Part shown: piece by piece, positions 1-64,000 of the stretch
Numbering within the stretch: the first letter of the stretch is position 1
Layout of the letters: each line of letters opens with the position of its first letter
Origin: Anaerolineae bacterium
GTDB taxonomy: Bacteria; Chloroflexota; Anaerolineae; Aggregatilineales; UBA2796
Length of the DNA: 64,000 bases
Reading direction: 5' to 3'
Assembly (NCBI GenBank): GCA_019637555.1
Contig: JAHBVK010000032.1
Coordinates: 1 to 64,000, forward strand
Notes under the pieces: generated by a model
Databases searched by the model: none
What the model saw: only the letters and a program-made list of their open reading frames with translations
What the model was told of the DNA's origin: nothing
Position numbers and translations under genes: made by a program

Positions 1-218
1 ACTTGGATGAGGCGAAGGAATTGCACGACGTGATCTTCCGTGCAGGCGTGGAAGCCGCAATGAAGGCGGGCGCGGTGCTGAACGATCATCACGGCGTCGG
101 GCTGCGGTTAGCGCCCTACATGCAGGCGCAGTACGGCGCGGGGATGGAGGCGCTAAGGAGCATCAAGCGGGCGCTCGATCCGAACAACGTGCTGTGTCCG
201 GGTAAGTTGGGGATGTAG
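1..218 (+). CDS. FAD-binding oxidase, C-terminal end (partial)
   Basis: Only the last 72 or so codons lie in the window; the reading frame is open to the left edge. The tail carries an HHGVG motif (about 28 residues from the left edge) and ends with DPNNVLCPGKLGM. This pairing is typical of the C-terminal domain of VAO-type FAD-linked oxidases such as GlcD/glycolate oxidase and alkyldihydroxyacetone-phosphate synthase, where the His pair lies near the flavin. The substrate cannot be told from the tail. The spacing of HHGVG to DPNN resembles the alkyl-DHAP synthase branch, but that is an impression. No downstream partner is on the same strand. Confidence 0.75.
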   Translation, partial: LDEAKELHDVIFRAGVEAAMKAGAVLNDHHGVGLRLAPYMQAQYGAGMEALRSIKRALDPNNVLCPGKLGM

Positions 219-255
219 GTTGTAGCTTACTATCAATTCACGTTTAATCGACTAT

Positions 256-279
256 GTAGGGGCGGGGCGCTGCCTCGCC
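256..279 (+). repeat. REP unit A (GTAG-headed)
   Basis: A 24-bp unit beginning GTAGGGGCGGGG and ending GCTGCCTCGCC. It is identical to the unit at 1090-1113 and inverted relative to 369-392 and 456-479. GTAG followed by a GC-rich imperfect palindrome is the signature recognised by RAYT transposases, one of which is encoded next door. Confidence 0.8.
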
Positions 280-368
280 TTTTTGATTTGATCTTCGCTT
301 GATCCTATTAATCCGTTTCAACCATGAATAACTTTGTCTAGCGGCTTAGGCGGAGGGTTTAAGAGGAG

Positions 369-392
369 GGCGAGGCAGCGCCCCACCCCGAC
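369..392 (-). repeat. REP unit B (diverged)
   Basis: Reads GGCGAGGCAGCGCCCC then ACCCCGAC, the reverse complement of unit A with two changes. With unit A it forms an inverted pair, the usual arrangement of paired REPs. The open frame across this stretch (334-543) is only repeat sequence and I do not regard it as a gene. Confidence 0.75.
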
Positions 393-455
393 GGTTTATC
401 TTGATCTTGTCGGTGTGGTGATTGCGATAGTTGGGAGAGAACCGGTTGAATGCAG

Positions 456-479
456 GGCGAGGCAGCGCCCCGCCCCTAC
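456..479 (-). repeat. REP unit C, supplies the RAYT stop codon
   Basis: An exact reverse complement of unit A. Its GTAG head overlaps the 3' end of the RAYT gene: the TAG stop codon (476-478, minus strand) is the TAG of GTAG. With unit E at 1090-1113 it brackets the transposase gene as an inverted pair. Confidence 0.8.
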
Positions 480-1063
480 GTTGATTTTGGTGCCTGTGCT
501 GGATTTTCGGAGTCGGTATCCCAATTCGTTGGATTATCGATGATGTATTGGCGAATGCGGTTTAGGGCGATTTCATCTCGGATGATGTGTTCGTAAAAGC
601 TGCGCTGCCAAACAGGAAATCCGGGCGTATTACGAAGACGATTTATCTGTTTGGTGGCGACAGATTTAAATGAGCCGATGATCGAGCCGAGCGTGCCGGA
701 AGGTGCGTTTCGCAGGATAGTCGTATCGGGTTGTGCGCGTGGGAAGGGGATATAAGAAGAAGAGAGCGAGGCACGCCCCGCCCCTACGTGATTTGTGATC
801 ACAAGGATGGCATGGAAATGGTTAGGCATGACGATAAATTCGTCCAATTCGACCGGATGATGATCAGGCAGTGTTAGCCAGCAGTCAAAGACTAGCTGAC
901 CGATTTCGGTTAACTGGACAGTGCCATCGCTAATACTCCCGAAAAGCTCCTCCCGTAGGTGTGTACAAATTGTCATGAAGTACGCCCCTTTGTTACTGTA
1001 GTCGTACCCTTCTAAGCGAGTAGAATGTCGGTGATAACGATCAGGATCAAGTAATTGGGACAT
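476..1063 (-). CDS. REP-associated tyrosine transposase (RAYT, Y1/HUH family)
   Basis: A 195-residue single-strand DNA transposase of the IS200-like Y1 family, REP-associated branch. The HUH motif is in MPNHFHAI (His82 and His84) and the catalytic tyrosine is Tyr157 in FYEHIIRD. These are the residues RAYTs use to cleave at a GTAG-headed hairpin. I chose the ATG at 1063 because it starts just before the conserved RRxS/GYDYS-type N-terminus (here RLEGYDYSN). The longer frame to 1174 would translate a REP unit and overlap the next gene. GTAG repeats surround the gene, and one lies inside it, encoding VGAGRASL at residues 93-100. The gene has no inverted terminal repeats of a classical IS, so it is better seen as a domesticated or self-bracketed RAYT than a full IS. 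Confidence 0.92.
   Translation of the reverse strand: MSQLLDPDRYHRHSTRLEGYDYSNKGAYFMTICTHLREELFGSISDGTVQLTEIGQLVFDCWLTLPDHHPVELDEFIVMPNHFHAILVITNHVGAGRASLSSSYIPFPRAQPDTTILRNAPSGTLGSIIGSFKSVATKQINRLRNTPGFPVWQRSFYEHIIRDEIALNRIRQYIIDNPTNWDTDSENPAQAPKST
765..787 (-). repeat. REP unit D inside the RAYT coding sequence
   Basis: A 23-bp copy of the same unit (AGCGAGGCA then CGCCCCGCCCCTAC) with one base deleted relative to the others. It lies in frame within the transposase gene and encodes VGAGRASL, between the HUH motif and the tyrosine helix, in a part of the protein that is variable in length in this family. Confidence 0.75.
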
Positions 1064-1089
1064 TGACCACCTATCGACACAACGCAATT

Positions 1090-1113
1090 GTAGGGGCGGG
1101 GCGCTGCCTCGCC
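1090..1113 (+). repeat. REP unit E upstream of RAYT
   Basis: Identical to unit A and in the same orientation. It lies 27 bp upstream of the transposase ATG, between it and the 3' end of the membrane protein gene at 1141. Confidence 0.8.
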
Positions 1114-1140
1114 CATCATGCCAACGCCAAATGAATCCCA

Positions 1141-2238
1141 CTACCCCACCAACAGCAGTCCCCAGACCAGCCACAGCGAACTGTAGATCAGGGCGCGGCG
1201 TTCGCGTTTGAGCGCGGCGTAGAGCAGCACCATCGCCACCAATCCGGGCATGAAGCGCGCCAAGCCTAACGCTTCGCGGTAAGTGGAATAAGGTACGAAC
1301 AGCATGATCGCGGCGTTGGCGAGCAGCAGCAGCGTGTACTCATTGCGCCGCCCGCTGATCAGATCGCGCCCGCCTTTCCACAAGCCCCACAACGACGGCA
1401 CGACGGCGAACAGCAGCGCGGGGAAGCCAAACAGCAGCAGCGCGGCGATCCCTTTCTCCAAGCCGATGCGCCAGATGCCCATGAAGGGGATGATCTCGAA
1501 GGGAGTCGCCATCGCGCCGCCGGAACCGACTCCGAACGCGCCGAACCAGCTCCGCAGCACAACTTGCCAGATCACGAATGGCAGCACCGCGATCAGCAGC
1601 AGACGCAGCGTTGCCCACCAGCGACGGTCTAATACGAACTGCGCCAGATAAGCGGCGGTGAAGATCAGCGTGGTTTCTTTGGCGAAGGCAGCGGCAAGCA
1701 GCAAGATCGCCTGTAGAGTCCACTGCTTCCGCGCCGCTAACCAGATCGCCGCCAGCGCCAAGCCATACGCCAGTGGTTCGGGCGTATTCACCCGCGCCGC
1801 GAAGAAGACGCCACCGAATAGCGCATAGATCAGGGCGTACCAGCGACTGACCTTCAGATCGACCAGCAGCGACTCCAGCGCCAGCGTGCCCAGCATCATG
1901 CCCGCCACGTTGATCGCCAGCAGCGCCCAGATGATCCCGACGCTGTTTTGCAGACCGAGAAAACGCGCGGTGATCGGATGCAGGATACGCTGATAACGGT
2001 AGGCGGGGACATCGAGGCAGGGCGCGGCGTTCGTCGGATCAAGGGCGATGCAGTAGGCGAACTGCCCATCGTAGCCCGCCGATCCGCTGATGGTGGGATA
2101 GACGAACTCCAGCGGATTACTGCCGTTACGGAAGTAGATCAGGGCGAAGTAGAGCAGATAAATTACTAGCGCCAGCGTGACCGGACGCAGCAATCGTAAT
2201 CGCCGTCGTGGTGCTGTTGCCGTCGTTGCCGTCGTCAT
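1141..2238 (-). CDS. Polytopic membrane protein, GT-C glycosyltransferase-like
   Basis: 365 residues with about nine or ten hydrophobic segments beginning at residue 18. The first extracytoplasmic loop holds GYDGQFAY, then LDP and YRYQRILHP. This arrangement is found in a family of predicted membrane glycosyltransferases/cell-surface polysaccharide proteins, with an acidic residue in loop 1 as in GT-C enzymes. The gene's ATG overlaps the TGA of the upstream gene (ATGA at 2235-2238), so the two are translationally coupled. A role in building envelope glycans fits the neighbouring glycosyltransferase cluster on the other strand. The sugar donor and acceptor cannot be read from sequence. Confidence 0.6.
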   Translation of the reverse strand: MTTATTATAPRRRLRLLRPVTLALVIYLLYFALIYFRNGSNPLEFVYPTISGSAGYDGQFAYCIALDPTNAAPCLDVPAYRYQRILHPITARFLGLQNSVGIIWALLAINVAGMMLGTLALESLLVDLKVSRWYALIYALFGGVFFAARVNTPEPLAYGLALAAIWLAARKQWTLQAILLLAAAFAKETTLIFTAAYLAQFVLDRRWWATLRLLLIAVLPFVIWQVVLRSWFGAFGVGSGGAMATPFEIIPFMGIWRIGLEKGIAALLLFGFPALLFAVVPSLWGLWKGGRDLISGRRNEYTLLLLANAAIMLFVPYSTYREALGLARFMPGLVAMVLLYAALKRERRALIYSSLWLVWGLLLVG

Positions 2239-2834
2239 TCGCGCTCGACCACCAAGCCATAACCGCGCCGCAGCACTTCATTCAATCCTTCCGTCAGCTT
2301 CATGGCGTCGCGCGTCCACGCGGCGCGGGTCGGAGTCTGCTCTGCAAGCGTAAGACACTGCGTGTGCAGGGCGCGAGTATCTTCCGGTGAGACGTAGCCT
2401 ACGATCTCCCACATGGCGCGTAGACCTTCTTGAAAGCCCGCTTGAACGATGCCTTCTGTACCCGGCAAGCCCGGAATCCCTGTGCTGAAATCGGCGGGGA
2501 AGGGCAACGCCGGATTCAACTCGGCGCTCTCCAGCGGCAGACGCAGCAGATCGGGCTGATGGTAGGCGAGGATCAACGGATAGGTTAGCCCCACGATCAA
2601 GCCATCGGGATCGTGATCTTCGACCTGTGCGCTGCGCTCGGTGAACAGCCAGCTATAATCCTCGTTCGCCAGCGCGTCGTTCAAATCCCACTCGCCAAGC
2701 AGCGCCTCGTTGCGGATAGCCAGCACGTCTTTAGCGGGCGAGAGATTGCCTCTGAAAATAGCCGCTTTCATGGCGGGCAGCGCTTCGTTGAGGTAGCTTT
2801 TGATGTCAAATGCCGTGAGGATCAAGTGTCCCAC
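2235..2834 (-). CDS. Conserved hypothetical protein coupled to GT-C-like gene
   Basis: 199 residues with no signal peptide, membrane segment or motif I can name. The sequence is soluble, acidic, and rich in Leu, Pro and Trp. An alternative start is the Met at residue 22 (MKAAIFRGN), which would remove a poorly constrained N-terminus. It is the first gene of a two-gene unit, sharing ATGA with the membrane protein downstream, so it may act with that protein. Function unknown. Confidence 0.6.
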   Translation of the reverse strand: MGHLILTAFDIKSYLNEALPAMKAAIFRGNLSPAKDVLAIRNEALLGEWDLNDALANEDYSWLFTERSAQVEDHDPDGLIVGLTYPLILAYHQPDLLRLPLESAELNPALPFPADFSTGIPGLPGTEGIVQAGFQEGLRAMWEIVGYVSPEDTRALHTQCLTLAEQTPTRAAWTRDAMKLTEGLNEVLRRGYGLVVERE

Positions 2835-2950
2835 TGGTGCTTATCATCCTGAAACAAAAGTGCGATTCTGAATCCCGTAAAAGGTGACTAAGATTATACA
2901 GTTGATCGCCCATCTGAGCAGAAACCCTCACTGCCATCAGGATAATCACT

Positions 2951-4444
2951 ATGACCGCTGCCACATCATCCCGCTTTAGGCTACCTTTACTAGACACCCG
3001 GCGGCTGATGGTGGCGCTGCTGTTCATCCTGATCTTTGCTATGGCGACGCGCATCCCCGTCGATACCGATACGTGGTGGCACGTCCGCAGCGGCGAATGG
3101 ATGCTCGATAACGGCAGAATCTTGATGCAAGACCCCTTCTCTTTCACCCGCGAGGGGCAGGCGTGGATCAATCACAGTTGGGGCGCACAACTAATCATGG
3201 TGCTGTTTTACCGCGCGCTTGGCAACGCCGGATTAGCCTTCTACACGGCGATTCTGGCGACGGCGGGCATGGCGGTGGTCTATTTGATGTGCGAAGGTAA
3301 TGTTTATGTGCGCGCCTTCGTGATCGTGATCGCGGCGGCAGCGGCGGCGGTGTTCTGGTCAGCACGTCCGCAGATGACCTCGTTTTTCCTCAGTACGGTG
3401 ACGCTCTATCTGCTGCATCTGTATAAACGCAAGCACATAGATCGCCTGTGGCTGCTGCCTCTACTGATGATCCTATGGGTGAACCTGCATGGCGGATTCG
3501 CCATCGGCTTCATCCTGCTGTTCGGCATGATCGGTGGCGAGGTCTTGGGACGCCTCTTTGACGGCGCGAATCCTGATGTGCTATCGTGGCGGCAGATCGG
3601 CAAACTGACGCTGATCACGGCGCTGTGTGCGCTGGCGCTGGTGGTTAATCCCAACACCGTGCAGATGTGGGGCTATCCTTTCCGCACCTTCGGCATCGGC
3701 GTGTTGCAGCAGTTCATTCAAGAGTGGAACTCGCCCAACTTTCACGGGCGGGAGACGTGGCCCTTCATCTTTTTGCTGCTCGGCACGTTAGCGGCGGTGG
3801 GACTCGGCAGCAAGCGCATCGACTGGACGGATCTGGCGCTGGTCAGTGGGACGGCGTTCATGTCGCTCTACGCCGGACGCAACATCGCCACCTTCGCCAT
3901 CGTCGCTGCACCGGTGCTGACACGGCATCTGCACGCGCTGCTGGAAGAACGCGGGTTGCGGCTGGGGCGTCCACGACCAGTACGTGCTGTCGGCTTGGTC
4001 ATTAACTACCTGCTGCTATTACTAGTCTTAGTCGGAGCGCTGCTGTACATCGTGGGCATCCTCTTACCGTCCTCCGTCGCTAAAGCGCAAACAGAATATC
4101 TGCCCGTCGAGGCGGCGAACTACCTCAATAAGTCAGTCGATCCAGCGACGGCGGGCAACCTGTTCAACAGCTATAACTGGGGCGGTTATTTGCTGTTCGC
4201 CGCGCCGCAGTTCAAAGTCTTCGTCGATGGGCGCACCGATCTTTACGACGACGAACTGCTGCGCGAGTGGATCGACGCGGCGACGGGAAAGAACTGGCAG
4301 CAGATTTTCGAGAAGTGGCGGATCGGGCTGGTGGTGATCGAGAAGGATGGTTCGCTTGCCGGATTGCTGCGTAGCGACGCCGCGTGGCAAGAAGTCTACA
4401 GCGACGACAAAGCCGCAATCTTCAAACGGAGCGCGGCATCGTGA
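2951..4444 (+). CDS. Polytopic membrane protein, GT-C-like with C-terminal soluble domain
   Basis: 497 residues. The first membrane segment is at about residues 15-33, followed by a loop with DTDTWWHVRSGEWML and DPFSFTREGQAWINHSW. This is the conserved first loop of a family of predicted membrane glycosyltransferases. About ten further hydrophobic segments follow to residue 375. A soluble C-terminal domain then carries NWGGYLLF and KVFVDGRTDLYDD, also a family signature. AGGA at 2940-2943 is a plausible ribosome site. The stop codon overlaps the GTG start of the next gene (GTGA at 4441-4444), making this the first of three coupled membrane genes. Substrate unknown. Confidence 0.65.
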   Translation: MTAATSSRFRLPLLDTRRLMVALLFILIFAMATRIPVDTDTWWHVRSGEWMLDNGRILMQDPFSFTREGQAWINHSWGAQLIMVLFYRALGNAGLAFYTAILATAGMAVVYLMCEGNVYVRAFVIVIAAAAAAVFWSARPQMTSFFLSTVTLYLLHLYKRKHIDRLWLLPLLMILWVNLHGGFAIGFILLFGMIGGEVLGRLFDGANPDVLSWRQIGKLTLITALCALALVVNPNTVQMWGYPFRTFGIGVLQQFIQEWNSPNFHGRETWPFIFLLLGTLAAVGLGSKRIDWTDLALVSGTAFMSLYAGRNIATFAIVAAPVLTRHLHALLEERGLRLGRPRPVRAVGLVINYLLLLLVLVGALLYIVGILLPSSVAKAQTEYLPVEAANYLNKSVDPATAGNLFNSYNWGGYLLFAAPQFKVFVDGRTDLYDDELLREWIDAATGKNWQQIFEKWRIGLVVIEKDGSLAGLLRSDAAWQEVYSDDKAAIFKRSAAS

Positions 4445-5688
4445 AAGAGTTCGCCCTGCTGCGAGATCGGCGCACGCTGCTTTATCTGTTAATTGGGTTC
4501 CGCCTGATGCTGCTGATCGTCTACCAGCCATATCTGATCAATGGTGTCGAGCGCGGACTCTCGACCTTTGGCGACTTCCAGCATTACTACAATCTGGCGG
4601 CGCTGTCGGGGCAGGGATCGCTGCCTTACCGCGATTACTGGTACGAGTTCCCGCCCGTATTCCCACTGATCTCGCTGACGGCGTATTCGCTGACGGGCAC
4701 AGCCGCCGATTTCACCGCCTACGCTACGCTGCTTGCCATCATCATGCTGGCGTTCGATGTCGGCAATCTGCTGCTGATCATGCGCCTGGGATCGCGCTTG
4801 CACGGCGAGGGAACGGGCATCGCGCTCGGCTGGATTTACGGATTGCTTGCCGCGCCGCTGATCTTCTCCTCGTGGACGTTCGAGCCGATCGTCTGTTTCG
4901 CGCTGCTGCTAGTGCTGACGTGGCTGACCGAACGGCGCGATCTGCCCGCCGCGCTTGCCATCGCCTTCGGTGCGCTGACCAAGCTGTATCCGCTTATCTT
5001 GCTGGCGGCGGTATGGCGCTTTCGTCACCGCGATCAGGCGATCCGCGTCACGGCGATCACAGTGGCGGTCACTGCTGTTGGCATCGCCGCCATGCTGCAG
5101 ATCGCGGGCAAATTCGGCGTCCCTTCGCTGGCGGCGCAGTTCAACAAGGCGAGTTACCAGACGGTCTGGGCGCTGATCGACGGCAACTATCGCACAGGTA
5201 ATTTTGGTCCCATTGCCGATCACTTCCTGCCGGAGAAGGCATACGAACTGTTGGGCAATCCCGCGCGGATTCCCTCGTGGCTGCGGCTGATCCCTTTCGC
5301 GCTGATCGGTGCGTTCGTCTATGCGCGTACCCGCCGCTTCGATGATCGCGGGCTGCTGGCGTTTGCGACTATCACCATCACCATTTTCTTCCTGTGGTCG
5401 CAGGGCTGGAGTCCGCAGTGGTTAATGGTGCTGATCCCATTGCTGCTGCTGAATTTTCCAGATCGCAACGGTGTGTTGATCTCGTTACTGCTGATGCTCG
5501 GTAGTTTCATCGAGTATCCGCTGCTGTTCGCCCGCACCGCCGAAACTGCTGGCGCGATCAGCGGATCTCAGCTTCCCATCTTCACCGCGCTGATCCTGCT
5601 GCGAACCGCGATTCTGATCGGCGTGAGTATGGCGCTGTACCGTTCGCTGCGCCTGCAACGTGATCCGAGTGAGGTGACGGCGACATGA
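4441..5688 (+). CDS. GT87-like (DUF2029) membrane mannosyltransferase
   Basis: 415 residues from a GTG start that overlaps the preceding stop as GTGA. The longer frame from 4384 would overlap the previous gene by 60 bases without reason. The first loop has GDFQHYYNLAALSGQGSLPY followed by RDYWYEFPPVFPL, the aspartate and PYRDY-EYPP pattern typical of GT87/DUF2029 polyprenyl-phosphate-sugar transferases. ALTKLYPLILL in the middle matches a second family signature. About eleven membrane segments are visible. It lies in a chain of coupled genes and probably transfers a sugar on the outer face of the cytoplasmic membrane. The acceptor is unknown. Confidence 0.72.
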   Translation: MKEFALLRDRRTLLYLLIGFRLMLLIVYQPYLINGVERGLSTFGDFQHYYNLAALSGQGSLPYRDYWYEFPPVFPLISLTAYSLTGTAADFTAYATLLAIIMLAFDVGNLLLIMRLGSRLHGEGTGIALGWIYGLLAAPLIFSSWTFEPIVCFALLLVLTWLTERRDLPAALAIAFGALTKLYPLILLAAVWRFRHRDQAIRVTAITVAVTAVGIAAMLQIAGKFGVPSLAAQFNKASYQTVWALIDGNYRTGNFGPIADHFLPEKAYELLGNPARIPSWLRLIPFALIGAFVYARTRRFDDRGLLAFATITITIFFLWSQGWSPQWLMVLIPLLLLNFPDRNGVLISLLLMLGSFIEYPLLFARTAETAGAISGSQLPIFTALILLRTAILIGVSMALYRSLRLQRDPSEVTAT

Positions 5689-6914
5689 CCAGAAAAGTCG
5701 TACTGATCGCGTTCTTCTCCCTGTTCTTTGCGCTGCTGGTGTGGGCGATGTACACCTATTTCACCAAGCCGTATCCGGGTGCGAACGACTTTTTTCAGCG
5801 TTGGCATGGCGCACACGCATTCTGGGTGGAAGGCAAGAATCCCTACAGCGATGAAGTCTCGCTAGGCGCTGAGATGTATCTCTACGGCGCACCCGCCAGC
5901 AGCGATCCGGCGCTGGATCAGTACCCCGGCGATTTTCTGTACCCCTTCCCGATGGCGATCTTACTCGCGCCGATAGCGATATTAAACGAATATGCGCTTG
6001 CCTCCGCGATCTGGTTGGTGCTGACGGGGACGCTGGTCGGGCTATCCTTCGCGCTGTTGGCACAGATGTACGGTTGGAAGCTCTCGCCGTTGATGCTGGT
6101 GTTCGGCGTGGCATGGGCGGTGACGTTGTATCCCGATGCACGCGGCTTGTTTCTCGGTCAGCCGGGCACGATCACCGTCTGTCTGCACTTGATCGCGCTG
6201 TGGGCGATCTGGAGGAAGCAGGACATCCTCGCCGGAGTGCTGTTGGCGCTGTCGATCTACAAACCGCAGATCGGGTTCCTGATCATCCCCTTTCTGCTGC
6301 TGTGGGCGCTGCGAGTCTATCGCTGGCGTATCGTGATCAGCTTCGGCGTCACGGCGGGCGCATTGATCCTGCTCTCGTTCCTGTTCGTCCCTTCGTGGTT
6401 GGGCGATTGGCTGCAACAGGCGGCGCAATATACTGGCTACACGCGCATCGGATCGCCGGTGTGGGTGGTGACGCACGTTTATTTGCCTTTCCTCGGTGAT
6501 GCGGGCGAACTGCTGATCGGCGCATTACTGGTTCTGTTCATGCTGTGGGCGTGGTGGCGCGTGATCTGGCGCAACGAACAGGCGTTGTTCGCGTGGACAG
6601 CGGCGCTGACTCTGGCGGTCACTCATCTGATCGCCGTGCGTACCGCCACGCCGCACTTCGTCGCCTATCTGCCCGTGCTGGTGCTGACCATGCGCCAGAT
6701 CGCCCGCACGGATCGGCGCACAGGATCGCTGCGTGCTGCCGCCGTGATGGTCGCGCTCAGTGCCGCGCTGTGGGTATTATTCCTGACTACACTGGAGGGG
6801 CGCTTCGAGCATCCCGCCAACTATTTGCCGCTGCCCTTCGGATCGCTGATTCTGTTATCCTTGCTGCGGCGCGATTGGTGGCGACTGCCGATCCCCACAT
6901 CGCCAGCCTCGTGA
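5685..6914 (+). CDS. GT87 (DUF2029) family membrane glycosyltransferase
   Basis: 409 residues. After a first membrane segment (about 6-24) comes NDFFQRWHGAHAFWVEGKNPY, then DFLYPFPMAIL, and later LSIYKPQIGFLIIP. These are the three signatures of GT87 enzymes, with the Asp as probable catalytic base. The enzyme should use a polyprenyl-phosphate sugar on the periplasmic/outer side. The ATG overlaps the previous TGA (ATGA at 5685-5688), so it is the third and last gene of the coupled set. It converges on the gyrI-like gene 17 bp downstream. Confidence 0.8.
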   Translation: MTRKVVLIAFFSLFFALLVWAMYTYFTKPYPGANDFFQRWHGAHAFWVEGKNPYSDEVSLGAEMYLYGAPASSDPALDQYPGDFLYPFPMAILLAPIAILNEYALASAIWLVLTGTLVGLSFALLAQMYGWKLSPLMLVFGVAWAVTLYPDARGLFLGQPGTITVCLHLIALWAIWRKQDILAGVLLALSIYKPQIGFLIIPFLLLWALRVYRWRIVISFGVTAGALILLSFLFVPSWLGDWLQQAAQYTGYTRIGSPVWVVTHVYLPFLGDAGELLIGALLVLFMLWAWWRVIWRNEQALFAWTAALTLAVTHLIAVRTATPHFVAYLPVLVLTMRQIARTDRRTGSLRAAAVMVALSAALWVLFLTTLEGRFEHPANYLPLPFGSLILLSLLRRDWWRLPIPTSPAS

Positions 6915-6931
6915 CAAAGCCGCCCCATACG

Positions 6932-7501
6932 TCAATCAGCCAGCTTAATCGCCACCTCAACTTCCCATTTCGTTTTAAGCGGCTGGATTTTAGGATCGGT
7001 CAGATAGGCTTCATAGCGCGACTTGAAGGCAGTGCCCTTCGGATCAGCCCATTGATCAAACGCAAGTCCGTTCTCGATGCCCCATCTGGTTAAGGCTCCG
7101 TTGCCAGTATAGCCGTTGTTAATGTAAATCAGGCTGGCATAGCGACCAGCAGGCAGCACGCCGAGACGCACGCGACCATTACCCGGCAACGCTTCAGCAA
7201 CCGGAATCCCGACTTCAATATCCATCTCGCCTTCCATATTGATGACGTGGTAGCGAAGAATTGGCGACCCTGCTGGCTCGATGCCCTCTTGTTTCAGCCA
7301 CGCTCTTAACTCCTTAAACAGATGCTTGTCAACCACCGTGAACATGCCCTTAAAGGGAGTCTGCGTCCTGATCCCCATATAGTGCTGTTCGGGGCGCTCG
7401 TCGATCTTAGGTTTGCCAACGAGGGTACGGTTAACCAAGGTGAAACGACTATCGTGCGGTTCGGGCTGCTTAACGATCTTGGGTTTTGTAGCTTTGGTCA
7501 T
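6932..7501 (-). CDS. GyrI-like small-molecule-binding domain protein
   Basis: 189 residues of the GyrI-like/AraC-effector-binding (SOUL-like) fold without a DNA-binding domain. Recognisable stretches are MGIRTQTPFKGMF near residue 41, a central GIPVAEALPGNGRV, LPAGRYASLIYINNGY (the P-x-G-x-Y-A core strand), and KWEVEVAIKL at the end. Such stand-alone domains bind small hydrophobic or cationic ligands. The ATG overlaps the TGA of the upstream MerR-type regulator, which has the same kind of ligand domain, so the pair probably deals with the same compound. Ligand unknown. Confidence 0.8.
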   Translation of the reverse strand: MTKATKPKIVKQPEPHDSRFTLVNRTLVGKPKIDERPEQHYMGIRTQTPFKGMFTVVDKHLFKELRAWLKQEGIEPAGSPILRYHVINMEGEMDIEVGIPVAEALPGNGRVRLGVLPAGRYASLIYINNGYTGNGALTRWGIENGLAFDQWADPKGTAFKSRYEAYLTDPKIQPLKTKWEVEVAIKLAD

Positions 7502-8316
7502 GAACGTTTCTCCACTGGATACTGAATTTCGGTTGCAGAATCTGTCATATTCTCCCGATCATGCTTGATATAGATTTCACGGTAGGTGCCGACAGTCTCA
7601 TAGCTATGGGCTTCAATCCACCTGAGCAGCGCTGTATGCTCCTGAACTAAATTCTTGAACGCCCCGTAATGGATCACTGAGGCGACCTGAGTGCGTGGCA
7701 ATTCATAGACCTTGACCTGATCCGAACCCGGCACGGCGTGGTCAATCGGAACGGCTGCCTCCGCCACTTCATTGGCGAGTGTCTCAGCGGGTTGATGCCA
7801 TATCGCAAACCAATCGCCAATGGCTCTAGCACCATTTGTCGTGGCGTAGTTGTAGGCTTCAAACAGAGCCGCATCCAGATACAGCGGAACCTGATCATTG
7901 GTTGGAATAGTGACGCTGCGCGAGGCAATCAGCACCGCTGGAACCATTTTCAAGACAACATCGTACTCTGGCATATTGTCCTCCGATTCGATTTGCTTCA
8001 GTCGGACTTCAATACGTGTCAGTCGCGCCTGCTCATCCGCAATTTGCTGTTGGACTTCTGCCTGTTTCAGTTTCAACATGCCGCGTAATTGTTCTACAGT
8101 CAGACCATTCAGCACTTGCTCAATCTGATCTAGCGAAAACCCCAAATCCTTCAGGGCTAGAATCCGGTTGAGGCGCGGCAACTGCGCAACTGAGTAGTAG
8201 CGATAGTTGGTAGCAATATCGACAGCAATAGGCTTAAGCAGGTCGATCTCGTCATAATGCCGTAAGGTCACGACTGAAACTTGACCGATACGGGCAAAAT
8301 CACCGATTCTGATCAT
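7498..8316 (-). CDS. MerR family regulator with GyrI-like effector domain
   Basis: 272 residues. Residues 1-70 are a MerR winged helix (IGDFARIGQVSVVTLRHYDEIDLLKP, then YRYYSVAQLPRLNRILALKDLGFSLDQIEQVL; shown here in pieces of the same stretch). Residues 75-115 form the dimer coiled coil, and 118-265 a GyrI-like ligand domain with the MVPAVLIASRS and YGAFKNL strands. This BmrR/BltR-like layout is typical of drug-responsive activators. Its own promoter region has a 19-bp spacer, the MerR hallmark. It is coupled by ATGA to the stand-alone GyrI-like gene. I infer control of its own operon; the inducing compound is unknown. Confidence 0.9.
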   Translation of the reverse strand: MIRIGDFARIGQVSVVTLRHYDEIDLLKPIAVDIATNYRYYSVAQLPRLNRILALKDLGFSLDQIEQVLNGLTVEQLRGMLKLKQAEVQQQIADEQARLTRIEVRLKQIESEDNMPEYDVVLKMVPAVLIASRSVTIPTNDQVPLYLDAALFEAYNYATTNGARAIGDWFAIWHQPAETLANEVAEAAVPIDHAVPGSDQVKVYELPRTQVASVIHYGAFKNLVQEHTALLRWIEAHSYETVGTYREIYIKHDRENMTDSATEIQYPVEKRS

Positions 8317-8347
8317 CTTGTTATCCTATGCGCACAGAGCTGTAATA

Positions 8348-8378
8348 ACTATACGGTCTCAGGTAAGGTTAGAGTCAA
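8348..8378 (-). promoter_or_regulatory. MerR-type promoter with 19-bp spacer
   Basis: On the minus strand, TTGACT (8378-8373) and TATAGT (8353-8348) are separated by 19 bp instead of 17. This overlong spacer is the classic target that MerR-family activators untwist. It lies 32 bp upstream of the merR-like ATG at 8316, so autoregulation is likely. Confidence 0.65.
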
Positions 8379-8426
8379 GAAGTAGTTTCAGAGACAATCC
8401 TGAAGTCTGTGGAGTCGAGGAGTAAT

Positions 8427-9959
8427 ATGAAACGACTGCTGCCGATCTTAGCGATCCTCGTGCTAGCGCTGGTTTTGCGCCTGATCGCCATCAATACGCG
8501 CGTCCTGTGGTATGACGAAGCGTTCGCCGTGCTGTTCAGCGAGAAGGGCGTCGATGCCATGCTCTATGGCACGCTGACGCCCGTGAACGGCGCTGCCGCC
8601 GATGTGCATCCACTGCTCTATTACACCTCGCTCAACGGCTGGATGAAGCTCTTTGGCGAGTCCAACTACAGCGTGCGGTTGTGGAGTGTGATCTTAGGCT
8701 TGGGCACGATCCTCGCCGTTTATTTACTGGCGAAGGAGTTGTACGAGGAACGTGTCGCCCTCGCCGCCGCGCTGATCACCGCCCTCGCGCCTTTTCACGT
8801 GCAGTATTCGCAAGAGGTGCGCATGTACGCACTGCTCGGCTTGCTGCTGATTAGTGCGACGTGGTGTTTCTTCCGCGCCATCCGCACCAACAAACTGATC
8901 GATTGGCTCGGCTTCGGCGTGTTGGCGGGATTAAGTATGTACACGCAGCAGCTTGCCGCCTTTTATCTGGCATCGCTCGGCGTGATCCCGTTCCTCCTGC
9001 GTCGCCGCGATCTGATCCTGCGGACGGTGTTAGCGGCTGGATTGGCACTGTTGATCTACCTGCCGTGGCTGGTCAATCTGCCCGCACAGTTGGGCAAAGT
9101 CGGGCAATATTGGATCACCAAACCGACTCCCGTGCAGCCGTTGCTATCGCTGTGGTCATTCTTATTCGTGGAACTGGAAGTGACGCAGCCTGCCGCCGTG
9201 ATCGCCAGCATCGTCGCGCTGACGCTGATCCTTGTCTTTCTGGCGCTGCGGGCGTTACCTGTCTTTCGCCGCAACTCGGCTGATGCCCGTTCGCTGGCAC
9301 TGATCCTATGGCTGCTAATCGCCCCTATCGCCTTAATGTGGATCGTCTCGCAACTACGCGCTGTTTATCTTACCCGCGCACTGCAAGGATCGGCGCTGGC
9401 GCTGTACATTGCGATGGGCTGGCTGGCGACGCGATCCCGCCTGCCGCTGGCGATCCGCGTGCTGGTGTTCGGCGCATGGATCATCGCCGTTGGCTTCGGG
9501 CTGATCAATCTATATACGTGGAACACCTTCCCGCGTCCGCGCTTCGATCTGGCGCTGCGTACCGTTGCTGCTGATGCAACGGCAACCACGCGCATCATCC
9601 ACGCCAATAAGCTGACCATGCTGCCGATGATCTACTACGCCCGCTTCATTGATGGCAGCATCGCGCAGCACTACATTCAGGATGTGCCCGGTTCCGGTGA
9701 GGACACACTCGGCTTGCCCACGCAGCAGGCGCTCGGGTTGCTGGCGGATCGCTGTGCGGCGGAAGCGGCTGGCGGCGCGGATCAGGTCTGGTTCGTCATC
9801 TTCAAGCGGCAGTTAGAAGAATTGGGCGGCGTCTCGCCTGAGATCACATGGCTGGACGCGCATTATCATCGGCTGACCGAAGTGCCGATTAACGATCTGC
9901 TGTTGATCCTGTATGATCAGCCGGATTCGAGCGCCGCTACCGCCACCTGTGATGGATAA
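8427..9959 (+). CDS. GT39-like (PMT/ArnT type) membrane glycosyltransferase
   Basis: 510 residues from the ATG at 8427, preceded by AGGAG at 8418-8422; the frame also extends to a GTG at 8409. After the first membrane segment comes RVLWYDEAFAVLFSE, with the acidic pair used by GT-C enzymes, then DVHPLLYYTSLNGWMKLFG and QYSQEVRMYALLGL. Together these define the ArnT/PMT-like glycosyltransferase family 39. About eleven membrane segments are followed by a soluble tail from residue 380. It probably transfers a sugar from a polyprenyl-phosphate donor. It runs into the kinase gene 5 bp downstream, suggesting an operon. Confidence 0.82.
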   Translation: MKRLLPILAILVLALVLRLIAINTRVLWYDEAFAVLFSEKGVDAMLYGTLTPVNGAAADVHPLLYYTSLNGWMKLFGESNYSVRLWSVILGLGTILAVYLLAKELYEERVALAAALITALAPFHVQYSQEVRMYALLGLLLISATWCFFRAIRTNKLIDWLGFGVLAGLSMYTQQLAAFYLASLGVIPFLLRRRDLILRTVLAAGLALLIYLPWLVNLPAQLGKVGQYWITKPTPVQPLLSLWSFLFVELEVTQPAAVIASIVALTLILVFLALRALPVFRRNSADARSLALILWLLIAPIALMWIVSQLRAVYLTRALQGSALALYIAMGWLATRSRLPLAIRVLVFGAWIIAVGFGLINLYTWNTFPRPRFDLALRTVAADATATTRIIHANKLTMLPMIYYARFIDGSIAQHYIQDVPGSGEDTLGLPTQQALGLLADRCAAEAAGGADQVWFVIFKRQLEELGGVSPEITWLDAHYHRLTEVPINDLLLILYDQPDSSAATATCDG

Positions 9960-9964
9960 CCAAG

Positions 9965-11329
9965 TTGACCGCTGATCCCGATCCCAAGCCGCCGCGCACC
10001 TCCGATATTTACGGCATTCTGGTGCATCCGTTCGCGCCGCGTGTCTTACTGTTGGAACAGGAGTCCGGCATATGGACACTGCCGCACATTCACTTGCCGG
10101 ATAGCCGCTTGTTCTTCCCGCTGGTCGAACTGCCGAACAAGCAATTAGGCGATCTGCTGGCGGCGGAAGTGACCGCGCTGCGTACTGTCTACAGCCATTA
10201 CACCGAAGATCACAATCACGTCGATCTGATCTACAGTTTGGAGAATCACAGCCCCAATTGGCTGCCGCCCATGCCCTCGCGCTGGGCAAACCGCGAAGAA
10301 CTGGCAGCAATCGCGCTGGCGTTCCCCGCACACCGCGCCGTGATCGAGGCGGAGTTAGCGGAAGCCGAAACGCAGGACATCCCCGCGCTACGTCCGCTGT
10401 GGGCGCGGCACGATTGGTTCACGGAAGCAGCGGCGTGGATGCGCGATCAACTGGCGCGGCATGGCTACAATCTGATCGGACGGATCGAGCAGATCAAAAG
10501 TTGGGGTATTTCCTGCCTGCTGCGGGCGGATACCGATCAAGGTAAGGTTTACTTCAAGGTATCCACGCCGCTGCCGCTGTTCGGTGATGAGCCACAAGTG
10601 ACGCGGGCGCTGGCGACGCGCTATCCCGCTTATGTGCCGCTGCCACTAGAGATCGAACCGACGCGGCGTTGGCTGCTGCTGCGTGACTTCGGCACGGAAT
10701 TACGTCAGCACAACAACGTGGAGACGTGGGCGGCAGCAGTGGGGCGTTTTGCCAAACTACAACGCCAGACCGCGACGGCAATTGATGAGCTATTGGCGCT
10801 AGGCTGTCTGGATCGGCGCTTGGAAGTCCTCGCCGCACAGATCGATCCGCTGCTGACGGACGACGAGGCACTAAACGGGCTATCCGCCGGGGAGATCGCG
10901 CAGCTACGGACGCTTGCGCCGCGTTTGAAGCAGTTGTGCCAGCAGGCGGCAAGTTACGGCGTTCCCGCAACGCTGACGCACGGTGATTTGCACAGCGGCA
11001 ACATCACGGCGGAATCGCTGCTCTTTTTCGATTGGACGGATGCCTGCATCGCGCATCCCTTCTTCGATCTCAGTACGCTGATCGAGGAAGCGGAGAGCTT
11101 GCCCGATGGACGGAATCGCCTGTTAGCTGCTTATCTGCCGCAGTGGACGAAATACGAGCCGGAAAAGCGGCTGCGCGAATTATGGGCGATTGTGGAACCA
11201 CTCGGCGCATTGCATCAGGCGGTCAGCTATCAGCACATTCTGGCGACGATGGAGCCAACTTCCAAGCAGGAGTTCGACTGGTCGATCCCCTTCTGGCTGC
11301 GGCGCATGATCAAGACGCTGCCTGAGTAG
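9965..11329 (+). CDS. APH-type phosphotransferase with Nudix-like N-terminal region
   Basis: 454 residues from a TTG start; no ATG is available after the in-frame stop at 9950-9952. Residues 150-440 are an aminoglycoside/choline-kinase-like fold: KVYFKVSTPLP (ATP-binding Lys), LLLRDFG, LTHGDLHSGNI (Brenner motif, catalytic Asp) and FFDWTDACIAHPFFDLSTL (Mg-binding Asp). Residues 14-125 look like a Nudix-like fold (YGILVHPF, VLLLEQESGIWTLPHI, and a strand-helix region), but no Nudix box with REXXEE is visible, so hydrolase activity is unlikely. The gene follows the GT39-like gene by 5 bp. The substrate is unknown; resistance to an aminoglycoside is only one option. Confidence 0.72.
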   Translation: MTADPDPKPPRTSDIYGILVHPFAPRVLLLEQESGIWTLPHIHLPDSRLFFPLVELPNKQLGDLLAAEVTALRTVYSHYTEDHNHVDLIYSLENHSPNWLPPMPSRWANREELAAIALAFPAHRAVIEAELAEAETQDIPALRPLWARHDWFTEAAAWMRDQLARHGYNLIGRIEQIKSWGISCLLRADTDQGKVYFKVSTPLPLFGDEPQVTRALATRYPAYVPLPLEIEPTRRWLLLRDFGTELRQHNNVETWAAAVGRFAKLQRQTATAIDELLALGCLDRRLEVLAAQIDPLLTDDEALNGLSAGEIAQLRTLAPRLKQLCQQAASYGVPATLTHGDLHSGNITAESLLFFDWTDACIAHPFFDLSTLIEEAESLPDGRNRLLAAYLPQWTKYEPEKRLRELWAIVEPLGALHQAVSYQHILATMEPTSKQEFDWSIPFWLRRMIKTLPE

Positions 11330-11342
11330 CAGCAGATTCCTA

Positions 11343-11369
11343 TTCCCGGCGCTAAAGCACCGGGCTGAA
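11343..11369. repeat. Small palindromic repeat (CCCGG...CCGGG type)
   Basis: ATTCCCGGCGCTAAAGCACC followed by GGGCTGAA. It shares ATTCCCGGC and CCGGGCTGAA with the unit at 15318-15345 and can form a hairpin. It lies between convergent genes, where it could also serve as a weak terminator. Confidence 0.6.
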
Positions 11370-11473
11370 ACCAGAGTTCACCCACTTTACGTTGGCATTA
11401 GAAGTGCTTGCTCCCGAACTAGCATTACCGCATTGTGGCGCTTGAGTATGCGGTTGGGAATGAATCCGATGTT

Positions 11474-12037
11474 TTAGTTTCTGCGGAAGCGACGCTTCCA
11501 ATCCATTCGAATGTGGATAGCTTTTTGGGGATCGTCATCCCATTCGGTTGCCAAACCAGCGCGTTCGAGGATTTCGATGATCACCCGTCCTAGCCGTCGA
11601 TGCTCTTGTTCATCATCGATCATCGCAGCAAAGTAGAGATACACGCCGTAACCATTGACCGCCAGTTCGGTAGTTTGAACGTGATAAAATACCGTGCCGC
11701 GCACATAACGATGTTTGCGCTGTTCCTCAGCGATCTCCTCAATCTCCCCTGATCCGCAAGTCCCGCAGCAGGAGAAATTCTGTCTGGCGACGATGCCTTT
11801 CTGATTAAACTCTTCAAAGGCATTGTCGAGGCGATCACAGTCAGTTGGATATTCCCATGTCGCTTGTTCGCGTTCATACTCTGCGATGTGTTGCGTGACT
11901 AGTTTGGGAACGTTATGAGTTCTAACAAACTCACGATAAGACTTACTCCTGCTAACCAGTTCAACGATCTCCGTTGAAGTATAGAAACCTCCACGCACAA
12001 GCAAGTCGATGTAATCGAACGCATCGTCTGCTGACAT
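11474..12037 (-). CDS. DUF6891-like conserved protein
   Basis: 187 residues from the ATG at 12037, which has AAAGGA six bases upstream; the longer frame overlaps the STAND ATPase gene. The region CDRLDNAFEEFNQKGIVARQ, then NFSCCGTCGSGEI and GTVFYHVQTTELAVNGYGVYLYF, followed by a C-terminal helix, matches the DUF6891 family as I remember it. CCGTCG has clustered cysteines that might bind metal. It follows the STAND ATPase gene by 16 bp and is probably cotranscribed with it. No molecular function is established. Confidence 0.65.
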   Translation of the reverse strand: MSADDAFDYIDLLVRGGFYTSTEIVELVSRSKSYREFVRTHNVPKLVTQHIAEYEREQATWEYPTDCDRLDNAFEEFNQKGIVARQNFSCCGTCGSGEIEEIAEEQRKHRYVRGTVFYHVQTTELAVNGYGVYLYFAAMIDDEQEHRRLGRVIIEILERAGLATEWDDDPQKAIHIRMDWKRRFRRN

Positions 12038-12053
12038 AGGTCGTTTCCTTTGA

Positions 12054-14159
12054 CTAACTCGCCACCTCGATCCCGCCGACTTCTTGCTGCCACAGAATTT
12101 CCGCAATCCGCGTGATCCCGTTCTTTAAATGGCGGCGGAAAGTGCTGAACGGCAGATCAAGGATTTCCGCCGCTTGCTCTTGCGTCGGCGCGGGATGGAA
12201 ATAGGTGTAGTGCAGCGCCTGATAATACTTGCCGTCGCGGGGATGCGCTTTCATCACTTCGGCGGCGTCGCGGATCAGGTTTTGCAGCGTCTGGATCAGC
12301 GTGCGTTCGTTATCGTTGGAGGTGGTACGCTGGATCACTAGGCGCGAACGCAGCAGCGGATTATCCACCAGTTCATCGGGGCGCAGCAGCGACTTCAGCG
12401 CTTCGACAATCGCTTCCTCGAATTCTTCTTGCGAAAGCACAATCGTCGGTTCGAGGCGGCGGGCGGGCGGTGCGTCACTATCCGCTTGTGCGCCCACTTC
12501 ACGCAGCGACAACATATCCAGCCACGCCGAGGGCGGTTCGGCGCGCCAGTCGTGCCCGTACATGCCGTAATGCCGACCACCGACGTTGAAATCGGCTTCC
12601 GGCAGCCGCGTCAGGTTGGCGTAACTGAAAACAGGGAACCAGAAATCGGGATTGGCAACGGGCAAATACGTATACGCCAGTCCGGGCGTGGTCAGATAGT
12701 ACTGCACCGCCACGATAAAGCAGTTGGTTTGTTCGGGCGAAACCGTCTGATATGCCTTCTGTCCCATCCAGAAGCGGAACAGCAGAATATTTTCGCCGGA
12801 GCGCAATTTGTAGCCTGCCGTATTGAATGCCTGCCACACCGCCGCCACTGCCGGATCAGTCGTCAGGTCGTCCAGCTTATTGACGGTCAGCGTCATGATG
12901 AAGCCCACCGCCTGCTCGTTGGAGTCGCGCAGCACACGCACGCTGTTCGGTTGACGCTCGAACCAGTGATGCGCAAAGTGGGCGGACTCTTCGCCTTCAT
13001 GCTGGCGCACCATGTCCAACAGCACAGGCACATCCTCAATCATCAGCTCGGTGATGCTGAGATTGCCGCGCTGCTGCCAATCGAACGCCGCGCGTACCGC
13101 CGGATTATCCTTGTGCAGGTAAATCAGATCGTAGAGCAGACGCGCCTGTTCGCTGTCCTGCTTGGGACGCAGTTTGCTGAAGTAATAATCGCGGGCGCGT
13201 TGATGCAAGCGCATGTAGCCTTCGGGGTTGCGCCAGCGCAGATCGGTGACCAGCACTTCGCGCGTCAGTTCTTGCAAGTAGATGCCATTTTCGGCGATCT
13301 CCACGAAGGACAGGTTGCGCAGCCAGTCGAATAGGTCGAAGGCGTCAGGCAGATCTAGCATCTGCGCCAGCAACGGCTCGTTCATCAAGCGCACCAGCGC
13401 ACAGGCTTCCAGCGCAATGCGATGCCGTGAACTGGGCACTCCCTTGACGAAGCGCTCCACCAGAATGCGGATCATGTCCGGTGTGTTGACCTTTTTCAGC
13501 GAGACGTTGGGTAACTGCTGCTGCTGCGCCGTATCCGCCATCAGCGAGAGTGCCAGCGGATGCCCGTAGGCGAATGCCAGAATCGCTTCGTGTTGATCTT
13601 CGGGAATGCCGCGCCGCACCAGATAATCGTGGCTTTCTTCGTGCGTCAGATTGCGCAGCGCCACCGTGCGGATCAAGTCTTGCCAGCCCGGATCGCTGTA
13701 CCATGTCGATGCCAGCGGTGCACGCCCCGCGCCTACAATCAAGACGTTTTCCGATAGGCGAGGTAGGAAAATATCGCGCAGCCAGCTTTCGATGGGGAAC
13801 AACTGCTCAAAGGTATCGATCAGCAGCACCACGCGCTGATCAACCACGCCGAGCGCCTCAATCGGTGACTGCGTTGGCTCGATTTCCATCGCAGTACGCA
13901 GGGCAGTTTGAAAAGCGTCGGGAGTGGCGTCGAAGTTGCGGGCGTCAATGCTGATGATGGGGAGTTCGCGTTCGCGTGCCAGCCGATAATATTCGTTAAG
14001 CAGCGTTGTTTTGCCGAAACCACCGGGTCCGTAAATGTACAGCATGATGAATGAGGGTTCGTCAGCGGTCAGCGCAGCTTGAAATAACTCAAGCTCAACA
14101 CTACGCCCAACGAAGCGCTGATGGCGTTTCGCCATCAATCGATCCATTAGCGATGACAT
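12054..14159 (-). CDS. STAND/AAA-type NTPase with C-terminal helix-turn-helix
   Basis: 701 residues. Residues 15-130 hold the nucleotide-binding domain: FVGRSVELELF, Walker A GPGGFGKTT near residue 44, and Walker B VVLLIDTFEQL near 108. The rest of a STAND-type ATPase/winged-helix region extends to about 330. A middle region (about 380-570, with VRVLRDSNEQAVGFIMTLTV) reminds me of a degenerate GNAT acetyltransferase fold. The last 40 residues (AAEILDLPFSTFRRHLKNG) look like a sigma-4/LuxR-type helix-turn-helix. Such proteins are usually signal-responsive regulators. A DUF6891 gene follows by 16 bp. The trigger and DNA target are unknown. Confidence 0.75.
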   Translation of the reverse strand: MSSLMDRLMAKRHQRFVGRSVELELFQAALTADEPSFIMLYIYGPGGFGKTTLLNEYYRLARERELPIISIDARNFDATPDAFQTALRTAMEIEPTQSPIEALGVVDQRVVLLIDTFEQLFPIESWLRDIFLPRLSENVLIVGAGRAPLASTWYSDPGWQDLIRTVALRNLTHEESHDYLVRRGIPEDQHEAILAFAYGHPLALSLMADTAQQQQLPNVSLKKVNTPDMIRILVERFVKGVPSSRHRIALEACALVRLMNEPLLAQMLDLPDAFDLFDWLRNLSFVEIAENGIYLQELTREVLVTDLRWRNPEGYMRLHQRARDYYFSKLRPKQDSEQARLLYDLIYLHKDNPAVRAAFDWQQRGNLSITELMIEDVPVLLDMVRQHEGEESAHFAHHWFERQPNSVRVLRDSNEQAVGFIMTLTVNKLDDLTTDPAVAAVWQAFNTAGYKLRSGENILLFRFWMGQKAYQTVSPEQTNCFIVAVQYYLTTPGLAYTYLPVANPDFWFPVFSYANLTRLPEADFNVGGRHYGMYGHDWRAEPPSAWLDMLSLREVGAQADSDAPPARRLEPTIVLSQEEFEEAIVEALKSLLRPDELVDNPLLRSRLVIQRTTSNDNERTLIQTLQNLIRDAAEVMKAHPRDGKYYQALHYTYFHPAPTQEQAAEILDLPFSTFRRHLKNGITRIAEILWQQEVGGIEVAS

Positions 14160-14375
14160 GGAGTACCAGCTCCTACGCCGCGTTGAATTGGGATTCGTGG
14201 CTGAAATTCATCTTTTAGACATAAGCTGTCTCATAGTACCACAAATCCACAGTGGACTTGCACAGTTCAATAACCTTTCCGCACAAAGGTTAAGAAACTC
14301 ACACCGTGAAACCGATTACATTCCACTGAACGTAGAAAGGGTATAGTACATAATTGTTAACGAGTGTACAGAGGT

Positions 14376-14406
14376 TTGACCTCAGCCGATAAACAGGTGC
14401 TATAAT
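14376..14406 (+). promoter_or_regulatory. Sigma-70-like promoter of tatA
   Basis: TTGACC (14376-14381) and a perfect TATAAT (14401-14406) are separated by 19 bp. The long spacer is offset by an extended -10 (TGC directly before TATAAT). The tatA ATG is 43 bp downstream of the -10. Confidence 0.75.
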
Positions 14407-14449
14407 GGGGTTACTTTAGCAAAAGGCTAACTGCCTTAGGAGAATTGTC

Positions 14450-14647
14450 ATGCATCTTGGTGGTCCAGAACTGCTCATCATCCTTGTGATTGCGCTGCTG
14501 CTCTTTGGCGTAGGGCGCATTACACGCATCGGTGGCGAACTCGGTGGCGCGATCCGCGAGTTCCGCAAAGGACTGAATGCTGGTGAAGAGAAGCCGAAAA
14601 CGGATGAAGCCAGCGCGGCGAATGCCACGAATACAAATCAAAGTTAA
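14450..14647 (+). CDS. tatA: Twin-arginine translocase subunit TatA/TatE
   Basis: 65 residues. A short N-terminus leads into one membrane helix (residues 7-20, ELLIILVIALLLFG), a hinge (GVGRITRIGGELGGAIREFRK has the conserved Gly and amphipathic helix), and an acidic, disordered tail. This is the standard TatA/E layout for the pore-forming component of Tat export of folded proteins. The F-G hinge of TatA is present (LLFGVGRI). AGGAG lies 8 bases before the ATG. No tatC is nearby, so the translocase core is encoded elsewhere. It has its own promoter and terminator. Confidence 0.93.
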   Translation: MHLGGPELLIILVIALLLFGVGRITRIGGELGGAIREFRKGLNAGEEKPKTDEASAANATNTNQS

Positions 14648-14678
14648 GGCTTGCTTTGAAACCAGACCGTATACTCTG

Positions 14679-14722
14679 CCGGAGACAGAGCTACCTTGCA
14701 GCTTAGTCTCCGGTTGTCTTTT
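14679..14722 (+). terminator. Rho-independent terminator of tatA
   Basis: CCGGAGAC (14679-14686) pairs with GTCTCCGG (14706-14713), followed by TTGTCTTTT. It lies 32 bp after the tatA stop. Confidence 0.75.
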
Positions 14723-14753
14723 CTGCCCTCAAAGTTAAATGAATGATTGACTG

Positions 14754-14839
14754 GTTGACATCCTCAGGCGCTATTCTCTAAAATCTGCCCATCCATTTCC
14801 GTTTTTAGCTTGCAATAGCTCTAGATTGAGGATGTCAAC
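14754..14839 (+). promoter_or_regulatory. 13-bp inverted repeat joining bcp promoter and ribosome site
   Basis: GTTGACATCCTCA (14754-14766) is the exact reverse complement of TGAGGATGTCAAC (14827-14839). The left arm contains the -35 box of the bcp promoter. The right arm contains the GAGG ribosome site and ends two bases before the ATG. The loop is 60 bp. Confidence 0.7.
14755..14784 (+). promoter_or_regulatory. Sigma-70-like promoter of bcp
   Basis: A perfect TTGACA (14755-14760), an 18-bp spacer and TAAAAT (14779-14784). The bcp ATG lies 57 bp downstream, leaving a leader of about 50 nt. Confidence 0.7.
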
Positions 14840-14841
14840 GT

Positions 14842-15306
14842 ATGTCTATCCCCAGCGTGGGTCAACCTGCCCCCGAACTCGAAATGTTGAATGACGAGGG
14901 CAAACCTACCAGACTCTCCGATTATCGCGGTCAGAAAGTGATCCTCTACTTTTATCCCAAAGACTTCACCTCAGGCTGTGAGTTTCAGGCGTGCCAGTTC
15001 CGCGATCATCATGCCGATATTAGCGGACGAAATGCAGTCGTGCTGGGCGTCAGCGCCGATGGTGTCGAAAGCCATCAGCAGTTCCGCGAGGCGCTCAATC
15101 TTCCCTTCCATCTGCTGGTCGATGCCGATAACACCTACAGTAAAGCGTGGGGTGCTTACGGCGAACGGACTCGCGCTGACGGCAGCACCTATCAGGACAT
15201 CATTCGCAGCCAGTATGTGATCGATGAAAACGGCGTGCTGATCGATGTGCAAGCGCCCGTCAACTACAAAGAGAGTATCGATCTGGCGATGAAGGCGATC
15301 AGCTAA
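14842..15306 (+). CDS. bcp: Thiol peroxidase, Bcp/PrxQ-type peroxiredoxin
   Basis: 154 residues, full length for the family. PxPE start (VGQPAPELEML) then YFYPKDFTSGCEFQAC: the peroxidatic Cys is in SGCEFQAC and a second Cys five residues later is the usual resolving Cys of PrxQ. The classical TPGCT is replaced by TSGCE, so the Thr normally two residues before Cys shifts but the Pro-Lys-Asp lead-in is kept. WGAYGERTR matches the helix before the last strand (usually the WGEK region). It reduces peroxides using thioredoxin. The gene has its own promoter and an unusual inverted repeat over the control region. Confidence 0.95.
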   Translation: MSIPSVGQPAPELEMLNDEGKPTRLSDYRGQKVILYFYPKDFTSGCEFQACQFRDHHADISGRNAVVLGVSADGVESHQQFREALNLPFHLLVDADNTYSKAWGAYGERTRADGSTYQDIIRSQYVIDENGVLIDVQAPVNYKESIDLAMKAIS

Positions 15307-15314
15307 CGCGCCAA

Positions 15315-15370
15315 CATATTCCCGGCAATGAATTGCCGGGCTGAACGAACAAAGTCCCTACGGGACTCGA
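15315..15370. repeat. Double-hairpin dispersed repeat
   Basis: CCCGGCAAT/ATTGCCGGG (15321-15340, 9-bp arms, 2-base loop) is followed by GGGCTGAACGAACAA and then AGTCCC/GGGACT (15353-15366). It shares its first part with the unit at 11343. The rest of the 274-bp gap to the next gene holds only a related imperfect repeat. Confidence 0.65.
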
Positions 15371-15506
15371 ATCTCCAGCGACAATGATCGATGACTCTCG
15401 CTGGAATTTGCTGTAAACCCTGCCGAAGCACGTAGACCGGGTTAACACCTTCAACTACAACACTCCGGCAGGATTACGAATAGTCCATTGATCTTGACAG
15501 CAGCTT

Positions 15507-15566
15507 GGTTTTAGCGCCCTTCAGGGTGCTTCGTGCCTATAGCATGGTGCTTTAGCGCCGTGCGAT
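15507..15566. repeat. Imperfect palindromic repeat
   Basis: AGCGCCCTTCAGGGTGCT forms a hairpin, followed about 20 bases later by GGTGCTTTAGCGCCG, the reverse complement of the core at 11343-11369 (GGCGCTAAAGCACC). It appears to be a remnant of the same repeat family. Confidence 0.5.
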
Positions 15567-15580
15567 CCCTTCACAGATGC

Positions 15581-16048
15581 TCACCGCCTCGTCTCAGATC
15601 GCTTCTGCGGCTGATCTTCTTCCACCATTTCGAACTCACCATCTTCCGCGAGGCGCATTTCACCGCTGCGCTTCGGCTTTTCCTCGCCATAGGTTCGCGC
15701 CGCCTGCAGTAAGTCGGCTTGTGAAATGCCCAAGCGCGACATTTCCCGCTGGATGCCTCGCAGCGTCAGCGAATCGCGGAGTTGTCTCTCCGCCATGCGC
15801 GTATTGAACAGCAGCGAAGCGCCGTGAAAAATCAGACCGCCGAACCAGCCGAGCGTCAACATGATCGCCGCCCCCATCTGGCTGTCGGTGGCGCTGCCCT
15901 GACGCATGAACACTAGCCAACTAACGAGCGCAAAGGTGACGAACAATGCCAGATTAGCGATGAAGAATCCGATTTGTGCGCCCGTTCGCCCACGCCCCAG
16001 ATTTTCCTCCACGTACTCGCGCACGCGGCGATAATCAATTTGATCCAT
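15581..16048 (-). CDS. Small membrane protein with 2TM-like domain
   Basis: 155 residues from the ATG at 16048, which has GGAGGT six bases upstream; the upstream extension in the frame lies inside the next gene. MDQIDYRRVREYVEENL precedes two membrane helices (about residues 27-48 and 60-80), the layout of the 2TM domain family. A charged, cytoplasmic C-terminus rich in Glu, Arg and Lys follows. The start overlaps the end of the glycosyltransferase gene by 14 bp, so the two are coupled. Function unknown. Confidence 0.7.
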   Translation of the reverse strand: MDQIDYRRVREYVEENLGRGRTGAQIGFFIANLALFVTFALVSWLVFMRQGSATDSQMGAAIMLTLGWFGGLIFHGASLLFNTRMAERQLRDSLTLRGIQREMSRLGISQADLLQAARTYGEEKPKRSGEMRLAEDGEFEMVEEDQPQKRSETRR

Positions 16049-17222
16049 CAACGTACCTCCAAATCTCATCCGCGATCCGCCAGATCGCTTCTGGCTGCGC
16101 CAATTTGCTGATGCTCTCTGCCATCTGTGCCAGTTTTGTTTCGTCACTCAAAATCCCTACGAACGCCGCCGCGACGCGTTCCGGCTCGGTTTCGTAGAGT
16201 CCGACGCCTTGCTTTACTACGTATTCAGCGTTGACCGTCTCCTGATACGGGATCGCGCCATTGAGCAGCAGCGGTAAGCCCATGATCGCCGCTTCGGTGA
16301 TGCTGGCTGGACCCGCTTTGCTGATCATCACATCGGCGGCGCGCATCATCAGCTCGATGTTGCTGACGAAGCCATAGACCCGCACTTTGCCGCGCCATGT
16401 CGTTTGCGCTAACTGATGCTGCAATTCCTGATTACGTCCGGCGATCACCACTAGTTGCGCCTGTTTGTTGCCACTTGCCGCCAGCGCGGAGTCGATTGCC
16501 TGCGCCGTTTCTAACAAGCGTCCCATGCCATCGCCGCCCCCGACCAGCAAACCGATTCTGGCATGGTGATCCCAATCAAGCTGCGCTCTTGCTTCCGCCT
16601 TGCTCAACTGCAAATCGCTGAAACGGGGGTGTACGGGTGCACCTGTCAGCAGCATTTGCCCCGGCATCATGCCCAGTTGCAGACCGCGCTCATAAGCCGG
16701 TTCAGTAGGCACGAGGCAGCGATCCACGCGTGGGTCATACCAGACGACGGGCGGCAGCGCATAATCCGTAACCACCGTGATGAAGGGCTTCCTCAATCCC
16801 AACCGCCGCAGCGCATGGATCGTGGGGCGCACGAACACCGAATGTACGCACACGATCACGTCGGCAGGATGATCGCTATAAAGGTGACGCATCCGCCCGT
16901 AAGCTGATCGGCAGTACAGGTTGCTGATGGCGCGGGATCGGAACAGCCGTTCGCTCAGCCAGAACTGTGCGCCGTAGCTGGCGGGATGGCTGTTCACCCA
17001 GCGCGCATACAAGGTGTGCATCCGGTTGAAAGGAAACGGTGTGTACTCCTTCCACATGTCCACCAACTCGGTGGTAAAGGCGTCGGGATGCCGCCGCTGC
17101 AATGCCGCTTCGATGGCGCGACTCGCCGCCCGATGTCCGCCGCCTGTGTCTGACATCAGGAATAAGATATGTGGCAGCGTGCTGCCAGATCGTTGGGAAT
17201 TGCGATGAGACTGTGAAGTCAT
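16035..17222 (-). CDS. MGDG synthase-like GT28 glycosyltransferase
   Basis: 395 residues. The N-terminal half has ILFLMSDTGGGHRAASRAIEAAL, the glycine-rich acceptor-binding loop of monogalactosyldiacylglycerol synthase and diacylglycerol glucosyltransferases. The C-terminal half is a GT-B donor domain: RIGLLVGGGDGMG, VYGFVSNIELMMRAADVMISKAGPASITEAA and LPLLLNGAIPYQETVN. It should add a hexose (UDP-Glc or UDP-Gal) to diacylglycerol at the cytoplasmic face of the membrane, making glycolipids. This suits a Chloroflexota-like membrane without obvious LPS, but that is inference. The gene is coupled to the small 2TM protein gene. Confidence 0.88.
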   Translation of the reverse strand: MTSQSHRNSQRSGSTLPHILFLMSDTGGGHRAASRAIEAALQRRHPDAFTTELVDMWKEYTPFPFNRMHTLYARWVNSHPASYGAQFWLSERLFRSRAISNLYCRSAYGRMRHLYSDHPADVIVCVHSVFVRPTIHALRRLGLRKPFITVVTDYALPPVVWYDPRVDRCLVPTEPAYERGLQLGMMPGQMLLTGAPVHPRFSDLQLSKAEARAQLDWDHHARIGLLVGGGDGMGRLLETAQAIDSALAASGNKQAQLVVIAGRNQELQHQLAQTTWRGKVRVYGFVSNIELMMRAADVMISKAGPASITEAAIMGLPLLLNGAIPYQETVNAEYVVKQGVGLYETEPERVAAAFVGILSDETKLAQMAESISKLAQPEAIWRIADEIWRYVDGSN

Positions 17223-17366
17223 CTAGCCTCAAACATGCTAAAAAATAATCGAGTGTGGTAGCATTTTGCGCCCACGACCACCACGGTGGTTGTTTTGCGC
17301 AAGTTGCATACACACTACGTATTTAACGGGATTTGTTTGCGAGTTATCTAGGAAGGGATGATACCA

Positions 17367-18140
17367 ATGTCTAAAATGTTCCAGCGAATTTCCCTCGTGC
17401 TAGCGCTGTTACTGGCGCTCACCGGCACGGTGGCATTCACCTCGCCGGCGACAGTTGCCCGCGCTCAGGATGCGGAAACCCTCAGCTACGGCGATACCGT
17501 CACGGGCGAGATCACTGAGGACACCAGTGAAGTCGTCTACACCTTTGAGGGCGCAGAAGACGATCTGGTGATCGTGCAGGTAATTCCCATCGAAAATGAA
17601 GACGGCGATACTCTCGATGTCAAAGCAGTGATGTCCGATCCTGACGACGAGCAGCTTATCGACACCACTGAAGATTATGCCAAGCAGTTGACCTATACCT
17701 ACGGTACTGCCTTCATGGAAGTGCTGGGCGGTGACGGCACCTACACGATCACGATCAGCGCTGACGAAGAAGGCAGCACCGGCGAATTCGAGATACAACT
17801 AGTGCAGCCGGAAGAACTCGAACTGGATGCCCCTGTTACCATCGAAGGATCGGTTCAGGGCTATTATCGCTACCTCGGCTTCTACACCGTTAAGGCGGAA
17901 GAAGATGTAACTCTGCTGCTGACGGTAGCAGAAGGATCAGGTTTATCGCTGATCATCGAGGAATATGACGGCGACTATCTGAGCCGCCGCGCCTATGGTG
18001 ATGGTGTTGCTGCGAAAGCGATGGGCTTCTACATGTCGCCAAGCGATGCAGGTTACTACATCGTGTCGGTGTCTAGCCCCAGCTATCTCTTTGAGGAAAC
18101 AGACTTCAGCGCCACCTTGCAGGCAAGTGCGGGCAACTAA
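17367..18140 (+). CDS. Secreted acidic protein with PPC-like beta domains
   Basis: 257 residues from the ATG at 17367. AGGAAGGG at 17350-17357 is nine bases before it but directly abuts the in-frame ATG at 17358, so I prefer the second. A signal peptide (FQRISLVLALLLALTGTVAF) ends near ARAQDAE. Two similar beta-rich domains follow (about 35-145 and 150-255). Each has the look of bacterial pre-peptidase C-terminal domains, with a GxVTGEITEDTSEVVYTF-like first strand and GTYTITISA-like last strand. It is strongly acidic. It probably sits outside the membrane as a binding or structural protein. Confidence 0.7.
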   Translation: MSKMFQRISLVLALLLALTGTVAFTSPATVARAQDAETLSYGDTVTGEITEDTSEVVYTFEGAEDDLVIVQVIPIENEDGDTLDVKAVMSDPDDEQLIDTTEDYAKQLTYTYGTAFMEVLGGDGTYTITISADEEGSTGEFEIQLVQPEELELDAPVTIEGSVQGYYRYLGFYTVKAEEDVTLLLTVAEGSGLSLIIEEYDGDYLSRRAYGDGVAAKAMGFYMSPSDAGYYIVSVSSPSYLFEETDFSATLQASAGN

Positions 18141-18157
18141 GCCAAGACTTTAGTGGT

Positions 18158-18242
18158 GAGTAATGAGTGATGAGTAACGAGTTGTGGCATATGCCTTCTC
18201 TCGTTACTTTCCACTCGTTACTCGTTACTTTCTACTTTTCAC
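18158..18242. terminator. Heptamer-repeat hairpin between convergent genes
   Basis: Four direct heptamers (TGAGTAA, TGAGTGA, TGAGTAA, CGAGTTG; 18158-18185) face six inverted ones (CTCGTTA, CTTTCCA, CTCGTTA, CTCGTTA, CTTTCTA, CTTTTCA; 18201-18242). GAGTAACGAG (18173-18182) can pair with CTCGTTACTC (18215-18224). The array reaches the aroE stop codon. It probably ends transcription from both sides. Confidence 0.65.
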
Positions 18243-19105
18243 TCTCTTAGCGCCTTCAAGCACGCCGCCATCATCACATCCACTGGCGCACCATGATCCG
18301 TCCACAACTCGAATGCTGCCGCACCCTGCCGCACTAGCATCCCGATCCCGCCAATAGCGCGTAACCCCGCTGCATCAGCATCGCGCAGCAATTTCGTCCG
18401 CGCTGGTCGATAGACCGTATCATAGACCACCGCACCCGCCGGAAAGGGTACATCCTCCGCCCACGATGAAGCGTCCACGTGCGGCCACATGCCCAGCGGA
18501 GTCGCGTTGACGATCAGTGCCGCGCCTTCGCTCACCCGTGCCAGTTGATCCTGCGCTACTGCCTGTACTTTTACTCCATGCAGATTATGGTGCAGCAGCG
18601 CCACCAGTTCCGCCGCCCGATCTACCGAACGGTTGACGATCACCACTTCCGCGCCCGCCTGCAGCAGTCCCACGCTGATCGCCCGCGCCGCGCCGCCCGC
18701 ACCGAGCAGGATCACTTTCGACTCGTGCGTGATCGGCACGCCGTTGGCATCCAGATCGCGCATGAAGCCATCTAGATCGGTATTGGTGCCATGAAGCGCA
18801 CCCGTCTCCGCTTCAAAACTGATCGTGTTCGCGGCGTCGATCAACCGCGCAACATCGGTGATGCTGTCCAGCAGCGGTAGCACATCCACTTTATGCGGCA
18901 CGGTCAGATTGACGCCGCGAAAGCCCGCCGCCGCTAAGCCGCGTACCGCTTCCGGCAAACGATCTGGTCGCACCGCTAGCGGCACGTAGCGCCAGTTCAA
19001 ACCGAGCGCCTCGAATGCTGCGTTATGCATCTGCGGCGACAGCGAATGCTTGACCGGATACCCGATCACGCCGACGAGCTGCGTCTCTCCGGTGATGGTG
19101 GTCAT
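18239..19105 (-). CDS. aroE: Shikimate dehydrogenase (NADP+)
   Basis: 288 residues, the normal length. It reduces 3-dehydroshikimate to shikimate. The substrate domain has GYPVKHSLSPQMHNAAF (Ser-Leu-Ser shikimate contacts) and NLTVPHK with the catalytic Lys. The NADP domain has GAGGAARAISVGLLQAG and VNRSVDRA, where the Arg after the strand favours NADP over NAD. Later, NATPLGMWP and GIGMLVRQGAAAFELWTG-like sequence (here TDH) complete the family pattern. It lies 142 bp downstream of tyrA on the same strand, separated by a long inverted repeat. Its 3' end is embedded in a heptamer array. Confidence 0.96.
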   Translation of the reverse strand: MTTITGETQLVGVIGYPVKHSLSPQMHNAAFEALGLNWRYVPLAVRPDRLPEAVRGLAAAGFRGVNLTVPHKVDVLPLLDSITDVARLIDAANTISFEAETGALHGTNTDLDGFMRDLDANGVPITHESKVILLGAGGAARAISVGLLQAGAEVVIVNRSVDRAAELVALLHHNLHGVKVQAVAQDQLARVSEGAALIVNATPLGMWPHVDASSWAEDVPFPAGAVVYDTVYRPARTKLLRDADAAGLRAIGGIGMLVRQGAAAFELWTDHGAPVDVMMAACLKALRE

Positions 19106-19113
19106 GGTCGCTT

Positions 19114-19208
19114 ACCCTCACCCCCTAACCCCCTCTCCCGCAAGCGGCTAGAGGGGGAACAAAAAATAGCCCTTCTCCCGCTTGCGGGAGAGGGGTTGGG
19201 GTGAGGGT
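19114..19208. repeat. Long inverted repeat (ACCCTCACCCC type)
   Basis: Left arm 19114-19147 (starting ACCCTCACCCCCTAACCCC) and right arm 19178-19208 (ending GGTTGGGGTGAGGGT) are nearly perfect reverse complements apart from single extra C residues. A related, shorter unit occurs at 29845-29887. In a tyrA-aroE transcript it would form a large hairpin that could stall or process the message. Confidence 0.75.
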
Positions 19209-19247
19209 TTATCCGCCAACAAACATACGGCGTCATAATGATCTAAC

Positions 19248-20171
19248 TCACTTCTTAAAATACTTGGCTTCCCACTCTTTGCGCGCTGCTCGAATCTGCT
19301 CCAGCGTCGCCCGCAACTGCAAATCGTGCGAGTTCGCCAGCATCAGCTTCAACTGCTCGATCTGTGCGCCGAACAAATCCAGCGCGTGGAATACCGCCTC
19401 CCGATTCGACTCCACGATGTCCGCCATCATGGTCACATCGCTGGCGGCAAGACGCGACGTATCCTTGAAGCCCGTCGATGCCAGTTTCCACGCCACGTCA
19501 TCACCGCCCGCGTCCTGATCCACCGCTTGCATCACCATGCCCACCAAGCCCGCGCTGATCAAGTACGGAACATGGCTGATCGCGGCGACGCTGGCATCGT
19601 GGAATTTGGCATCGAGCAGCAGCGGACGTGCGCCAATCGCTTCCGCCAACTGGCAGCAAAACTCAATCGTTTCCGGTGTGCTGCGCTTGGTGGCACAAAG
19701 CACAAACCGCGCCCGATCATAGATCGCGCCGTCGGCGGTTTGTGGTCCGCTGGTTTCTTTGCCGCACATCGGATGCCCGCCGACGGCGAGCAGCGACTCC
19801 GGCAGATCATCCATCGCGGCGGTGATGTCGCGTTTGGTACTGCCCAGATCGAGGATCAGTGTGCCGGGGCGGATCAAACCGTCTTGCGCGTACTTGCTCA
19901 TACGGTGCAGCAGCACCTGTATAGTACGCACCGGAGTCGCCAGCACGATCACATCCGTGCCTAGCGACTCCGCGTTTAGTTCCTGATGAAGTTGGTCGAA
20001 ACAGTGGGCAGCATCCTGTAAATGCTGTGGATTGACATCAACGCCGTGCAGCGACTTGACTTTACCGCGCAGCGCCAGCGCCAGCGATGCGCCCATCAAG
20101 CCAGTGCCTACGATGGTGATCGAGGTATCAGTGAGTGGTTTCCATGACCCGTTCTGAGAATGAGAATTCAT
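19248..20171 (-). CDS. tyrA: Prephenate dehydrogenase
   Basis: 307 residues from the ATG at 20171; the frame reaches a second ATG at 20222 that would overlap cdd1 further. It oxidatively decarboxylates prephenate to 4-hydroxyphenylpyruvate for tyrosine. The NAD domain starts with SITIVGTGLMGASLALAL and VDVNPQ, and the catalytic His is in GGHPMCGKE, with STKRDI before it. The helical dimer domain follows (AAISHVPYLIS, WKLASTGFKDTSRLA). No ACT domain is present, so feedback by tyrosine would need another site. It is the middle gene of cdd1-tyrA-aroE. Neither start has a strong ribosome site. Confidence 0.93.
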   Translation of the reverse strand: MNSHSQNGSWKPLTDTSITIVGTGLMGASLALALRGKVKSLHGVDVNPQHLQDAAHCFDQLHQELNAESLGTDVIVLATPVRTIQVLLHRMSKYAQDGLIRPGTLILDLGSTKRDITAAMDDLPESLLAVGGHPMCGKETSGPQTADGAIYDRARFVLCATKRSTPETIEFCCQLAEAIGARPLLLDAKFHDASVAAISHVPYLISAGLVGMVMQAVDQDAGGDDVAWKLASTGFKDTSRLAASDVTMMADIVESNREAVFHALDLFGAQIEQLKLMLANSHDLQLRATLEQIRAARKEWEAKYFKK

Positions 20172-20520
20172 GAGATGGTAGCATTCGTCGGCGTCCCTGA
20201 GAGGCAGTCTCCTGTGGGACATCTTTCCAGCGCCACCATTTTAGCAGGTCAGGGTCAGGAGCGTCAGTCGAAGCATAGTAAACCGCACAACGGAACACGT
20301 ACAACATGCAGCGATCCACCATCACGCGCTGATAGGCGCACAATGCCTCATACATACATTCGGGGTCTTCCCCGCGCAAATCCTCTACCGAACGGTAACC
20401 CAACTCGTATAAATCTTGTGCCACCTGCCGCCCGACGCCCGGAATCTGCATTAAGTCTTGCAGCGCGGCGTGCTTGGGGCTTGGCGGCATAGTCATCACC
20501 GAAGCAGATTTAGCGGTCAT
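20128..20520 (-). CDS. Cdd1-like helix-hairpin-helix protein
   Basis: 130 residues. LMQIPGVGRQVAQDLYELGY is a helix-hairpin-helix, followed by RSVEDLRGEDPECMYEALC and then DRCMLYVFRCAVYYAS, DPDLLKWWRWKD. This is the full pattern of the Cdd1 (pathogenicity locus) family, presumed DNA-binding with conserved cysteines. The family usually ends near WKD; here about 30 more residues follow, overlapping the start of tyrA in another frame by 44 bp. Upstream is a heptamer array and a promoter-like AT-rich stretch. The biological role of the family is not known. Confidence 0.85.
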   Translation of the reverse strand: MTAKSASVMTMPPSPKHAALQDLMQIPGVGRQVAQDLYELGYRSVEDLRGEDPECMYEALCAYQRVMVDRCMLYVFRCAVYYASTDAPDPDLLKWWRWKDVPQETASQGRRRMLPSHEFSFSERVMETTH

Positions 20521-20615
20521 TTGTTGTGCCTCCGGTTCGGAAAACTACAGTGATTATTATAGCACAAACGTTCGGATTTGTCACTTGTCTGAGCAGAAAT
20601 CTCTCCGACTTTCCC

Positions 20616-20668
20616 ACTCATCACTCATCACTCATCACTCGTTACTCATCACTCGTTACTCATTACTC
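20616..20668. repeat. Degenerate heptamer tandem repeat (ACTCATC type)
   Basis: About seven and a half consecutive heptamers: ACTCATC three times, ACTCGTT, ACTCATC, ACTCGTT, ACTCATT, ACTC. It is the same repeat family as at 18158-18242 and 49716-49750, and lies between divergent genes cdd1 and the monooxygenase. Confidence 0.8.
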
Positions 20669-20776
20669 AAAAATTCTAGCCGCCCAATAATGCCAGATGC
20701 GTCCATCTTTAGTATGAAATGTTGGTTAAAATGGCTTGACTTAATTACGTCAGAACTTTAATTGGAGTTGTACGCC

Positions 20777-21088
20777 ATGTACGTTGTCTGTGTCACGGTC
20801 AAAGTCAAAGCGGAGTTTGTGCAGCAGTTCATTGAGGCGATCCGCAAAAATCATGAGGGAACGCGAAGTGAGCCGGGCAACCTGCGTTTCGATGTGCTGC
20901 AAGGGGAAGACGATCCGACGCGTTTCTTTCTCTACGAGGTCTACCGGAGCAAAGAGGATTTCCCTGCTCACCAGCAGACAGCGCATTTTCTGGAATGGCG
21001 GCAAGCCGTCACCGATATGATGGCGGAACCGCGCGTTGGCTTGCGCTACACCAGCTTATTCCCGTCGGATGATTCCGCGAATTGGTGA
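20777..21088 (+). CDS. Antibiotic biosynthesis monooxygenase (ABM) domain protein
   Basis: 103 residues from the ATG at 20777, preceded by GGAG at 20764; the frame also opens five codons earlier. MYVVCVTVKVKAEFVQQFIEAI, then NHEGTRSEPGNLRFDVLQGEDDP and FFLYEVYRSKEDFPAHQQTAHF show the dimeric ferredoxin-like ABM fold, closest to the quinol monooxygenase YgiN and the LsrG isomerase. Such proteins act on quinones or AI-2 without metal or cofactor. The conserved His pair near AHQQTAHF is in place. No operon partner is visible; the role is uncertain. Confidence 0.85.
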   Translation: MYVVCVTVKVKAEFVQQFIEAIRKNHEGTRSEPGNLRFDVLQGEDDPTRFFLYEVYRSKEDFPAHQQTAHFLEWRQAVTDMMAEPRVGLRYTSLFPSDDSANW

Positions 21089-21239
21089 TCAGGCGATTCA
21101 AACTTTCACGGCGATGGATCGAACCGTATCAAAGTGATTTGTGCGTGCGTTTGCAGGCAGGTATCAGGCAAAACAGGCAAAACCGTTTGGAAAAAGTTTG
21201 TCTGCGGACGATTTTGGTTTGTAAAGATGCGGTAGAGAT

Positions 21240-22271
21240 TTAGGAAACCGCATCTACGACCAACCGAACACCCAGATTGTCGTCTGAGTCGTGTGGAACA
21301 CTCCATTGACGATAAGCAGCGCGTGCAAACCGTGGAGAGTAATCCCACGATCCACCACGCATCACATGACCATCACCACTATCCACACCAGTGGGATCAT
21401 CTCGTTGGGAAGCATCGTATCCACAACTTCCATCACACCAATACCAGTCGGCGCACCATTCCCACACGTTTCCTACCATATTGTAAGCGCCTACCCAACT
21501 CACTCCATTCAGATAACTGTCAACTGGTGCTGTCTTCTCTAAAAACGTTCCGTCGATATCGCGTTCATCGACATTTGCGTAGCCTACCTTATACTCATCT
21601 CCCCAAGGATAAATTGGTGAGTAGGGTCCTCGCGCCGCATACTCCCACTCTGCTTCGGTTGGCAAACGACCACCTGCCCATTTCGCCAATGCTTCGGCTT
21701 CATACCATGTAATACCCACACGCGGCTGATCAGGCTCGGTGAAGCCGTTGTAGTCACGTGGCATAGTCCTAAAGTCTTTCCAGATCCACCCATCCTCTGA
21801 CCAATAGTTGCGGGTACCGTAACCGCCAGCATCAATGAACCGCTGATACTCTGCGTTAGTCACTTCGAACTTACCTATCCAATATGATTTGGTGATGCAT
21901 ACTTGATGCTGTGGTTTTTCAGGGTCATAAGCATTGAGATCATTTTCTGCGCTGCCCATCATGAAGCAACCAGCAGGTACATATACATAAGCTATCCCGT
22001 TTATCACGTGTTCAGTTCCAGCCGCCAAAGTTGGGATCGACGTAGGAAAGGTTTGGAATGTCGGTACGGCAGTTGCTTCCCGAATTTCATGGCTCACCGC
22101 CAAACGGCTATCAACGGCAACGATCCCAACGAGAACGAAAAAGATCACACTTATTGATAGTCGCTTCAACTCATTGGCGATCAAATGTGCCAGCGCGGTA
22201 CTCGGCAAGCGCCGATAACTGATAAAAGCGCGGATCGGCTTGCGGAATCGTCCGGTGGAGCGCGTCATCAT
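21240..22271 (-). CDS. SUMF1/FGE-fold protein with TIR-like stump and membrane segment
   Basis: 343 residues. Residues 95-340 are a SUMF1 (formylglycine-generating-enzyme sulfatase) fold: YVPAGCFMMGS, KFEVTNAEYQRFI, WYEAEALAKWAGGRLPTEAEWEYAARG (quoted in pieces), NMVGNVWEWCADWY and MRGGSWDYSPRFARAAYR. The two cysteines that human FGE uses before the final GFR are missing, so oxidase activity is unlikely; binding is more probable. Residues 12-40 (IRAFISYRRLPSTALAHLIA) match the start of a TIR domain but then run into a hydrophobic stretch (SISVIFFVLVGIVAV). It therefore seems to be a TIR-SUMF1 protein that lost most of its TIR domain and is now membrane-anchored. The region is AT-richer than its surroundings. 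Confidence 0.8.
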   Translation of the reverse strand: MMTRSTGRFRKPIRAFISYRRLPSTALAHLIANELKRLSISVIFFVLVGIVAVDSRLAVSHEIREATAVPTFQTFPTSIPTLAAGTEHVINGIAYVYVPAGCFMMGSAENDLNAYDPEKPQHQVCITKSYWIGKFEVTNAEYQRFIDAGGYGTRNYWSEDGWIWKDFRTMPRDYNGFTEPDQPRVGITWYEAEALAKWAGGRLPTEAEWEYAARGPYSPIYPWGDEYKVGYANVDERDIDGTFLEKTAPVDSYLNGVSWVGAYNMVGNVWEWCADWYWCDGSCGYDASQRDDPTGVDSGDGHVMRGGSWDYSPRFARAAYRQWSVPHDSDDNLGVRLVVDAVS

Positions 22272-22397
22272 TCAATCCTGCGTAGAACCACAAGTGAACG
22301 TGCGCTAGTCTACAAAATATCCTAATCTTCTGCCAACCGCACGATCCACGCTACTGACAATCGCTTCTCTAATCGGCTACAGGAGGGAAATTTCTAG

Positions 22398-23630
22398 GTG
22401 TCGGTGTATGTAAGCTACATAACACTGATTGACGGTATAGTGAAAGCCATGAATCTGACCGCAAATCGATTGTCGAGGAATCTACTTTTGTCAGGGATCG
22501 TGCCTCTAATGTTGGGTGGCATCCTACTGTTATGGGCACTTAGTTCAGGTTCTTCAACGGTAAATATCGGGGCTAACGTTTGGTCGCCGGACAGTAATTC
22601 ACTAGTTTTTATATGGGCGAACAGTCTTTATCGTTTAGACATTAAAACTCAGATTCTGACCCCAATCTCAGCTCAATCAGGTGACTATCGAGAAGCAAAT
22701 TGGTCGCCTGTCGATGATCAAATTGTCTTTGTCTCTGAAAAAAGTTCGGGAGACATACTTTGCCTATTAGAGCTACCCAACAAGCAAACAACGTGCCCCG
22801 CAATATCCGTTAATGGTGATACCTTCTTCCCCCACTGGTCACCAGATGGGAAACGGTTAGGCTTTTACGTAGGGCAAAACTACGAAGGTAGTCCCAGTGA
22901 GTACGGCTATAGAAAACTAGTAGTGACCGACTTCAGCCAGCAGACTCCGTTGCAGGCATCAATTGGCACTCTTGACAATGTCTCAATAGCCAACGATCTG
23001 CAATGGTCGCCAGATGGCAAGCAGATTGCTTTTGTAGGCTTCGGTACTTCATGGAATATCTTCATTATTGATGCGGATGGTACAACGCTTCAGCGATTTA
23101 GCGATGGCTCTTATGATACCTACCCGACGTGGTCACCAGATGGCAAGCAGATCGCTTTTTACTCAGAACGTGACAGCCAGCAGAATTGGTCTGGCGGAAT
23201 CTATGTGCAAGCAGTTGGCACTACTAGCGCAAAGCGACTCACTTCAACCATAGATCGGGTCCTTCGGATGCAATGGTCACCGAATGGACAAATGATCGCG
23301 TTCGCCACTTATAGTCCAGAGGATAATTTTTCTAGGATTTACTTACTACAAACCGATAGCAGTGAACCGCGACTGATCGTTGACAATGCCAGTATTGGCA
23401 GCTTTTTGTCTTGGTCACCGGATAATCGCTTTCTAGTTGCACAAACCACTCATTCATTAGTGATTGCGGATATGATCACCGATCAAGTCGCCTTCTACTA
23501 TCCGCAACGATTTGCTGGGCTGCTGCCTTTAGATATGGTTACCAAAGTTGCTTCAGTGTTACTCGTGACTGGCGTATTGATGCTTCTAGGATTGGTAGTC
23601 ATTAGCTCTAGATCGCTTCGAAATCGGTAA
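22398..23630 (+). CDS. Membrane-anchored TolB-like beta-propeller protein
   Basis: 410 residues. The GTG at 22398 follows AGGAGGG (22381-22387); GTG 22404 or ATG 22449 are possible. An N-terminal membrane segment (about 29-48) is followed by six or more PD40 repeats marked by W-SPDG-x-IAF (QWSPDGKQIAFVG, TWSPDGKQIAFYS, QWSPNGQMIAF and others), forming a TolB-type propeller outside the membrane. A second membrane segment is at about 383-403. The two anchors suggest both ends are in the membrane. It is divergent from the SUMF1 gene and AT-richer than the flanks, so a common acquisition is possible. Confidence 0.82.
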   Translation: MSVYVSYITLIDGIVKAMNLTANRLSRNLLLSGIVPLMLGGILLLWALSSGSSTVNIGANVWSPDSNSLVFIWANSLYRLDIKTQILTPISAQSGDYREANWSPVDDQIVFVSEKSSGDILCLLELPNKQTTCPAISVNGDTFFPHWSPDGKRLGFYVGQNYEGSPSEYGYRKLVVTDFSQQTPLQASIGTLDNVSIANDLQWSPDGKQIAFVGFGTSWNIFIIDADGTTLQRFSDGSYDTYPTWSPDGKQIAFYSERDSQQNWSGGIYVQAVGTTSAKRLTSTIDRVLRMQWSPNGQMIAFATYSPEDNFSRIYLLQTDSSEPRLIVDNASIGSFLSWSPDNRFLVAQTTHSLVIADMITDQVAFYYPQRFAGLLPLDMVTKVASVLLVTGVLMLLGLVVISSRSLRNR

Positions 23631-23763
23631 ATCAGCAGCGCAAACCAAAATCACCGATCAGTTAGCGCCACATTGGAATCGCCTAACCAAGTCCCTGAAT
23701 CAGCCCCTGTTATGCCTGCGGATTTTAGGGCGGCGAAATTGACTGCCTCGCCAACCTGCTTCC

Positions 23764-23839
23764 GGCACTCATGGTACTTCTGGAACTCTTGGCACTTGCC
23801 TTAGAGCACTTGTAGCACTATCAGCACTCCAGCACTTCC
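23764..23839. repeat. Degenerate nonamer repeat (GGNACTNNT type)
   Basis: GGCACTCAT, GGTACTTCT, GGAACTCTT, GGCACTTGC(C), then TTAGAGCACT, TGTAGCACTA, TCAGCACTCC and AGCACTTCC. It is a 9-10 base periodic array between the 3' ends of convergent genes. A reverse-complement relative is at 42895-42930. The rest of this 214-bp gap shows nothing I recognise. Confidence 0.65.
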
Positions 23840-23844
23840 TCTCC

Positions 23845-25500
<1,656 letters not shown>

Positions 25501-25613
25501 GGCTCGCTCCTGAATCAAAAAGATCTATGCACAATTACGCTGTAGTATAGCGAGTGCAGATGATTCATGGTTGCGCGCTGCTTCGAGCTAGATTCGTTTG
25601 ATAGCGAAGCTGC

Positions 25614-26852
25614 TCAATTTAGCCAGAATGCGAGCCTTGTCGTCGTACTATTATCTTGATAGGGCAATTCGATGAGATCCCCGCTGTTGAGCAGTATAAA
25701 GAATATTTTGGGTTGCATAGGACCAGCGAAAAAACAGTAGGCAACAGCATCACCCGAAGGTGACCAGATTATTCCGCCTGCCAGATTTTTATTCTCGCCC
25801 TGAGATCTGTCTGTCTGGACTGTTTTGACTTCTACGCGCTTCTGTACATCCCACAGATGCCACAGGTCTTTGTCTGTACGATAAATAAGTTTGGTTGAGT
25901 CAGGTGAAAATTGGTAATCGCACCAACTTGCCTTTACGCACTGCGGCAGCAAATCATGAACTGCTGGATCTCCTGACAACAAGTTATCACTGCGCCTAAT
26001 ATATACAGCGTAGTCTTGTTCCGCAGGTATCTTCTCGACAATATAGGCATCGTTAGGAGAGTGCGCAACGGTATCGTATCCGAATGGCATATCTCGCAGT
26101 TGCAGCCCTGTGGCAGAAATCATGGCTAACGAGGTGGTATCTAGTGCTTCGTGAATTGCCAGCGTGCTTGCTATGCCGGGACCGGGATCTGCGACGGTAA
26201 TACTTGATGGAAGTATCCCTTCAAAATGGCTGAAGACAAACGCATTAGAGGTTATCCAGTGTGGACAGGAAAAAGTCGTCACCAAACGCGCCGTTCGCAC
26301 GAAAGCAGAATCAGCATTCGACAGGAGATTTGAGCGACGTTCAAGTACGTCCGTGGCTTTTCCCGTTTCATCGATGATGTATAAACCATCTAGAGTCTGT
26401 AATGTGAAGTGCCTGCCATCCGGCGCTGGCATCACATCACAAGCTCCATTCTGAAATATCTCTCCCGTGATCGGCACTCCAGTCATGGCATCCTTGATCG
26501 GGACTGATTTTCCTGTGTTCCGATCTGTATATAAGTACCATGCTCCTAAGTTATAGTCCCGTCCAATATGTTGTTTTAAGGCAGGAATAAACGTGGGAAT
26601 GTAAGTAACGGTGGGAACTTCGTTTAGGGTTTTGACTGCTTGGTCATTACTACCATTAACAACTCGTTTGGGCGTCAGATCTTTATCAAGAGTGATTTCG
26701 TAGTAGCCAAATCCAGTCCCGTCTTCGATAAGCAGTCTTCCCCTCAATTCTGGACGAGCCGGGAATTCTGGTGTACCAGCACCACAGCCACTAACAACTA
26801 CCAAAATACATGCTATCAGTGGCAGGCATCGAACAATATTACGGTACTTCAT
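25614..26852 (-). CDS. Lipoprotein with WD40/PD40-like C-terminal repeats
   Basis: 412 residues from the ATG at 26852, which gives a clean lipoprotein signal (MKYRNIVRCLPLIACILVVV then SGCGAG; lipobox VSGC). The longer frame adds 27 residues that do not look like a signal. The mature protein is beta-rich with PD40-like fragments (QFSPDSTKLIYRT, IIWSPSGDAVAYCFF) near the C-terminus, suggesting a degenerate propeller on the outer face of the membrane. It is AT-richer than hutU and resembles in style the propeller gene at 22398, though they share no obvious close homology. Function unknown. Confidence 0.75.
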   Translation of the reverse strand: MKYRNIVRCLPLIACILVVVSGCGAGTPEFPARPELRGRLLIEDGTGFGYYEITLDKDLTPKRVVNGSNDQAVKTLNEVPTVTYIPTFIPALKQHIGRDYNLGAWYLYTDRNTGKSVPIKDAMTGVPITGEIFQNGACDVMPAPDGRHFTLQTLDGLYIIDETGKATDVLERRSNLLSNADSAFVRTARLVTTFSCPHWITSNAFVFSHFEGILPSSITVADPGPGIASTLAIHEALDTTSLAMISATGLQLRDMPFGYDTVAHSPNDAYIVEKIPAEQDYAVYIRRSDNLLSGDPAVHDLLPQCVKASWCDYQFSPDSTKLIYRTDKDLWHLWDVQKRVEVKTVQTDRSQGENKNLAGGIIWSPSGDAVAYCFFAGPMQPKIFFILLNSGDLIELPYQDNSTTTRLAFWLN

Positions 26853-27009
26853 TTCATGCCTTGCATAATAAATATAAGATTCTATAAGCTTATCGTAGTC
26901 GATGGCATTTGCAACAGTATAAGGTAGTGCCACTTCTTGCCGAAAGTAGGTGCAAATCTAGCGTGTTCGGCACGAATCCTGTTGGCTTGAAACCTGCAAA
27001 TCGACAAGC

Positions 27010-27049
27010 AATGACCGCGATCAGCATGTTCATTCCTCTCGCGGTCATT
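27010..27049 (-). terminator. Hairpin after the SRPBCC gene
   Basis: AATGACCGCGA (27010-27020) pairs perfectly with TCGCGGTCATT (27039-27049), an 11-bp stem. It is 21 bp past the SRPBCC stop. The T-run is weak, so termination is likely but not certain. The rest of the 217-bp gap upstream of the lipoprotein gene holds nothing obvious. Confidence 0.5.
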
Positions 27050-27069
27050 AAGGATAGAAAAGTATTGAT

Positions 27070-27498
27070 CTAGCGACTCTGCGCCTCAGCCCGTGCCTTC
27101 AGTCCCGCCACGAAATCCCGAAATGGCTCGGTCATATCCGGCAGTGATCCCGCGAACATGGGCAGCAGCGGACCGGTGAACTCCTCCTTCACGCTGAAAT
27201 CAACGCTGCCATCGGATTTCGGCGTGAGCGTAAACGTGCGTACGCCCTTGAACAAACCCAAGGGCATCCCACCGACCCACTTCATCCCTTTACCCGGCGC
27301 GAAATCCATGATCGTGACGGGGAAGGCGCGATTTGGTGCCAGTTTGGTGAATGCCTTGATCTTCTGCCCCGCTGCGATTGTGCCTTCAATCCGATCTGCC
27401 CACGGGTCCCATTTCGGGTAGTTAGGCGCGTCGGTGAGGATCTTCCAGATGGTGTCGGGTGCTGCCTTGATGTTGCCGCTGGCGCTGAAACTCTTCAT
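27070..27498 (-). CDS. SRPBCC (START/polyketide cyclase-like) protein
   Basis: 142 residues spanning one SRPBCC domain: SGNIKAAPDTIWKILTDAPNYPKWDPW at the start, FAPGKGMKWVGGMPLGLFKGVRTFTL in the middle and the long C-terminal helix from LPDMTEPFRDFVAGLKARAEA. The fold binds hydrophobic ligands in a deep cavity. GGAGAAC lies 5 bases before the ATG. It is divergent from the ECF sigma factor gene, and the 135-bp interval probably holds both promoters. No catalytic role can be assigned. Confidence 0.88.
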   Translation of the reverse strand: MKSFSASGNIKAAPDTIWKILTDAPNYPKWDPWADRIEGTIAAGQKIKAFTKLAPNRAFPVTIMDFAPGKGMKWVGGMPLGLFKGVRTFTLTPKSDGSVDFSVKEEFTGPLLPMFAGSLPDMTEPFRDFVAGLKARAEAQSR

Positions 27499-27633
27499 CG
27501 TGATGTTCTCCTGAACTGCGATCTCGAACGAACCAGAACGGCATGTATGACGGAACTTTTGTTCAAAAGGGTTCGCTCGCGGGCAAAACTTTTATATACT
27601 TGGCAATAATCGACCTTGCGAGTGAGGTTAGTA

Positions 27634-28674
27634 GTGTCAGCGCAGCCACAGTATCAGCGATCCAATCTCGATCCCGCCGCCATTGCCCAACTTGATCAAC
27701 ATGACTTCGCGGCACTAACCGAACCACATCGGCGCGAGTTGCAAGTGCATTGCTACCGGATGCTTGGCTCGATCCACGACGCTGAGGACATGGTGCAGGA
27801 AACCTTTTTGCGCGCATGGCTGCGCCGTGAGACGTTTGAGGGACGCGCCAGTTTCCGCGCGTGGTTGTACAAGATCGCCAGTAATGTCTGCTTGGATGCT
27901 CTTGATAAACGTCCGCGTCGTGTGCTGCCGATGTCGCGCCGTCCGCCAGCCAGCACTGACGATCCCATTCCGCCACCGCTGAGCGAACCGATCTGGCTCG
28001 AACCATTCCCCGATGAATTGTTAGCGCCGGAAGAAGCCAGCCCCGAAGCGCGTATCTCGGCGCAGGAGAACATCACGCTGGCGTTCATCGCCGCGCTGCA
28101 TCTGCTGCCGCCGCGCCAACGTGCCGTCCTGATCCTGCGCGATGTGCTGGATTGGCAGGCGAACGAGGTAGCCGATCTGCTGAATTTGTCGGTGCCAGCG
28201 GTCAAAAGTGCGCTGCATCGCGCCCGCACCACGCTAACCACGCACTATCCATCGGGGATTGAGAGCAATATCAAGCATCTTGCCGACAAGACGATGCAGC
28301 CGCAGCTTGAGCGCTACGTCACCGCATGGCAAAGCGCCGATGTGAATATGCTGCTCTCGCTGCTGACTGAGGAGGCGACCTTCAGTATGCCGCCGATTCC
28401 GGTGTGGTATCGTGGACGCGCCGACATTGGCTGGCTGTTCACGGCGCGCTTGTTCACCAATAGGGCACAGGGGCGTTGGAGACTGCTGCCGTCACTACCC
28501 GCTAACCACCAGATTACCTTCGGCTTATACCAGCGCGACGAGAATGATCAGCGCTACCACGTTTACGGTGTGCAAGTGCTGCGCTTTAAGGCGGATCAAA
28601 TCGCAGAGATCATCACCTTCCGCACACCGACACTCGCCAGCTATTTCAAGCTGCCATCAATCCTCACGGATTGA
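27634..28674 (+). CDS. ECF sigma factor with C-terminal SnoaL-like domain
   Basis: 346 residues from the GTG at 27634, which has GAGG six bases upstream; TTG 27616 and GTG 27622 are weaker options. Sigma region 2 is HCYRMLGSIHDAEDMVQETF and FRAWLYKIASNVCLDAL. Region 4 is LPPRQRAVLILRDVLDWQAN then EVADLLNLSVPAVKSALHRA. The last 120 residues (from about 220) form a SnoaL/NTF2-like domain with WYRGRADIGWLF. This layout is that of the SigG/SigJ-type ECF groups (ECF41/56-like), in which the extra domain controls activity in place of an anti-sigma factor. It is divergent from the SRPBCC gene, its likely first target. Confidence 0.9.
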   Translation: MSAQPQYQRSNLDPAAIAQLDQHDFAALTEPHRRELQVHCYRMLGSIHDAEDMVQETFLRAWLRRETFEGRASFRAWLYKIASNVCLDALDKRPRRVLPMSRRPPASTDDPIPPPLSEPIWLEPFPDELLAPEEASPEARISAQENITLAFIAALHLLPPRQRAVLILRDVLDWQANEVADLLNLSVPAVKSALHRARTTLTTHYPSGIESNIKHLADKTMQPQLERYVTAWQSADVNMLLSLLTEEATFSMPPIPVWYRGRADIGWLFTARLFTNRAQGRWRLLPSLPANHQITFGLYQRDENDQRYHVYGVQVLRFKADQIAEIITFRTPTLASYFKLPSILTD

Positions 28675-28750
28675 CCCGCTTCAACAATCGGGCTGGCATA
28701 ACATCCTGATGATCACGCTGGTGCCACCACAACAGTTGCCCGATCATCGA

Positions 28751-29641
28751 TCAGCCATCCGCAATCTTTGGATCAGCCGTCGAAGTACTGTCACCATGCG
28801 CGAAATTCACCAGCACTTCATCATCAACTTCCGGCAGAGCTTTCGTCACGCCGATGACCTTGCGCGTGAATCCGGTAACGCCGCCTTCTTGCATCTGTGC
28901 ATCGGCATCAGTGACGCCGCGCTTCATGGTCACATCATCTACGGTGATAGGACGCGGCAGTTTGGCGGCTTGTTGCTCAACGCCTTCAACGGCAGGATCA
29001 GCGCCATTCTGCATGAAGTAGTAGATGCCTTCTTCCTCCATCAAGTTGCCCGCATTACCCGGTTTGATGGTGCCATCAGGTTGTACCGAGTGCTTTGCCA
29101 ACTGGTCTTCATGCGGATCGCCCGATGCGCCTGCGGAGGTGCTGGCGCGGCTCACTTTGATATTGGTGTACTTGGTATTGCCGGGGAAGTAGCCAGCCGC
29201 GCTCTGACCAGCATCAAGATCAGCGGTCAGACCGAACTGCGGACTGGCGCCAACCTCCGACACCTTTTGTTTGATCGTGAGTGCTTCCACTTTGGATGCC
29301 CGCGCCAATGCCTGCGGATCGCTGATCCCGCCGCCTCCAGCACCAGCCGCAAAATAGCGTCGGCTGTGTTCGTCGGTCTGCTGGAACAATGCAATCAATC
29401 GAGCCGTATCCGTGCCAGTCTGACCTAAATCTCCATCAAGTTGCTTCAAAAAGGGGAATGTAGCTGCCTGCATCTCATCATAAAATCGATCCGCAGCTTG
29501 ACCCAACCAACCGCCGTCTTCTAGCGAGTGGACATGCTGTTGTATCCGCAGCATGGCGGTGCGCACTTCATCGGCGTGATCATTGAGCTGCTTGGCGACT
29601 CGTTGCAGGTAGTCGTAGTCGGATCGGAGCGATAGTGGCAT
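28751..29641 (-). CDS. WXG100-like N-terminal domain protein, unknown C-terminus
   Basis: 296 residues; GGGAGG lies 8 bases upstream of the ATG. Residues 1-95 form the two-helix hairpin of the WXG100/ESAT-6 superfamily, with the W-x-G turn in LEDGGWLGQAADRFYDEMQ near residue 44. A Gly-rich linker (GAGGGG) near residue 100 leads to a C-terminal part of about 190 residues that I cannot place; it is polar, with DDVTMKRGVTDADAQMQ and a Thr/Asp-rich end. WXG proteins are usually type VII secretion substrates, but no EccC-type ATPase is in the window. It converges with the sigma factor gene. Confidence 0.7.
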   Translation of the reverse strand: MPLSLRSDYDYLQRVAKQLNDHADEVRTAMLRIQQHVHSLEDGGWLGQAADRFYDEMQAATFPFLKQLDGDLGQTGTDTARLIALFQQTDEHSRRYFAAGAGGGGISDPQALARASKVEALTIKQKVSEVGASPQFGLTADLDAGQSAAGYFPGNTKYTNIKVSRASTSAGASGDPHEDQLAKHSVQPDGTIKPGNAGNLMEEEGIYYFMQNGADPAVEGVEQQAAKLPRPITVDDVTMKRGVTDADAQMQEGGVTGFTRKVIGVTKALPEVDDEVLVNFAHGDSTSTADPKIADG

Positions 29642-29844
29642 CGCAGCATCCTCCCGGTATTCAAAGTGCCTTTTCCGCCATTATAAAGAATATTGAACTT
29701 CGTAAAGGTACTTTGAATGATCCTTTGCAGCTTCTTTGCAGCTCATTAACCACTATGAACACAAAAAGACGATGAATACCCATCGCCTCTTAAACCCGCT
29801 GCCCACCTAACCAGAATCATTTACGCTCAACCGCAACCCCTCGG

Positions 29845-29887
29845 TTCCCCCTCTCCACGAAGTGGATGAGGGGGTCAGGGGGTGAGG
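29845..29887. repeat. Short copy of the CCCCCTC inverted repeat
   Basis: TTCCCCCTCTCCAC, a GAA loop and GTGGATGAGGGGG form a hairpin, followed by TCAGGGGGTGAGG. The sequence is related to the 19114-19208 element. It lies 12 bp past the carboxylate-amine ligase stop and may act as its terminator. The remaining part of the 258-bp gap shows nothing else. Confidence 0.6.
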
Positions 29888-29899
29888 CTAAGACTAAGC

Positions 29900-31054
29900 T
29901 CACGTCCCCCGCACCGTCTCCGCCAGCAGATTATCCATTACCCGCGTCATCGCTTGCTCCTCGCTCAGACCTTCCGCTAATGCCGCATGGTAGGTAGCGA
30001 TTTGCCGATCCGCGCTGGTGCCATTCTTGAGGATCGTGTTGACATACTCGACTTCGCTGCGCGTGCCGAGTTCATCGACTACATCATCGACCAGATCGAG
30101 GATTTCGCCCCACAGCGAACGGATGGCAACTGGCTCCTCAATGCCGAAGTCGATCAACATGCCATCCAAGCCGTAACGCGCGGCACGCCATTTGTTCTCA
30201 CTCAGCAGTTCGCTGCGATATAAGCGCCACGATTGGTTATTGGCACGCAGCTTGAACAATTTCGCCGCCAGCGCCTGAATGACCGCCGTCACGCAAACCG
30301 CCTCGTCGATGGTGGTGCAAACATCAGCGACGCGCAGTTCCAGCGTGCCGACTCGCGTGTTCGGACGGATGTCCCACCAGATGCGCGAGGCATCTTTCGC
30401 CTTACCCTTACCCAGTGATCCCGCTTTCGCCAGCATATCGACGAAGCGATCATAATCCTCGTAGCTGTTGAAAGACGGCGGGATTCCAGTGCGCGGCATG
30501 TTCTGAAAAACCAGCGAACGGTAGCTCTTAAGTCCGGTTTCGCGCCCGTGCCAGAACGGGGAACTCGTGGTCAGCGTCAGGATGTGTGGTAGGAAGTAGC
30601 GCATCTGGTTCATCATGTCGATGAGCAGTTCACGTCCGCGATCCCCTTCGCCTAGACCAACATGCACGTGCATTCCGAAGATCAACAGCCGCCGTGCCGC
30701 ATCTTGCATGTCAGCATACAAGTCTTGATAGCGTTCGCCCTGCGTGATCACTTGATCCTGCCAGCGCGAGAAGGGATGCGTAGACGCCGCACCGATCCGC
30801 CGCCCGTATGCCGCGCCCAGATTGTTGACCGTACTGCGCAGGTGCACTAACTCCTCGCGCACTTCATGGACGTTTTTACAGACCTTCGTGCCGATCTCGA
30901 TCTGACACTGCATGAACTCCGCTTTCACCTGATCGCCAAGCACGGGCTGCGCTAGTTCCAGTAATTCTTTGGAGTAAGCGGTCAGGGCGTGTTTTTCCGC
31001 GTCCACAATCATGTATTCTTCTTCAACGCCCAGCGTCAGCGGCGGACGGTACAT
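29900..31054 (-). CDS. YbdK-type carboxylate-amine ligase (GCS2)
   Basis: 384 residues, full length. LTLGVEEEYMIVD at the start, FMQCQIEIGTKVC, RIGAASTHPFSRW, MHVHVGL and WWDIRPNTRVGTLELRVAD are the ATP-, Mg- and substrate-binding signatures of the glutamate-cysteine ligase 2 (YbdK/EgtA-like) family. Members form an amide between the gamma-carboxylate of Glu and an amine, and many show only weak glutamate-cysteine ligase activity. No glutathione synthetase or ergothioneine genes are adjacent, so the true product is open. It is a single gene between a repeat and a small membrane gene pair. Confidence 0.93.
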   Translation of the reverse strand: MYRPPLTLGVEEEYMIVDAEKHALTAYSKELLELAQPVLGDQVKAEFMQCQIEIGTKVCKNVHEVREELVHLRSTVNNLGAAYGRRIGAASTHPFSRWQDQVITQGERYQDLYADMQDAARRLLIFGMHVHVGLGEGDRGRELLIDMMNQMRYFLPHILTLTTSSPFWHGRETGLKSYRSLVFQNMPRTGIPPSFNSYEDYDRFVDMLAKAGSLGKGKAKDASRIWWDIRPNTRVGTLELRVADVCTTIDEAVCVTAVIQALAAKLFKLRANNQSWRLYRSELLSENKWRAARYGLDGMLIDFGIEEPVAIRSLWGEILDLVDDVVDELGTRSEVEYVNTILKNGTSADRQIATYHAALAEGLSEEQAMTRVMDNLLAETVRGT

Positions 31055-31139
31055 ACAACCCCCTCAAGATGCAAGTTAGCAATTTTGGAATGTGGGAAGA
31101 TTCAGTAGCACAGTTTAGCTCACTTGGCGCATCTTCCGA

Positions 31140-31427
31140 TCACGATTTCGGAAAATTCAAGGCAAGCGCACTAGCAAGGATGACCAAGATAAGTCCCGCC
31201 AACGTCAGCAGCGGCGATTGTAGCAGTACGCCGATGATCATACTGATGGCGGCAAACAGCCGAATCAAGATCACCACTCTAGCTTGGTTTCCCACCACTA
31301 CGGTTGATCTGACTTTACTTGCGGCTGTAGTTTTGCCCTTTCGCAGATCGATCAGGCTGCTGATCAGCACCCACAGGGCAATGCCCCCGAAAGAAATTTG
31401 AACGACCCGCAGGATGTCATCACTCAT
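31140..31427 (-). CDS. Small two-helix membrane protein
   Basis: 95 residues from the ATG at 31427, two bases after the TAG of the upstream gene; the longer frame would lie inside that gene. Hydrophobic stretches are at about residues 8-27 and 50-92, giving two or three membrane helices with a Lys/Arg-rich loop between (DLRKGKTTAASKVRS). Tight spacing shows coupling with the 234-residue membrane protein. Function unknown. Confidence 0.65.
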   Translation of the reverse strand: MSDDILRVVQISFGGIALWVLISSLIDLRKGKTTAASKVRSTVVVGNQARVVILIRLFAAISMIIGVLLQSPLLTLAGLILVILASALALNFPKS

Positions 31428-31429
31428 AG

Positions 31430-32134
31430 CTACTGCGGTTGATACCAATCGGCTACATGCGGTTGCAATTGATCCAGCAGTTGTTGAAAGTGGGCGCGGT
31501 CTATCTCGCCACCTTCGCGCCAACGCTCATCCTCGGCGGTCAGTAGGCGCTTTTGTGCTGCTGTTTCGCGCAGCGAGAGCTTACCGTCGTTGATGTCGCT
31601 GCGTGCTGCCAGTGCTACGAACGCGCGATACAGCGTCAGCGCCTCAGCCTGTTTGGGCGGCATGAAGGTGTACAGCGTCAGCGTCCGCTCGTCTTGCATC
31701 AACTGCATCCCCAGCATCGTCCAGCCGCGCTGTACCCGCGCCGATCCCCGCTTGACGGTGAAGCGCCACGCCAGCGCATTGATTCGCTCTCCGAGGCGCA
31801 GCGTACGATCATTTGCTGGAGTCCGTTTGTCGTGCAGCGCCACGATCTGCTCATCGAGCACCAGTTCCCGCCTGCTGGGCCATATGCGCTTGAGTAGTCG
31901 ATCCGCCGCGAAGGCGATGCCCACCGCCGCCGCCACACCCAAGGCAAACGCCAGACAGCCAATGTATTCAGCGGCGTTGGGTAGGTTCAGTGACGACACC
32001 AGCAGGAAAACGAGGAAAAATCCGCCGATGCTGAGCAGCGGCAGCAGCAGCCGGATGCCACCATGTTCGGCGTCCAGAGGGTAAACCGTGGTATTCGCTC
32101 CACTGGTCATTGGCGAGCTAGTGCTAGTAGTCAT
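31430..32134 (-). CDS. Membrane protein of unknown function
   Basis: 234 residues. A Thr/Ser-rich N-terminus is followed by two membrane helices (about 28-48 and 56-78) and a cytoplasmic domain of about 150 residues. That domain starts RRELVLDEQIVALHDKRTP and contains RFTVKRGSARVQRGWTMLGM, and the layout recalls a PH-like bPH domain attached to two helices. I cannot be firmer. It is divergent from the zinc-type receptor gene and shares the interval with the palindromic operators, and is coupled to the small membrane protein downstream. Confidence 0.6.
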   Translation of the reverse strand: MTTSTSSPMTSGANTTVYPLDAEHGGIRLLLPLLSIGGFFLVFLLVSSLNLPNAAEYIGCLAFALGVAAAVGIAFAADRLLKRIWPSRRELVLDEQIVALHDKRTPANDRTLRLGERINALAWRFTVKRGSARVQRGWTMLGMQLMQDERTLTLYTFMPPKQAEALTLYRAFVALAARSDINDGKLSLRETAAQKRLLTAEDERWREGGEIDRAHFQQLLDQLQPHVADWYQPQ

Positions 32135-32155
32135 AATGCCTGTTCATTTATACGC

Positions 32156-32203
32156 TTGACAGTAAATCGCTATTGAGATAACATCTCAATATCTCAATTG
32201 AGA
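32156..32203 (+). promoter_or_regulatory. Promoter with overlapping palindromic operators
   Basis: TTGACA (32156-32161) and TAACAT (32179-32184) are 17 bp apart. The -10 lies in the centre of a perfect palindrome, TTGAGAT-AAC-ATCTCAA (32173-32189). A second perfect palindrome, TCTCAATTGAGA (32192-32203), follows, and ATCTCAAT is repeated directly at 32183 and 32191. A metal-sensing repressor such as a Fur/Zur or MntR homologue is a likely binder. Confidence 0.7.
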
Positions 32204-32285
32204 CTATGTACCAATACGAAATTAGTACGTTGAATTCCTGTTGATTCTACTGCACGGATTGTACTCAGCAAACGGAGCTAATAAC

Positions 32286-33314
32286 GTGAACCTCATTCTC
32301 AGGCAAGTTTTGCGCGTCAGCGCGCTGTTTTTGCTAGTTTTGGCTTGGATCGCAGCACCAGCAGAGGCGGCTTCAGCACAGACGAAACTAAAGGTCGTCA
32401 CCAGCATCACGATTTTGCAGGACATCGCGCATAACGTGGCTGGAGACGCGGTGGAACTTTCCTCTATTGTACCTACCGATGGCGACGCGCATGAGTTCGA
32501 GCCAACACCGGATGACATCCGCAAAGTGGCAGACGCCAACCTGATTTTCGTCAACGGCGCGGGCTTGGAGGGCTTCATCAATGGCTTGATCGCGGATTCG
32601 GGCACACAAGCGACGGTGATCACGGCATCGGCTGGTCTGCCAATCCGCGAGTTCGGCGCTGAGGAAGAAGGTGAAGCACACGCCGACGAACTGGCAGCAG
32701 GTTATCTTGGTGTCTCCGGCAGCTTCGACTGCGGCAGTCATACGCATGAGGAGGGCGAAGCAGAACACGGCGGTTGCGATCCGCACCTGTGGCAAGACCC
32801 CACCAACATCATTGTCTACACGATCAATATCCGCGATGCTCTGATTGCCGCTGATCCCGCCAACGCAGATGCTTACCGCAGCAATGCAGCCAAGTACATC
32901 GTCGCTCTCAAGGAACTAGATAAAAGCATCTGGCAAGGGATTTCTTCAATTCCAGTGGAGAAACGCATCCTCGTGACCAATCACGATGCGCTCGGCTACT
33001 GGGTGGGGCGCTACGGCTTCCAGATCGCGGGCATCGTGCTGCCCGGTGGCGGCACGTCGGCTGAACCTTCTCCGCAGGAGGTCGCCGCGCTGGTAGATTC
33101 GATTAGGCAGTTGGGCGTTCCGGCGATCTTCACCGAGAACATCGCTAACAATCGTCTTGCCCAGCAGATCGCGGACGAGGCGGGCATTCAGGTGGTGCAA
33201 TCGCTGTACACGGATGCTCTCAGCGCCGCCGATGGTCCCGCCAGCACCTACCTCGATATGATGACCTACAATCTCAAGGTGATCGTCAGCGCCTTAGGTG
33301 GTAGCAGTTCGTAG
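32286..33314 (+). CDS. Zinc/manganese-type ABC transporter substrate-binding protein
   Basis: 342 residues from the GTG at 32286, preceded by GGAG at 32274-32277. The signal peptide (RVSALFLLVLAWIAAPAEA) ends near residue 30. It is a cluster A-I receptor of the ZnuA/PsaA type: HEFEPTPDDI, CDPHLWQDP and TNHDALGYW provide the three His ligands and SLYTDALS the Asp. A Glu/His-rich, Cys-containing loop (GEAHADELAAG, CGSHTHEEGEAEHGGCDPH) is typical of zinc-specific members. No permease or ATPase gene is next to it, so it must work with a transporter encoded elsewhere. The upstream palindromes suggest control by zinc. Confidence 0.92.
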   Translation: MNLILRQVLRVSALFLLVLAWIAAPAEAASAQTKLKVVTSITILQDIAHNVAGDAVELSSIVPTDGDAHEFEPTPDDIRKVADANLIFVNGAGLEGFINGLIADSGTQATVITASAGLPIREFGAEEEGEAHADELAAGYLGVSGSFDCGSHTHEEGEAEHGGCDPHLWQDPTNIIVYTINIRDALIAADPANADAYRSNAAKYIVALKELDKSIWQGISSIPVEKRILVTNHDALGYWVGRYGFQIAGIVLPGGGTSAEPSPQEVAALVDSIRQLGVPAIFTENIANNRLAQQIADEAGIQVVQSLYTDALSAADGPASTYLDMMTYNLKVIVSALGGSSS

Positions 33315-33425
33315 CAGCATCATCGGATGAACCGGCATTGTTTGGCAAAATCAACCCGATTCCAATTAATGCCTACCATTTGCCATTTAATTGCCATTTT
33401 CGCCATTAAAAAAATGGCAAAAAAT

Positions 33426-33454
33426 AGCCCCCTCATCCAATGGATCAGGGGGCT
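33426..33454 (-). terminator. Rho-independent terminator of rarA
   Basis: On the minus strand AGCCCCCT/AGGGGGCT closes a 13-base loop and is followed by ATTTTTTG. It lies 22 bp after the rarA stop. A second AT-rich imperfect hairpin just to the left (33398-33420) may stop the receptor gene transcript from the other side. Confidence 0.8.
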
Positions 33455-33475
33455 GCATTTTGGAGTTCCAGACTC

Positions 33476-34984
33476 TTACTTCTTACCCTTCTGTGAAGGC
33501 TTAGGCGCTGGTCGCGCCATCGGTTTGGCAGCGATGGGACTGCTGCCTTTCGGCGTGGCAGGCTTCATATCATCCTGCTCCTCCACCGCGCCATCCTCGG
33601 CTACGTCGCTTCCGTGCGTGGACATACGCTCATAAACCGATTGCTCGTAGCCGATCTGCTTGGCGCTGTACCAATGCGGCGATGCCATGCCCTCCGGCAA
33701 ATACTGCTGCTCCACCCACGCGCCGGGGTAGTCATGCGGATACTTGTACTTGCTCGACTGGCTTTCCTCACCCTCGTGCCGCGCGATCATGGCGTTAGCG
33801 GTGCTATCCCGTAAGTGGGCAGGGACGGGTTCCGAGCCATTCTTCTCGATGTACTCTAGCGCCTTGAACAACGCGCTGGCAGTATTGCTCTTGGGCGCGG
33901 TTGCCAGATACAGGCAGGCGTGCGAGAGCAGATAGTGACCTTCGGGCAAGCCGACGCGCTCGAAGGCGTCCGCGGCTGCGTTAACCACGACGACTGCTTG
34001 CGGATCAGCCAAGCCGACATCCTCACAGGCGAGGATGATCATGCGGCGGAACAGCACACGCGGATCTTCACCAGCAGTCAGCATCTTCGCCATCCAGTAC
34101 AACGCTGCGTCGGGATCGCTGCCGCGCAAGCTCTTGATGAAGGCGCTAACGGTGTTGTAGTGCTCATCCTGATCGCGGTCATAGCGGATAGCGCGGCGCT
34201 GGATGCTCTCCGCCGCCACATCAACGGTGATCACGATATTGCCTTCATCGTCTTTGGGCGTGGTCTGTACCGCCATCTCCAACGCATTCAACGCCGATCT
34301 CGCATCGCCGCCGGAGACTTCCACCAGATGCTTGAGCGCATCATCGGTGATGCGGACTGGAGCGCCGTTATAGCCATCACCGAAGCCGCGTTCCTTGTCG
34401 TTGAGCGCGTTGACGATCACCTGACGAACGTGATCATCCTTCAGCGGCTCCAAACGGAAGATGCGCGAACGGCTGGTCAGCGGTGTGACCAGCGAGAAGA
34501 AGGGATTCTCCGTCGTCGCGCCGATCAGCGTGATCGTGCCGGACTCGACGTGCGGCAGCAAGCCATCCTGCTGCGCTTTGTTCCAGCGATGAATCTCATC
34601 AACGAACAGGATAGTGCGAGAATTGCGGGGCTTCTGCTGTGCCGCTTCGATCACGTCGCGCAGTTCCTTGACGCCATCGAGGACCGCGTTGAGGGTGACG
34701 AAATCAGCGTGAGTTTCTTTCGCCACGATGTTTGCAATGGTGGTCTTGCCCGATCCCGGCGGTCCCCACAGGATGATCGAGGTGAGCTGATCCGCTTCGA
34801 TGGCGCGGCGCAGCAGTTTGCCGGGACCGACAATATGATCCTGCCCGGCGAATTCGCTGAACGTGCGTGGGCGCATCCGTGCCGCCAGCGGTTCTTTCTT
34901 GCGCGGCGTCCCTCCCGCGCCCAGACTGAATAGATCGTCGTCGTACAAATTCCCGACGTTACCTTTTCTTCCGCGAGAACCCAT
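33476..34984 (-). CDS. rarA: Replication-associated recombination protein A (MgsA/RarA)
   Basis: 502 residues; AAGGTG lies a few bases before the ATG. It is an AAA+ clamp-loader-like ATPase acting at stalled forks. RMRPRTFSEFAGQDHIVG starts the conserved core, Walker A is GPPGSGKTT, Walker B is LFVDEIHRW, sensor 1 is GATTENPFF, and SGGDARSALNALE is the sensor-2 region. The C-terminal MgsA domain contains SLRGSDPDAALYWMAKML and YPHDYPGAWVEQQYLP. A Lys/Pro-rich tail of about 50 residues (MKPATPKGSSP) goes beyond the usual end. The 5' end is divergent from the MutS-like gene. Confidence 0.96.
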   Translation of the reverse strand: MGSRGRKGNVGNLYDDDLFSLGAGGTPRKKEPLAARMRPRTFSEFAGQDHIVGPGKLLRRAIEADQLTSIILWGPPGSGKTTIANIVAKETHADFVTLNAVLDGVKELRDVIEAAQQKPRNSRTILFVDEIHRWNKAQQDGLLPHVESGTITLIGATTENPFFSLVTPLTSRSRIFRLEPLKDDHVRQVIVNALNDKERGFGDGYNGAPVRITDDALKHLVEVSGGDARSALNALEMAVQTTPKDDEGNIVITVDVAAESIQRRAIRYDRDQDEHYNTVSAFIKSLRGSDPDAALYWMAKMLTAGEDPRVLFRRMIILACEDVGLADPQAVVVVNAAADAFERVGLPEGHYLLSHACLYLATAPKSNTASALFKALEYIEKNGSEPVPAHLRDSTANAMIARHEGEESQSSKYKYPHDYPGAWVEQQYLPEGMASPHWYSAKQIGYEQSVYERMSTHGSDVAEDGAVEEQDDMKPATPKGSSPIAAKPMARPAPKPSQKGKK

Positions 34985-35023
34985 ATCCGATCACCTTTCT
35001 AACCCTTGCACCTCTATTGTATC

Positions 35024-35045
35024 AGGATACACGTTCCGGTTAGAC
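35024..35045 (+). promoter_or_regulatory. Shared upstream element, copy 1
   Basis: GGATACAC, five bases, GGTTAGAC. A near-identical element (GGATACAC, six bases, GGTTACAC) lies at 43799-43821 before another plus-strand gene. The two halves are direct repeats (GGWTASAC). TAGACT at its right end could serve as a -10 box. Confidence 0.45.
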
Positions 35046-35075
35046 TCAGCAAAAATGTACTGTTCATCGGCTATT

Positions 35076-36728
35076 ATGAACTTCAGTTTCAAGCGCAACT
35101 CCGCCGCCAAACTCCGTGACCGCAAGCCACTGACGCTGCCGCCGATCAGCTTGCTCTCGCCGGAATCACTACCACTGCGCGAGGTGCAATCTGACGTTTG
35201 GGAACAGGATTTGGGCTTGAGCGATCTCGCCTACGCGCTGACGCTCTCCCCGCGCTACGGATCGTTCGTGCGGCGCGTCTTGGCGGCGCTGATTACCGAT
35301 CCGGCGACGATCCGCTGGCGGCAAGAGGTGCTGGCTGATCTGCTAGCACAGCCGCTGCTGGTCAAGTCGATCCGCGATCTGCTGCCGCGGCTGGCGGATC
35401 TGGGCATCGGCACACCGATGTTGGGGCAGAAGAAACGGCTGCTGCTGATCGAAGCAGCGGATCGCGTGTCACAGTTGGAACTTTATGTAGAGATCGCACA
35501 GAAGCTGTACGAGGCGTTCAACGGCGCGACATTACGCTCTCCGGCGCTGCTGCAACTGCGCGATCATCTGCGGACACTGATCAACGATGAGGCGTTCGGC
35601 GGTCTGCGCGACGAACTGCCCGCGCTAAGGCAGCCCTTGCAGGCACTATCCAGCATCACCATCGGGATCAACCTCGATCCTCAGTTGCAGCCCGTTTCCT
35701 GTACATTGGTCGCCATCAACAACAAACCGATTGGCGAGGAGTCATCGCTGTTGGAGCGTTTGCTCGGACGGCGCAGCGATGACAGTGAGGAAACAGGCAT
35801 CGCGCCCCTGCACTTCGTGCCCGACAATCCTGAATATCGCCCGTTGTCGCAGATTTTTCAGGATATGGATCGCATACTGACGCAGGCGGCACAGCCGGTG
35901 GTGCGCGGGCTGGAGAAATATGTGCGCGTCAGCCACCACTCACTGAATCAGCTTGAGTATGAATTGGCGTTCTTCGTCGCCGCTGTCGATTTGATCGGCA
36001 AACTGAGGTCGAAAAACGTGGCGATGTGCCAGCCGGAGATCGCGCCGCTGGCAGAGCGCGTTACTACGATGACAGGATTGGTCAACGTGGTCCTCGCGCT
36101 GCGGCAGGATCAAGCGCCCGTCGCCAGCGCTGCAATCTTCGACGCGCAGCCCGGACGGATCGCTATCCTGACCGGACCGAACAGCGGCGGCAAGACGACC
36201 TATCTGCAAGCGGTGGGCTTGGCGCAGGTGATGGCGCAAGCTGGCTTGTTTGTGCCAGCAAACACAGCGCGGATTAGTCCTGCGGATCAATTGTTGACGC
36301 ACTTTCCGCGTTTGGAGACACGCCAGCAGGGACGGTTAGCGGAGGAAGCAGAACGCTTGCGTTTGATCTTCGCGCAAGCGACAGCGCACAGTTTCGTACT
36401 GCTCAACGAGTCGCTGTCCAGCACGGCGTTCGGAGAGGCACTCTATCTGGCGCAAGATGTATTGGCGGGCTTGCGGTCAATCGGCGCACGGACGATCTTT
36501 GCCACGCATTTAGTAGAGCTTGTCGAACACATCTCGGAGATCGAGGCGGCAGTTGCGGGGGATTGCAGTCTGTACAGTCTGGTGGCGGGCATCGAATTGG
36601 GCGAAGATGGTACACCACAGCTTACCTATCGAGTCACACAGGGATCACCGCTTGGTCGCAGCTTCGCGCAGGAGATCGCCCGCCGACACGGGATCAGCTT
36701 GGAGCAGATACTAAAAGGTCGCTCCTGA
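35076..36728 (+). CDS. MutS-like ATPase (MutS C-terminal core only)
   Basis: 550 residues from the ATG at 35076; the ATG at 35055 is also possible and neither has a clear ribosome site. The first third is a helical region resembling the MutS core/lever domain III. There is no mismatch-recognition domain I. The ATPase domain has Walker A TGPNSGGKTT near residue 366 and HSFVLLNESLSSTAFGEALYLA at the Walker B position, where the Asp of MutS (DE) is Asn (NE), as in some MutS-related families. DNA binding without mismatch recognition is likely; its process is unknown. It is divergent from rarA, which may be a functional hint. Confidence 0.8.
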   Translation: MNFSFKRNSAAKLRDRKPLTLPPISLLSPESLPLREVQSDVWEQDLGLSDLAYALTLSPRYGSFVRRVLAALITDPATIRWRQEVLADLLAQPLLVKSIRDLLPRLADLGIGTPMLGQKKRLLLIEAADRVSQLELYVEIAQKLYEAFNGATLRSPALLQLRDHLRTLINDEAFGGLRDELPALRQPLQALSSITIGINLDPQLQPVSCTLVAINNKPIGEESSLLERLLGRRSDDSEETGIAPLHFVPDNPEYRPLSQIFQDMDRILTQAAQPVVRGLEKYVRVSHHSLNQLEYELAFFVAAVDLIGKLRSKNVAMCQPEIAPLAERVTTMTGLVNVVLALRQDQAPVASAAIFDAQPGRIAILTGPNSGGKTTYLQAVGLAQVMAQAGLFVPANTARISPADQLLTHFPRLETRQQGRLAEEAERLRLIFAQATAHSFVLLNESLSSTAFGEALYLAQDVLAGLRSIGARTIFATHLVELVEHISEIEAAVAGDCSLYSLVAGIELGEDGTPQLTYRVTQGSPLGRSFAQEIARRHGISLEQILKGRS

Positions 36729-36781
36729 ACGATTATCATCAGGAACGACCCTTAAACCCTGCCTGTTGACTCTGCTTGTCG

Positions 36782-37615
36782 TTATTTTTGCTTGACGCGC
36801 GCCTGCAAGCTGGTCAGCGCAAAGGCGAAGGTGACCACACCCATGATCGCGCAGGCGATGACGCCCTTGACCAGCACATCGGCGTTCCAGCCATCGAGCA
36901 GCACACCGCGCATCGCGCCGAGCACGTAAGTGATCGGGTTGTAGTCGGCGGCGACACGAATCCAGCCACTCAGCAGATTGACGGGGACGAAGGTAGCGGT
37001 CAGGAAGGTCAGCGGGAAGAACAGGAAGCTGGCACCCTGTGTAGCACCAGCGCTGCCCGTCCGCAGGGCGATGCCGATGGTGAAGCCCGCGAACGCCGTG
37101 CCCAGCAGAATTGACATGCCTAGTACAACCAGTATGCCCGCGATACCTGTGGCGGATGACAAGCCCAGCAAGACACCAACCAGCAGTACAATCGCCGCTT
37201 GCAGCCCCAGCACCAGAGCACCCGCGAACACAGGACCGAGCAGCAGCGCCACACGGCTGATCGGGGTGAGCAGCAGTTTGTCGAAATAGCCGCGCTCGAT
37301 GTCACGCACGATAGCGAAGCCCGCCAAGCCCGCGCCGCTCAGCGCCGAACTGACGATAGACACAGGCAGGATGAAGGCGAGATAGCTCTTACCCGCCAAG
37401 CCGGGCAGGAAGCTCGCCGCATTGCCCAGCGATGCCTGATAGACGAACAGGAAGAAAATGCTGATCATGATACCGGGAATGACTTCCGCTGGCTTGCGAG
37501 AGACGACTAGCAGCGAACGCCATGTCATGGTGGTCACTTGCAGTAGGAAGGGCATCCGTTCGTTCTGGTAAGATGCGGCAGGTGCAGCATTGAGGTTAGT
37601 GGTAATTGCGCTCAT
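36782..37615 (-). CDS. ABC-2 type transporter permease (DrrB-like)
   Basis: 277 residues with six membrane segments. ERMPFLLQVTTMTWRSLLVVSRKPAEVIPG is the N-terminal elbow of DrrB-type exporters, and FLFFPLTFLTATFVPVNLLSGW and YNPITYVLGAMRGVL are the family C-terminal signature. It is the membrane half of an efflux pump for drugs or lipids. It follows the ATPase gene (102 bp) on the same strand and the TetR gene precedes both. Stop is 13 bp from a plus-strand stop, so the genes converge. Confidence 0.9.
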   Translation of the reverse strand: MSAITTNLNAAPAASYQNERMPFLLQVTTMTWRSLLVVSRKPAEVIPGIMISIFFLFVYQASLGNAASFLPGLAGKSYLAFILPVSIVSSALSGAGLAGFAIVRDIERGYFDKLLLTPISRVALLLGPVFAGALVLGLQAAIVLLVGVLLGLSSATGIAGILVVLGMSILLGTAFAGFTIGIALRTGSAGATQGASFLFFPLTFLTATFVPVNLLSGWIRVAADYNPITYVLGAMRGVLLDGWNADVLVKGVIACAIMGVVTFAFALTSLQARVKQK

Positions 37616-37717
37616 GGGATAGTTCCTCGTTGTGGTTCCAGTTTCTTTCGTTTGGTTTGCTTGTGTTTGCGCGAATGATTTCAGAGTTGACCATTGATGT
37701 CAGGTTCAGCTTAGTGC

Positions 37718-38758
37718 TTAGGCACTGGTGCGCTGGCGCGTTTTGCGTCCGCCCCGCTTGCCGTTCGCGGCAGTCGCCTCTTGCTCATCTTTCTGCTCCA
37801 AGCGCGTGCCAGTGACCTTCAAGAACACGTCGTCAAGTGTTGGCTGCGTTAGCGTCAGCATTACCAGATCGAGGTTGGCGCTTTGCAGGCGGTTGACTAC
37901 GGCGGGCACCGCTGCTGCCGCATTCTTGAGGTAGAGGCGCAGAGTCATACCATCCTGTTGAGCGCGTTCTACCATGTCTGTGAGTTCGCCAGCCGCGCGT
38001 TCGACTGTTTCAGCATTGTGGAAGGTTAGATTGATGCTTTCCGTGCCCATCTGCGCCTTCAACTCGGCGGGCGTGCCTTCCGCGGCAATCTTGCCATGAT
38101 TGATGATGGCGATCCGTCCGGCAAGTTCATCGGCTTCTTCCAGATACTGGGTGGTCAGGAAGATGGTCATGCCCAGTTCATGGTTGAGGCGGCGGACTTC
38201 GTTCCAGACATCGCGGCGGCTGGCGGGATCGAGTCCGGTGGTCGGCTCATCAAGGAACAGGATTTCCGGCTCGTGCGCCAGTGCCAGCGCCAGATCGAGG
38301 CGGCGACGCATACCACCACTGTACTTGCCAACAGGGCGATCCGTGACATCGCTGAGCTTGACGATCTCCAGCAGATCGCGGGCGCGTTCTTGCGCCTGCT
38401 TGCGATTAGCGCCGAACAACTGCGCCTGAATGGTCAGCAGTTCCATCGACTTCATCAACGGATCGAGACCGATCTCTTGCAGCGCGACGCCGGAGATGCG
38501 GCGTACCTGCTGCGCTTGCTTGGAGACATCGAAACCACCGACGAAGGCTTTACCATCCGTAGGTAGGGCAAGCGTGGTCAGGATCGAAATAGTGGTGCTT
38601 TTGCCCGCGCCGTTGGGTCCTAAGAAGCCGAAGATCTCGCCGGCTTTGACCTGAAAAGAAACATCGTTGACGGCGGTGAAATTGCCATTGAAGCGCTTGA
38701 TCAGATGTTCAACGACGATTTCGCGGTTAGACAGGGTTGAGGTTGCGATTGTAGACAT
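37718..38758 (-). CDS. DrrA-like ABC transporter ATP-binding protein
   Basis: 346 residues from the ATG at 38758 with GGAGAT about five bases upstream; five more codons are open upstream. Walker A GPNGAGKST, Q-loop VALQEIGLD, signature YSGGMRRRLDLA, Walker B ILFLDEPTTGLDP and the switch His region (FLTTQYLEEAD) are intact. The last 100 residues match the DrrA C-terminal domain (TLTQPTLDDVFLKVTG), followed by a basic tail (GKRGGRKTRQR). It powers the permease encoded next. Preceded by the TetR gene by 33 bp, so one operon. Confidence 0.94.
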   Translation of the reverse strand: MSTIATSTLSNREIVVEHLIKRFNGNFTAVNDVSFQVKAGEIFGFLGPNGAGKSTTISILTTLALPTDGKAFVGGFDVSKQAQQVRRISGVALQEIGLDPLMKSMELLTIQAQLFGANRKQAQERARDLLEIVKLSDVTDRPVGKYSGGMRRRLDLALALAHEPEILFLDEPTTGLDPASRRDVWNEVRRLNHELGMTIFLTTQYLEEADELAGRIAIINHGKIAAEGTPAELKAQMGTESINLTFHNAETVERAAGELTDMVERAQQDGMTLRLYLKNAAAAVPAVVNRLQSANLDLVMLTLTQPTLDDVFLKVTGTRLEQKDEQEATAANGKRGGRKTRQRTSA

Positions 38759-38791
38759 ACGATCTCCATCCATGTTGTGATGATTTTTAGG

Positions 38792-39424
38792 TTATTCCTG
38801 ATGCTGATCGACTAAGCCGTAAATGAACACATCAATCAGCTGCGCCACCTGCGACTCCCGTGTGGATGCCCCTCTGGTGAAGTATTCCTCGCGGAGATGG
38901 CGCAAACTTTCGACGCTGGCAAGCAGCGTACCCGCCATCAATTCGGGGGCAACACCTGCTGCATCCCGACGCAGTTTGCCACTATGTGCCGCCTGTCTGA
39001 AGATGTTGGCAAGCGGTATCATCAACGATTGATACGCGGTTTGTTCCAACTGTCGCGCTACCTCCTGATCCAGTTCTGGCATATCCGAAGTAGTCATGCG
39101 GGACAGATTAAGCGGCGGTTGGGAGAGCAGCCAATGTGCGGCAGCATTCAACTGCGCCCGCATCTGCTCACCGATAGCTGATCCTGCTGTTGCTGCCGCT
39201 GCCGAGATCGACTGCTCCAAACCATGTTGGTGGCGGTGCAGTCCGCGCTCGGTAACTTCTGCAAACAGCGCTTGCTTCCCCTGTGGTACGTGGTAGTACA
39301 GAGAAGCCTGTTTGATGCCGAGTGCGTCGGCAATGTCGCGCAGAGTCACCGCTGCATAGCCACGTTCGCTAAACAGCCGTTCGGCAACATTGAGGACACG
39401 TTCTCTGGCTTCGGTTTCGATCAT
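38792..39424 (-). CDS. TetR family regulator of the ABC exporter
   Basis: 210 residues from the ATG at 39424; the frame extends 27 codons further, but the TetR fold starts here. The helix-turn-helix is ERVLNVAERLFSERGYAAVT then LRDIADALGIKQASLYYHVPQGKQAL. The C-terminal ligand domain (about 70-205) has no family signature I can name. It is the first gene of a three-gene unit with the DrrA/DrrB-like exporter, the usual arrangement for a drug-induced repressor. A candidate operator lies in front of it. Confidence 0.9.
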   Translation of the reverse strand: MIETEARERVLNVAERLFSERGYAAVTLRDIADALGIKQASLYYHVPQGKQALFAEVTERGLHRHQHGLEQSISAAAATAGSAIGEQMRAQLNAAAHWLLSQPPLNLSRMTTSDMPELDQEVARQLEQTAYQSLMIPLANIFRQAAHSGKLRRDAAGVAPELMAGTLLASVESLRHLREEYFTRGASTRESQVAQLIDVFIYGLVDQHQE

Positions 39425-39436
39425 TTCTAGCAGCCT

Positions 39437-39454
39437 ACCTAATCTTTGATAGGT
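39437..39454 (-). promoter_or_regulatory. Candidate TetR operator
   Basis: ACCTA-ATCTTTGA-TAGGT, an inverted repeat with 5-bp arms, lies 13 bp upstream of the tetR ATG. The upstream stretch is AT-rich and may hold the promoter. Position and symmetry suit autorepression, but the arms are short. Confidence 0.4.
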
Positions 39455-39667
39455 TATACACACATTATATAAAGTATGAACAAAGATTGGAAGTTCTCTT
39501 ATCATTTACTCATCTTGAGGTTGGCTGAGCAGACGTTGATCGAAAAGGCAGGAATTTCAGTGAGGGCTATCTGTTAGCTGGTTGGCGTAGAAAAGTGGAG
39601 CACCAAGCATGTTGGAGAGATTTGGAGAAAGGTTATTGCGATTAGACAAAGAAAAAGGGGTGATTGC

Positions 39668-40819
39668 TCACCCCTCGCCGCTGAAGAACTCCATCACGCG
39701 ATCAAAGAACCCCTTGCCGACTTTTTGCGGCTCCGGTTCTGCGCCGAGCGTGCGTCCAAGCTCCTCAAAAAGCTGTTTTTGCTCGTTGGTCAATTTGTGC
39801 GGAATTACGACTTGCACCACGACCAACTCATCGCCGCGCGAAATGGACGTACCGTCGGAGCGAATCTTGGGTGCGCCATGACCGCGCAATGTGAATACCT
39901 TGCCGGACTGCGTGCCTGCGGGAATACTCAACGGTTCTTCGCCATCTACTGTTGGCACTTGGATCGCCGCACCGAGCGCGGCTTGCGCTACGTTGATCCG
40001 CAAATCGAGGATGATGTCGTTTTCGCGGCGGCGGAAGAACTCGTGCGGCTGTACTTTGAAGAAAATCTGTACGTTGCCGTTCGGTCCGCCGTTCTCGCCG
40101 GGTTCACCTTCCTGCGATACACGGATGCGCGTGCTGTCATCCACACCACCGGGGACTTTGACCTTCAGCTTGCGATTGCGCCGCACCTGAGTCGCGCCTT
40201 TGCATTCGTGGCACGGCGTATCAATGATCTTACCTGATCCGCTGCAACGGGGGCAGGGAACAACCTCGACCATATTACCGAGGAACATCTGGCGCACACG
40301 CCTGATCTCGCCACTGCCGTTACATTCTACGCAGGTGCGCGGCTGTGTACCGGGTTCCGCGCCGCTGCCACTACAGACATCGCAAACTTCGAGGCGGTTG
40401 ATCTCGATCTCTTTTTCAACGCCGAAGATCGACTCCTCAAAGGTGAGGTTCATGGTATAGGGGATATCGCGTCCCGGACGTGGCGAACGGCGGCTGCGCC
40501 GCCCGGAAGCACCGAAGCCTCCGAAGCCGCTGAACATCTCCTCGATGATCTCGGTGAAATCACCAAAGCCTGCCCCACCGAAGCCACCTGCCTGCGCCTG
40601 CTGAACACCAGCATGACCGTAACGATCATAGCGGGCACGCATATCGGGATCGTTTAGAATCTGGTAAGCCTCTGTCGCCTCACGGAATTTATCCGCTGCG
40701 CCATCGTCTTTGTTGGTATCGGGATGATATTGCTTGGCAAGGCGGCGGTAAGCCTTCTTGATCGCATCGCCATCGGCGCTGCGTCCCACGCCAAGCACTT
40801 CATAGTAGTCACGGGGCAT
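39668..40819 (-). CDS. dnaJ: Chaperone protein DnaJ
   Basis: 383 residues with the full type I layout. The J domain (1-70) has the HPD motif in KQYHPDTNKDD; a Gly/Phe-rich stretch follows (about 75-110). Four zinc motifs come next: CDVCSGSG, CVECNGSG, CPRCSGSG and CHECKGAT, the last ending with Ala-Thr instead of Gly-x-Gly. The C-terminal client domains end with KVGKGFFDRVMEFF. It stimulates DnaK ATP hydrolysis and delivers substrates. It lies 118 bp downstream of dnaK, with a terminator hairpin between, so expression may depend on read-through. Confidence 0.97.
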   Translation of the reverse strand: MPRDYYEVLGVGRSADGDAIKKAYRRLAKQYHPDTNKDDGAADKFREATEAYQILNDPDMRARYDRYGHAGVQQAQAGGFGGAGFGDFTEIIEEMFSGFGGFGASGRRSRRSPRPGRDIPYTMNLTFEESIFGVEKEIEINRLEVCDVCSGSGAEPGTQPRTCVECNGSGEIRRVRQMFLGNMVEVVPCPRCSGSGKIIDTPCHECKGATQVRRNRKLKVKVPGGVDDSTRIRVSQEGEPGENGGPNGNVQIFFKVQPHEFFRRRENDIILDLRINVAQAALGAAIQVPTVDGEEPLSIPAGTQSGKVFTLRGHGAPKIRSDGTSISRGDELVVVQVVIPHKLTNEQKQLFEELGRTLGAEPEPQKVGKGFFDRVMEFFSGEG

Positions 40820-40874
40820 AAGTTGTCGTCCGTCGCTGTGAGTTTACCGATTAATCACGATCAAGGGAGATAAC

Positions 40875-40918
40875 AAAAACACCCCTCCCCTGCACCTGTT
40901 GCGATACAGAGGAGGGGT
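40875..40918 (-). terminator. Terminator/attenuator between dnaK and dnaJ
   Basis: On the minus strand ACCCCTCC (40918-40911) pairs with GGAGGGGT (40888-40881), followed by GTTTTTGTT. It lies 19 bp after the dnaK stop and 55 bp before dnaJ. It could lower dnaJ relative to dnaK. Confidence 0.75.
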
Positions 40919-40937
40919 TAGCCTCACGTGTGAAAGG

Positions 40938-42830
40938 TTACTCTACCACTTCGCCTTCGATCACGTCTTCTTTGCCATTGTTGCTGCCGGGTTCACCCGC
41001 ACCCGCCGCGCCGCCATCAGCACCGGGCTGACCGTACATGGTCTCACCGATGCGCTGGACGCTGCGCTGTAGTTCATCGACAGCCGCCTTGACCTTATCC
41101 AGATCGCCGCTATCCTTGACCTTTTTGACCGCCTCGACCTGCTTCTCGATGCTTGCCTTCAAGTTGGCATCCATCTTATCGCCGTAGTCACGGATCGCCT
41201 TCTCGGCGGCGTAGACGGCAGTATCAGCGGTGTTGCGCACTTCGATCTCTACCTTGCGCTTGTCGTCCTGCGACTTGTTGCGCTCGGCTTCCTTGACCAT
41301 GCGCTGGATTTCATCCTCGCTCAAGCCGCTGGATGCGGTGATGGTGATGCGCTGGCTGCGCCCCGTCGCCTTATCCTGTGCGTGAACGTTGAGGATACCG
41401 TTGGCGTCAATGTCGAAGGTGACTTCGATCTGCGGCACACCACGCGGCGCGGGCGGGATACCATCAAGGGTAAAGCGTCCCAGCGTCTTGTTGTCCGCAG
41501 CCATCGGGCGCTCGCCTTGCAGTACGTGGATTTCCACCTGCGTCTGACCATCGGCGGCGGTGCTGAACACCTGCGACTTCTTGACCGGAATGGTCGTGTT
41601 GCGCTCGATCAGCGGGGTGGCGACACCACCTAGCGTCTCGATGCTCAGGGTCAGCGGAGTCACATCCAGCAGCAGCACGTCCTTGACTTCGCCGCCAAGC
41701 ACGCCCGCCTGAATCGCGGCACCAACTGCCACCACTTCATCGGGGTTCACGCTCTTGTTTGGCTCTTTGCCGAACAGCTTCTTAACCGCTTCCTGCACCG
41801 CAGGCATACGGGTCATACCACCGACCAGCACCACTTCATCCACATCGCCCGTCTTGACGCCAGCATCATCCATCGCCTTCTTTACTGGCTCGATGGAACG
41901 CTCGACCAGATCGTGCGTCAGCGATTCCAGTTTGGCGCGGGAGAGTGTCATCATCAAGTGCTTCGGACCACTGGCATCCGCCGTGATGAAGGGCAGGTTG
42001 ATTTCGACCTGCAACTGCTGCGAGAGTTCTTTCTTGGCGTTCTCGGCAGCTTCCTTCAAGCGTTGCAGCGCCTGACGGTCACCGCGCAGATCGATGCCCT
42101 GTTCCTTCTTGTACTCATCCGCCACCCAATTGATGATGCGCTCGTCGAAGTCGTCACCACCGAGGTGCGTATCACCGTTGGTCGCCTTGACTTCAAACAC
42201 GCCATCACCCACATCGAGGATGGAAATGTCGAAGGTACCACCACCGAGGTCATAGACCGCGATAGTTTCGTCGTTCTTCTTTTCCAGACCATACGCCAGT
42301 GCGGAGGCAGTCGGCTCGTTGATGATGCGCTGCACGTCCAGACCAGCAATACGACCCGCGTCTTTAGTGGCGTTACGCTGGCTGTCGTTGAAGTACGCCG
42401 GAACGGTGATCACCGCCTGCGACACTTCGTCACCCAGATACGCCTCAGCGTCAGCCTTGATCTTGCCGAGGATCATGGCGCTGACTTCCGGAGGGCTGAA
42501 TTCCTTGCTGCCCATCATCACGCGCACATCGCCATTGGGCGCTGCACTGATCTTGTAGGGCACAGTCTTCAGCGTCTTCTGCACTTCGGCATCGCTGAAC
42601 TTGCGACCCATGAAGCGCTTGATCGAGAAGATCGTGTTTTCAGGATTGATCACCGCCTGACGACGGGCAGCCTGCCCGACCAGACGTTCATTCGTTTTGG
42701 GGTTTACCGCCACCACCGAGGGAATCAAACGACTACCCTCAGCGCTGGGGATCACGGTGGGTTCGCCACCTTCCATCACCGCCATTACCGAGTTTGTCGT
42801 ACCGAGGTCGATACCGATAATTTTTGCCAT
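40938..42830 (-). CDS. dnaK: Chaperone protein DnaK (Hsp70)
   Basis: 630 residues, standard for the family. The ATPase domain shows [49 protein letters not shown] and [14 protein letters not shown]; the linker is [12 protein letters not shown]. The substrate domain and lid follow, and the C-terminus is [10 protein letters not shown], a GrpE/DnaJ-related tail after a Gly-rich spacer. It works with GrpE (upstream) and DnaJ (downstream) in protein folding and heat shock. The 164-bp gap to grpE holds a palindrome and a nonamer repeat. Confidence 0.98.
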
Positions 42831-42870
42831 TTGTGTTACTGTTGCTCCCAGTCGTTATTGTGTGTTTAGA

Positions 42871-42884
42871 GATGAGTGCTCATC
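42871..42884 (-). promoter_or_regulatory. Palindrome GATGAG-TG-CTCATC before dnaK
   Basis: A perfect 6-bp-arm palindrome 40 bp upstream of dnaK. On the minus strand it reads GATGAGCACTCATC, in which TGAGCACTC matches eight of nine bases of the CIRCE left half. No second CIRCE half is present, so a complete HrcA operator is not supported. Confidence 0.35.
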
Positions 42885-42894
42885 ACATCACAGA

Positions 42895-42930
42895 AAGTAC
42901 CAGAGTTCCTCAAGTGCCTTAGTGCCATTC
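42895..42930 (-). repeat. Degenerate nonamer repeat, minus orientation
   Basis: AAGTACCAG, AGTTCCTCA, AGTGCCTTA, GTGCCATTC: four units of nine. Read on the minus strand they match the GGCACT/GGAACT/GGTACT units at 23764-23839. It lies between grpE and dnaK. Confidence 0.6.
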
Positions 42931-42994
42931 GCCGCGCCGTAATCGACAGATCGAACTTTGGCGCGCTGGCGCTTTCAGGCACTATTCAGGTGTC

Positions 42995-43564
42995 TTAGCT
43001 CGCTACGCGCACCAACGCCGCCCGCAGAACGCGATCCCCGTACAGGTAGCCTTTACGCAGCACCGAAGCGACATGACCTGCCGCTACATCGCCCGCAGGC
43101 ACTTCACCGAGTGCTTCATGCTGCGTAGGATTGAACGGTTCGCCTACCGGATTGATCACCTTGATGCCTGCCCCTTCTAAGAGCAAGCCCAACTTGCGAT
43201 AGATCATCTGAAAACCTTTGACCACATCGTCGTTGGCACGCTCTGCGGGGACATTGTTGATCGCCAGATCAAGGTCATCCAAAATGGGCAGCAATTTGGC
43301 TAGCGTTTCCGCCGCTGCGTTCTGATATGCCTCGTCGCGTTCTTTATCCGCCCGTTTGCGGTAATTGGCGAAATCGGCGCGGGCACGCTGCCAGCCGTCT
43401 AAATACTCGGCGGCTTTCGATTGCGCTTCCTTGAGTTGATCTTCAACTGTTCCCGTCACCGGGATCGAAGTCCCATTGGAATTGGGCGCGCCTGTCGCCT
43501 TCCCATTTCCCTCGGCTTCCCCATTCGACGGTTTATTTTGCAAATCTTCCGGCTTTGTGTGCAT
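42995..43564 (-). CDS. grpE: Nucleotide exchange factor GrpE
   Basis: 189 residues from the ATG at 43564. GGAGGTGG lies about 10 bases upstream; a GTG four codons earlier is also open. A low-complexity N-terminus of about 45 residues (rich in Gly, Asn and Ser) precedes the coiled coil (LKEAQSKAAEYLDGWQRARADFANYRKR). The beta domain contains GEPFNPTQHEALGEVP and the end is RKGYLYGDRVLRAALVRVA, the family signature. It releases ADP from DnaK. It is the first gene of grpE-dnaK-dnaJ; there is no hrcA in front. Confidence 0.97.
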   Translation of the reverse strand: MHTKPEDLQNKPSNGEAEGNGKATGAPNSNGTSIPVTGTVEDQLKEAQSKAAEYLDGWQRARADFANYRKRADKERDEAYQNAAAETLAKLLPILDDLDLAINNVPAERANDDVVKGFQMIYRKLGLLLEGAGIKVINPVGEPFNPTQHEALGEVPAGDVAAGHVASVLRKGYLYGDRVLRAALVRVAS

Positions 43565-43798
43565 CCGGCTTACCACCTCCGTGATTTTTGCCGTATACGT
43601 GGCACGTAAAAATTACGGCACTCACCTCTATCAAATACCTGTGCAAAGTCTATCGTGGTTGTAATAGAAAATCGTTAGATTATGTATAAATGTTACGTAG
43701 GAATACCAAGTCGCTCAGAGATCGCGGTATGCTGTGCAGTTCGTTCATTTCTGCTTTGCGGTGGGCAGACGGACAGCGGTTACTCAACGTATATGGTT

Positions 43799-43821
43799 AG
43801 GATACACGATTCCGGTTACAC
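43799..43821 (+). promoter_or_regulatory. Shared upstream element, copy 2
   Basis: GGATACAC, six bases, GGTTACAC, ending 35 bp before the ATG at 43857. It matches the element at 35024-35045 in all but two bases plus one inserted base. TACACT (43817-43822) could be its -10 box, leaving a leader of about 28 nt. Confidence 0.45.
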
Positions 43822-43856
43822 TGTGAAGGCAAAGCTACGACAGAGTCGAGGTCATT

Positions 43857-45074
43857 ATGCGCGTTCAGCTTCGATCCGTTGCTGCTATCGCTCTCACACT
43901 ATCACTTCTCATGATCGCGGGGGCAGCGCCAATCTTGGCGCAAGATAACCCTGCCGTTAGTCCGCTACCAAACCTTTTGGTACAAGTGTACAGCGCCGAT
44001 CTGGGTGCCAAGTCGTACTTCACGGTGTTCACGCCCGATGGTCAGACGGCGTTCAATGAAACCTATGAGAATACGCAATCCGTGTTCTATGCACCCGATG
44101 GAACATCGAAAGCGGTGTTCACGGGGCTGGAAAATGGTGGCGGCACGTATACGGTTGGGACGCCAGCAGGAGATGTCTCCTTCGAGGGCGCGATCAATTA
44201 CACTTACGTCACCGCGACGTACTCGCAAGATTCCCGCTGGTTTCTGTATTCGGAAGTACAAGCTGATCCCAAGCATTGGCTGCTCGGCATCTTCGAAGTC
44301 GCCACTGGTAAGCGCTTGGAATTCATCGGCAAGTACGACGCGACGGGACCACTGGGTGAGAATCGCGTTGGCTATCCAGTCGATTTCGATGGCGCGCGCG
44401 TTCTGCTGACGGGGATTTACCCGTTCTCGGAGTCGTCGTTCGGCGGCTTGTACGCCATGCCGCTGCCCGATCTCGCGCCTGTATCGTCGGGGCAGTATGG
44501 GATGCCCAACATGAACCTGCTGGTCGGTGCGGATAGTAACATCGGCTACTGGAAACTAGCGCCCAACGGTAAGGCAATGGCGTACATGGTCAACGATCCT
44601 GCCAATCCGCCCTCTGCATTCACGCCGTTTGGTCCTGCACCAATCGCCAACGTCCTTAGATACGTCGATCTAAGTAACACTACACTCGCCCCGACGCCAG
44701 TCACGCTGGCAGCGGCTGGTCCCGGTCAGGCGCTGGGCGCGTTCGCATGGTCACCGGATAGCAGTAAGGTCTTCTTCACGGGCGGTAACTTTCAGAATAC
44801 GCCCTATCTCGTGTTGGCGAATCTCTATGTAGTCTCACTGGCTGATACGGCGGTAGTTCCGCTCGGTCTTTCGGTAACTGAACCAACGGTGTATGTTTCG
44901 CAGATGCAAGCGTGCGGTACGATGCTTTATGCGACTATCAATCGTGATGCAACGCAATCCGGTGGCAGCAGTGACGCGATTCTCGTCGGTGCGCCGCTGG
45001 AAACTCCGGGTGCTTTTAGATCGCTGGCAACTGGCTTAAGCTTTTTCCTGACGGGCTGCACCGCACGGAGTTAG
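43857..45074 (+). CDS. Secreted protein with TolB-like propeller
   Basis: 405 residues. The signal peptide (SVAAIALTLSLLMIAGAAPI) is cleaved near ILAQD. The mature part is beta-rich with propeller blades: VFYAPDGTSKAVFTG, YSQDSRWFLYSE, KLAPNGKAMAYMVN and FAWSPDSSKVFFTGG are PD40-like. Two cysteines near the C-terminus (MQACGTML and LTGCTARS) may form a disulfide. It is exported and probably binds something on the cell surface; the function is unknown. The control region shares an element with the MutS-like gene. Confidence 0.75.
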   Translation: MRVQLRSVAAIALTLSLLMIAGAAPILAQDNPAVSPLPNLLVQVYSADLGAKSYFTVFTPDGQTAFNETYENTQSVFYAPDGTSKAVFTGLENGGGTYTVGTPAGDVSFEGAINYTYVTATYSQDSRWFLYSEVQADPKHWLLGIFEVATGKRLEFIGKYDATGPLGENRVGYPVDFDGARVLLTGIYPFSESSFGGLYAMPLPDLAPVSSGQYGMPNMNLLVGADSNIGYWKLAPNGKAMAYMVNDPANPPSAFTPFGPAPIANVLRYVDLSNTTLAPTPVTLAAAGPGQALGAFAWSPDSSKVFFTGGNFQNTPYLVLANLYVVSLADTAVVPLGLSVTEPTVYVSQMQACGTMLYATINRDATQSGGSSDAILVGAPLETPGAFRSLATGLSFFLTGCTARS

Positions 45075-45147
45075 GTTCAAGCGAAGCTCTGTTCAAACAG
45101 CATCAGATTGCCAGTGAATGTGTCGGATTAGGTGAGTTTGACTTTTT

Positions 45148-46749
45148 ATGACTAGACGAATGCGATGGCTATTCGTATTGCTACTGCTGGCGCTCGTTGC
45201 GACGGCGCTAAACCAACCCAATGTATCGACGGTTTATGCCGAGGCACTGCCGCAAGCAGAATCCGTCCGGTGGGCGCAAGGTGGAGCCTGCGAAGCAATC
45301 GTGCAGCAGGCGCTTGAACTAGCACTCCAGCAGTGCAAAGATTTGGAACGTGGACAGGCATGCTATGCCAACATCAAGGCAAATGTAGAGCCAAAGTCCG
45401 ATGTTCAGGATTTCCGCTTTGACGCGCCCGGTGATCGGGTAGCGATCAGCGACGTGAACACCTTCAAGCTGTCCGCCTACAATGAGGACGACAGCACTTG
45501 GGGCGTGATCATGATGCGTGCACAGGCAAACCTGCCCGGTGTCAACATCGGTCAGGCAGTGACCATGCTGGTCTTTGGCGACACGCAAATCACCGATGCT
45601 AATGGTGACGGCACCATGCAGTCCGTATATCTGAAAACAGGCACCAGTGCGCCCGGCTGTGCGGAGATGCCGCGCAATGGAGTGCTGCTGCAAACCCCAA
45701 AGGGTGCGCAGAAAGTAGAGATGGACGTAAACGGTGTGCAGTTGAAGATCGGTTCGACCATCTTCCTGACCGCCGATGGTAATGAGGAAAATACTGAGCC
45801 GACGCTGTGGTTGTATACCCTCGAAGGTTCGGTAGACATGACCTCCGATGGCGTGACGGTGACTGTGCCGCAAGGAACACAGAACTGCGTGCCGCTGCGC
45901 GATGAAGATCCGGAAGATGTACAGGTGGTGGAAAATGGACCGCCGTGCAGCGATCCAGAACCGCTCGATCCAGACACTACCGGTAATTTGCCCACCGATA
46001 CCATCGACGAACTGGGTACGGAGATAACGCCAACTGAAGAAGCAACCACCGCAGCGACGGCGGTGCCAACGCGCGTACCAACACGGCGTCCGACTCGCAC
46101 GGCGACGGTAGAACCGACGATCACAGGCATCCCTTCTCCACTGCCGCCGCCACCCTCGCAGACGCCAACCTATGCCCTGACTCCGAGGACATTGAGCTGC
46201 GCCATCCTCAGCTTCACGGCGAGTCCATCGTCCGTGCAGTATGGCGATGTGACGGTGAACCTGAGTTGGGAAACGAGCAATGCCATCGCCGTTGAAGTTC
46301 TCTACCCCGGTGGAGATAGTTTCGGCGTGGAAGGAAGCGGCAACTATTCCTTCGTGTTCGGCGAGTATGGCTTGCAGACGCAGACATGGGGTTTGCGGGC
46401 AACGTGCAATGATGGCGTAACTACCCGCACCGCCACCGTCACCTACAATCCACCACCTGAAGGAACTCAGTCTCCCGCCGCTTGTAGTCTCGGCAGTTTC
46501 ACCGCTGCCCCGAATCCGGCGAACATCGGCACGTTGGTCACTCTGAACTGGACGACCACCGGTGCCGTGGGATCAGTGACGATTACGCCTCCTACAGGCT
46601 CACCGTTCGGCGTGGGAGCGTCGGGTACCTTCCAATACAATGCTGGTAGCTACGATCCGATGTTTGAATCGTGGGGTCTGACGGTTACCTGCGTCGATTC
46701 CACCGTGATCAATGGCAGTGTAACGGTTACGGTACAGGGACTCCCGTAG
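45148..46749 (+). CDS. Secreted multidomain protein, FecR-like plus Ig-like repeats
   Basis: 533 residues. A signal peptide (MRWLFVLLLLALVATAL) is followed by a Cys-containing N-terminal domain and a beta domain at about 175-255 (GVLLQTPKGAQKVEMDVNGV, then LYTLEGSVDMTSDGVTVTVP) like a FecR/LysM-free sensor domain. A Thr/Pro-rich linker spans about 290-345. Two C-terminal repeats of about 90 residues share SFTA-P...V-LSW-T and FGV-SG...WGL-TC. Each has a Cys near its start and one in the TC motif, probably a disulfide. The protein is exported and may attach to the wall or another surface layer. A terminator follows. Confidence 0.7.
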   Translation: MTRRMRWLFVLLLLALVATALNQPNVSTVYAEALPQAESVRWAQGGACEAIVQQALELALQQCKDLERGQACYANIKANVEPKSDVQDFRFDAPGDRVAISDVNTFKLSAYNEDDSTWGVIMMRAQANLPGVNIGQAVTMLVFGDTQITDANGDGTMQSVYLKTGTSAPGCAEMPRNGVLLQTPKGAQKVEMDVNGVQLKIGSTIFLTADGNEENTEPTLWLYTLEGSVDMTSDGVTVTVPQGTQNCVPLRDEDPEDVQVVENGPPCSDPEPLDPDTTGNLPTDTIDELGTEITPTEEATTAATAVPTRVPTRRPTRTATVEPTITGIPSPLPPPPSQTPTYALTPRTLSCAILSFTASPSSVQYGDVTVNLSWETSNAIAVEVLYPGGDSFGVEGSGNYSFVFGEYGLQTQTWGLRATCNDGVTTRTATVTYNPPPEGTQSPAACSLGSFTAAPNPANIGTLVTLNWTTTGAVGSVTITPPTGSPFGVGASGTFQYNAGSYDPMFESWGLTVTCVDSTVINGSVTVTVQGLP

Positions 46750-46787
46750 CGCAGGCAATCCATACCATCAATAGCCTTGTTTACCTA

Positions 46788-46826
46788 CAGCCCGAACGTG
46801 CAAGCTCGGGCTGTTTCTTTCTTTTT
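46788..46826 (+). terminator. Rho-independent terminator
   Basis: CAGCCCGA (46788-46795) pairs with TCGGGCTG (46806-46813), followed by TTTCTTTCTTTTT. It lies 38 bp after the stop of the secreted protein gene. Confidence 0.9.
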
Positions 46827-46901
46827 AGGAAGATAGCGGTCAGAATAACGAGGCGCGACATCGACAGGACATCACTAGAAATTCAAGTGGAGGCTGCTGC
46901 C

Positions 46902-47741
46902 ATGTCACTTCCCCCTCTCGAAAACTGGGAACGATCCATCCGTGACTTACACAAAGCGGGTCGCTTACTTGGCGCGTTAGGCACACTGCTGCGCGAACAC
47001 GTGTCAGGATATTTTGAACTGGCACTAAAGCCGATCCCGGAGGGGCTGACCACAGATGTAATGCCACTTGGCAGCAGCGTAACTCTGGATATGCGCGCCT
47101 CGGCGCTAACGGTGAAAACGCCCGCCGAAACCGTGATGATCCCGCTGTCGGGTAGTTCTCAACTTAGCTTGCTGGCAGCAGTCATCGACGCGCTGCGCCC
47201 GTATGAACTTTCCACGGACGCGGGCATGAGTGTAGATGCATTCTTCTCCGCGTTAGGCGGACATTTGGGCGCTCCCGCTGATCCCCGCGCTGGTCTGGCA
47301 GATGCTGCGATGCTGGAGATCGATCCGCAAACGGCGCGTGATTATGCCGATATTCAGTATCGCGTGTTCACGGGCATCGCACGCTTTCGGGCACGCCTCA
47401 GTGGTCCGCAGTTGCCGTTGGTTGTCTGGCCCGAACACTTCGATCTCTCCGGCTTGTGGTTCAATTCAAGCGGCGGCATGGACGACCACAAGGACGCGCA
47501 CATTAATATCGGCTTCGCGCCCTACAGCCCCGGCTTCGAGCGTCCCTATTTATACGCCTACGGCTATCCCTTAAAAGATGGCTACACTGCACCACAATTC
47601 CCTGCACCTGCCTACTGGTACAGCGATAAATGGACTGGCGCGGTGGTACCGTATGATCAGATGCCCGACGACGTAGAAGCGTTCGTGGAAAGCACCAGCG
47701 GCAGTATTTACGCCGCGCTCAATCCACTATTGCGAACCTAA
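46902..47741 (+). CDS. DUF5996 family protein
   Basis: 279 residues from the ATG at 46902, with GTGGAGG about nine bases upstream; the longer open frame crosses the terminator and is rejected. The family pattern is seen in HVSGYFELALKPIPEGLTTD, LPLVVWPEHFDLSGLWFN, INIGFAPYSPGFERPYLYAY and PAYWYSDKWTGAVVPYDQM, with an acidic region FVESTSGSIY near the end. The family is thought to be enzymatic or binding but no reaction is established. It has no signal peptide and is monocistronic. Confidence 0.8.
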   Translation: MSLPPLENWERSIRDLHKAGRLLGALGTLLREHVSGYFELALKPIPEGLTTDVMPLGSSVTLDMRASALTVKTPAETVMIPLSGSSQLSLLAAVIDALRPYELSTDAGMSVDAFFSALGGHLGAPADPRAGLADAAMLEIDPQTARDYADIQYRVFTGIARFRARLSGPQLPLVVWPEHFDLSGLWFNSSGGMDDHKDAHINIGFAPYSPGFERPYLYAYGYPLKDGYTAPQFPAPAYWYSDKWTGAVVPYDQMPDDVEAFVESTSGSIYAALNPLLRT

Positions 47742-47865
47742 CAGAACTACAGGAGATCACTGCGACGGCGATCTTTCCTCCTAAGGTAGGATGTTCCATG
47801 TCTTGACTGAGATTTAGATTAGCCTAAAATTAATGATAATCTACTATCTCAGTGAGGCTCCAAGC

Positions 47866-48372
47866 ATGAACACTCTATCATTTCAACGACTCCTATTCGA
47901 TAGTGCGCTATACGGCGCGATACTCGGCGGGATGATTTTGGCATCGCTGTACTGGAATCCGCGCTTATGGATCAAGGATTTGCCACCGGAAATACGCAAG
48001 AATGTAGCGCCTCTCACCAAGCAAGAGAACGGTCAACGTACAGTTTTCAGCCTCGCCTTCATGCTCGTAATGTTGGGCTTACCTGTGTGGCTGCTGGCGC
48101 AGTTGAAGGCGCAGAACAGTGCCGTGCTCTCCTTCGGCGAAGCATACCTCTATGCCTTTAGCTTGCTGATGGCGTTCAACTTGATCGATGCACTGGTGAT
48201 CGACTTCTTATTCTTGACGGTGTTGCACCCGCAGCGCGTTCTGGTGCAGGGCGCGGAAGGGATGCAGCACATCCTGCGCGATCCGATGTTCCACATTGCG
48301 GGTTTTCTCAAGGGCGTGGTGTTCTGTGCGGTGGTGGCGCTGATCTTTGCCGGACTAACTGCGCTGCTCTAG
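47866..48372 (+). CDS. Four-helix membrane protein, unknown
   Basis: 168 residues from the ATG at 47866 with GAGG about nine bases upstream; the frame extends 11 codons. Four hydrophobic segments are visible (about 15-34, 62-82, 93-117 and 143-167). Loops contain WNPRLWIKDLPPEIRKN and HPQRVLVQGAEGMQHILRDP. Unknown family. The hairpin at 48411-48437 probably ends the transcript. Confidence 0.65.
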   Translation: MNTLSFQRLLFDSALYGAILGGMILASLYWNPRLWIKDLPPEIRKNVAPLTKQENGQRTVFSLAFMLVMLGLPVWLLAQLKAQNSAVLSFGEAYLYAFSLLMAFNLIDALVIDFLFLTVLHPQRVLVQGAEGMQHILRDPMFHIAGFLKGVVFCAVVALIFAGLTALL

Positions 48373-48410
48373 ACCTCAGCCGCACAATCGTCTGCTCGTT
48401 TACACTTGAT

Positions 48411-48437
48411 ACCGCTGCCATTCTGACAGCGGTGTTT
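48411..48437 (+). terminator. Hairpin terminator
   Basis: ACCGCTG (48411-48417) pairs with CAGCGGT (48427-48433), then GTTTCC. It is 38 bp past the membrane protein gene; the T-run is short. Confidence 0.6.
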
Positions 48438-48545
48438 CCGTGTCCGGCGTCAGTGCGGGAGCGCTCTCCTTGCAGTCTACTCGTACCGCACTATATAATC
48501 CACCGTGCCTCCCATATTTAGCACAACAGCAAAGAGAGGTTCATA

Positions 48546-49706
48546 ATGAAAATCAAGTTACTACTAGTATCGGTGCTGGCAGTGGCGTTAGCGGTGCCTA
48601 TGCTGGCGAGTCCCGTCCGTGCCCAGGGGGAAGGCGCGGTGGACATCATCGCGTGGGCGGGTTACATCGAGCGCGGGGAAACCGATCCGGCTTACGACTG
48701 GGTTACCTCGTTCGAGGCGGAAACTGGCTGTAAGGTCAATGTGCAGGTCGCCAACAGCTCCGATGAGATGGTGACGCTGATGACCGAAGGCAAGTACGAT
48801 CTGGTTACGGCGTCCGGCGATGCATCGCTGCGCCTGATCGCTGGCGAGACTGTGCAGCCCGTCGATCTGTCCAAAATCCCGACCTACGCCAGCGTCGATG
48901 AGCGTCTACAGGGCGCACCGTGGTACACCGTCGATGGCAAGGCATACGGCGTTCCCTATCAGTGGGGCGCAAACGTCCTCATGTACAACAAAGCTGCCTT
49001 CAGCGAAGCGCCCACCAGTTGGAGCGTGGTCTTTGAAGAACAGCAGATGGCTGATGGCAAGAGCAACAAGGGTCGCGTACAGGCATACTATGGCACGATA
49101 GCGATGGCTGATGCGGCGCTGTATCTCTCCGTCAAGAACCCCGAACTGGGCATCACTGATCCCTACGAACTGGATCAGAAGCAGTTCGATGCAGTGGTGG
49201 AGTTGCTTAAGCAGCAGCGTGAATTGGTTGCCCGTTACTGGACGGATGCCACCAGCCAGATCGATGACTTCACCAACGAAGACATCATCGCTTCGGCTTC
49301 ATGGCCCTATCAGGTGAACGTGTTGGCTGCCGCGCACGCCGGTGATGCGACGCTGCCCGACATTGCCAGTGTTGTGCCAGCGGAAGGTGCAACGGGTTGG
49401 GCAGATACCACCATGCTCGGCGCACAGGCTCCGCATCCCAACTGCGCTTACCTATGGATGGAGCACTCTCTGCAACCCAAGGTACAGGGTGATGTCGCTG
49501 CGTGGTTCGGTTCCGTGCCCGTGAATCCAGCCGCCTGCGAAGGCAACGATCTGCTCGGCGCTGAAGGTTGCAAGACCAACGGCATCGAGAGCTTCGATCA
49601 GATCAAGTTCTGGAAGACGCCCGTGAAAGAGTGCGGCGATGATCGCGGCGATGTCTGCATCCCCTATGCAGATTGGGTGACTGCTTACATCGCGGTTAAG
49701 GGCTAA
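48546..49706 (+). CDS. PotD-like extracellular solute-binding protein
   Basis: 386 residues. The signal peptide (KLLLVSVLAVALAVPMLASP) is cleaved near VRAQG. The mature protein is a spermidine/putrescine-type ABC receptor: IIAWAGYIERGE near its start, FEAETGCKVNVQVANSSDEMV, then DLVTASGDASLRLIAGETVQP and YQWGANVLMYNKAAF. Two disulfide-like Cys groups near the C-terminus (GCKTN, ECGDDRGDVCIP) are unusual for the family. GAGAGG precedes the ATG. No permease or ATPase gene is next to it, so it must pair with a transporter elsewhere. A heptamer-rich terminator follows. Confidence 0.88.
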   Translation: MKIKLLLVSVLAVALAVPMLASPVRAQGEGAVDIIAWAGYIERGETDPAYDWVTSFEAETGCKVNVQVANSSDEMVTLMTEGKYDLVTASGDASLRLIAGETVQPVDLSKIPTYASVDERLQGAPWYTVDGKAYGVPYQWGANVLMYNKAAFSEAPTSWSVVFEEQQMADGKSNKGRVQAYYGTIAMADAALYLSVKNPELGITDPYELDQKQFDAVVELLKQQRELVARYWTDATSQIDDFTNEDIIASASWPYQVNVLAAAHAGDATLPDIASVVPAEGATGWADTTMLGAQAPHPNCAYLWMEHSLQPKVQGDVAAWFGSVPVNPAACEGNDLLGAEGCKTNGIESFDQIKFWKTPVKECGDDRGDVCIPYADWVTAYIAVKG

Positions 49707-49715
49707 GACCCAAAT

Positions 49716-49780
49716 CAGTAACCAGTAAAGAGTGAAAAGGAACGAGTAGAAAGCTTGGCTGCTTTCTACTCGTTTTGTTT
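49716..49780. terminator. Heptamer array with perfect 14-bp hairpin
   Basis: CAGTAAC, CAGTAAA, GAGTGAA, AAGGAAC, GAGTAGA (49716-49750) are five consecutive heptamers. AACGAGTAGAAAGC (49741-49754) pairs perfectly with GCTTTCTACTCGTT (49761-49774), followed by TTGTTT. It should act for both convergent genes. Confidence 0.85.
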
Positions 49781-50216
49781 ATGAAGCGAGTTTGCTGGTG
49801 ATCTTGGTTACTGCATCCAGTAATGAAGTTAGGTCAATCGGTTTGGATAGGGCATCCGCCACACCAAGCTGATCCGCCATCTGTTCATCTTCAGGCGAGT
49901 CACGCAGTAACAGTATCGGCGGTAAGGGGCGTTTGCCACTGCGAACGCGGGCACTCGCGAAGAACGAGACGCCATCTACCGTTGGTCTTTCAAAGTCACC
50001 AATAATTAGGTCGCAAGGGCAGCTATCGAGTAGAAGCAAGGCTTCTTTGAAATTGCTGGCGGTCTGCACCAGAAAGCCGCTGCTACTTAAGCTGTTGCGT
50101 AAAGCCAGTGCCGTTGCCTGATCATCCCCAACGATCAGAATGTTCGTTTGTGTTGCGGGGGTCGCCTCGGAACTTGTGAGGGGTTTCCGCCCCATCAATT
50201 GCCGGAGAGAAATCAT
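49779..50216 (-). CDS. Stand-alone receiver (CheY-like) domain protein
   Basis: 145 residues. After about 22 variable residues comes NILIVGDDQATALALRNSL, with the acidic pair, then CDLIIGDFERPTVDGVSFFA with the phospho-acceptor Asp and PTVDG turn. LLLRDSPEDEQ (Ser at the switch position) and LSKPIDLTSLL (conserved Lys-Pro) follow. All phosphorylation-site residues are therefore present. There is no output domain and no histidine kinase gene nearby. It may act in a phosphorelay or through protein contacts. It is divergent from the microprotein/MBOAT pair by 238 bp. Confidence 0.88.
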   Translation of the reverse strand: MISLRQLMGRKPLTSSEATPATQTNILIVGDDQATALALRNSLSSSGFLVQTASNFKEALLLLDSCPCDLIIGDFERPTVDGVSFFASARVRSGKRPLPPILLLRDSPEDEQMADQLGVADALSKPIDLTSLLDAVTKITSKLAS

Positions 50217-50454
50217 TGCAGCCTCGTGACTTATCTAGCTATGTGCAGCCCGTCTTCGGTAGTTGCGCTGAGAATACCATGCGCTGCAAAGGTCAATGAG
50301 TACTGATAGGACTAACTTTTAGTAGTCCACTAGACCCCTCTGTGGTTGTGTCTTCATGAAAATTTCATAAATGGCTAGATGCAAGAATTAGTGCAGCGAG
50401 ATCGTGTATACTTCTGCGATGCTTAGTTGCTAGTGCTGGTCGTAGAAAAAATCT

Positions 50455-50586
50455 ATGCTCCGACAACTCGCCGCACGCTTATTCACGCGAGAAAACTTGT
50501 ACGCGGTGCTGCTCTGCCTGATCGTGATCCTGCTGATCATCGTGACCACCGACTCCGCTCCGCAGTGGATTTATCAGGGCTTCTAG
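50455..50586 (+). CDS. DltX-like acylation microprotein (43 residues)
   Basis: A 43-residue ORF with a short charged N-terminus (MLRQLAARLFTREN), one membrane helix (YAVLLCLIVILLIIV) and a short outer tail ending in PQWIYQGF. The size, single helix and C-terminal W-x-Y-x-x-F match DltX of Gram-positive D-alanylation operons, which ends F-I-Y-N-E-F. The Tyr in that motif has been reported to carry the acyl group to the acceptor. It lies 24 bp upstream of an MBOAT gene on the same strand. There is no strong ribosome site; a TATACT at 50407-50412 could be the -10. The acyl group and acceptor are unknown. Confidence 0.72.
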   Translation: MLRQLAARLFTRENLYAVLLCLIVILLIIVTTDSAPQWIYQGF

Positions 50587-50610
50587 CCTAACCGCAGGAT
50601 TGCTTATTCG

Positions 50611-52035
50611 ATGACGCTTCTCAATATCGGGATTTTTGCTGGCGGTGCGCTCATTTTTGGCTTGCTGCGTCCCCAATGGCGCGGCTGGGCGCTGCTCATC
50701 GTCAGTGTGATCGCCTTATACTGGCTGCAACCTGTCCTCACGCTATATCCTTTAGATTTCGCGCTGCCGACGGCGACAGTAGCGCTAACAGTAGCTGCGT
50801 GGCTGCTGGTGCGCGGATCGGATCGCTGGTCAGTGGACGACAAACTGACTGCGCTCGTTATTGTGGCGACGGTGCTGGCGATCACCGTTGTGGGCATCGC
50901 GGGCGCGATCACGCCATCGATTCCGCCGTCCGTAATTCAGGTGGCGCTGGCACTTCTGGCGGTGGGCGCGGTGCTGTTCGCGCTCTCACCGTTGGTGCAA
51001 GATCGCAGCAAGGCGATCCCCTTCTTCATCCTGCTGATCGTGCTGGTGTTCATCGCGCTGAAGTGGAGTCCACTGACGGAGATGATCTCAAGGTGGCTGC
51101 GGGCGCAGAGTGGTCGTACACTGTCGCTGGCGAGCGCGGCTGATATTAGCTGGCTCGGCTTTTCTTACGTCAGCTTCCGCCTGATCCACACGCTGCGCGA
51201 CAAGCAAACAGGCAAGTTACCTGATCTGACGCTGCGCGAGTATGTGACGTACGTGGTCTTTTTCCCCGCTATCACCGCCGGTCCGATTGATCGCGCCGAA
51301 CGTTTCGTCAAGGATTATCGGGCGCTGCCGACGCTGCGACCACTGCTCTCGGCAGATAGGATCATGGATGGCGGCACGCGGATCATGGTGGGGCTGCTGA
51401 AGAAGTTTGTGCTCGCCGCGCTGCTGATTAATCTGGCGATGAACGCAACCAACGTGACGCAGGCGCAAAGCACCGCAGGCTTGTGGCTGTTCGTCTACGC
51501 CTACGCCTTTCTGCTGTTCTTCGATTTCAGCGGCTACTCGGACATCGCCATCGGGATCGGCAAGCTGTACGGGATCACGCTGCCAGAAAATTTCAACGCG
51601 CCCTATCTCAAAAGTAGTCTGACCACCTTCTGGCAAAGCTGGCATATCACCCTGAGCACATGGGCGCGTTTCTACGTGTTCTCGCCGTTATCGCGGGCGC
51701 TGCTGAGCATGAAGATCAAACTGCCAACCAATCTGGTGGTGCTGATCGCGCAGGTGGCGACGATGCTGGTGATCGGGCTGTGGCACGGCATCACGTGGAA
51801 CTTCGTGATCTGGGGGCTGTGGCATGGCGTCGGGCTGTGGCTGCACAAGTTGTACGCGGATCGCACGCGCTGGTGGTATCAGGGCATGAAGTCCCGACCA
51901 GCCGTACATCGTGCGTTGGAGTGGGGCGGAATCATCCTCACCTTCCATTATGTGGTGCTCGGCTGGGTCTGGTTCGCGCTGCCGACGCCGGAATTGAGTC
52001 TCAGCGTACTGCGGCGCTTGTTCGGGCTGGAATGA
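50611..52035 (+). CDS. MBOAT family O-acyltransferase (DltB/AlgI type)
   Basis: 474 residues with about eleven membrane segments. GFSYVSFRLIHTLRD, YVTYVVFFPAITAGPIDRAERF and FDFSGYSDIAIGIGKLYGI are typical of DltB/AlgI-type MBOATs. The catalytic region is LWHGITWNFVIWGLWHGVGLW, with the invariant His of WHG in the second position. It moves an acyl group from a cytoplasmic donor across the membrane to an extracellular acceptor. GCAGGA lies before the ATG. The 43-residue microprotein gene is 24 bp upstream. No SGNH/DltD-type transferase or dltA/dltC homologue is in the window, so any other components are elsewhere. Confidence 0.93.
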   Translation: MTLLNIGIFAGGALIFGLLRPQWRGWALLIVSVIALYWLQPVLTLYPLDFALPTATVALTVAAWLLVRGSDRWSVDDKLTALVIVATVLAITVVGIAGAITPSIPPSVIQVALALLAVGAVLFALSPLVQDRSKAIPFFILLIVLVFIALKWSPLTEMISRWLRAQSGRTLSLASAADISWLGFSYVSFRLIHTLRDKQTGKLPDLTLREYVTYVVFFPAITAGPIDRAERFVKDYRALPTLRPLLSADRIMDGGTRIMVGLLKKFVLAALLINLAMNATNVTQAQSTAGLWLFVYAYAFLLFFDFSGYSDIAIGIGKLYGITLPENFNAPYLKSSLTTFWQSWHITLSTWARFYVFSPLSRALLSMKIKLPTNLVVLIAQVATMLVIGLWHGITWNFVIWGLWHGVGLWLHKLYADRTRWWYQGMKSRPAVHRALEWGGIILTFHYVVLGWVWFALPTPELSLSVLRRLFGLE

Positions 52036-52044
52036 GCATCGCTG

Positions 52045-53049
52045 TTAGTCTAGTCGCCGCCACGAACTTGCGCCCTTAGCGACAGCGGCATTGACTGCCT
52101 GAATATTACGCACTCCTTCGGTTTCCAACCACTTACGCAGTCCCGCATTCCCGTTTTTGACGAACGGCGTCACGCCATCCTGCCATGTGGCACGTCCGCA
52201 GAGCACACCAGCATAAGCACTTTTCGACTCGGCAGCGAGTTCCAGCGCCTCCACGAAAATATCGTTAGTGACGCCCGCACTCAGGTAGATGAAGGGTAGA
52301 TTCGTAGCGGCGGCGCATTTGTGGAATGCCTCCAGCGCGGCAGAACGGCTGTAGGCGATCACGTTATCCGTGTTGGCGCGCGCACCTTCCACGTAACGGA
52401 TATTGATCGGAATTTCCACTTTCAGCACATCCACGCGGTACTGCGGCTTGGAAAATTCGAGCATGGTACGCTGCACTTTTTCCGGCTTGATCTTGGCGTA
52501 CTCGATGCTTTTCTCGTCTCGAATGCGGCGATCATAAGTGACTGGCTCGAAGAAAAATGGCACATCGTTAGCTGCACATTCCGAGCCGACGCGCTCAACG
52601 AACGCCAGCTTTTGCCGTGCGATCTTGTCGTCATCGTCATCGGGATCGTACTGCATCACCACCTTGACCGCTTGTGCGCCAGCTTCGATCAACTGCCGCA
52701 CCGACCACGTAGGCATCAGATCGGGCATTCGGGTCAGGGTGTCGTAGCCGGACTGCTCGTATGCCAGCAGCAGCCCGACGTTGGGAGCCAGTCGTTTGAT
52801 CGCTTCCAGACCATACTCGGCATCCAGCAATACGGCGCTGGAGTAAGGACTCAGCACTTCGGTGACCAGTGCCTTGAATTCGGAAAGTTCGTCCGGCGTA
52901 GCAGGTGCGCCTTTCGCAATCGCAATCGCGCGTTGCAGCGATCCCCGCTGATCAATGGCGAGCGCAGCGATCACACCATGCGAATCGGCACAGGCATCAA
53001 TGCCCGCCCGCTTATTAGCCGTCAACGTTGGTACAGTTGATTCCGTCAC
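52045..53049 (-). CDS. lacD: LacD-like tagatose-1,6-bisphosphate aldolase
   Basis: 334 residues of the class I LacD family. AALAIDQRGSLQRAI, VLLDAEYGLEAI, EAGAQAVKVVMQYDPD, then VDVLKVEIPIN with the Schiff-base Lys and IYLSAGVTNDIFVEALELAA make the pattern. It cleaves tagatose 1,6-bisphosphate, or a related ketose bisphosphate, to two trioses. Its ATG overlaps the end of the alpha/beta hydrolase gene by ATGA. No other lac/tagatose gene is present, so the natural substrate may be another sugar bisphosphate. Confidence 0.9.
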   Translation of the reverse strand: MTESTVPTLTANKRAGIDACADSHGVIAALAIDQRGSLQRAIAIAKGAPATPDELSEFKALVTEVLSPYSSAVLLDAEYGLEAIKRLAPNVGLLLAYEQSGYDTLTRMPDLMPTWSVRQLIEAGAQAVKVVMQYDPDDDDDKIARQKLAFVERVGSECAANDVPFFFEPVTYDRRIRDEKSIEYAKIKPEKVQRTMLEFSKPQYRVDVLKVEIPINIRYVEGARANTDNVIAYSRSAALEAFHKCAAATNLPFIYLSAGVTNDIFVEALELAAESKSAYAGVLCGRATWQDGVTPFVKNGNAGLRKWLETEGVRNIQAVNAAVAKGASSWRRLD

Positions 53050-53849
53050 TTTACTACCCCTCTAGATTCCAACCATCTCTCGATATATCCGGCGATCTCT
53101 TCCCAACCCGGTTGCCCGATCAGGTAATGCATCCTGCCACCGAAGGTCTTGAAATCGGTGAGCGCGGCGGCAGCGGGATGGCGTTGATAGCGGCTGAGAT
53201 TGACGCGCACTTCCGCTTCGGGAACGGCGTGATCCTCTGATCCGGCGATCAGCAGTAACGGTGCGCGCTTAGCATTGGCGAAATCGACCTTCAAGATGTT
53301 GTGAAATAATGCCGTCGCTGCCTGAAAGAAAATCCGTCCGACAGCAGGGACGCAGTAAGTTTCATAAACCTTTCGCGCTTCCGCTTCTGGCAAGTTTTGC
53401 ACGAAGCCATAACGGAAACCCTCAAAAGTCTGCGGGATGAAGCGATTCCAGCCGAACGGCGTGAGCAGAATTGGCAACGTGGCGCGGATCGCTGATGGGT
53501 AAAAGGGCAGGACGCCCTTCGGTCCGACGGGAGAAATCCCTACCGCCGCGCTGCCCAGCCCGCGATCCATCAGCAGTTGCGTGATCAAGCCGCCGAACGA
53601 ATGCCCGATGATCACGGGGGCTTCGGGCAAATTGCGGATGAACTGCTCGTAATGCGCGACGATCTCGGAAATGCCAAGTTTGCCCAATTCGGGAGGGGGA
53701 TCACTGCGCAGTTCCGCCACCGGACGATCCATTTGTGGCCACGCCGGAGCATGGCAGGCGAAACCCTTCGCTGTGAAATAGTCGCTGAACTTATCCCAGC
53801 AGAGTGGAGTCATCCACGCGCCGTGAATGAAAACAATGGTTTTACTCAC
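53046..53849 (-). CDS. Alpha/beta hydrolase
   Basis: 267 residues from a GTG at 53849 preceded by GGGAGG with a 6-base gap; the longer frame begins upstream of that ribosome site. FIHGAWMTPLCWDKF is the oxyanion region, IIGHSFGGL contains the nucleophile Ser, and SEDHAVPEAEV and GRMHYLIGQ provide Asp and His. It has no signal peptide. Substrate unknown. It is coupled with lacD (ATGA). Confidence 0.87.
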   Translation of the reverse strand: MSKTIVFIHGAWMTPLCWDKFSDYFTAKGFACHAPAWPQMDRPVAELRSDPPPELGKLGISEIVAHYEQFIRNLPEAPVIIGHSFGGLITQLLMDRGLGSAAVGISPVGPKGVLPFYPSAIRATLPILLTPFGWNRFIPQTFEGFRYGFVQNLPEAEARKVYETYCVPAVGRIFFQAATALFHNILKVDFANAKRAPLLLIAGSEDHAVPEAEVRVNLSRYQRHPAAAALTDFKTFGGRMHYLIGQPGWEEIAGYIERWLESRGVVK

Positions 53850-54053
53850 CGCATCCTCCCGAATCGCGCTGACTGACCCGCGAATCAGCACCCGTCGCGC
53901 CGCAAACCGTCACCGCGATCTGTTCAGAATGTAGCGTGATAGCCCGTATCGCGCCAATGACATGAAGTGATCAACGATAGTGATCAGTAATGTCTGAAGA
54001 TAACCGATCTTCTAATACTTGAGTATTCGATAGTTGAATCAAAAAGGATCATC

Positions 54054-55133
54054 ATGAGCGAGAGCGAGAACAGCAGTTTCCAGATCGGGCTGTATACCTT
54101 CGGCGAACTGATTGCCGATCCGACGACGGGGCAGCGCATCAGCCCGCAGCAGCGCTTGAGCGAGGTGCTGGCGATGGCAAAACTGGCGGATGAAGCCGGA
54201 CTCGCTGTCTTCGGCGTGGGTGAACATCACCGCCTCGATTTCACCATTGCCACGCCTCCGGTAGTACTGGCAGCGATTGCACAGGTGACCAAACGCATCC
54301 GGCTGACTAGCGCCGTAACTATCCTGAGCACGCTCGATCCGGTGCATGTGTTCGAGGATTTCGCCACCGTCGATCTGCTTTCCGACGGGCGCGCAGAATT
54401 GATCGTCGGGCGCGGTGCGTTCATCGAGTCGTTCCCGCTGTTTGGTTATAACGTAGCCGACTACGATCAACTCTTTCCCGAAAAGCTGAACTTGCTACTG
54501 AAGCTCAACGCCTCAGAGCGTATCACATGGCAGGGCAAGTTCCGCACGCCGCTGGAGGATGCCGAGATCGCGCCGCGTCCTGTGCAGCCACAGCTACCGA
54601 TCTGGGTCGGAGTCGGCGGCACGCCGGAAAGTGCCGTTCGTGCAGGCAAGCTGGGGCTGCCGATGGCGCTGGCGATCATCGGCGGGACTGCCGCCCAATT
54701 CGTGCCGCTGGTCGATCTCTATCGGCGGGCGGGTAAGCAAGCGGGACACGATGCCAGCAAGCTCAAGGTAGGCGTGACCAGTCATTTCCACGTGAGCAAG
54801 ACTTCGCAGCAGGCGATGAGCGAGTTTTACCCTTACTACACGCACTATTTTGGGCAGATCGCTAAAGGACGCGGCTGGACAATCAATCCGCCGATGTATC
54901 AGCAGTTAGCAAGTGTGCAAGGTGGCTTGTTTGTGGGTAGCCCGCAGCAGATCATCGACAAGTTGCTGTATCAGTACGAACTGTTTGGGCATCAGCGTTT
55001 TCTGGCGCAAGCGGACATCGGTGGGCAGCCTTTCGGGATGGTGGCACAGTCGATTGAACTGCTTGCCAGCGAGGTTCTGCCCGTCGTGCGCCGTGAGATC
55101 GCAAGTAAGCAGAAACATGCGGAGGGCGGCTGA
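54054..55133 (+). CDS. LLM class flavin-dependent oxidoreductase
   Basis: 359 residues of the luciferase-like monooxygenase fold; AAGGATC precedes the ATG. GLYTFGELIADPTTGQRIS, then AGLAVFGVGEHHRLDFTIATPPVVLAAIA, SAVTILSTLDPVHVFEDFATVDLLSDGRAELIVGRG and PIWVGVGGTPESAVRAGKLGLPMALAIIGG are characteristic (in pieces). The enzyme should use reduced FMN or F420; the GEHHR and GRG loops resemble the FMN-dependent branch. Substrate unknown. It heads a run of plus-strand genes but is 73 bp from rpe and may be separate. Confidence 0.9.
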   Translation: MSESENSSFQIGLYTFGELIADPTTGQRISPQQRLSEVLAMAKLADEAGLAVFGVGEHHRLDFTIATPPVVLAAIAQVTKRIRLTSAVTILSTLDPVHVFEDFATVDLLSDGRAELIVGRGAFIESFPLFGYNVADYDQLFPEKLNLLLKLNASERITWQGKFRTPLEDAEIAPRPVQPQLPIWVGVGGTPESAVRAGKLGLPMALAIIGGTAAQFVPLVDLYRRAGKQAGHDASKLKVGVTSHFHVSKTSQQAMSEFYPYYTHYFGQIAKGRGWTINPPMYQQLASVQGGLFVGSPQQIIDKLLYQYELFGHQRFLAQADIGGQPFGMVAQSIELLASEVLPVVRREIASKQKHAEGG

Positions 55134-55206
55134 TTCGCTAGAGATGATGTTAGAGCAGAGATTCGGTATAACTGTGATCGGTTGTGTTCTCTAGAGAGGA
55201 TGATCA

Positions 55207-55857
55207 ATGTCGCTGCGTGCCGAACTCTCGTTATGGTCTGCCGATCTGACCCGTCTGGCAGACGATATTGCCCGGATCGATGCTTATGCGGATGTCTATC
55301 ACATCGATGTGGCGGATGCCCATTTCGTGCCGGGATTGCTGTTCTTCCCCGATCTGGTGGCGTCGATCCGATCCCTGACCAAGAAGCCCTTCCATGTGCA
55401 CATGATGGTAGATCAGCCGGAGACGTTGATCGAGCCATTTGCTGAAGCGGGTGCAGACATCATCACCGTGCATGTGGAAGTGCCGACGGTGGGCGCGGCT
55501 GTAGATGACATCATCAAGCGCGGGCTGAAGGCAGGATTAGCGATCAAGATCGAGACGCCGCTAGAGTCGGTGATCCCTTATCTGGATCGGATCGCGGCGG
55601 TGACGCTGATGGGTACGGCGCTGGGCATCAAGGGCGTCGATCTATCCGAGCAGGCATGTCCGCGCATCGAGCGGATGCGGGCGCTGTTGCAGCAGCACAA
55701 CGCAGCAGATCGCGTCGCGGTAGTGGCGGATGGCGGCATCCGGCAGCATACTGTGCCGAAGCTGCGGGCGGCTGGCGCTGACGCGGTAGTGATGGGATCG
55801 TTAGCGTTCAAGAGTACCAATCTTGAGGAGACCTTTGCGTGGCTGCGCGGACTCTGA
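55207..55857 (+). CDS. Ribulose-phosphate 3-epimerase-like protein
   Basis: 216 residues, a TIM barrel of the RPE family. SADLTRLADDIARIDAYADVYHIDVADAHFVPG has the metal-binding His-Asp; the usual HxDVMDGxFVPN is changed to HIDVADAHFVPG. FHVHMMVDQPE, AVTLMGTALGIKGVDLSEQ (where RPE has VNPGFGGQ) and VVADGGIR follow. The altered phosphate and active-site loops suggest a hexulose- or allulose-6-phosphate epimerase rather than housekeeping RPE. AGAGGA lies before the ATG. The gene overlaps the next (kinase) by 19 bp. Confidence 0.82.
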   Translation: MSLRAELSLWSADLTRLADDIARIDAYADVYHIDVADAHFVPGLLFFPDLVASIRSLTKKPFHVHMMVDQPETLIEPFAEAGADIITVHVEVPTVGAAVDDIIKRGLKAGLAIKIETPLESVIPYLDRIAAVTLMGTALGIKGVDLSEQACPRIERMRALLQQHNAADRVAVVADGGIRQHTVPKLRAAGADAVVMGSLAFKSTNLEETFAWLRGL

Positions 55858-56366
55858 TCTTGATGGCGGGACTGCCCGGATCGGGCAAGACGACGCTGGC
55901 GACGGCGCTGGCGGCGCGTATCGATGCGGCGGTGATGAACAAAGATATGATCCGTTCGGCACTATTTCAGGGCAAACGTCTTGAATATAGTGGCAAGCAG
56001 GATGACTTCGTGATGCGCATCATGCTGCAAGGCGCGGAATATTCCTTCGCGCAGCAGAATGCCAGTGCCGTCATCCTTGACGGGCGTACCTTCTCCCGCC
56101 GCTATCAGCTTGACACCTGCGCCACCTTTGCCGCGCAGATGAACGCCACCCTCAGGATCATCGAATGTGTGGTCAGCGACGATACGGTGCAGCGCCGTCT
56201 GCAAGACGACGTCGGTAAGCATCCGGCACAGAACCGCAACTTCGCGTTATATCTGGAAGTTAAGATGCGCTTCGAGCCGATCACTTATCCCAAGCTGGTG
56301 GTCAATACGGAGCAGCCCTTGGCGGCATGTGTTGAGCAGTGTGTAGCGTATTTAAAGAGTGAATGA
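55839..56366 (+). CDS. Small P-loop kinase (AAA/zeta-like)
   Basis: 175 residues from the GTG at 55839, with GAGGAG nine bases upstream inside rpe. The P-loop is LMAGLPGSGKTTLATALAARI, followed by MNKDMIRSALF, VILDGRTFSR and ECVVSDDTVQRRLQDDV as lid helix. The size and motifs fit small kinases of sugar, nucleotide or chloramphenicol/zeta type. Overlap with an epimerase gene suggests it phosphorylates a sugar or sugar acid for it; that is inference. Confidence 0.78.
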   Translation: MAARTLILMAGLPGSGKTTLATALAARIDAAVMNKDMIRSALFQGKRLEYSGKQDDFVMRIMLQGAEYSFAQQNASAVILDGRTFSRRYQLDTCATFAAQMNATLRIIECVVSDDTVQRRLQDDVGKHPAQNRNFALYLEVKMRFEPITYPKLVVNTEQPLAACVEQCVAYLKSE

Positions 56367-56461
56367 GCCTGCTGCGGAGTGCCGATTAAAACCCATTTCC
56401 TTAACGGACAAAATGGGCGATTAATGGGTGTTAGTAGGCGAAATTTAGAATCTGATTGGTT

Positions 56462-56488
56462 TGCCGCAAACACTGATTGTTTGCGGCA
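56462..56488. terminator. Perfect 11-bp hairpin between convergent genes
   Basis: TGCCGCAAACA (56462-56472), loop CTGAT, TGTTTGCGGCA (56478-56488). A second weaker inverted repeat (CCCATTT/AAATGGG) lies to its left. No T-run on either side, so this is probably a bidirectional hairpin barrier. Confidence 0.6.
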
Positions 56489-56509
56489 GCGTGAAAGTAG
56501 TGCTTAGTT

Positions 56510-57250
56510 TTACGGTAGCGCCGTTGCGCCTGTCGGTGTTGGCTGCGGGAACAGAATCGCGTTCGCTTGACCACACAGGATACTCCCGCCGCTGTTCAGC
56601 CAATCTTGCAGCCCCGCGCTTTCCTCTGTAGTTTTACCCGCGATGGCATCCATGTAGATCTGTGCACCCCAGATATAGTAGCGGCGAGTCTCGTTGTACC
56701 AGCCCGCCCAGCCGCGAGGGATCACACCCCAACCGCCGTTATAGCCCGCTAACGCCAGCCCGATGTTGCCGTCTGCCAGTTCCAAGCCACCCTTGAGATA
56801 CTCGATCCCGCGTCTGGCGTTGGTATCGGGGTCTTTCATATCTTCGCCTTCAGCAAAGTGGAAAGGCATCACCTGAAACAATCCCTGTGCGCCCGCCGAC
56901 GAGCCAACCAGATAGTGACCGCAGCTTTCGATCTGCATGACTGTGCCGAGGATATTCGGTTCGATGTTGTACTGGCGTGACCACTTCATGATGTAGTCTT
57001 TCCAGTATTGAACTTCCGGTGTAAACACAGGCGAGAGATCGGTTGGGGCAACGGGCGCAGCGCCAGCAGCCACACTACCACTACCTGAACCTGAGAGCGG
57101 CACACGCTCGATCCCGCCATTGAGCAGCGCTAACGCCAGACCGCCCGTCACGCCGACCAGCAAGCCCGCCGCCGCAATGATGACCATCAGTTGAATGGGC
57201 AGGAATTTCTGCCACAAACTGTACAAACCACGTGCCGAGGTGGACTCCAT
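56510..57250 (-). CDS. Membrane-anchored lytic transglycosylase (SLT domain)
   Basis: 246 residues. A cytoplasmic start and one membrane helix (about 17-43, FLPIQLMVIIAAAGLLVGV) are followed by a Ser/Gly/Ala/Pro-rich linker to residue 78. The SLT domain then shows YNIEPNILGTVMQIESCGHY with catalytic Glu, SSAGAQGLFQVMPFHFAEG and ALAGYNGGWGV. It cleaves the beta-1,4 link of peptidoglycan outside the membrane. It implies a murein wall in this organism. A Cys pair (ESCG and LCGQ) could form a disulfide. Confidence 0.93.
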   Translation of the reverse strand: MESTSARGLYSLWQKFLPIQLMVIIAAAGLLVGVTGGLALALLNGGIERVPLSGSGSGSVAAGAAPVAPTDLSPVFTPEVQYWKDYIMKWSRQYNIEPNILGTVMQIESCGHYLVGSSAGAQGLFQVMPFHFAEGEDMKDPDTNARRGIEYLKGGLELADGNIGLALAGYNGGWGVIPRGWAGWYNETRRYYIWGAQIYMDAIAGKTTEESAGLQDWLNSGGSILCGQANAILFPQPTPTGATALP

Positions 57251-57342
57251 CGTCTACGCCTCACAACCCTTCCACTACCCCTAGATAGTACCTGTACTAT
57301 AGTCACGAAAACAGCTAACATCATCCTCAATATAGATGATTT

Positions 57343-57391
57343 AACCCAACGATCACCTTACCTTTGGGTTAGAAAAAATGTTCGTTATAAT
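57343..57391 (+). promoter_or_regulatory. pepF promoter with overlapping inverted repeat
   Basis: TTGGGT (57364-57369) and a perfect TATAAT (57386-57391) are 16 bp apart, 44 bp before the ATG. TAACCCAA (57343-57350) and TTGGGTTA (57364-57371) form an 8-bp-arm inverted repeat covering the -35, a natural repressor site. Confidence 0.6.
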
Positions 57392-57434
57392 CCGATTGCT
57401 CAACTGATCAATTCGACAAGGAGATAGGAACGCT

Positions 57435-59243
57435 ATGGCAAACACCGTACCGCCACGCAGTGAAATCGCTAAGGAAACTACGTGGAATTCCGAGAGTGTG
57501 TTCGCTTCCATCGCTGACGTACAGGCGGAGATGAAGGCGTTAGAGGCATCGCTGAGTGACCTCGATGCGATTCGCGGTCACATGGGCGAGGGTGCCGCGA
57601 TGGTGTTGAAGGGCTTCCAGACCGCTGAGAAGATCACGGTGCGGATCAGCAAACTGTACACCTATGTGGGCATGGAATATTCCGTCGATACTGCCAACCA
57701 GCAGGCAGGCGCACTTTACGGGCAGTTGATAGGCTTGGGCGGCAAAGTGAGTGCGGCGCTGTCTTTCCTCGATCCCGAACTGCTGCAAATCGGCAAAGAG
57801 AAGTTGGTCGGTTGGGTGAACAGCGAAGCCGATCTGAAGATTTACGGACAGTATATTGAAGACCTGTTCCGCCGTCAGGAACATGTGCGCTCCGCCGAGG
57901 TCGAAGAAGTGCTGGGCATGGCGGGCGAGGTGTTCGGTTCGGCGGACATGATCTACGAGATGCTGACCAACGCTGACATGAAGTTCGCCAGCGCGATTAG
58001 CAGTTCGCAGGAGCCAATGGATGTCACGCAGTCAAACATTGACGCGCTGATGGATCATCCTGACCGCAAAGTGCGCGAGGGTGCGTGGAAGCATTATTAC
58101 GGTACGCATCTAGCGTTCAAGAACACCTTGAGCAGCAGTTTGATGACGGCGGTGAAGCGGGATGTGTTCTATGCGCGGTCACGCGGTTACAAGTCCTCGC
58201 TGGATGCGGCACTGTTCCCCAACAACATTAGCACCGATGTATTCCACAATCTGATCAACACCTTTAAGAAGCACCTTCCCGTCTGGCATCGCTACTTCGA
58301 GATTAAGAAAAAGGCGCTCGGTCACGGCGATCTGTATCCTTATGATGTGTGGGCACCACTGGTCAAGAATCCGCCTGTGGTGGATTACAAGCAGTCGGTG
58401 GAATGGATCGCCAAGGGATTAGAGCCACTCGGCGGCGACTACGTGGAGTCGTTGATGACCGGCTGTCTGGTGGATCGCTGGGTGGATATTTACCCGAACC
58501 AGAACAAGCGACAGGGCGCGTTCTCCACTGGTGGCGTGGGTACCTTCCCCTTCATCTTCATGTCCTACACCGATGATCTGTCCTCAATGAGTACATTGGC
58601 GCACGAACTCGGTCACTCGATGCACACCTATCTGACGACCAAGAACCAGCCGCTGATCTACTCCAATTACTCGCTGTTCGTGGCGGAAGTTGCCTCCAAC
58701 TTCAATCAGGCGATGACCCGCGCTTATCTGTTCAAGGAAAAGGCAGGCGATAAGGACTTCCAGATCGCGCTGATCACCGAGGCGATGTACAACTTCCATC
58801 GCTACTTCTTGCAGATGCCGACGCTTGCGCGCTTCGAGCTAGAAGTGCATGAACGCGCCGAACGTGGCGAAGGTGTGACGGCTGATGACATGATCGGGCT
58901 GATGGCGGACTTCCTGACCGAGGCTTACGGTCCGGCGATGACCATTGATCGGGATATGCTGGGCATGATGTGGGGCACGTTCGGGCATCTGTATGCCAAC
59001 TTCTACGTATTCCAGTACGCAACGGGCATCTCCGGCGCCCACGCATTGTCACAGCGGATTCTGGAAGGCGTTCCCGGCGCGGCGGAGTCTTATGTGCGTG
59101 ATTTCCTGAGCGCGGGCAACAGTGATTATCCGGTCAACGTGCTCAAGAAGGCGGGCGTCGATCTCTCCACGCCGGAGCCAGTCGAGCGCACCTTCGCGGT
59201 GTTGAGCAGCATGGTGGATCGGCTAGAGCAGTTGGTGGGATAA
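57435..59243 (+). CDS. pepF: Oligoendopeptidase F family M3 metallopeptidase
   Basis: 602 residues, full length, with AAGGAG before the ATG. WNSESVFASIADVQAEM starts the family fold. The zinc site is LAHELGHSMHTYLTTKNQP (HExxH near residue 391), with the third ligand Glu in FVAEVASNFNQ (E-V-A-S-x-x-N). YSNYSLFVAEVAS and GPAMTIDRDMLGMMWGTFGHLY are typical. It degrades cytoplasmic peptides of about 7-17 residues in characterised members. Monocistronic, with its own promoter and candidate operator. Confidence 0.96.
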   Translation: MANTVPPRSEIAKETTWNSESVFASIADVQAEMKALEASLSDLDAIRGHMGEGAAMVLKGFQTAEKITVRISKLYTYVGMEYSVDTANQQAGALYGQLIGLGGKVSAALSFLDPELLQIGKEKLVGWVNSEADLKIYGQYIEDLFRRQEHVRSAEVEEVLGMAGEVFGSADMIYEMLTNADMKFASAISSSQEPMDVTQSNIDALMDHPDRKVREGAWKHYYGTHLAFKNTLSSSLMTAVKRDVFYARSRGYKSSLDAALFPNNISTDVFHNLINTFKKHLPVWHRYFEIKKKALGHGDLYPYDVWAPLVKNPPVVDYKQSVEWIAKGLEPLGGDYVESLMTGCLVDRWVDIYPNQNKRQGAFSTGGVGTFPFIFMSYTDDLSSMSTLAHELGHSMHTYLTTKNQPLIYSNYSLFVAEVASNFNQAMTRAYLFKEKAGDKDFQIALITEAMYNFHRYFLQMPTLARFELEVHERAERGEGVTADDMIGLMADFLTEAYGPAMTIDRDMLGMMWGTFGHLYANFYVFQYATGISGAHALSQRILEGVPGAAESYVRDFLSAGNSDYPVNVLKKAGVDLSTPEPVERTFAVLSSMVDRLEQLVG

Positions 59244-59314
59244 GGTCGCATCAGTCTACTATCACGAAGCTCGTTGAAACAGGCTAAGATAAAGGAATAA
59301 GCCGAAAACGTAAT

Positions 59315-59339
59315 GTAGGGGTGGGTTTCTAACCCACCC
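59315..59339 (+). repeat. GTAG-headed inverted repeat, left copy
   Basis: GTAGGGGTGGGTTT then CTAACCCACCC: a GTAG head followed by GGGT/ACCC hairpin. Its reverse complement with minor changes lies at 59905-59930. The head is shared with the REP units at 256-1113, which differ in the rest. Confidence 0.8.
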
Positions 59340-59426
59340 TTCGCGTTTATCACGTTAGGACAGCTAGTTTGCAAATAGCCTATACTCGTTCCTAACTGGC
59401 AGGGTAAGAATGAGGAAAGGAAAACC

Positions 59427-59888
59427 ATGCAAGAAACAGAATTGATTACACAAATTAATGAGGCATTTCCCAAACAACCAATTCCTACGGACGATGAAAT
59501 TGTGTACGACAATTCGGGATTTTATTTGGATGTTGAGGAGTTTCGCAATGATCTCAAAGGAAATGCTTGGGATACATTGCCGCTGACTGTGGTAATTCAT
59601 CATAGAGATGATCTGCCTTTTCTTTCTCCCAAAGGCTTTGCTTACTATTTACCCCTTTTCTTGCAGGCTGTTGTTCAGCATCCAGCAAAAACAGACTCAC
59701 TGGAGGAGAATCTAGTTTTCTTATTGGGCAAGAAAGAGGATTCATGGCGGAATAGGTGTCTTGAATCGTTAAATATGGAACAGCGCGAGGTATTAAAAAG
59801 GGTTTTGGAGCTTCATCGACAACGAATGCTTTCTACAGAACCTGAAGAATATATTCAGGAGATCACGCTCACTATCGAGAGCATATGA
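59427..59888 (+). CDS. DUF6714-like protein bracketed by inverted repeats
   Basis: 153 residues. ELITQINEAFPKQPIPTDDEIVYDN and FRNDLKGNAWDTLPLTVVIHH, then DDLPFLSPKGFAYYLPLFLQAVV match the DUF6714 family as I recall it. The C-terminal half is helical and charged. No signal peptide or known catalytic motif. The gene is visibly AT-richer than pepF and its other neighbours and lies between two GTAG-headed repeats in opposite orientation, with GAGG/AGGAAAGG-like sequence before the ATG. Transfer as a cassette is suggested. Function unknown. Confidence 0.68.
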   Translation: MQETELITQINEAFPKQPIPTDDEIVYDNSGFYLDVEEFRNDLKGNAWDTLPLTVVIHHRDDLPFLSPKGFAYYLPLFLQAVVQHPAKTDSLEENLVFLLGKKEDSWRNRCLESLNMEQREVLKRVLELHRQRMLSTEPEEYIQEITLTIESI

Positions 59889-59904
59889 GACTTTGAATGA
59901 CGCA

Positions 59905-59930
59905 GGGTAGGTTTAGAAACCCACCCCTAC
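59905..59930 (-). repeat. GTAG-headed inverted repeat, right copy
   Basis: Read on the minus strand: GTAGGGGTGGGTTTCTAAAC then CTACCC. It matches the left copy in its first 18 bases and ends the 616-bp segment containing the DUF6714 gene. Confidence 0.8.
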
Positions 59931-59950
59931 GATTTCGGGAATTTGTCAGG

Positions 59951-60352
59951 CTAATCGGGGCGGATCAAGCGCGGTGCATCGGCGCGTTCCGCCTGATCGG
60001 CTGGTGTCTCGGTGAGCAGCGTCCAGAATTGCTCGTGATTCAGCGGTTTGAAGCCATCCTCGGTGATATAAAACGCGGTTTTATCCAGCCACATGAATAC
60101 TCGCTGACGGCGTTCTTTTTTCAGCATCACGCTTAATGCCAGCAGCGAGTCGTGATCGCGGGAATCGACCACCCCTTTGACCTCCACCCAACTTTTGAAC
60201 TGCGGCAGGTAGAAATCCAATAAGTAACGGCTTTGCCCTAGACGTTCCGGTTCATAAAACCACTTGATCTCGCGCTGTTCCAGTTCTTTGACGAAGCGAA
60301 TTTCTAGCTGTGATCGGAAATTCGTAAATTTATAGACGCCACGCGCAGGCAT
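59951..60352 (-). CDS. Small PD-(D/E)XK nuclease-like protein
   Basis: 133 residues from the ATG at 60352, with AAGGG upstream; the longer frame is not supported. FRSQLEIRFVKELEQREIKWFYEP gives the first conserved Glu, SRYLLDFYLPQFKSWVEVKG supplies Asp and the E-V-K core. This E...D-x(12)-ExK arrangement is that of PD-(D/E)XK nucleases used by phages and mobile elements. The rest is a beta-alpha-beta scaffold (VFMWLDKTAFYITEDG). It lies just past the right repeat of the DUF6714 segment and might be part of a mobile or defence gene set; it could also be a housekeeping repair protein. Confidence 0.72.
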   Translation of the reverse strand: MPARGVYKFTNFRSQLEIRFVKELEQREIKWFYEPERLGQSRYLLDFYLPQFKSWVEVKGVVDSRDHDSLLALSVMLKKERRQRVFMWLDKTAFYITEDGFKPLNHEQFWTLLTETPADQAERADAPRLIRPD

Positions 60353-60456
60353 TGGAACACCCTTTCTATGAGGCACTACTAGAGCATAACTCCGTTGCTG
60401 CCGATAGTGCGAGTCTAGGACTGGCGGTACAATCACGCTGCGCAGCAAGCACAGTG

Positions 60457-61317
60457 ATGAATATAGCGATGCAAAAGATCATTGATAGTCACGTCCATTT
60501 CTGGAATCCGGCTGAGTTGAGCTACACATGGCTGGCGGGTGCGCCGCTGCTCAATCGCAGCTATTTGCCTGCCGATCTGCCGGGCACTGGCACTGACTGG
60601 TCACTGGAAAAAGTCGTGTTTGTGCAAGCAGATTGCGCAGCGGATCAAGGTGTCGAGGAAGCGCAGTGGGTGGCATCTCTGGCTGAAGCCGACCCGCGAA
60701 TCGCGGGCATTGTCGCCTTCGCGCCGCTGGAAGATGGCGGCGAAACGGTACAGCCCGTCCTCGATCTCCTCAGCGCGATCCCGCTGGTCAAGGGCGTGCG
60801 GCGGCTGCTTCAGGATGAGCCAGCCGGATTCAGTACACAAGCAGCCTTTGTCGAGGGCGTGCGCTTGCTGGCAAGCTATAACTTCAGCTTCGACATTTGC
60901 ATCCGTCACTGGCAGCTACCGGAAGTAATTGAGCTAGTGCGCGCCTGCCCGAACCTGCGCTTCGTGCTGGATCATTTCGGTAAGCCGGACATCAAGAATG
61001 GACAGATCGATCCTTGGCGCGAGGGGATCGCGCAACTGGCGCAGTTTCCGAATGTGATGTGCAAACTATCCGGTATCGTCACCGAAGCAGATCATCAGAG
61101 CTGGCAGCCCGCCGATCTCGCGCCGTACATCGATCAGGTGTTGACGTCGTTCGGTGCGGATCGGGTGATGTTCGGCGGCGATTATCCCGTTGTGCTGCTG
61201 GCGTCTGAGTATCCGCGCTGGATCGAGACGGCGCTGCAAGCGACAGCCTCTCTCTCTGACGTTGAAAAGCAGAAAATCTTCTTCGCTAACGCGGCTTCTT
61301 TCTACGGACTGAAATAA
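60457..61317 (+). CDS. Amidohydrolase 2 family lactonase-like hydrolase
   Basis: 286 residues from the ATG at 60457; the Met four codons later is also possible. IIDSHVHFWNPAELSYTWLAG is the metal-binding His-x-His of the amidohydrolase 2 family. GVRRLLQDEPAGF, FDICIRHWQLPEVIELVRACP, RFVLDHFGKPDI and DRVMFGGDYPVVLL fit L-fucono-1,5-lactonase and related sugar lactonases. It is followed five bases later by a Gfo/Idh oxidoreductase gene, which would make the sugar lactone, so a sugar oxidation route is likely. Confidence 0.87.
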   Translation: MNIAMQKIIDSHVHFWNPAELSYTWLAGAPLLNRSYLPADLPGTGTDWSLEKVVFVQADCAADQGVEEAQWVASLAEADPRIAGIVAFAPLEDGGETVQPVLDLLSAIPLVKGVRRLLQDEPAGFSTQAAFVEGVRLLASYNFSFDICIRHWQLPEVIELVRACPNLRFVLDHFGKPDIKNGQIDPWREGIAQLAQFPNVMCKLSGIVTEADHQSWQPADLAPYIDQVLTSFGADRVMFGGDYPVVLLASEYPRWIETALQATASLSDVEKQKIFFANAASFYGLK

Positions 61318-61322
61318 CTTAC

Positions 61323-62396
61323 ATGAGCGACTTGAACCTTAAGCAAACGGCTGAACTACCCTCGACACCGCTGCCCATCGTCAGCATCGGCATGGGCGGG
61401 ATCGTGGATGCGTCACATTATCCGGCGTATCAGATAGCAGGATTCCCGATTGTTGGCGGCTACGATCTGAATCCGCAGCAGGCGCAAAAGATGGCACAAA
61501 AGTACAACGTGCCGCAGATTTACAGCTCTGTCTCGGAAGCCATCGCTAACGCGCCCGCCAACGCGATCTTCGATCTGGCGGTGCCGGGCAAAGCGGTGCT
61601 GGACATCCTCGCGCAGATTCCGGCGGGGCGCGGCGTGCTGATCCAGAAGCCAATGGGCGATACGTTGGAGGAAGCAAGCGCGATCCTTGCACTGTGCCGC
61701 GAAAAACGCCTGATCGCGGCGATCAACTTCCAGTTGCGTTTCGCGCCCTTCATCATCGCCGCCCGCGACCTGATCGCGCGGGGCATGATCGGCGAGCTGT
61801 GGGACATGGAAGCGCGGGTTCAGGTCTATACACCGTGGTCGTTGTGGTCCTTTCTCAAGGGCATCCCGCGATTGGAAGTCCTCTACCACAGCATCCATTA
61901 CCTCGATCTGATCCGTTCTTTCTTGGGTGATCCGCAGCGCGTCTACGCCAAGTGCATCAAGCATCCGATCTTCGAGGAGTACGCCGGAACGCGCAGCACG
62001 ATCATCCTCGATTACGGGGAGCGCGTGCGCGTGCAGGTGAGCACCAATCATAGTCATATCTACGGGCAGCAGAAGCAGGAATCGTACATCAAGTGGGAAG
62101 GCAGTAAGGGAGCGATCCAAACACGTATGGGCGTGAACATGGATTATCCGACGGGTATCCCCGATTTGTTCGAGTACAACTTGCTAGAAGATCAACTTGG
62201 CTGGCGCACAGCCGAGATCGACGGGACATGGTTCCCGCACGCCTTCATCGGCACAATGGCGAGTTTGCAGCGCTTCGTGCTTGGCGAGTCCGATGTGCTA
62301 CCCACCTCCGTTGAGGACGCGATCAAGACGATGGCGACGGTGGAAGCGGCTTATATCTCCAGCGCGGAGGATGGCACGCCGCTGCCAGCGGTATAA
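61323..62396 (+). CDS. Gfo/Idh/MocA family oxidoreductase
   Basis: 357 residues. The N-terminal nucleotide fold has PIVSIGMGGIVDASHYPAYQ and VGGYDLNPQQ, in which the usual GxGxxG is GMGGIV. IQKPMGDTLEEA holds the catalytic Lys region (EKP in most members, here QKP), and NFQLRFAPFIIAARDLI and YHSIHYLDLIRSFLG (His at the active site) follow. It probably oxidises a sugar or cyclitol with NAD(P). The gene is five bases after the lactonase-like gene, forming a probable two-gene sugar operon. Confidence 0.9.
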   Translation: MSDLNLKQTAELPSTPLPIVSIGMGGIVDASHYPAYQIAGFPIVGGYDLNPQQAQKMAQKYNVPQIYSSVSEAIANAPANAIFDLAVPGKAVLDILAQIPAGRGVLIQKPMGDTLEEASAILALCREKRLIAAINFQLRFAPFIIAARDLIARGMIGELWDMEARVQVYTPWSLWSFLKGIPRLEVLYHSIHYLDLIRSFLGDPQRVYAKCIKHPIFEEYAGTRSTIILDYGERVRVQVSTNHSHIYGQQKQESYIKWEGSKGAIQTRMGVNMDYPTGIPDLFEYNLLEDQLGWRTAEIDGTWFPHAFIGTMASLQRFVLGESDVLPTSVEDAIKTMATVEAAYISSAEDGTPLPAV

Positions 62397-62433
62397 TCCG
62401 GGTAATGTGTTTATTGTAGTGTTGAGGATTCTG

Positions 62434-63708
62434 ATGTCTTATTCAAGCGTGTTCCGGCGCATTTGTGCTCTCGTGTGTGTCGTATTGGTTAGCCTCGCCT
62501 GTTTTGCTCCCGTCTATGCCCAAACTACAACCAATCCCCTTCTCGATCTGTTGAAATTCGTGCCCAATACGGCGATGGCGCTGCAATCCGAGATCAGCTA
62601 TCTGGACTTCCGCGCTTTGATCGAGTCGCGTTCCGGCGCTGCCGACATTCGATCTGTAGCGGATTGGTTGGCGGCGGATCGGGATAGCGACTCGTTCGGC
62701 TTGTTCATGGCTGCATTGTTGGGCATCAGCGCGGGCGATGGCGATATTGTCGTCAGCTACAATCGCGCTGAGGAAATACTAGCCGCCACCGGCGTTGATC
62801 TGTTTGCTATTGAGCGCGAATTGACCTTTGCTGCGCCGCCCGCCAATACGACCCTCCTCAGTGGAGCGTTCGATCTCGGGAGTATCGAGGCTGCCTTCTT
62901 AGCACATGACTATGTCAGTCAACCGCAGGGCGACACAACGCTGCTGTGTTCCCCGAATGGTTGTGATGATGGCTTACGCATAGATTTGAAGAAGATAGAT
63001 CCGGCTAACCCCTTTGGCGGCAAGTTGGGGCGGCTGGAGCCGATCTTTCTTGCGCCGGGATACCTTTTCAACTCGGCGGATAGCAGCGTGCTCAGTCAGA
63101 GCGTCGGCTTGTATAAGAGCGCTAGCAAATCCGGCAGTTTGGGAGTCGATAACCCCGATTATGTGGCGCTAGCTGACTATCTGGGTGTTGCTGGGACGCT
63201 GCTGCAAGCGTATCTACTGCCTGCCAGCTTCGTGGATACATTTGATGTTGGCATGCTGACGCGCCTGACACCGGAACAGCGGGAACGGGTGCTCAAAGAA
63301 CTGGCAGCCGATTTCCAGCCGATAGCAGCCTATTCGCTGGTTGGCATTGCTCACAGCGTCAGCGGTGCTGAGCAGTTAGTGACGGTGACGCTGGTTTACG
63401 ATCAAGAGGCAGACGCGCAAGCCGCCGCTGAGATATTACCGGATCGCCTGCGGAGCTATGTGTCGCTTGTAGCACGCCGACCTCTGCTCGACCTGATTGA
63501 GGATCGCGGGGCGGCTTTCGACGGCGCGACGGTGGTCGAATCGGGAGATCGGTATCTGACGGTGCTGACCTTCCGCGCACCGCTAGAAGGTGATCAGCAG
63601 ATCGACGGGCGCTATGTGGCTTCCGGCATCTTGTTCCGGTTATTCAGCAATGCATGGCTGACCCGCGATACGGGCTGGTTGGTGACGACGCTGCCAGAGG
63701 TGAAATAA
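62434..63708 (+). CDS. Secreted protein of unknown function
   Basis: 424 residues from the ATG at 62434, with GAGG six bases upstream; the longer frame overlaps the oxidoreductase gene. The signal peptide (ICALVCVVLVSLACFAPVYA) is cleaved near AQTTT. The mature part has repeated helical-beta segments and one Cys pair in TLLCSPNGCDDG. It lacks a family signature I can name. The 37-bp gap to the sugar operon suggests it may be cotranscribed, but the pairing may be chance. Confidence 0.65.
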   Translation: MSYSSVFRRICALVCVVLVSLACFAPVYAQTTTNPLLDLLKFVPNTAMALQSEISYLDFRALIESRSGAADIRSVADWLAADRDSDSFGLFMAALLGISAGDGDIVVSYNRAEEILAATGVDLFAIERELTFAAPPANTTLLSGAFDLGSIEAAFLAHDYVSQPQGDTTLLCSPNGCDDGLRIDLKKIDPANPFGGKLGRLEPIFLAPGYLFNSADSSVLSQSVGLYKSASKSGSLGVDNPDYVALADYLGVAGTLLQAYLLPASFVDTFDVGMLTRLTPEQRERVLKELAADFQPIAAYSLVGIAHSVSGAEQLVTVTLVYDQEADAQAAAEILPDRLRSYVSLVARRPLLDLIEDRGAAFDGATVVESGDRYLTVLTFRAPLEGDQQIDGRYVASGILFRLFSNAWLTRDTGWLVTTLPEVK

Positions 63709-63716
63709 AGATAGTC

Positions 63717-64000
63717 ATGAGCGAAACGATCTTAACGACTGAGCGCCTGACCCTCCGTCCGTTCACACTGGATGATCTGCAGGATCATCATCGCGCCGTG
63801 TTCAAAGACCCCGACGTGATGCGCTATCTGCCCGGTGGCGCACCGCGTACCATTGACCAGTCGAAGAAATCTACCGAGTATTTCGTCAAGCACTGGGCAG
63901 AGCACGGCTACGGCTTATTTGCCGTGATCCACCGCGCCGATGATCGCCTGATCGGTCACTGCGGATTGAATGTGCTCAAAGAAGATGGCTCGGTGGAGAT
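63717..64000 (+). CDS. GNAT family acetyltransferase (RimJ/RimL type), partial
   Basis: The gene runs off the right edge after about 95 codons. SETILTTERLTLRPFTLDDL is the N-terminal signature of RimJ/RimL-type acetyltransferases, followed by PDVMRYLPGG (GG-x-P), and HGYGLFAVIHRADDRLIGHC then GLNVLKEDG as the strand before the acetyl-CoA loop. It acetylates an amino group with acetyl-CoA; the acceptor is unknown. The start is the only ATG in frame near the preceding stop (8 bp). Confidence 0.85.
   Translation, partial: MSETILTTERLTLRPFTLDDLQDHHRAVFKDPDVMRYLPGGAPRTIDQSKKSTEYFVKHWAEHGYGLFAVIHRADDRLIGHCGLNVLKEDGSVE

Follow-up and report, generated by a model that had tools for sequence, protein, structure and literature searches.

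A Tyr shuttle mechanism, in which the residue accepts an acyl group at the MBOAT and delivers it to the SGNH protein, has been reported for the C-terminus of PatA and described for DltX (PMC12148441); a regulatory role has also been proposed for DltX (PMC11035591). Non-Dlt MBOAT pathways were described as having no DltX-like microprotein and as using acyl-CoA as the donor (PMC12148441). The Anaerolineae genes analysed here, which we call X, B, D, C and A, share with the Dlt system (DltXABCD) an AMP ligase, a carrier protein, an MBOAT, an SGNH transferase and a free single-helix microprotein with an aromatic-x-Tyr-x-x-Phe end, but their ligase A is FAAL-like and not DltA. With PatA/PatB (and the AlgI type) they share an MBOAT, an SGNH protein and a Tyr hexapeptide shuttle, here a putative one (PMC12148441). 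In PatA/PatB, however, additional helices of the MBOAT bear the hexapeptide, and acyl-CoA serves as the donor, whereas in the Anaerolineae the hexapeptide belongs to a separate protein, X, and the genes include a carrier protein and a ligase for it. The genes also resemble the pairing of a FAAL with a stand-alone acyl carrier protein, since A is FAAL-related and C lies directly upstream of it; the reviewed FAAL pathways supply polyketide, peptide and lipid synthesis (PMC11837247), while A and C are associated with an MBOAT and its SGNH partner. Literature searches, with most subscription papers outside their reach, found no work joining a FAAL, an MBOAT and an acyl carrier protein, none treating SGNH protein, MBOAT, acyl carrier protein and acyltransferase together, and none on D-alanylation in Chloroflexota.

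The window is a stretch of 64 kb (64,000 nucleotides) from an Anaerolineae bacterium. On its forward strand, at 50455..50586 including the stop codon, lies gene X, which encodes a 43-aa DltX-like membrane microprotein (MLRQLAARLFTRENLYAVLLCLIVILLIIVTTDSAPQWIYQGF) and whose position, frame and motif are conserved in Anaerolineae. An Arg-rich N-terminal tail (residues 6-12; 50470..50490), assigned to the cytoplasmic side, is followed in the alignment by an invariant EN. Hydropathy analysis gave one hydrophobic segment, a single transmembrane stretch at residues 15-32 (50497..50550; mean Kyte-Doolittle 3.06), and the codons at 50566-50583 encode the C-terminal hexapeptide WIYQGF with the candidate relay residue Tyr40. 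By the positive-inside rule, the Arg-rich N-terminus and the one hydrophobic segment suggest an N-in/C-out topology. X is thus a short protein with one helix and a C-terminal [FW]xYxxF, as expected of a free DltX-type shuttle, with the topology as predicted here; its hexapeptide opens with W, versus F in DltX. The pattern [FW]xYxxF followed by a stop codon occurs once in the six frames of the window, and that occurrence is X. Searches of X against Pfam and NCBIfam gave no match at E 10, nor did the DltX profile PF12459 at the same threshold; the genome-wide family search was silent at X, and the X profile found a chance match only in the PDB. Elsewhere in the window, at 2951-9959, there is a row of polytopic membrane proteins resembling GT-C glycosyltransferases.

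After a spacer of 24 bases (50587..50610), X is followed on the same strand and in the same reading frame by B (50611..52035), which PF03062, TIGR04091 and PDB searches identify as a DltB-like MBOAT of 474 aa with no fused C-terminal hexapeptide. B scored 79.7 bits with PF03062 (gathering cut-off 27), and its nearest PDB relative is DltB (8jem, E=4.5e-50), which is also the closest by fold. It retains SWHITLS with the catalytic His345 and WHGITW...WHG with His392, and both His residues are invariant among 48 sequences. Homologues of B are present in 47 of 61 related genomes. The earlier note had described a 43-residue ORF with one helix and a WIYQGF end, 24 bp before an MBOAT with a WHG region, and its coordinates and features agree with ours.

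In the same-genus relative and in other relatives, B is followed by D, an SGNH protein, and farther along by C, an acyl carrier protein of about 82 aa with the motif GG(L/M)(I/M)DSFSL, and by the AMP ligase A. The genome from which the window comes has all five parts over four contigs: X and B in the window, one D on contig C67 (56% identity to the same-genus D), a second D on contig C30 (42%), and C together with A on contig C25, where C lies directly upstream of A. The latter is the only A homologue of this genome at E 1e-30. A search of this genome for the DltD family PF04914 found none, so the SGNH protein would have seemed absent had the same-genus SGNH protein not been used as a query, which gave the two copies. 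The earlier note had called the system reduced and without other dlt genes. Neither description was borne out, because two SGNH genes, a carrier and an AMP ligase are present on contigs C67, C30 and C25, and such Dlt-like partners are clustered with X and B in many relatives. From this clustering, the five scattered genes would be expected to act jointly in the window's own genome.

D has the SGNH fold, the GDS and D-x-x-H blocks, and adjacency to the MBOAT in relatives. Gly104-Asp105-Ser106 and His365 are invariant, and the copy on C67 carries GDSSVWG and TDSAVHMTP. A fold search with D retrieved SGNH esterases and, weakly, DltD (TM 0.36-0.44), which is one of the full-length matches among the best hits, and a profile comparison found no sequence relation to genuine DltD. 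For A, the top NCBIfam models were the fatty-acyl models PRK07768 and PRK09192 (361 and 351 bits), with DltA models absent from its best 25 matches. Among solved structures, A is nearest to FAALs or FAAL-like domains (3kxw, 3pbk and 7r7g); FAAL structures align with A through the region after its CYAMAENT motif, where we take the FAAL-specific insertion to be located, and A scores under the curated FAAL cut-offs. It appears from these matches that A is FAAL-like and that its acid substrate is probably a fatty or other non-amino acid.

We fetched 80 loci with X alone as the query. B lay downstream of X on the same strand in 64 of them, 58 times within 100 bp; B and D were both present in 56, and all five genes in 25. 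In another 10 loci, X came directly after A and B was not nearby. Among 61 related genomes, unfused B (defined as scoring at least 190 bits, with a truncated copy in G056 counted as well) and D were found in exactly the same 41. X was present in all of these 41 and in four others, where it lies about 50 bp after A and where there is no B or D of the X-linked family; genomes with this MBOAT family but without the small ORF, which would have told against the earlier note, were thus not seen among the 61. A occurred in 42 of the 45 genomes with X versus 2 of the 16 without it, and in those two genomes A and C adjoin an MBOAT that scores in the fused-type range. The Fisher p values (X/B 2.4e-11, B/D 1.6e-16, A/X 3.2e-9) are descriptive, as the genomes are related and independence is overstated.

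Several loci have other layouts. At L136 (10194-13968), X is followed by three D genes in a row and then by A, and no B turned up in this locus; several acceptors may share one donor. At L066, L069 and L121 (about 6200-12300), tandem proteins ending NLTALM(M/V)LDA flank X. Three of these proteins gave a weak GDSL-like lipase match (PF13472, under the cut-off), and they may be further SGNH transferases that use the same X. At L058, L061, L063, L081 and L117, the A-X pair adjoins hydrogenase-maturation-like genes (with resemblance to hypA, hypB and hypF), a gene order that is conserved in part of the class.

The genes are clustered in relatives, conserved and co-occurring, their catalytic residues are in place, and B is unfused. 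With the transfer order and the Tyr relay modelled on Dlt and PatAB, we consider it quite likely that an acylation pathway of five components, fed by ACP, works across the membrane in Anaerolineae and that X and B form its membrane half, with Tyr40 of X as the relay to D. In such a pathway, A would adenylate its acid substrate (probably a fatty acid or another carboxylic acid that is not an amino acid) and load the acyl group on the phosphopantetheine of C, the dedicated carrier encoded just upstream. Acyl-C would then dock on B from the cytoplasm. The catalytic His of B would move the acyl group along the tunnel of the MBOAT and onto Tyr40, in the hexapeptide of X on the extracytoplasmic face. 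X would pass it to the catalytic Ser of D, the membrane-anchored SGNH protein (on C67 and C30), and D would esterify an extracytoplasmic acceptor, probably an envelope glycan. Several observations count against this reading: the five genes stand apart in the window's own genome, four related genomes have A-X without a B or D of the family, and D matches no DltD model and resembles DltD weakly in structure. The earlier note had also read the microprotein as an acyl relay, and by analogy this is still its most likely role; the idea of a Dlt fragment did not survive, the ligase being of the FAAL type and not DltA.

An alternative is that the five genes are a divergent but true Dlt system, in which A activates D-alanine and X, B and D move it to an envelope polymer. 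The same five roles are filled, DltB is the closest PDB relative of B, and the end of X resembles the SFIYQGF or KFIYQGF with which genuine DltX proteins of this class terminate. However, the class also has a genuine dlt operon (genome G146, locus L148), with DltC at 73, DltD at 171, DltA at 570 and DltB at 446 bits, all above their cut-offs, and the genes of the window's genome stay below the cut-offs that this operon passes. B scored 238 bits with the DltB model TIGR04091, its sole NCBIfam match (cut-off 375), and C scored 22.4 bits with the DltC model TIGR01688 (cut-off 52.35). A does not reach the cut-off of the DltA model TIGR01734 (559.85) and scores best with the fatty-acyl ligase models, and neither D copy matched PF04914 or any NCBIfam model, including TIGR04092. 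The gene orders differ as well, being X-B-D-C-A or A-X versus C-D-X-A-B in the genuine operon. The DltX profile PF12459, run over 249 genomes of the class, found two genuine DltX and none from the X family of the window. G146 carries an X of the window's family in addition to its genuine operon, and the two are therefore not alternative versions of one system. Because the genes fail the Dlt models and A is nearest to FAALs, the acyl group is probably not D-alanine. We thus regard a divergent true Dlt as unlikely; judged by its genes, the system is Dlt-like in its presumed working but is not Dlt.

Within the Anaerolineae genomes examined, 17 MBOATs carry a hexapeptide at their own C-terminus (such as PPFVYQGF or FIYFQF). 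They form one clade (support 100/99) apart from the unfused MBOATs, which in the tree are either X-linked or genuine DltB. The X profile aligns with the tails of the fused MBOATs (hhalign E=9e-7) and with the C-termini of genuine DltX from the same class (E=8e-7). The earlier note's view of X as a single-helix microprotein that resembles DltX and goes with an MBOAT, in Chloroflexota, is upheld. Since B has no hexapeptide and the X profile matches both the fused and the DltX tails, X would provide the part that B is missing; a system devoid of X would have no shuttling Tyr, none being fused to B. It could be argued instead that X serves as a structural subunit, for the stability or the regulation of B, while the relay lies elsewhere, in line with the regulatory role suggested for DltX (PMC11035591) and with the conserved residues of X outside the hexapeptide (EN, A17 and C21). 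Yet the conservation of X is strongest in the C-terminal hexapeptide with its Tyr, and B is without the fused hexapeptide that other MBOATs of these genomes bear. A purely structural X is accordingly improbable, and we favour X as the Tyr relay. An AlphaFold model in which the X stop codon (TAG, read as Gly) was read through into B gave pLDDT mostly above 90 for B and below 50 for residues 26-51, which include the X C-terminus, so that it is uninformative on the docking of Tyr40.

X and B share a reading frame in 32 of 58 close pairs, which is above expectation (binomial p=7e-4; loci L057-L136), and in many loci B starts immediately after the X stop codon (50584-50613 is the counterpart in the window). 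This layout, common in relatives, suggests that translation of the two genes is tightly coupled or that a fused gene has recently split. A second MBOAT of the same genome, on contig C71 (L003:6901-9616), has a fused C-terminal FAYVQF hexapeptide and is preceded by a 448-aa SGNH-like protein with GSS and D-x-x-H blocks and no Pfam match; it looks like a separate PatAB/AlgI-like pair. In six other genomes, carrier-protein genes lie beside fused or low-scoring MBOATs (G035:C29, G054:C151, G020:C50, G049:C13, G031:C453 and G052:C224), with A also present at G035:C29 and G054:C151, and ACP-fed acylation may extend to MBOATs with their own hexapeptide.

The X profile, searched against 84,980 species at one genome per species, placed 190 homologues. 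The 80 fetched loci came from Chloroflexota MAGs or metagenome bins except for one labelled Bacteroidetes bacterium (L125), whose X, B and D group with those of the Chloroflexota locus L127; L125 is probably a mislabelled or misbinned MAG. A 301-genome sample of the phylum gave 26 X matches, all within the same class. With 190 such places, and with the fetched ones from Chloroflexota as described, X is not a product of chance. In most of the best homologous loci, B is immediately preceded by an ORF ending SAPQWIYQGF, and in an alignment of 20 members E13, N14, P36, I39, Y40, Q41 and F43 are invariant. Compared with its same-genus homologue, X has pS=0.66 and pN=0.056, and pN is lower than pS in 4,807 of 4,851 pairwise comparisons. 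The Tyr was counted in 99 of 99 X sequences, a partly circular figure as the search pattern demanded IY, but it is also retained in the homologues found by a profile search that had no Tyr requirement, which speaks against the loss of this residue in relatives that would have undone the earlier note. A second subfamily of unfused MBOATs is accompanied by two divergent X genes, which end in QPRFVYGGF and QPRFIYTGF. By these sequence comparisons, X is a real gene that is conserved throughout the Anaerolineae and evolves under strong purifying selection. That it is a spurious ORF, never translated, is barely credible: it has only 43 codons, and inspection upstream of it gave no clear Shine-Dalgarno sequence, but pN is far under pS, there are 190 homologues, the place beside B or A is retained across loci, and the motif is kept even in the divergent genes next to the second MBOAT subfamily.

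Taken at the gene level, the results contradict the description of MBOAT pathways outside Dlt (PMC12148441) on both the absence of a microprotein and the acyl-CoA donor, as they reveal a non-Dlt MBOAT-SGNH pair accompanied by a FAAL-like ligase, a carrier protein and a free microprotein with a putative Tyr shuttle. Whether this is a separate class of acylation system in Anaerolineae, in which a FAAL-loaded ACP would feed a fatty (non-amino) acyl group through an MBOAT and the Tyr of a free microprotein to one or more separately encoded SGNH transferases and on to envelope acceptors, is a tentative proposal that we hold at slightly short of even. X is too small for most gene finders, and it is likely that routine annotation misses such an ORF, for which a putative function can now be named. 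Fused, split and genuine Dlt arrangements occur within one class, which allows a direct comparison of how the Tyr shuttle evolved and how specific it is. Finally, the five genes point to an uncharacterised envelope modification in an abundant and poorly studied lineage.
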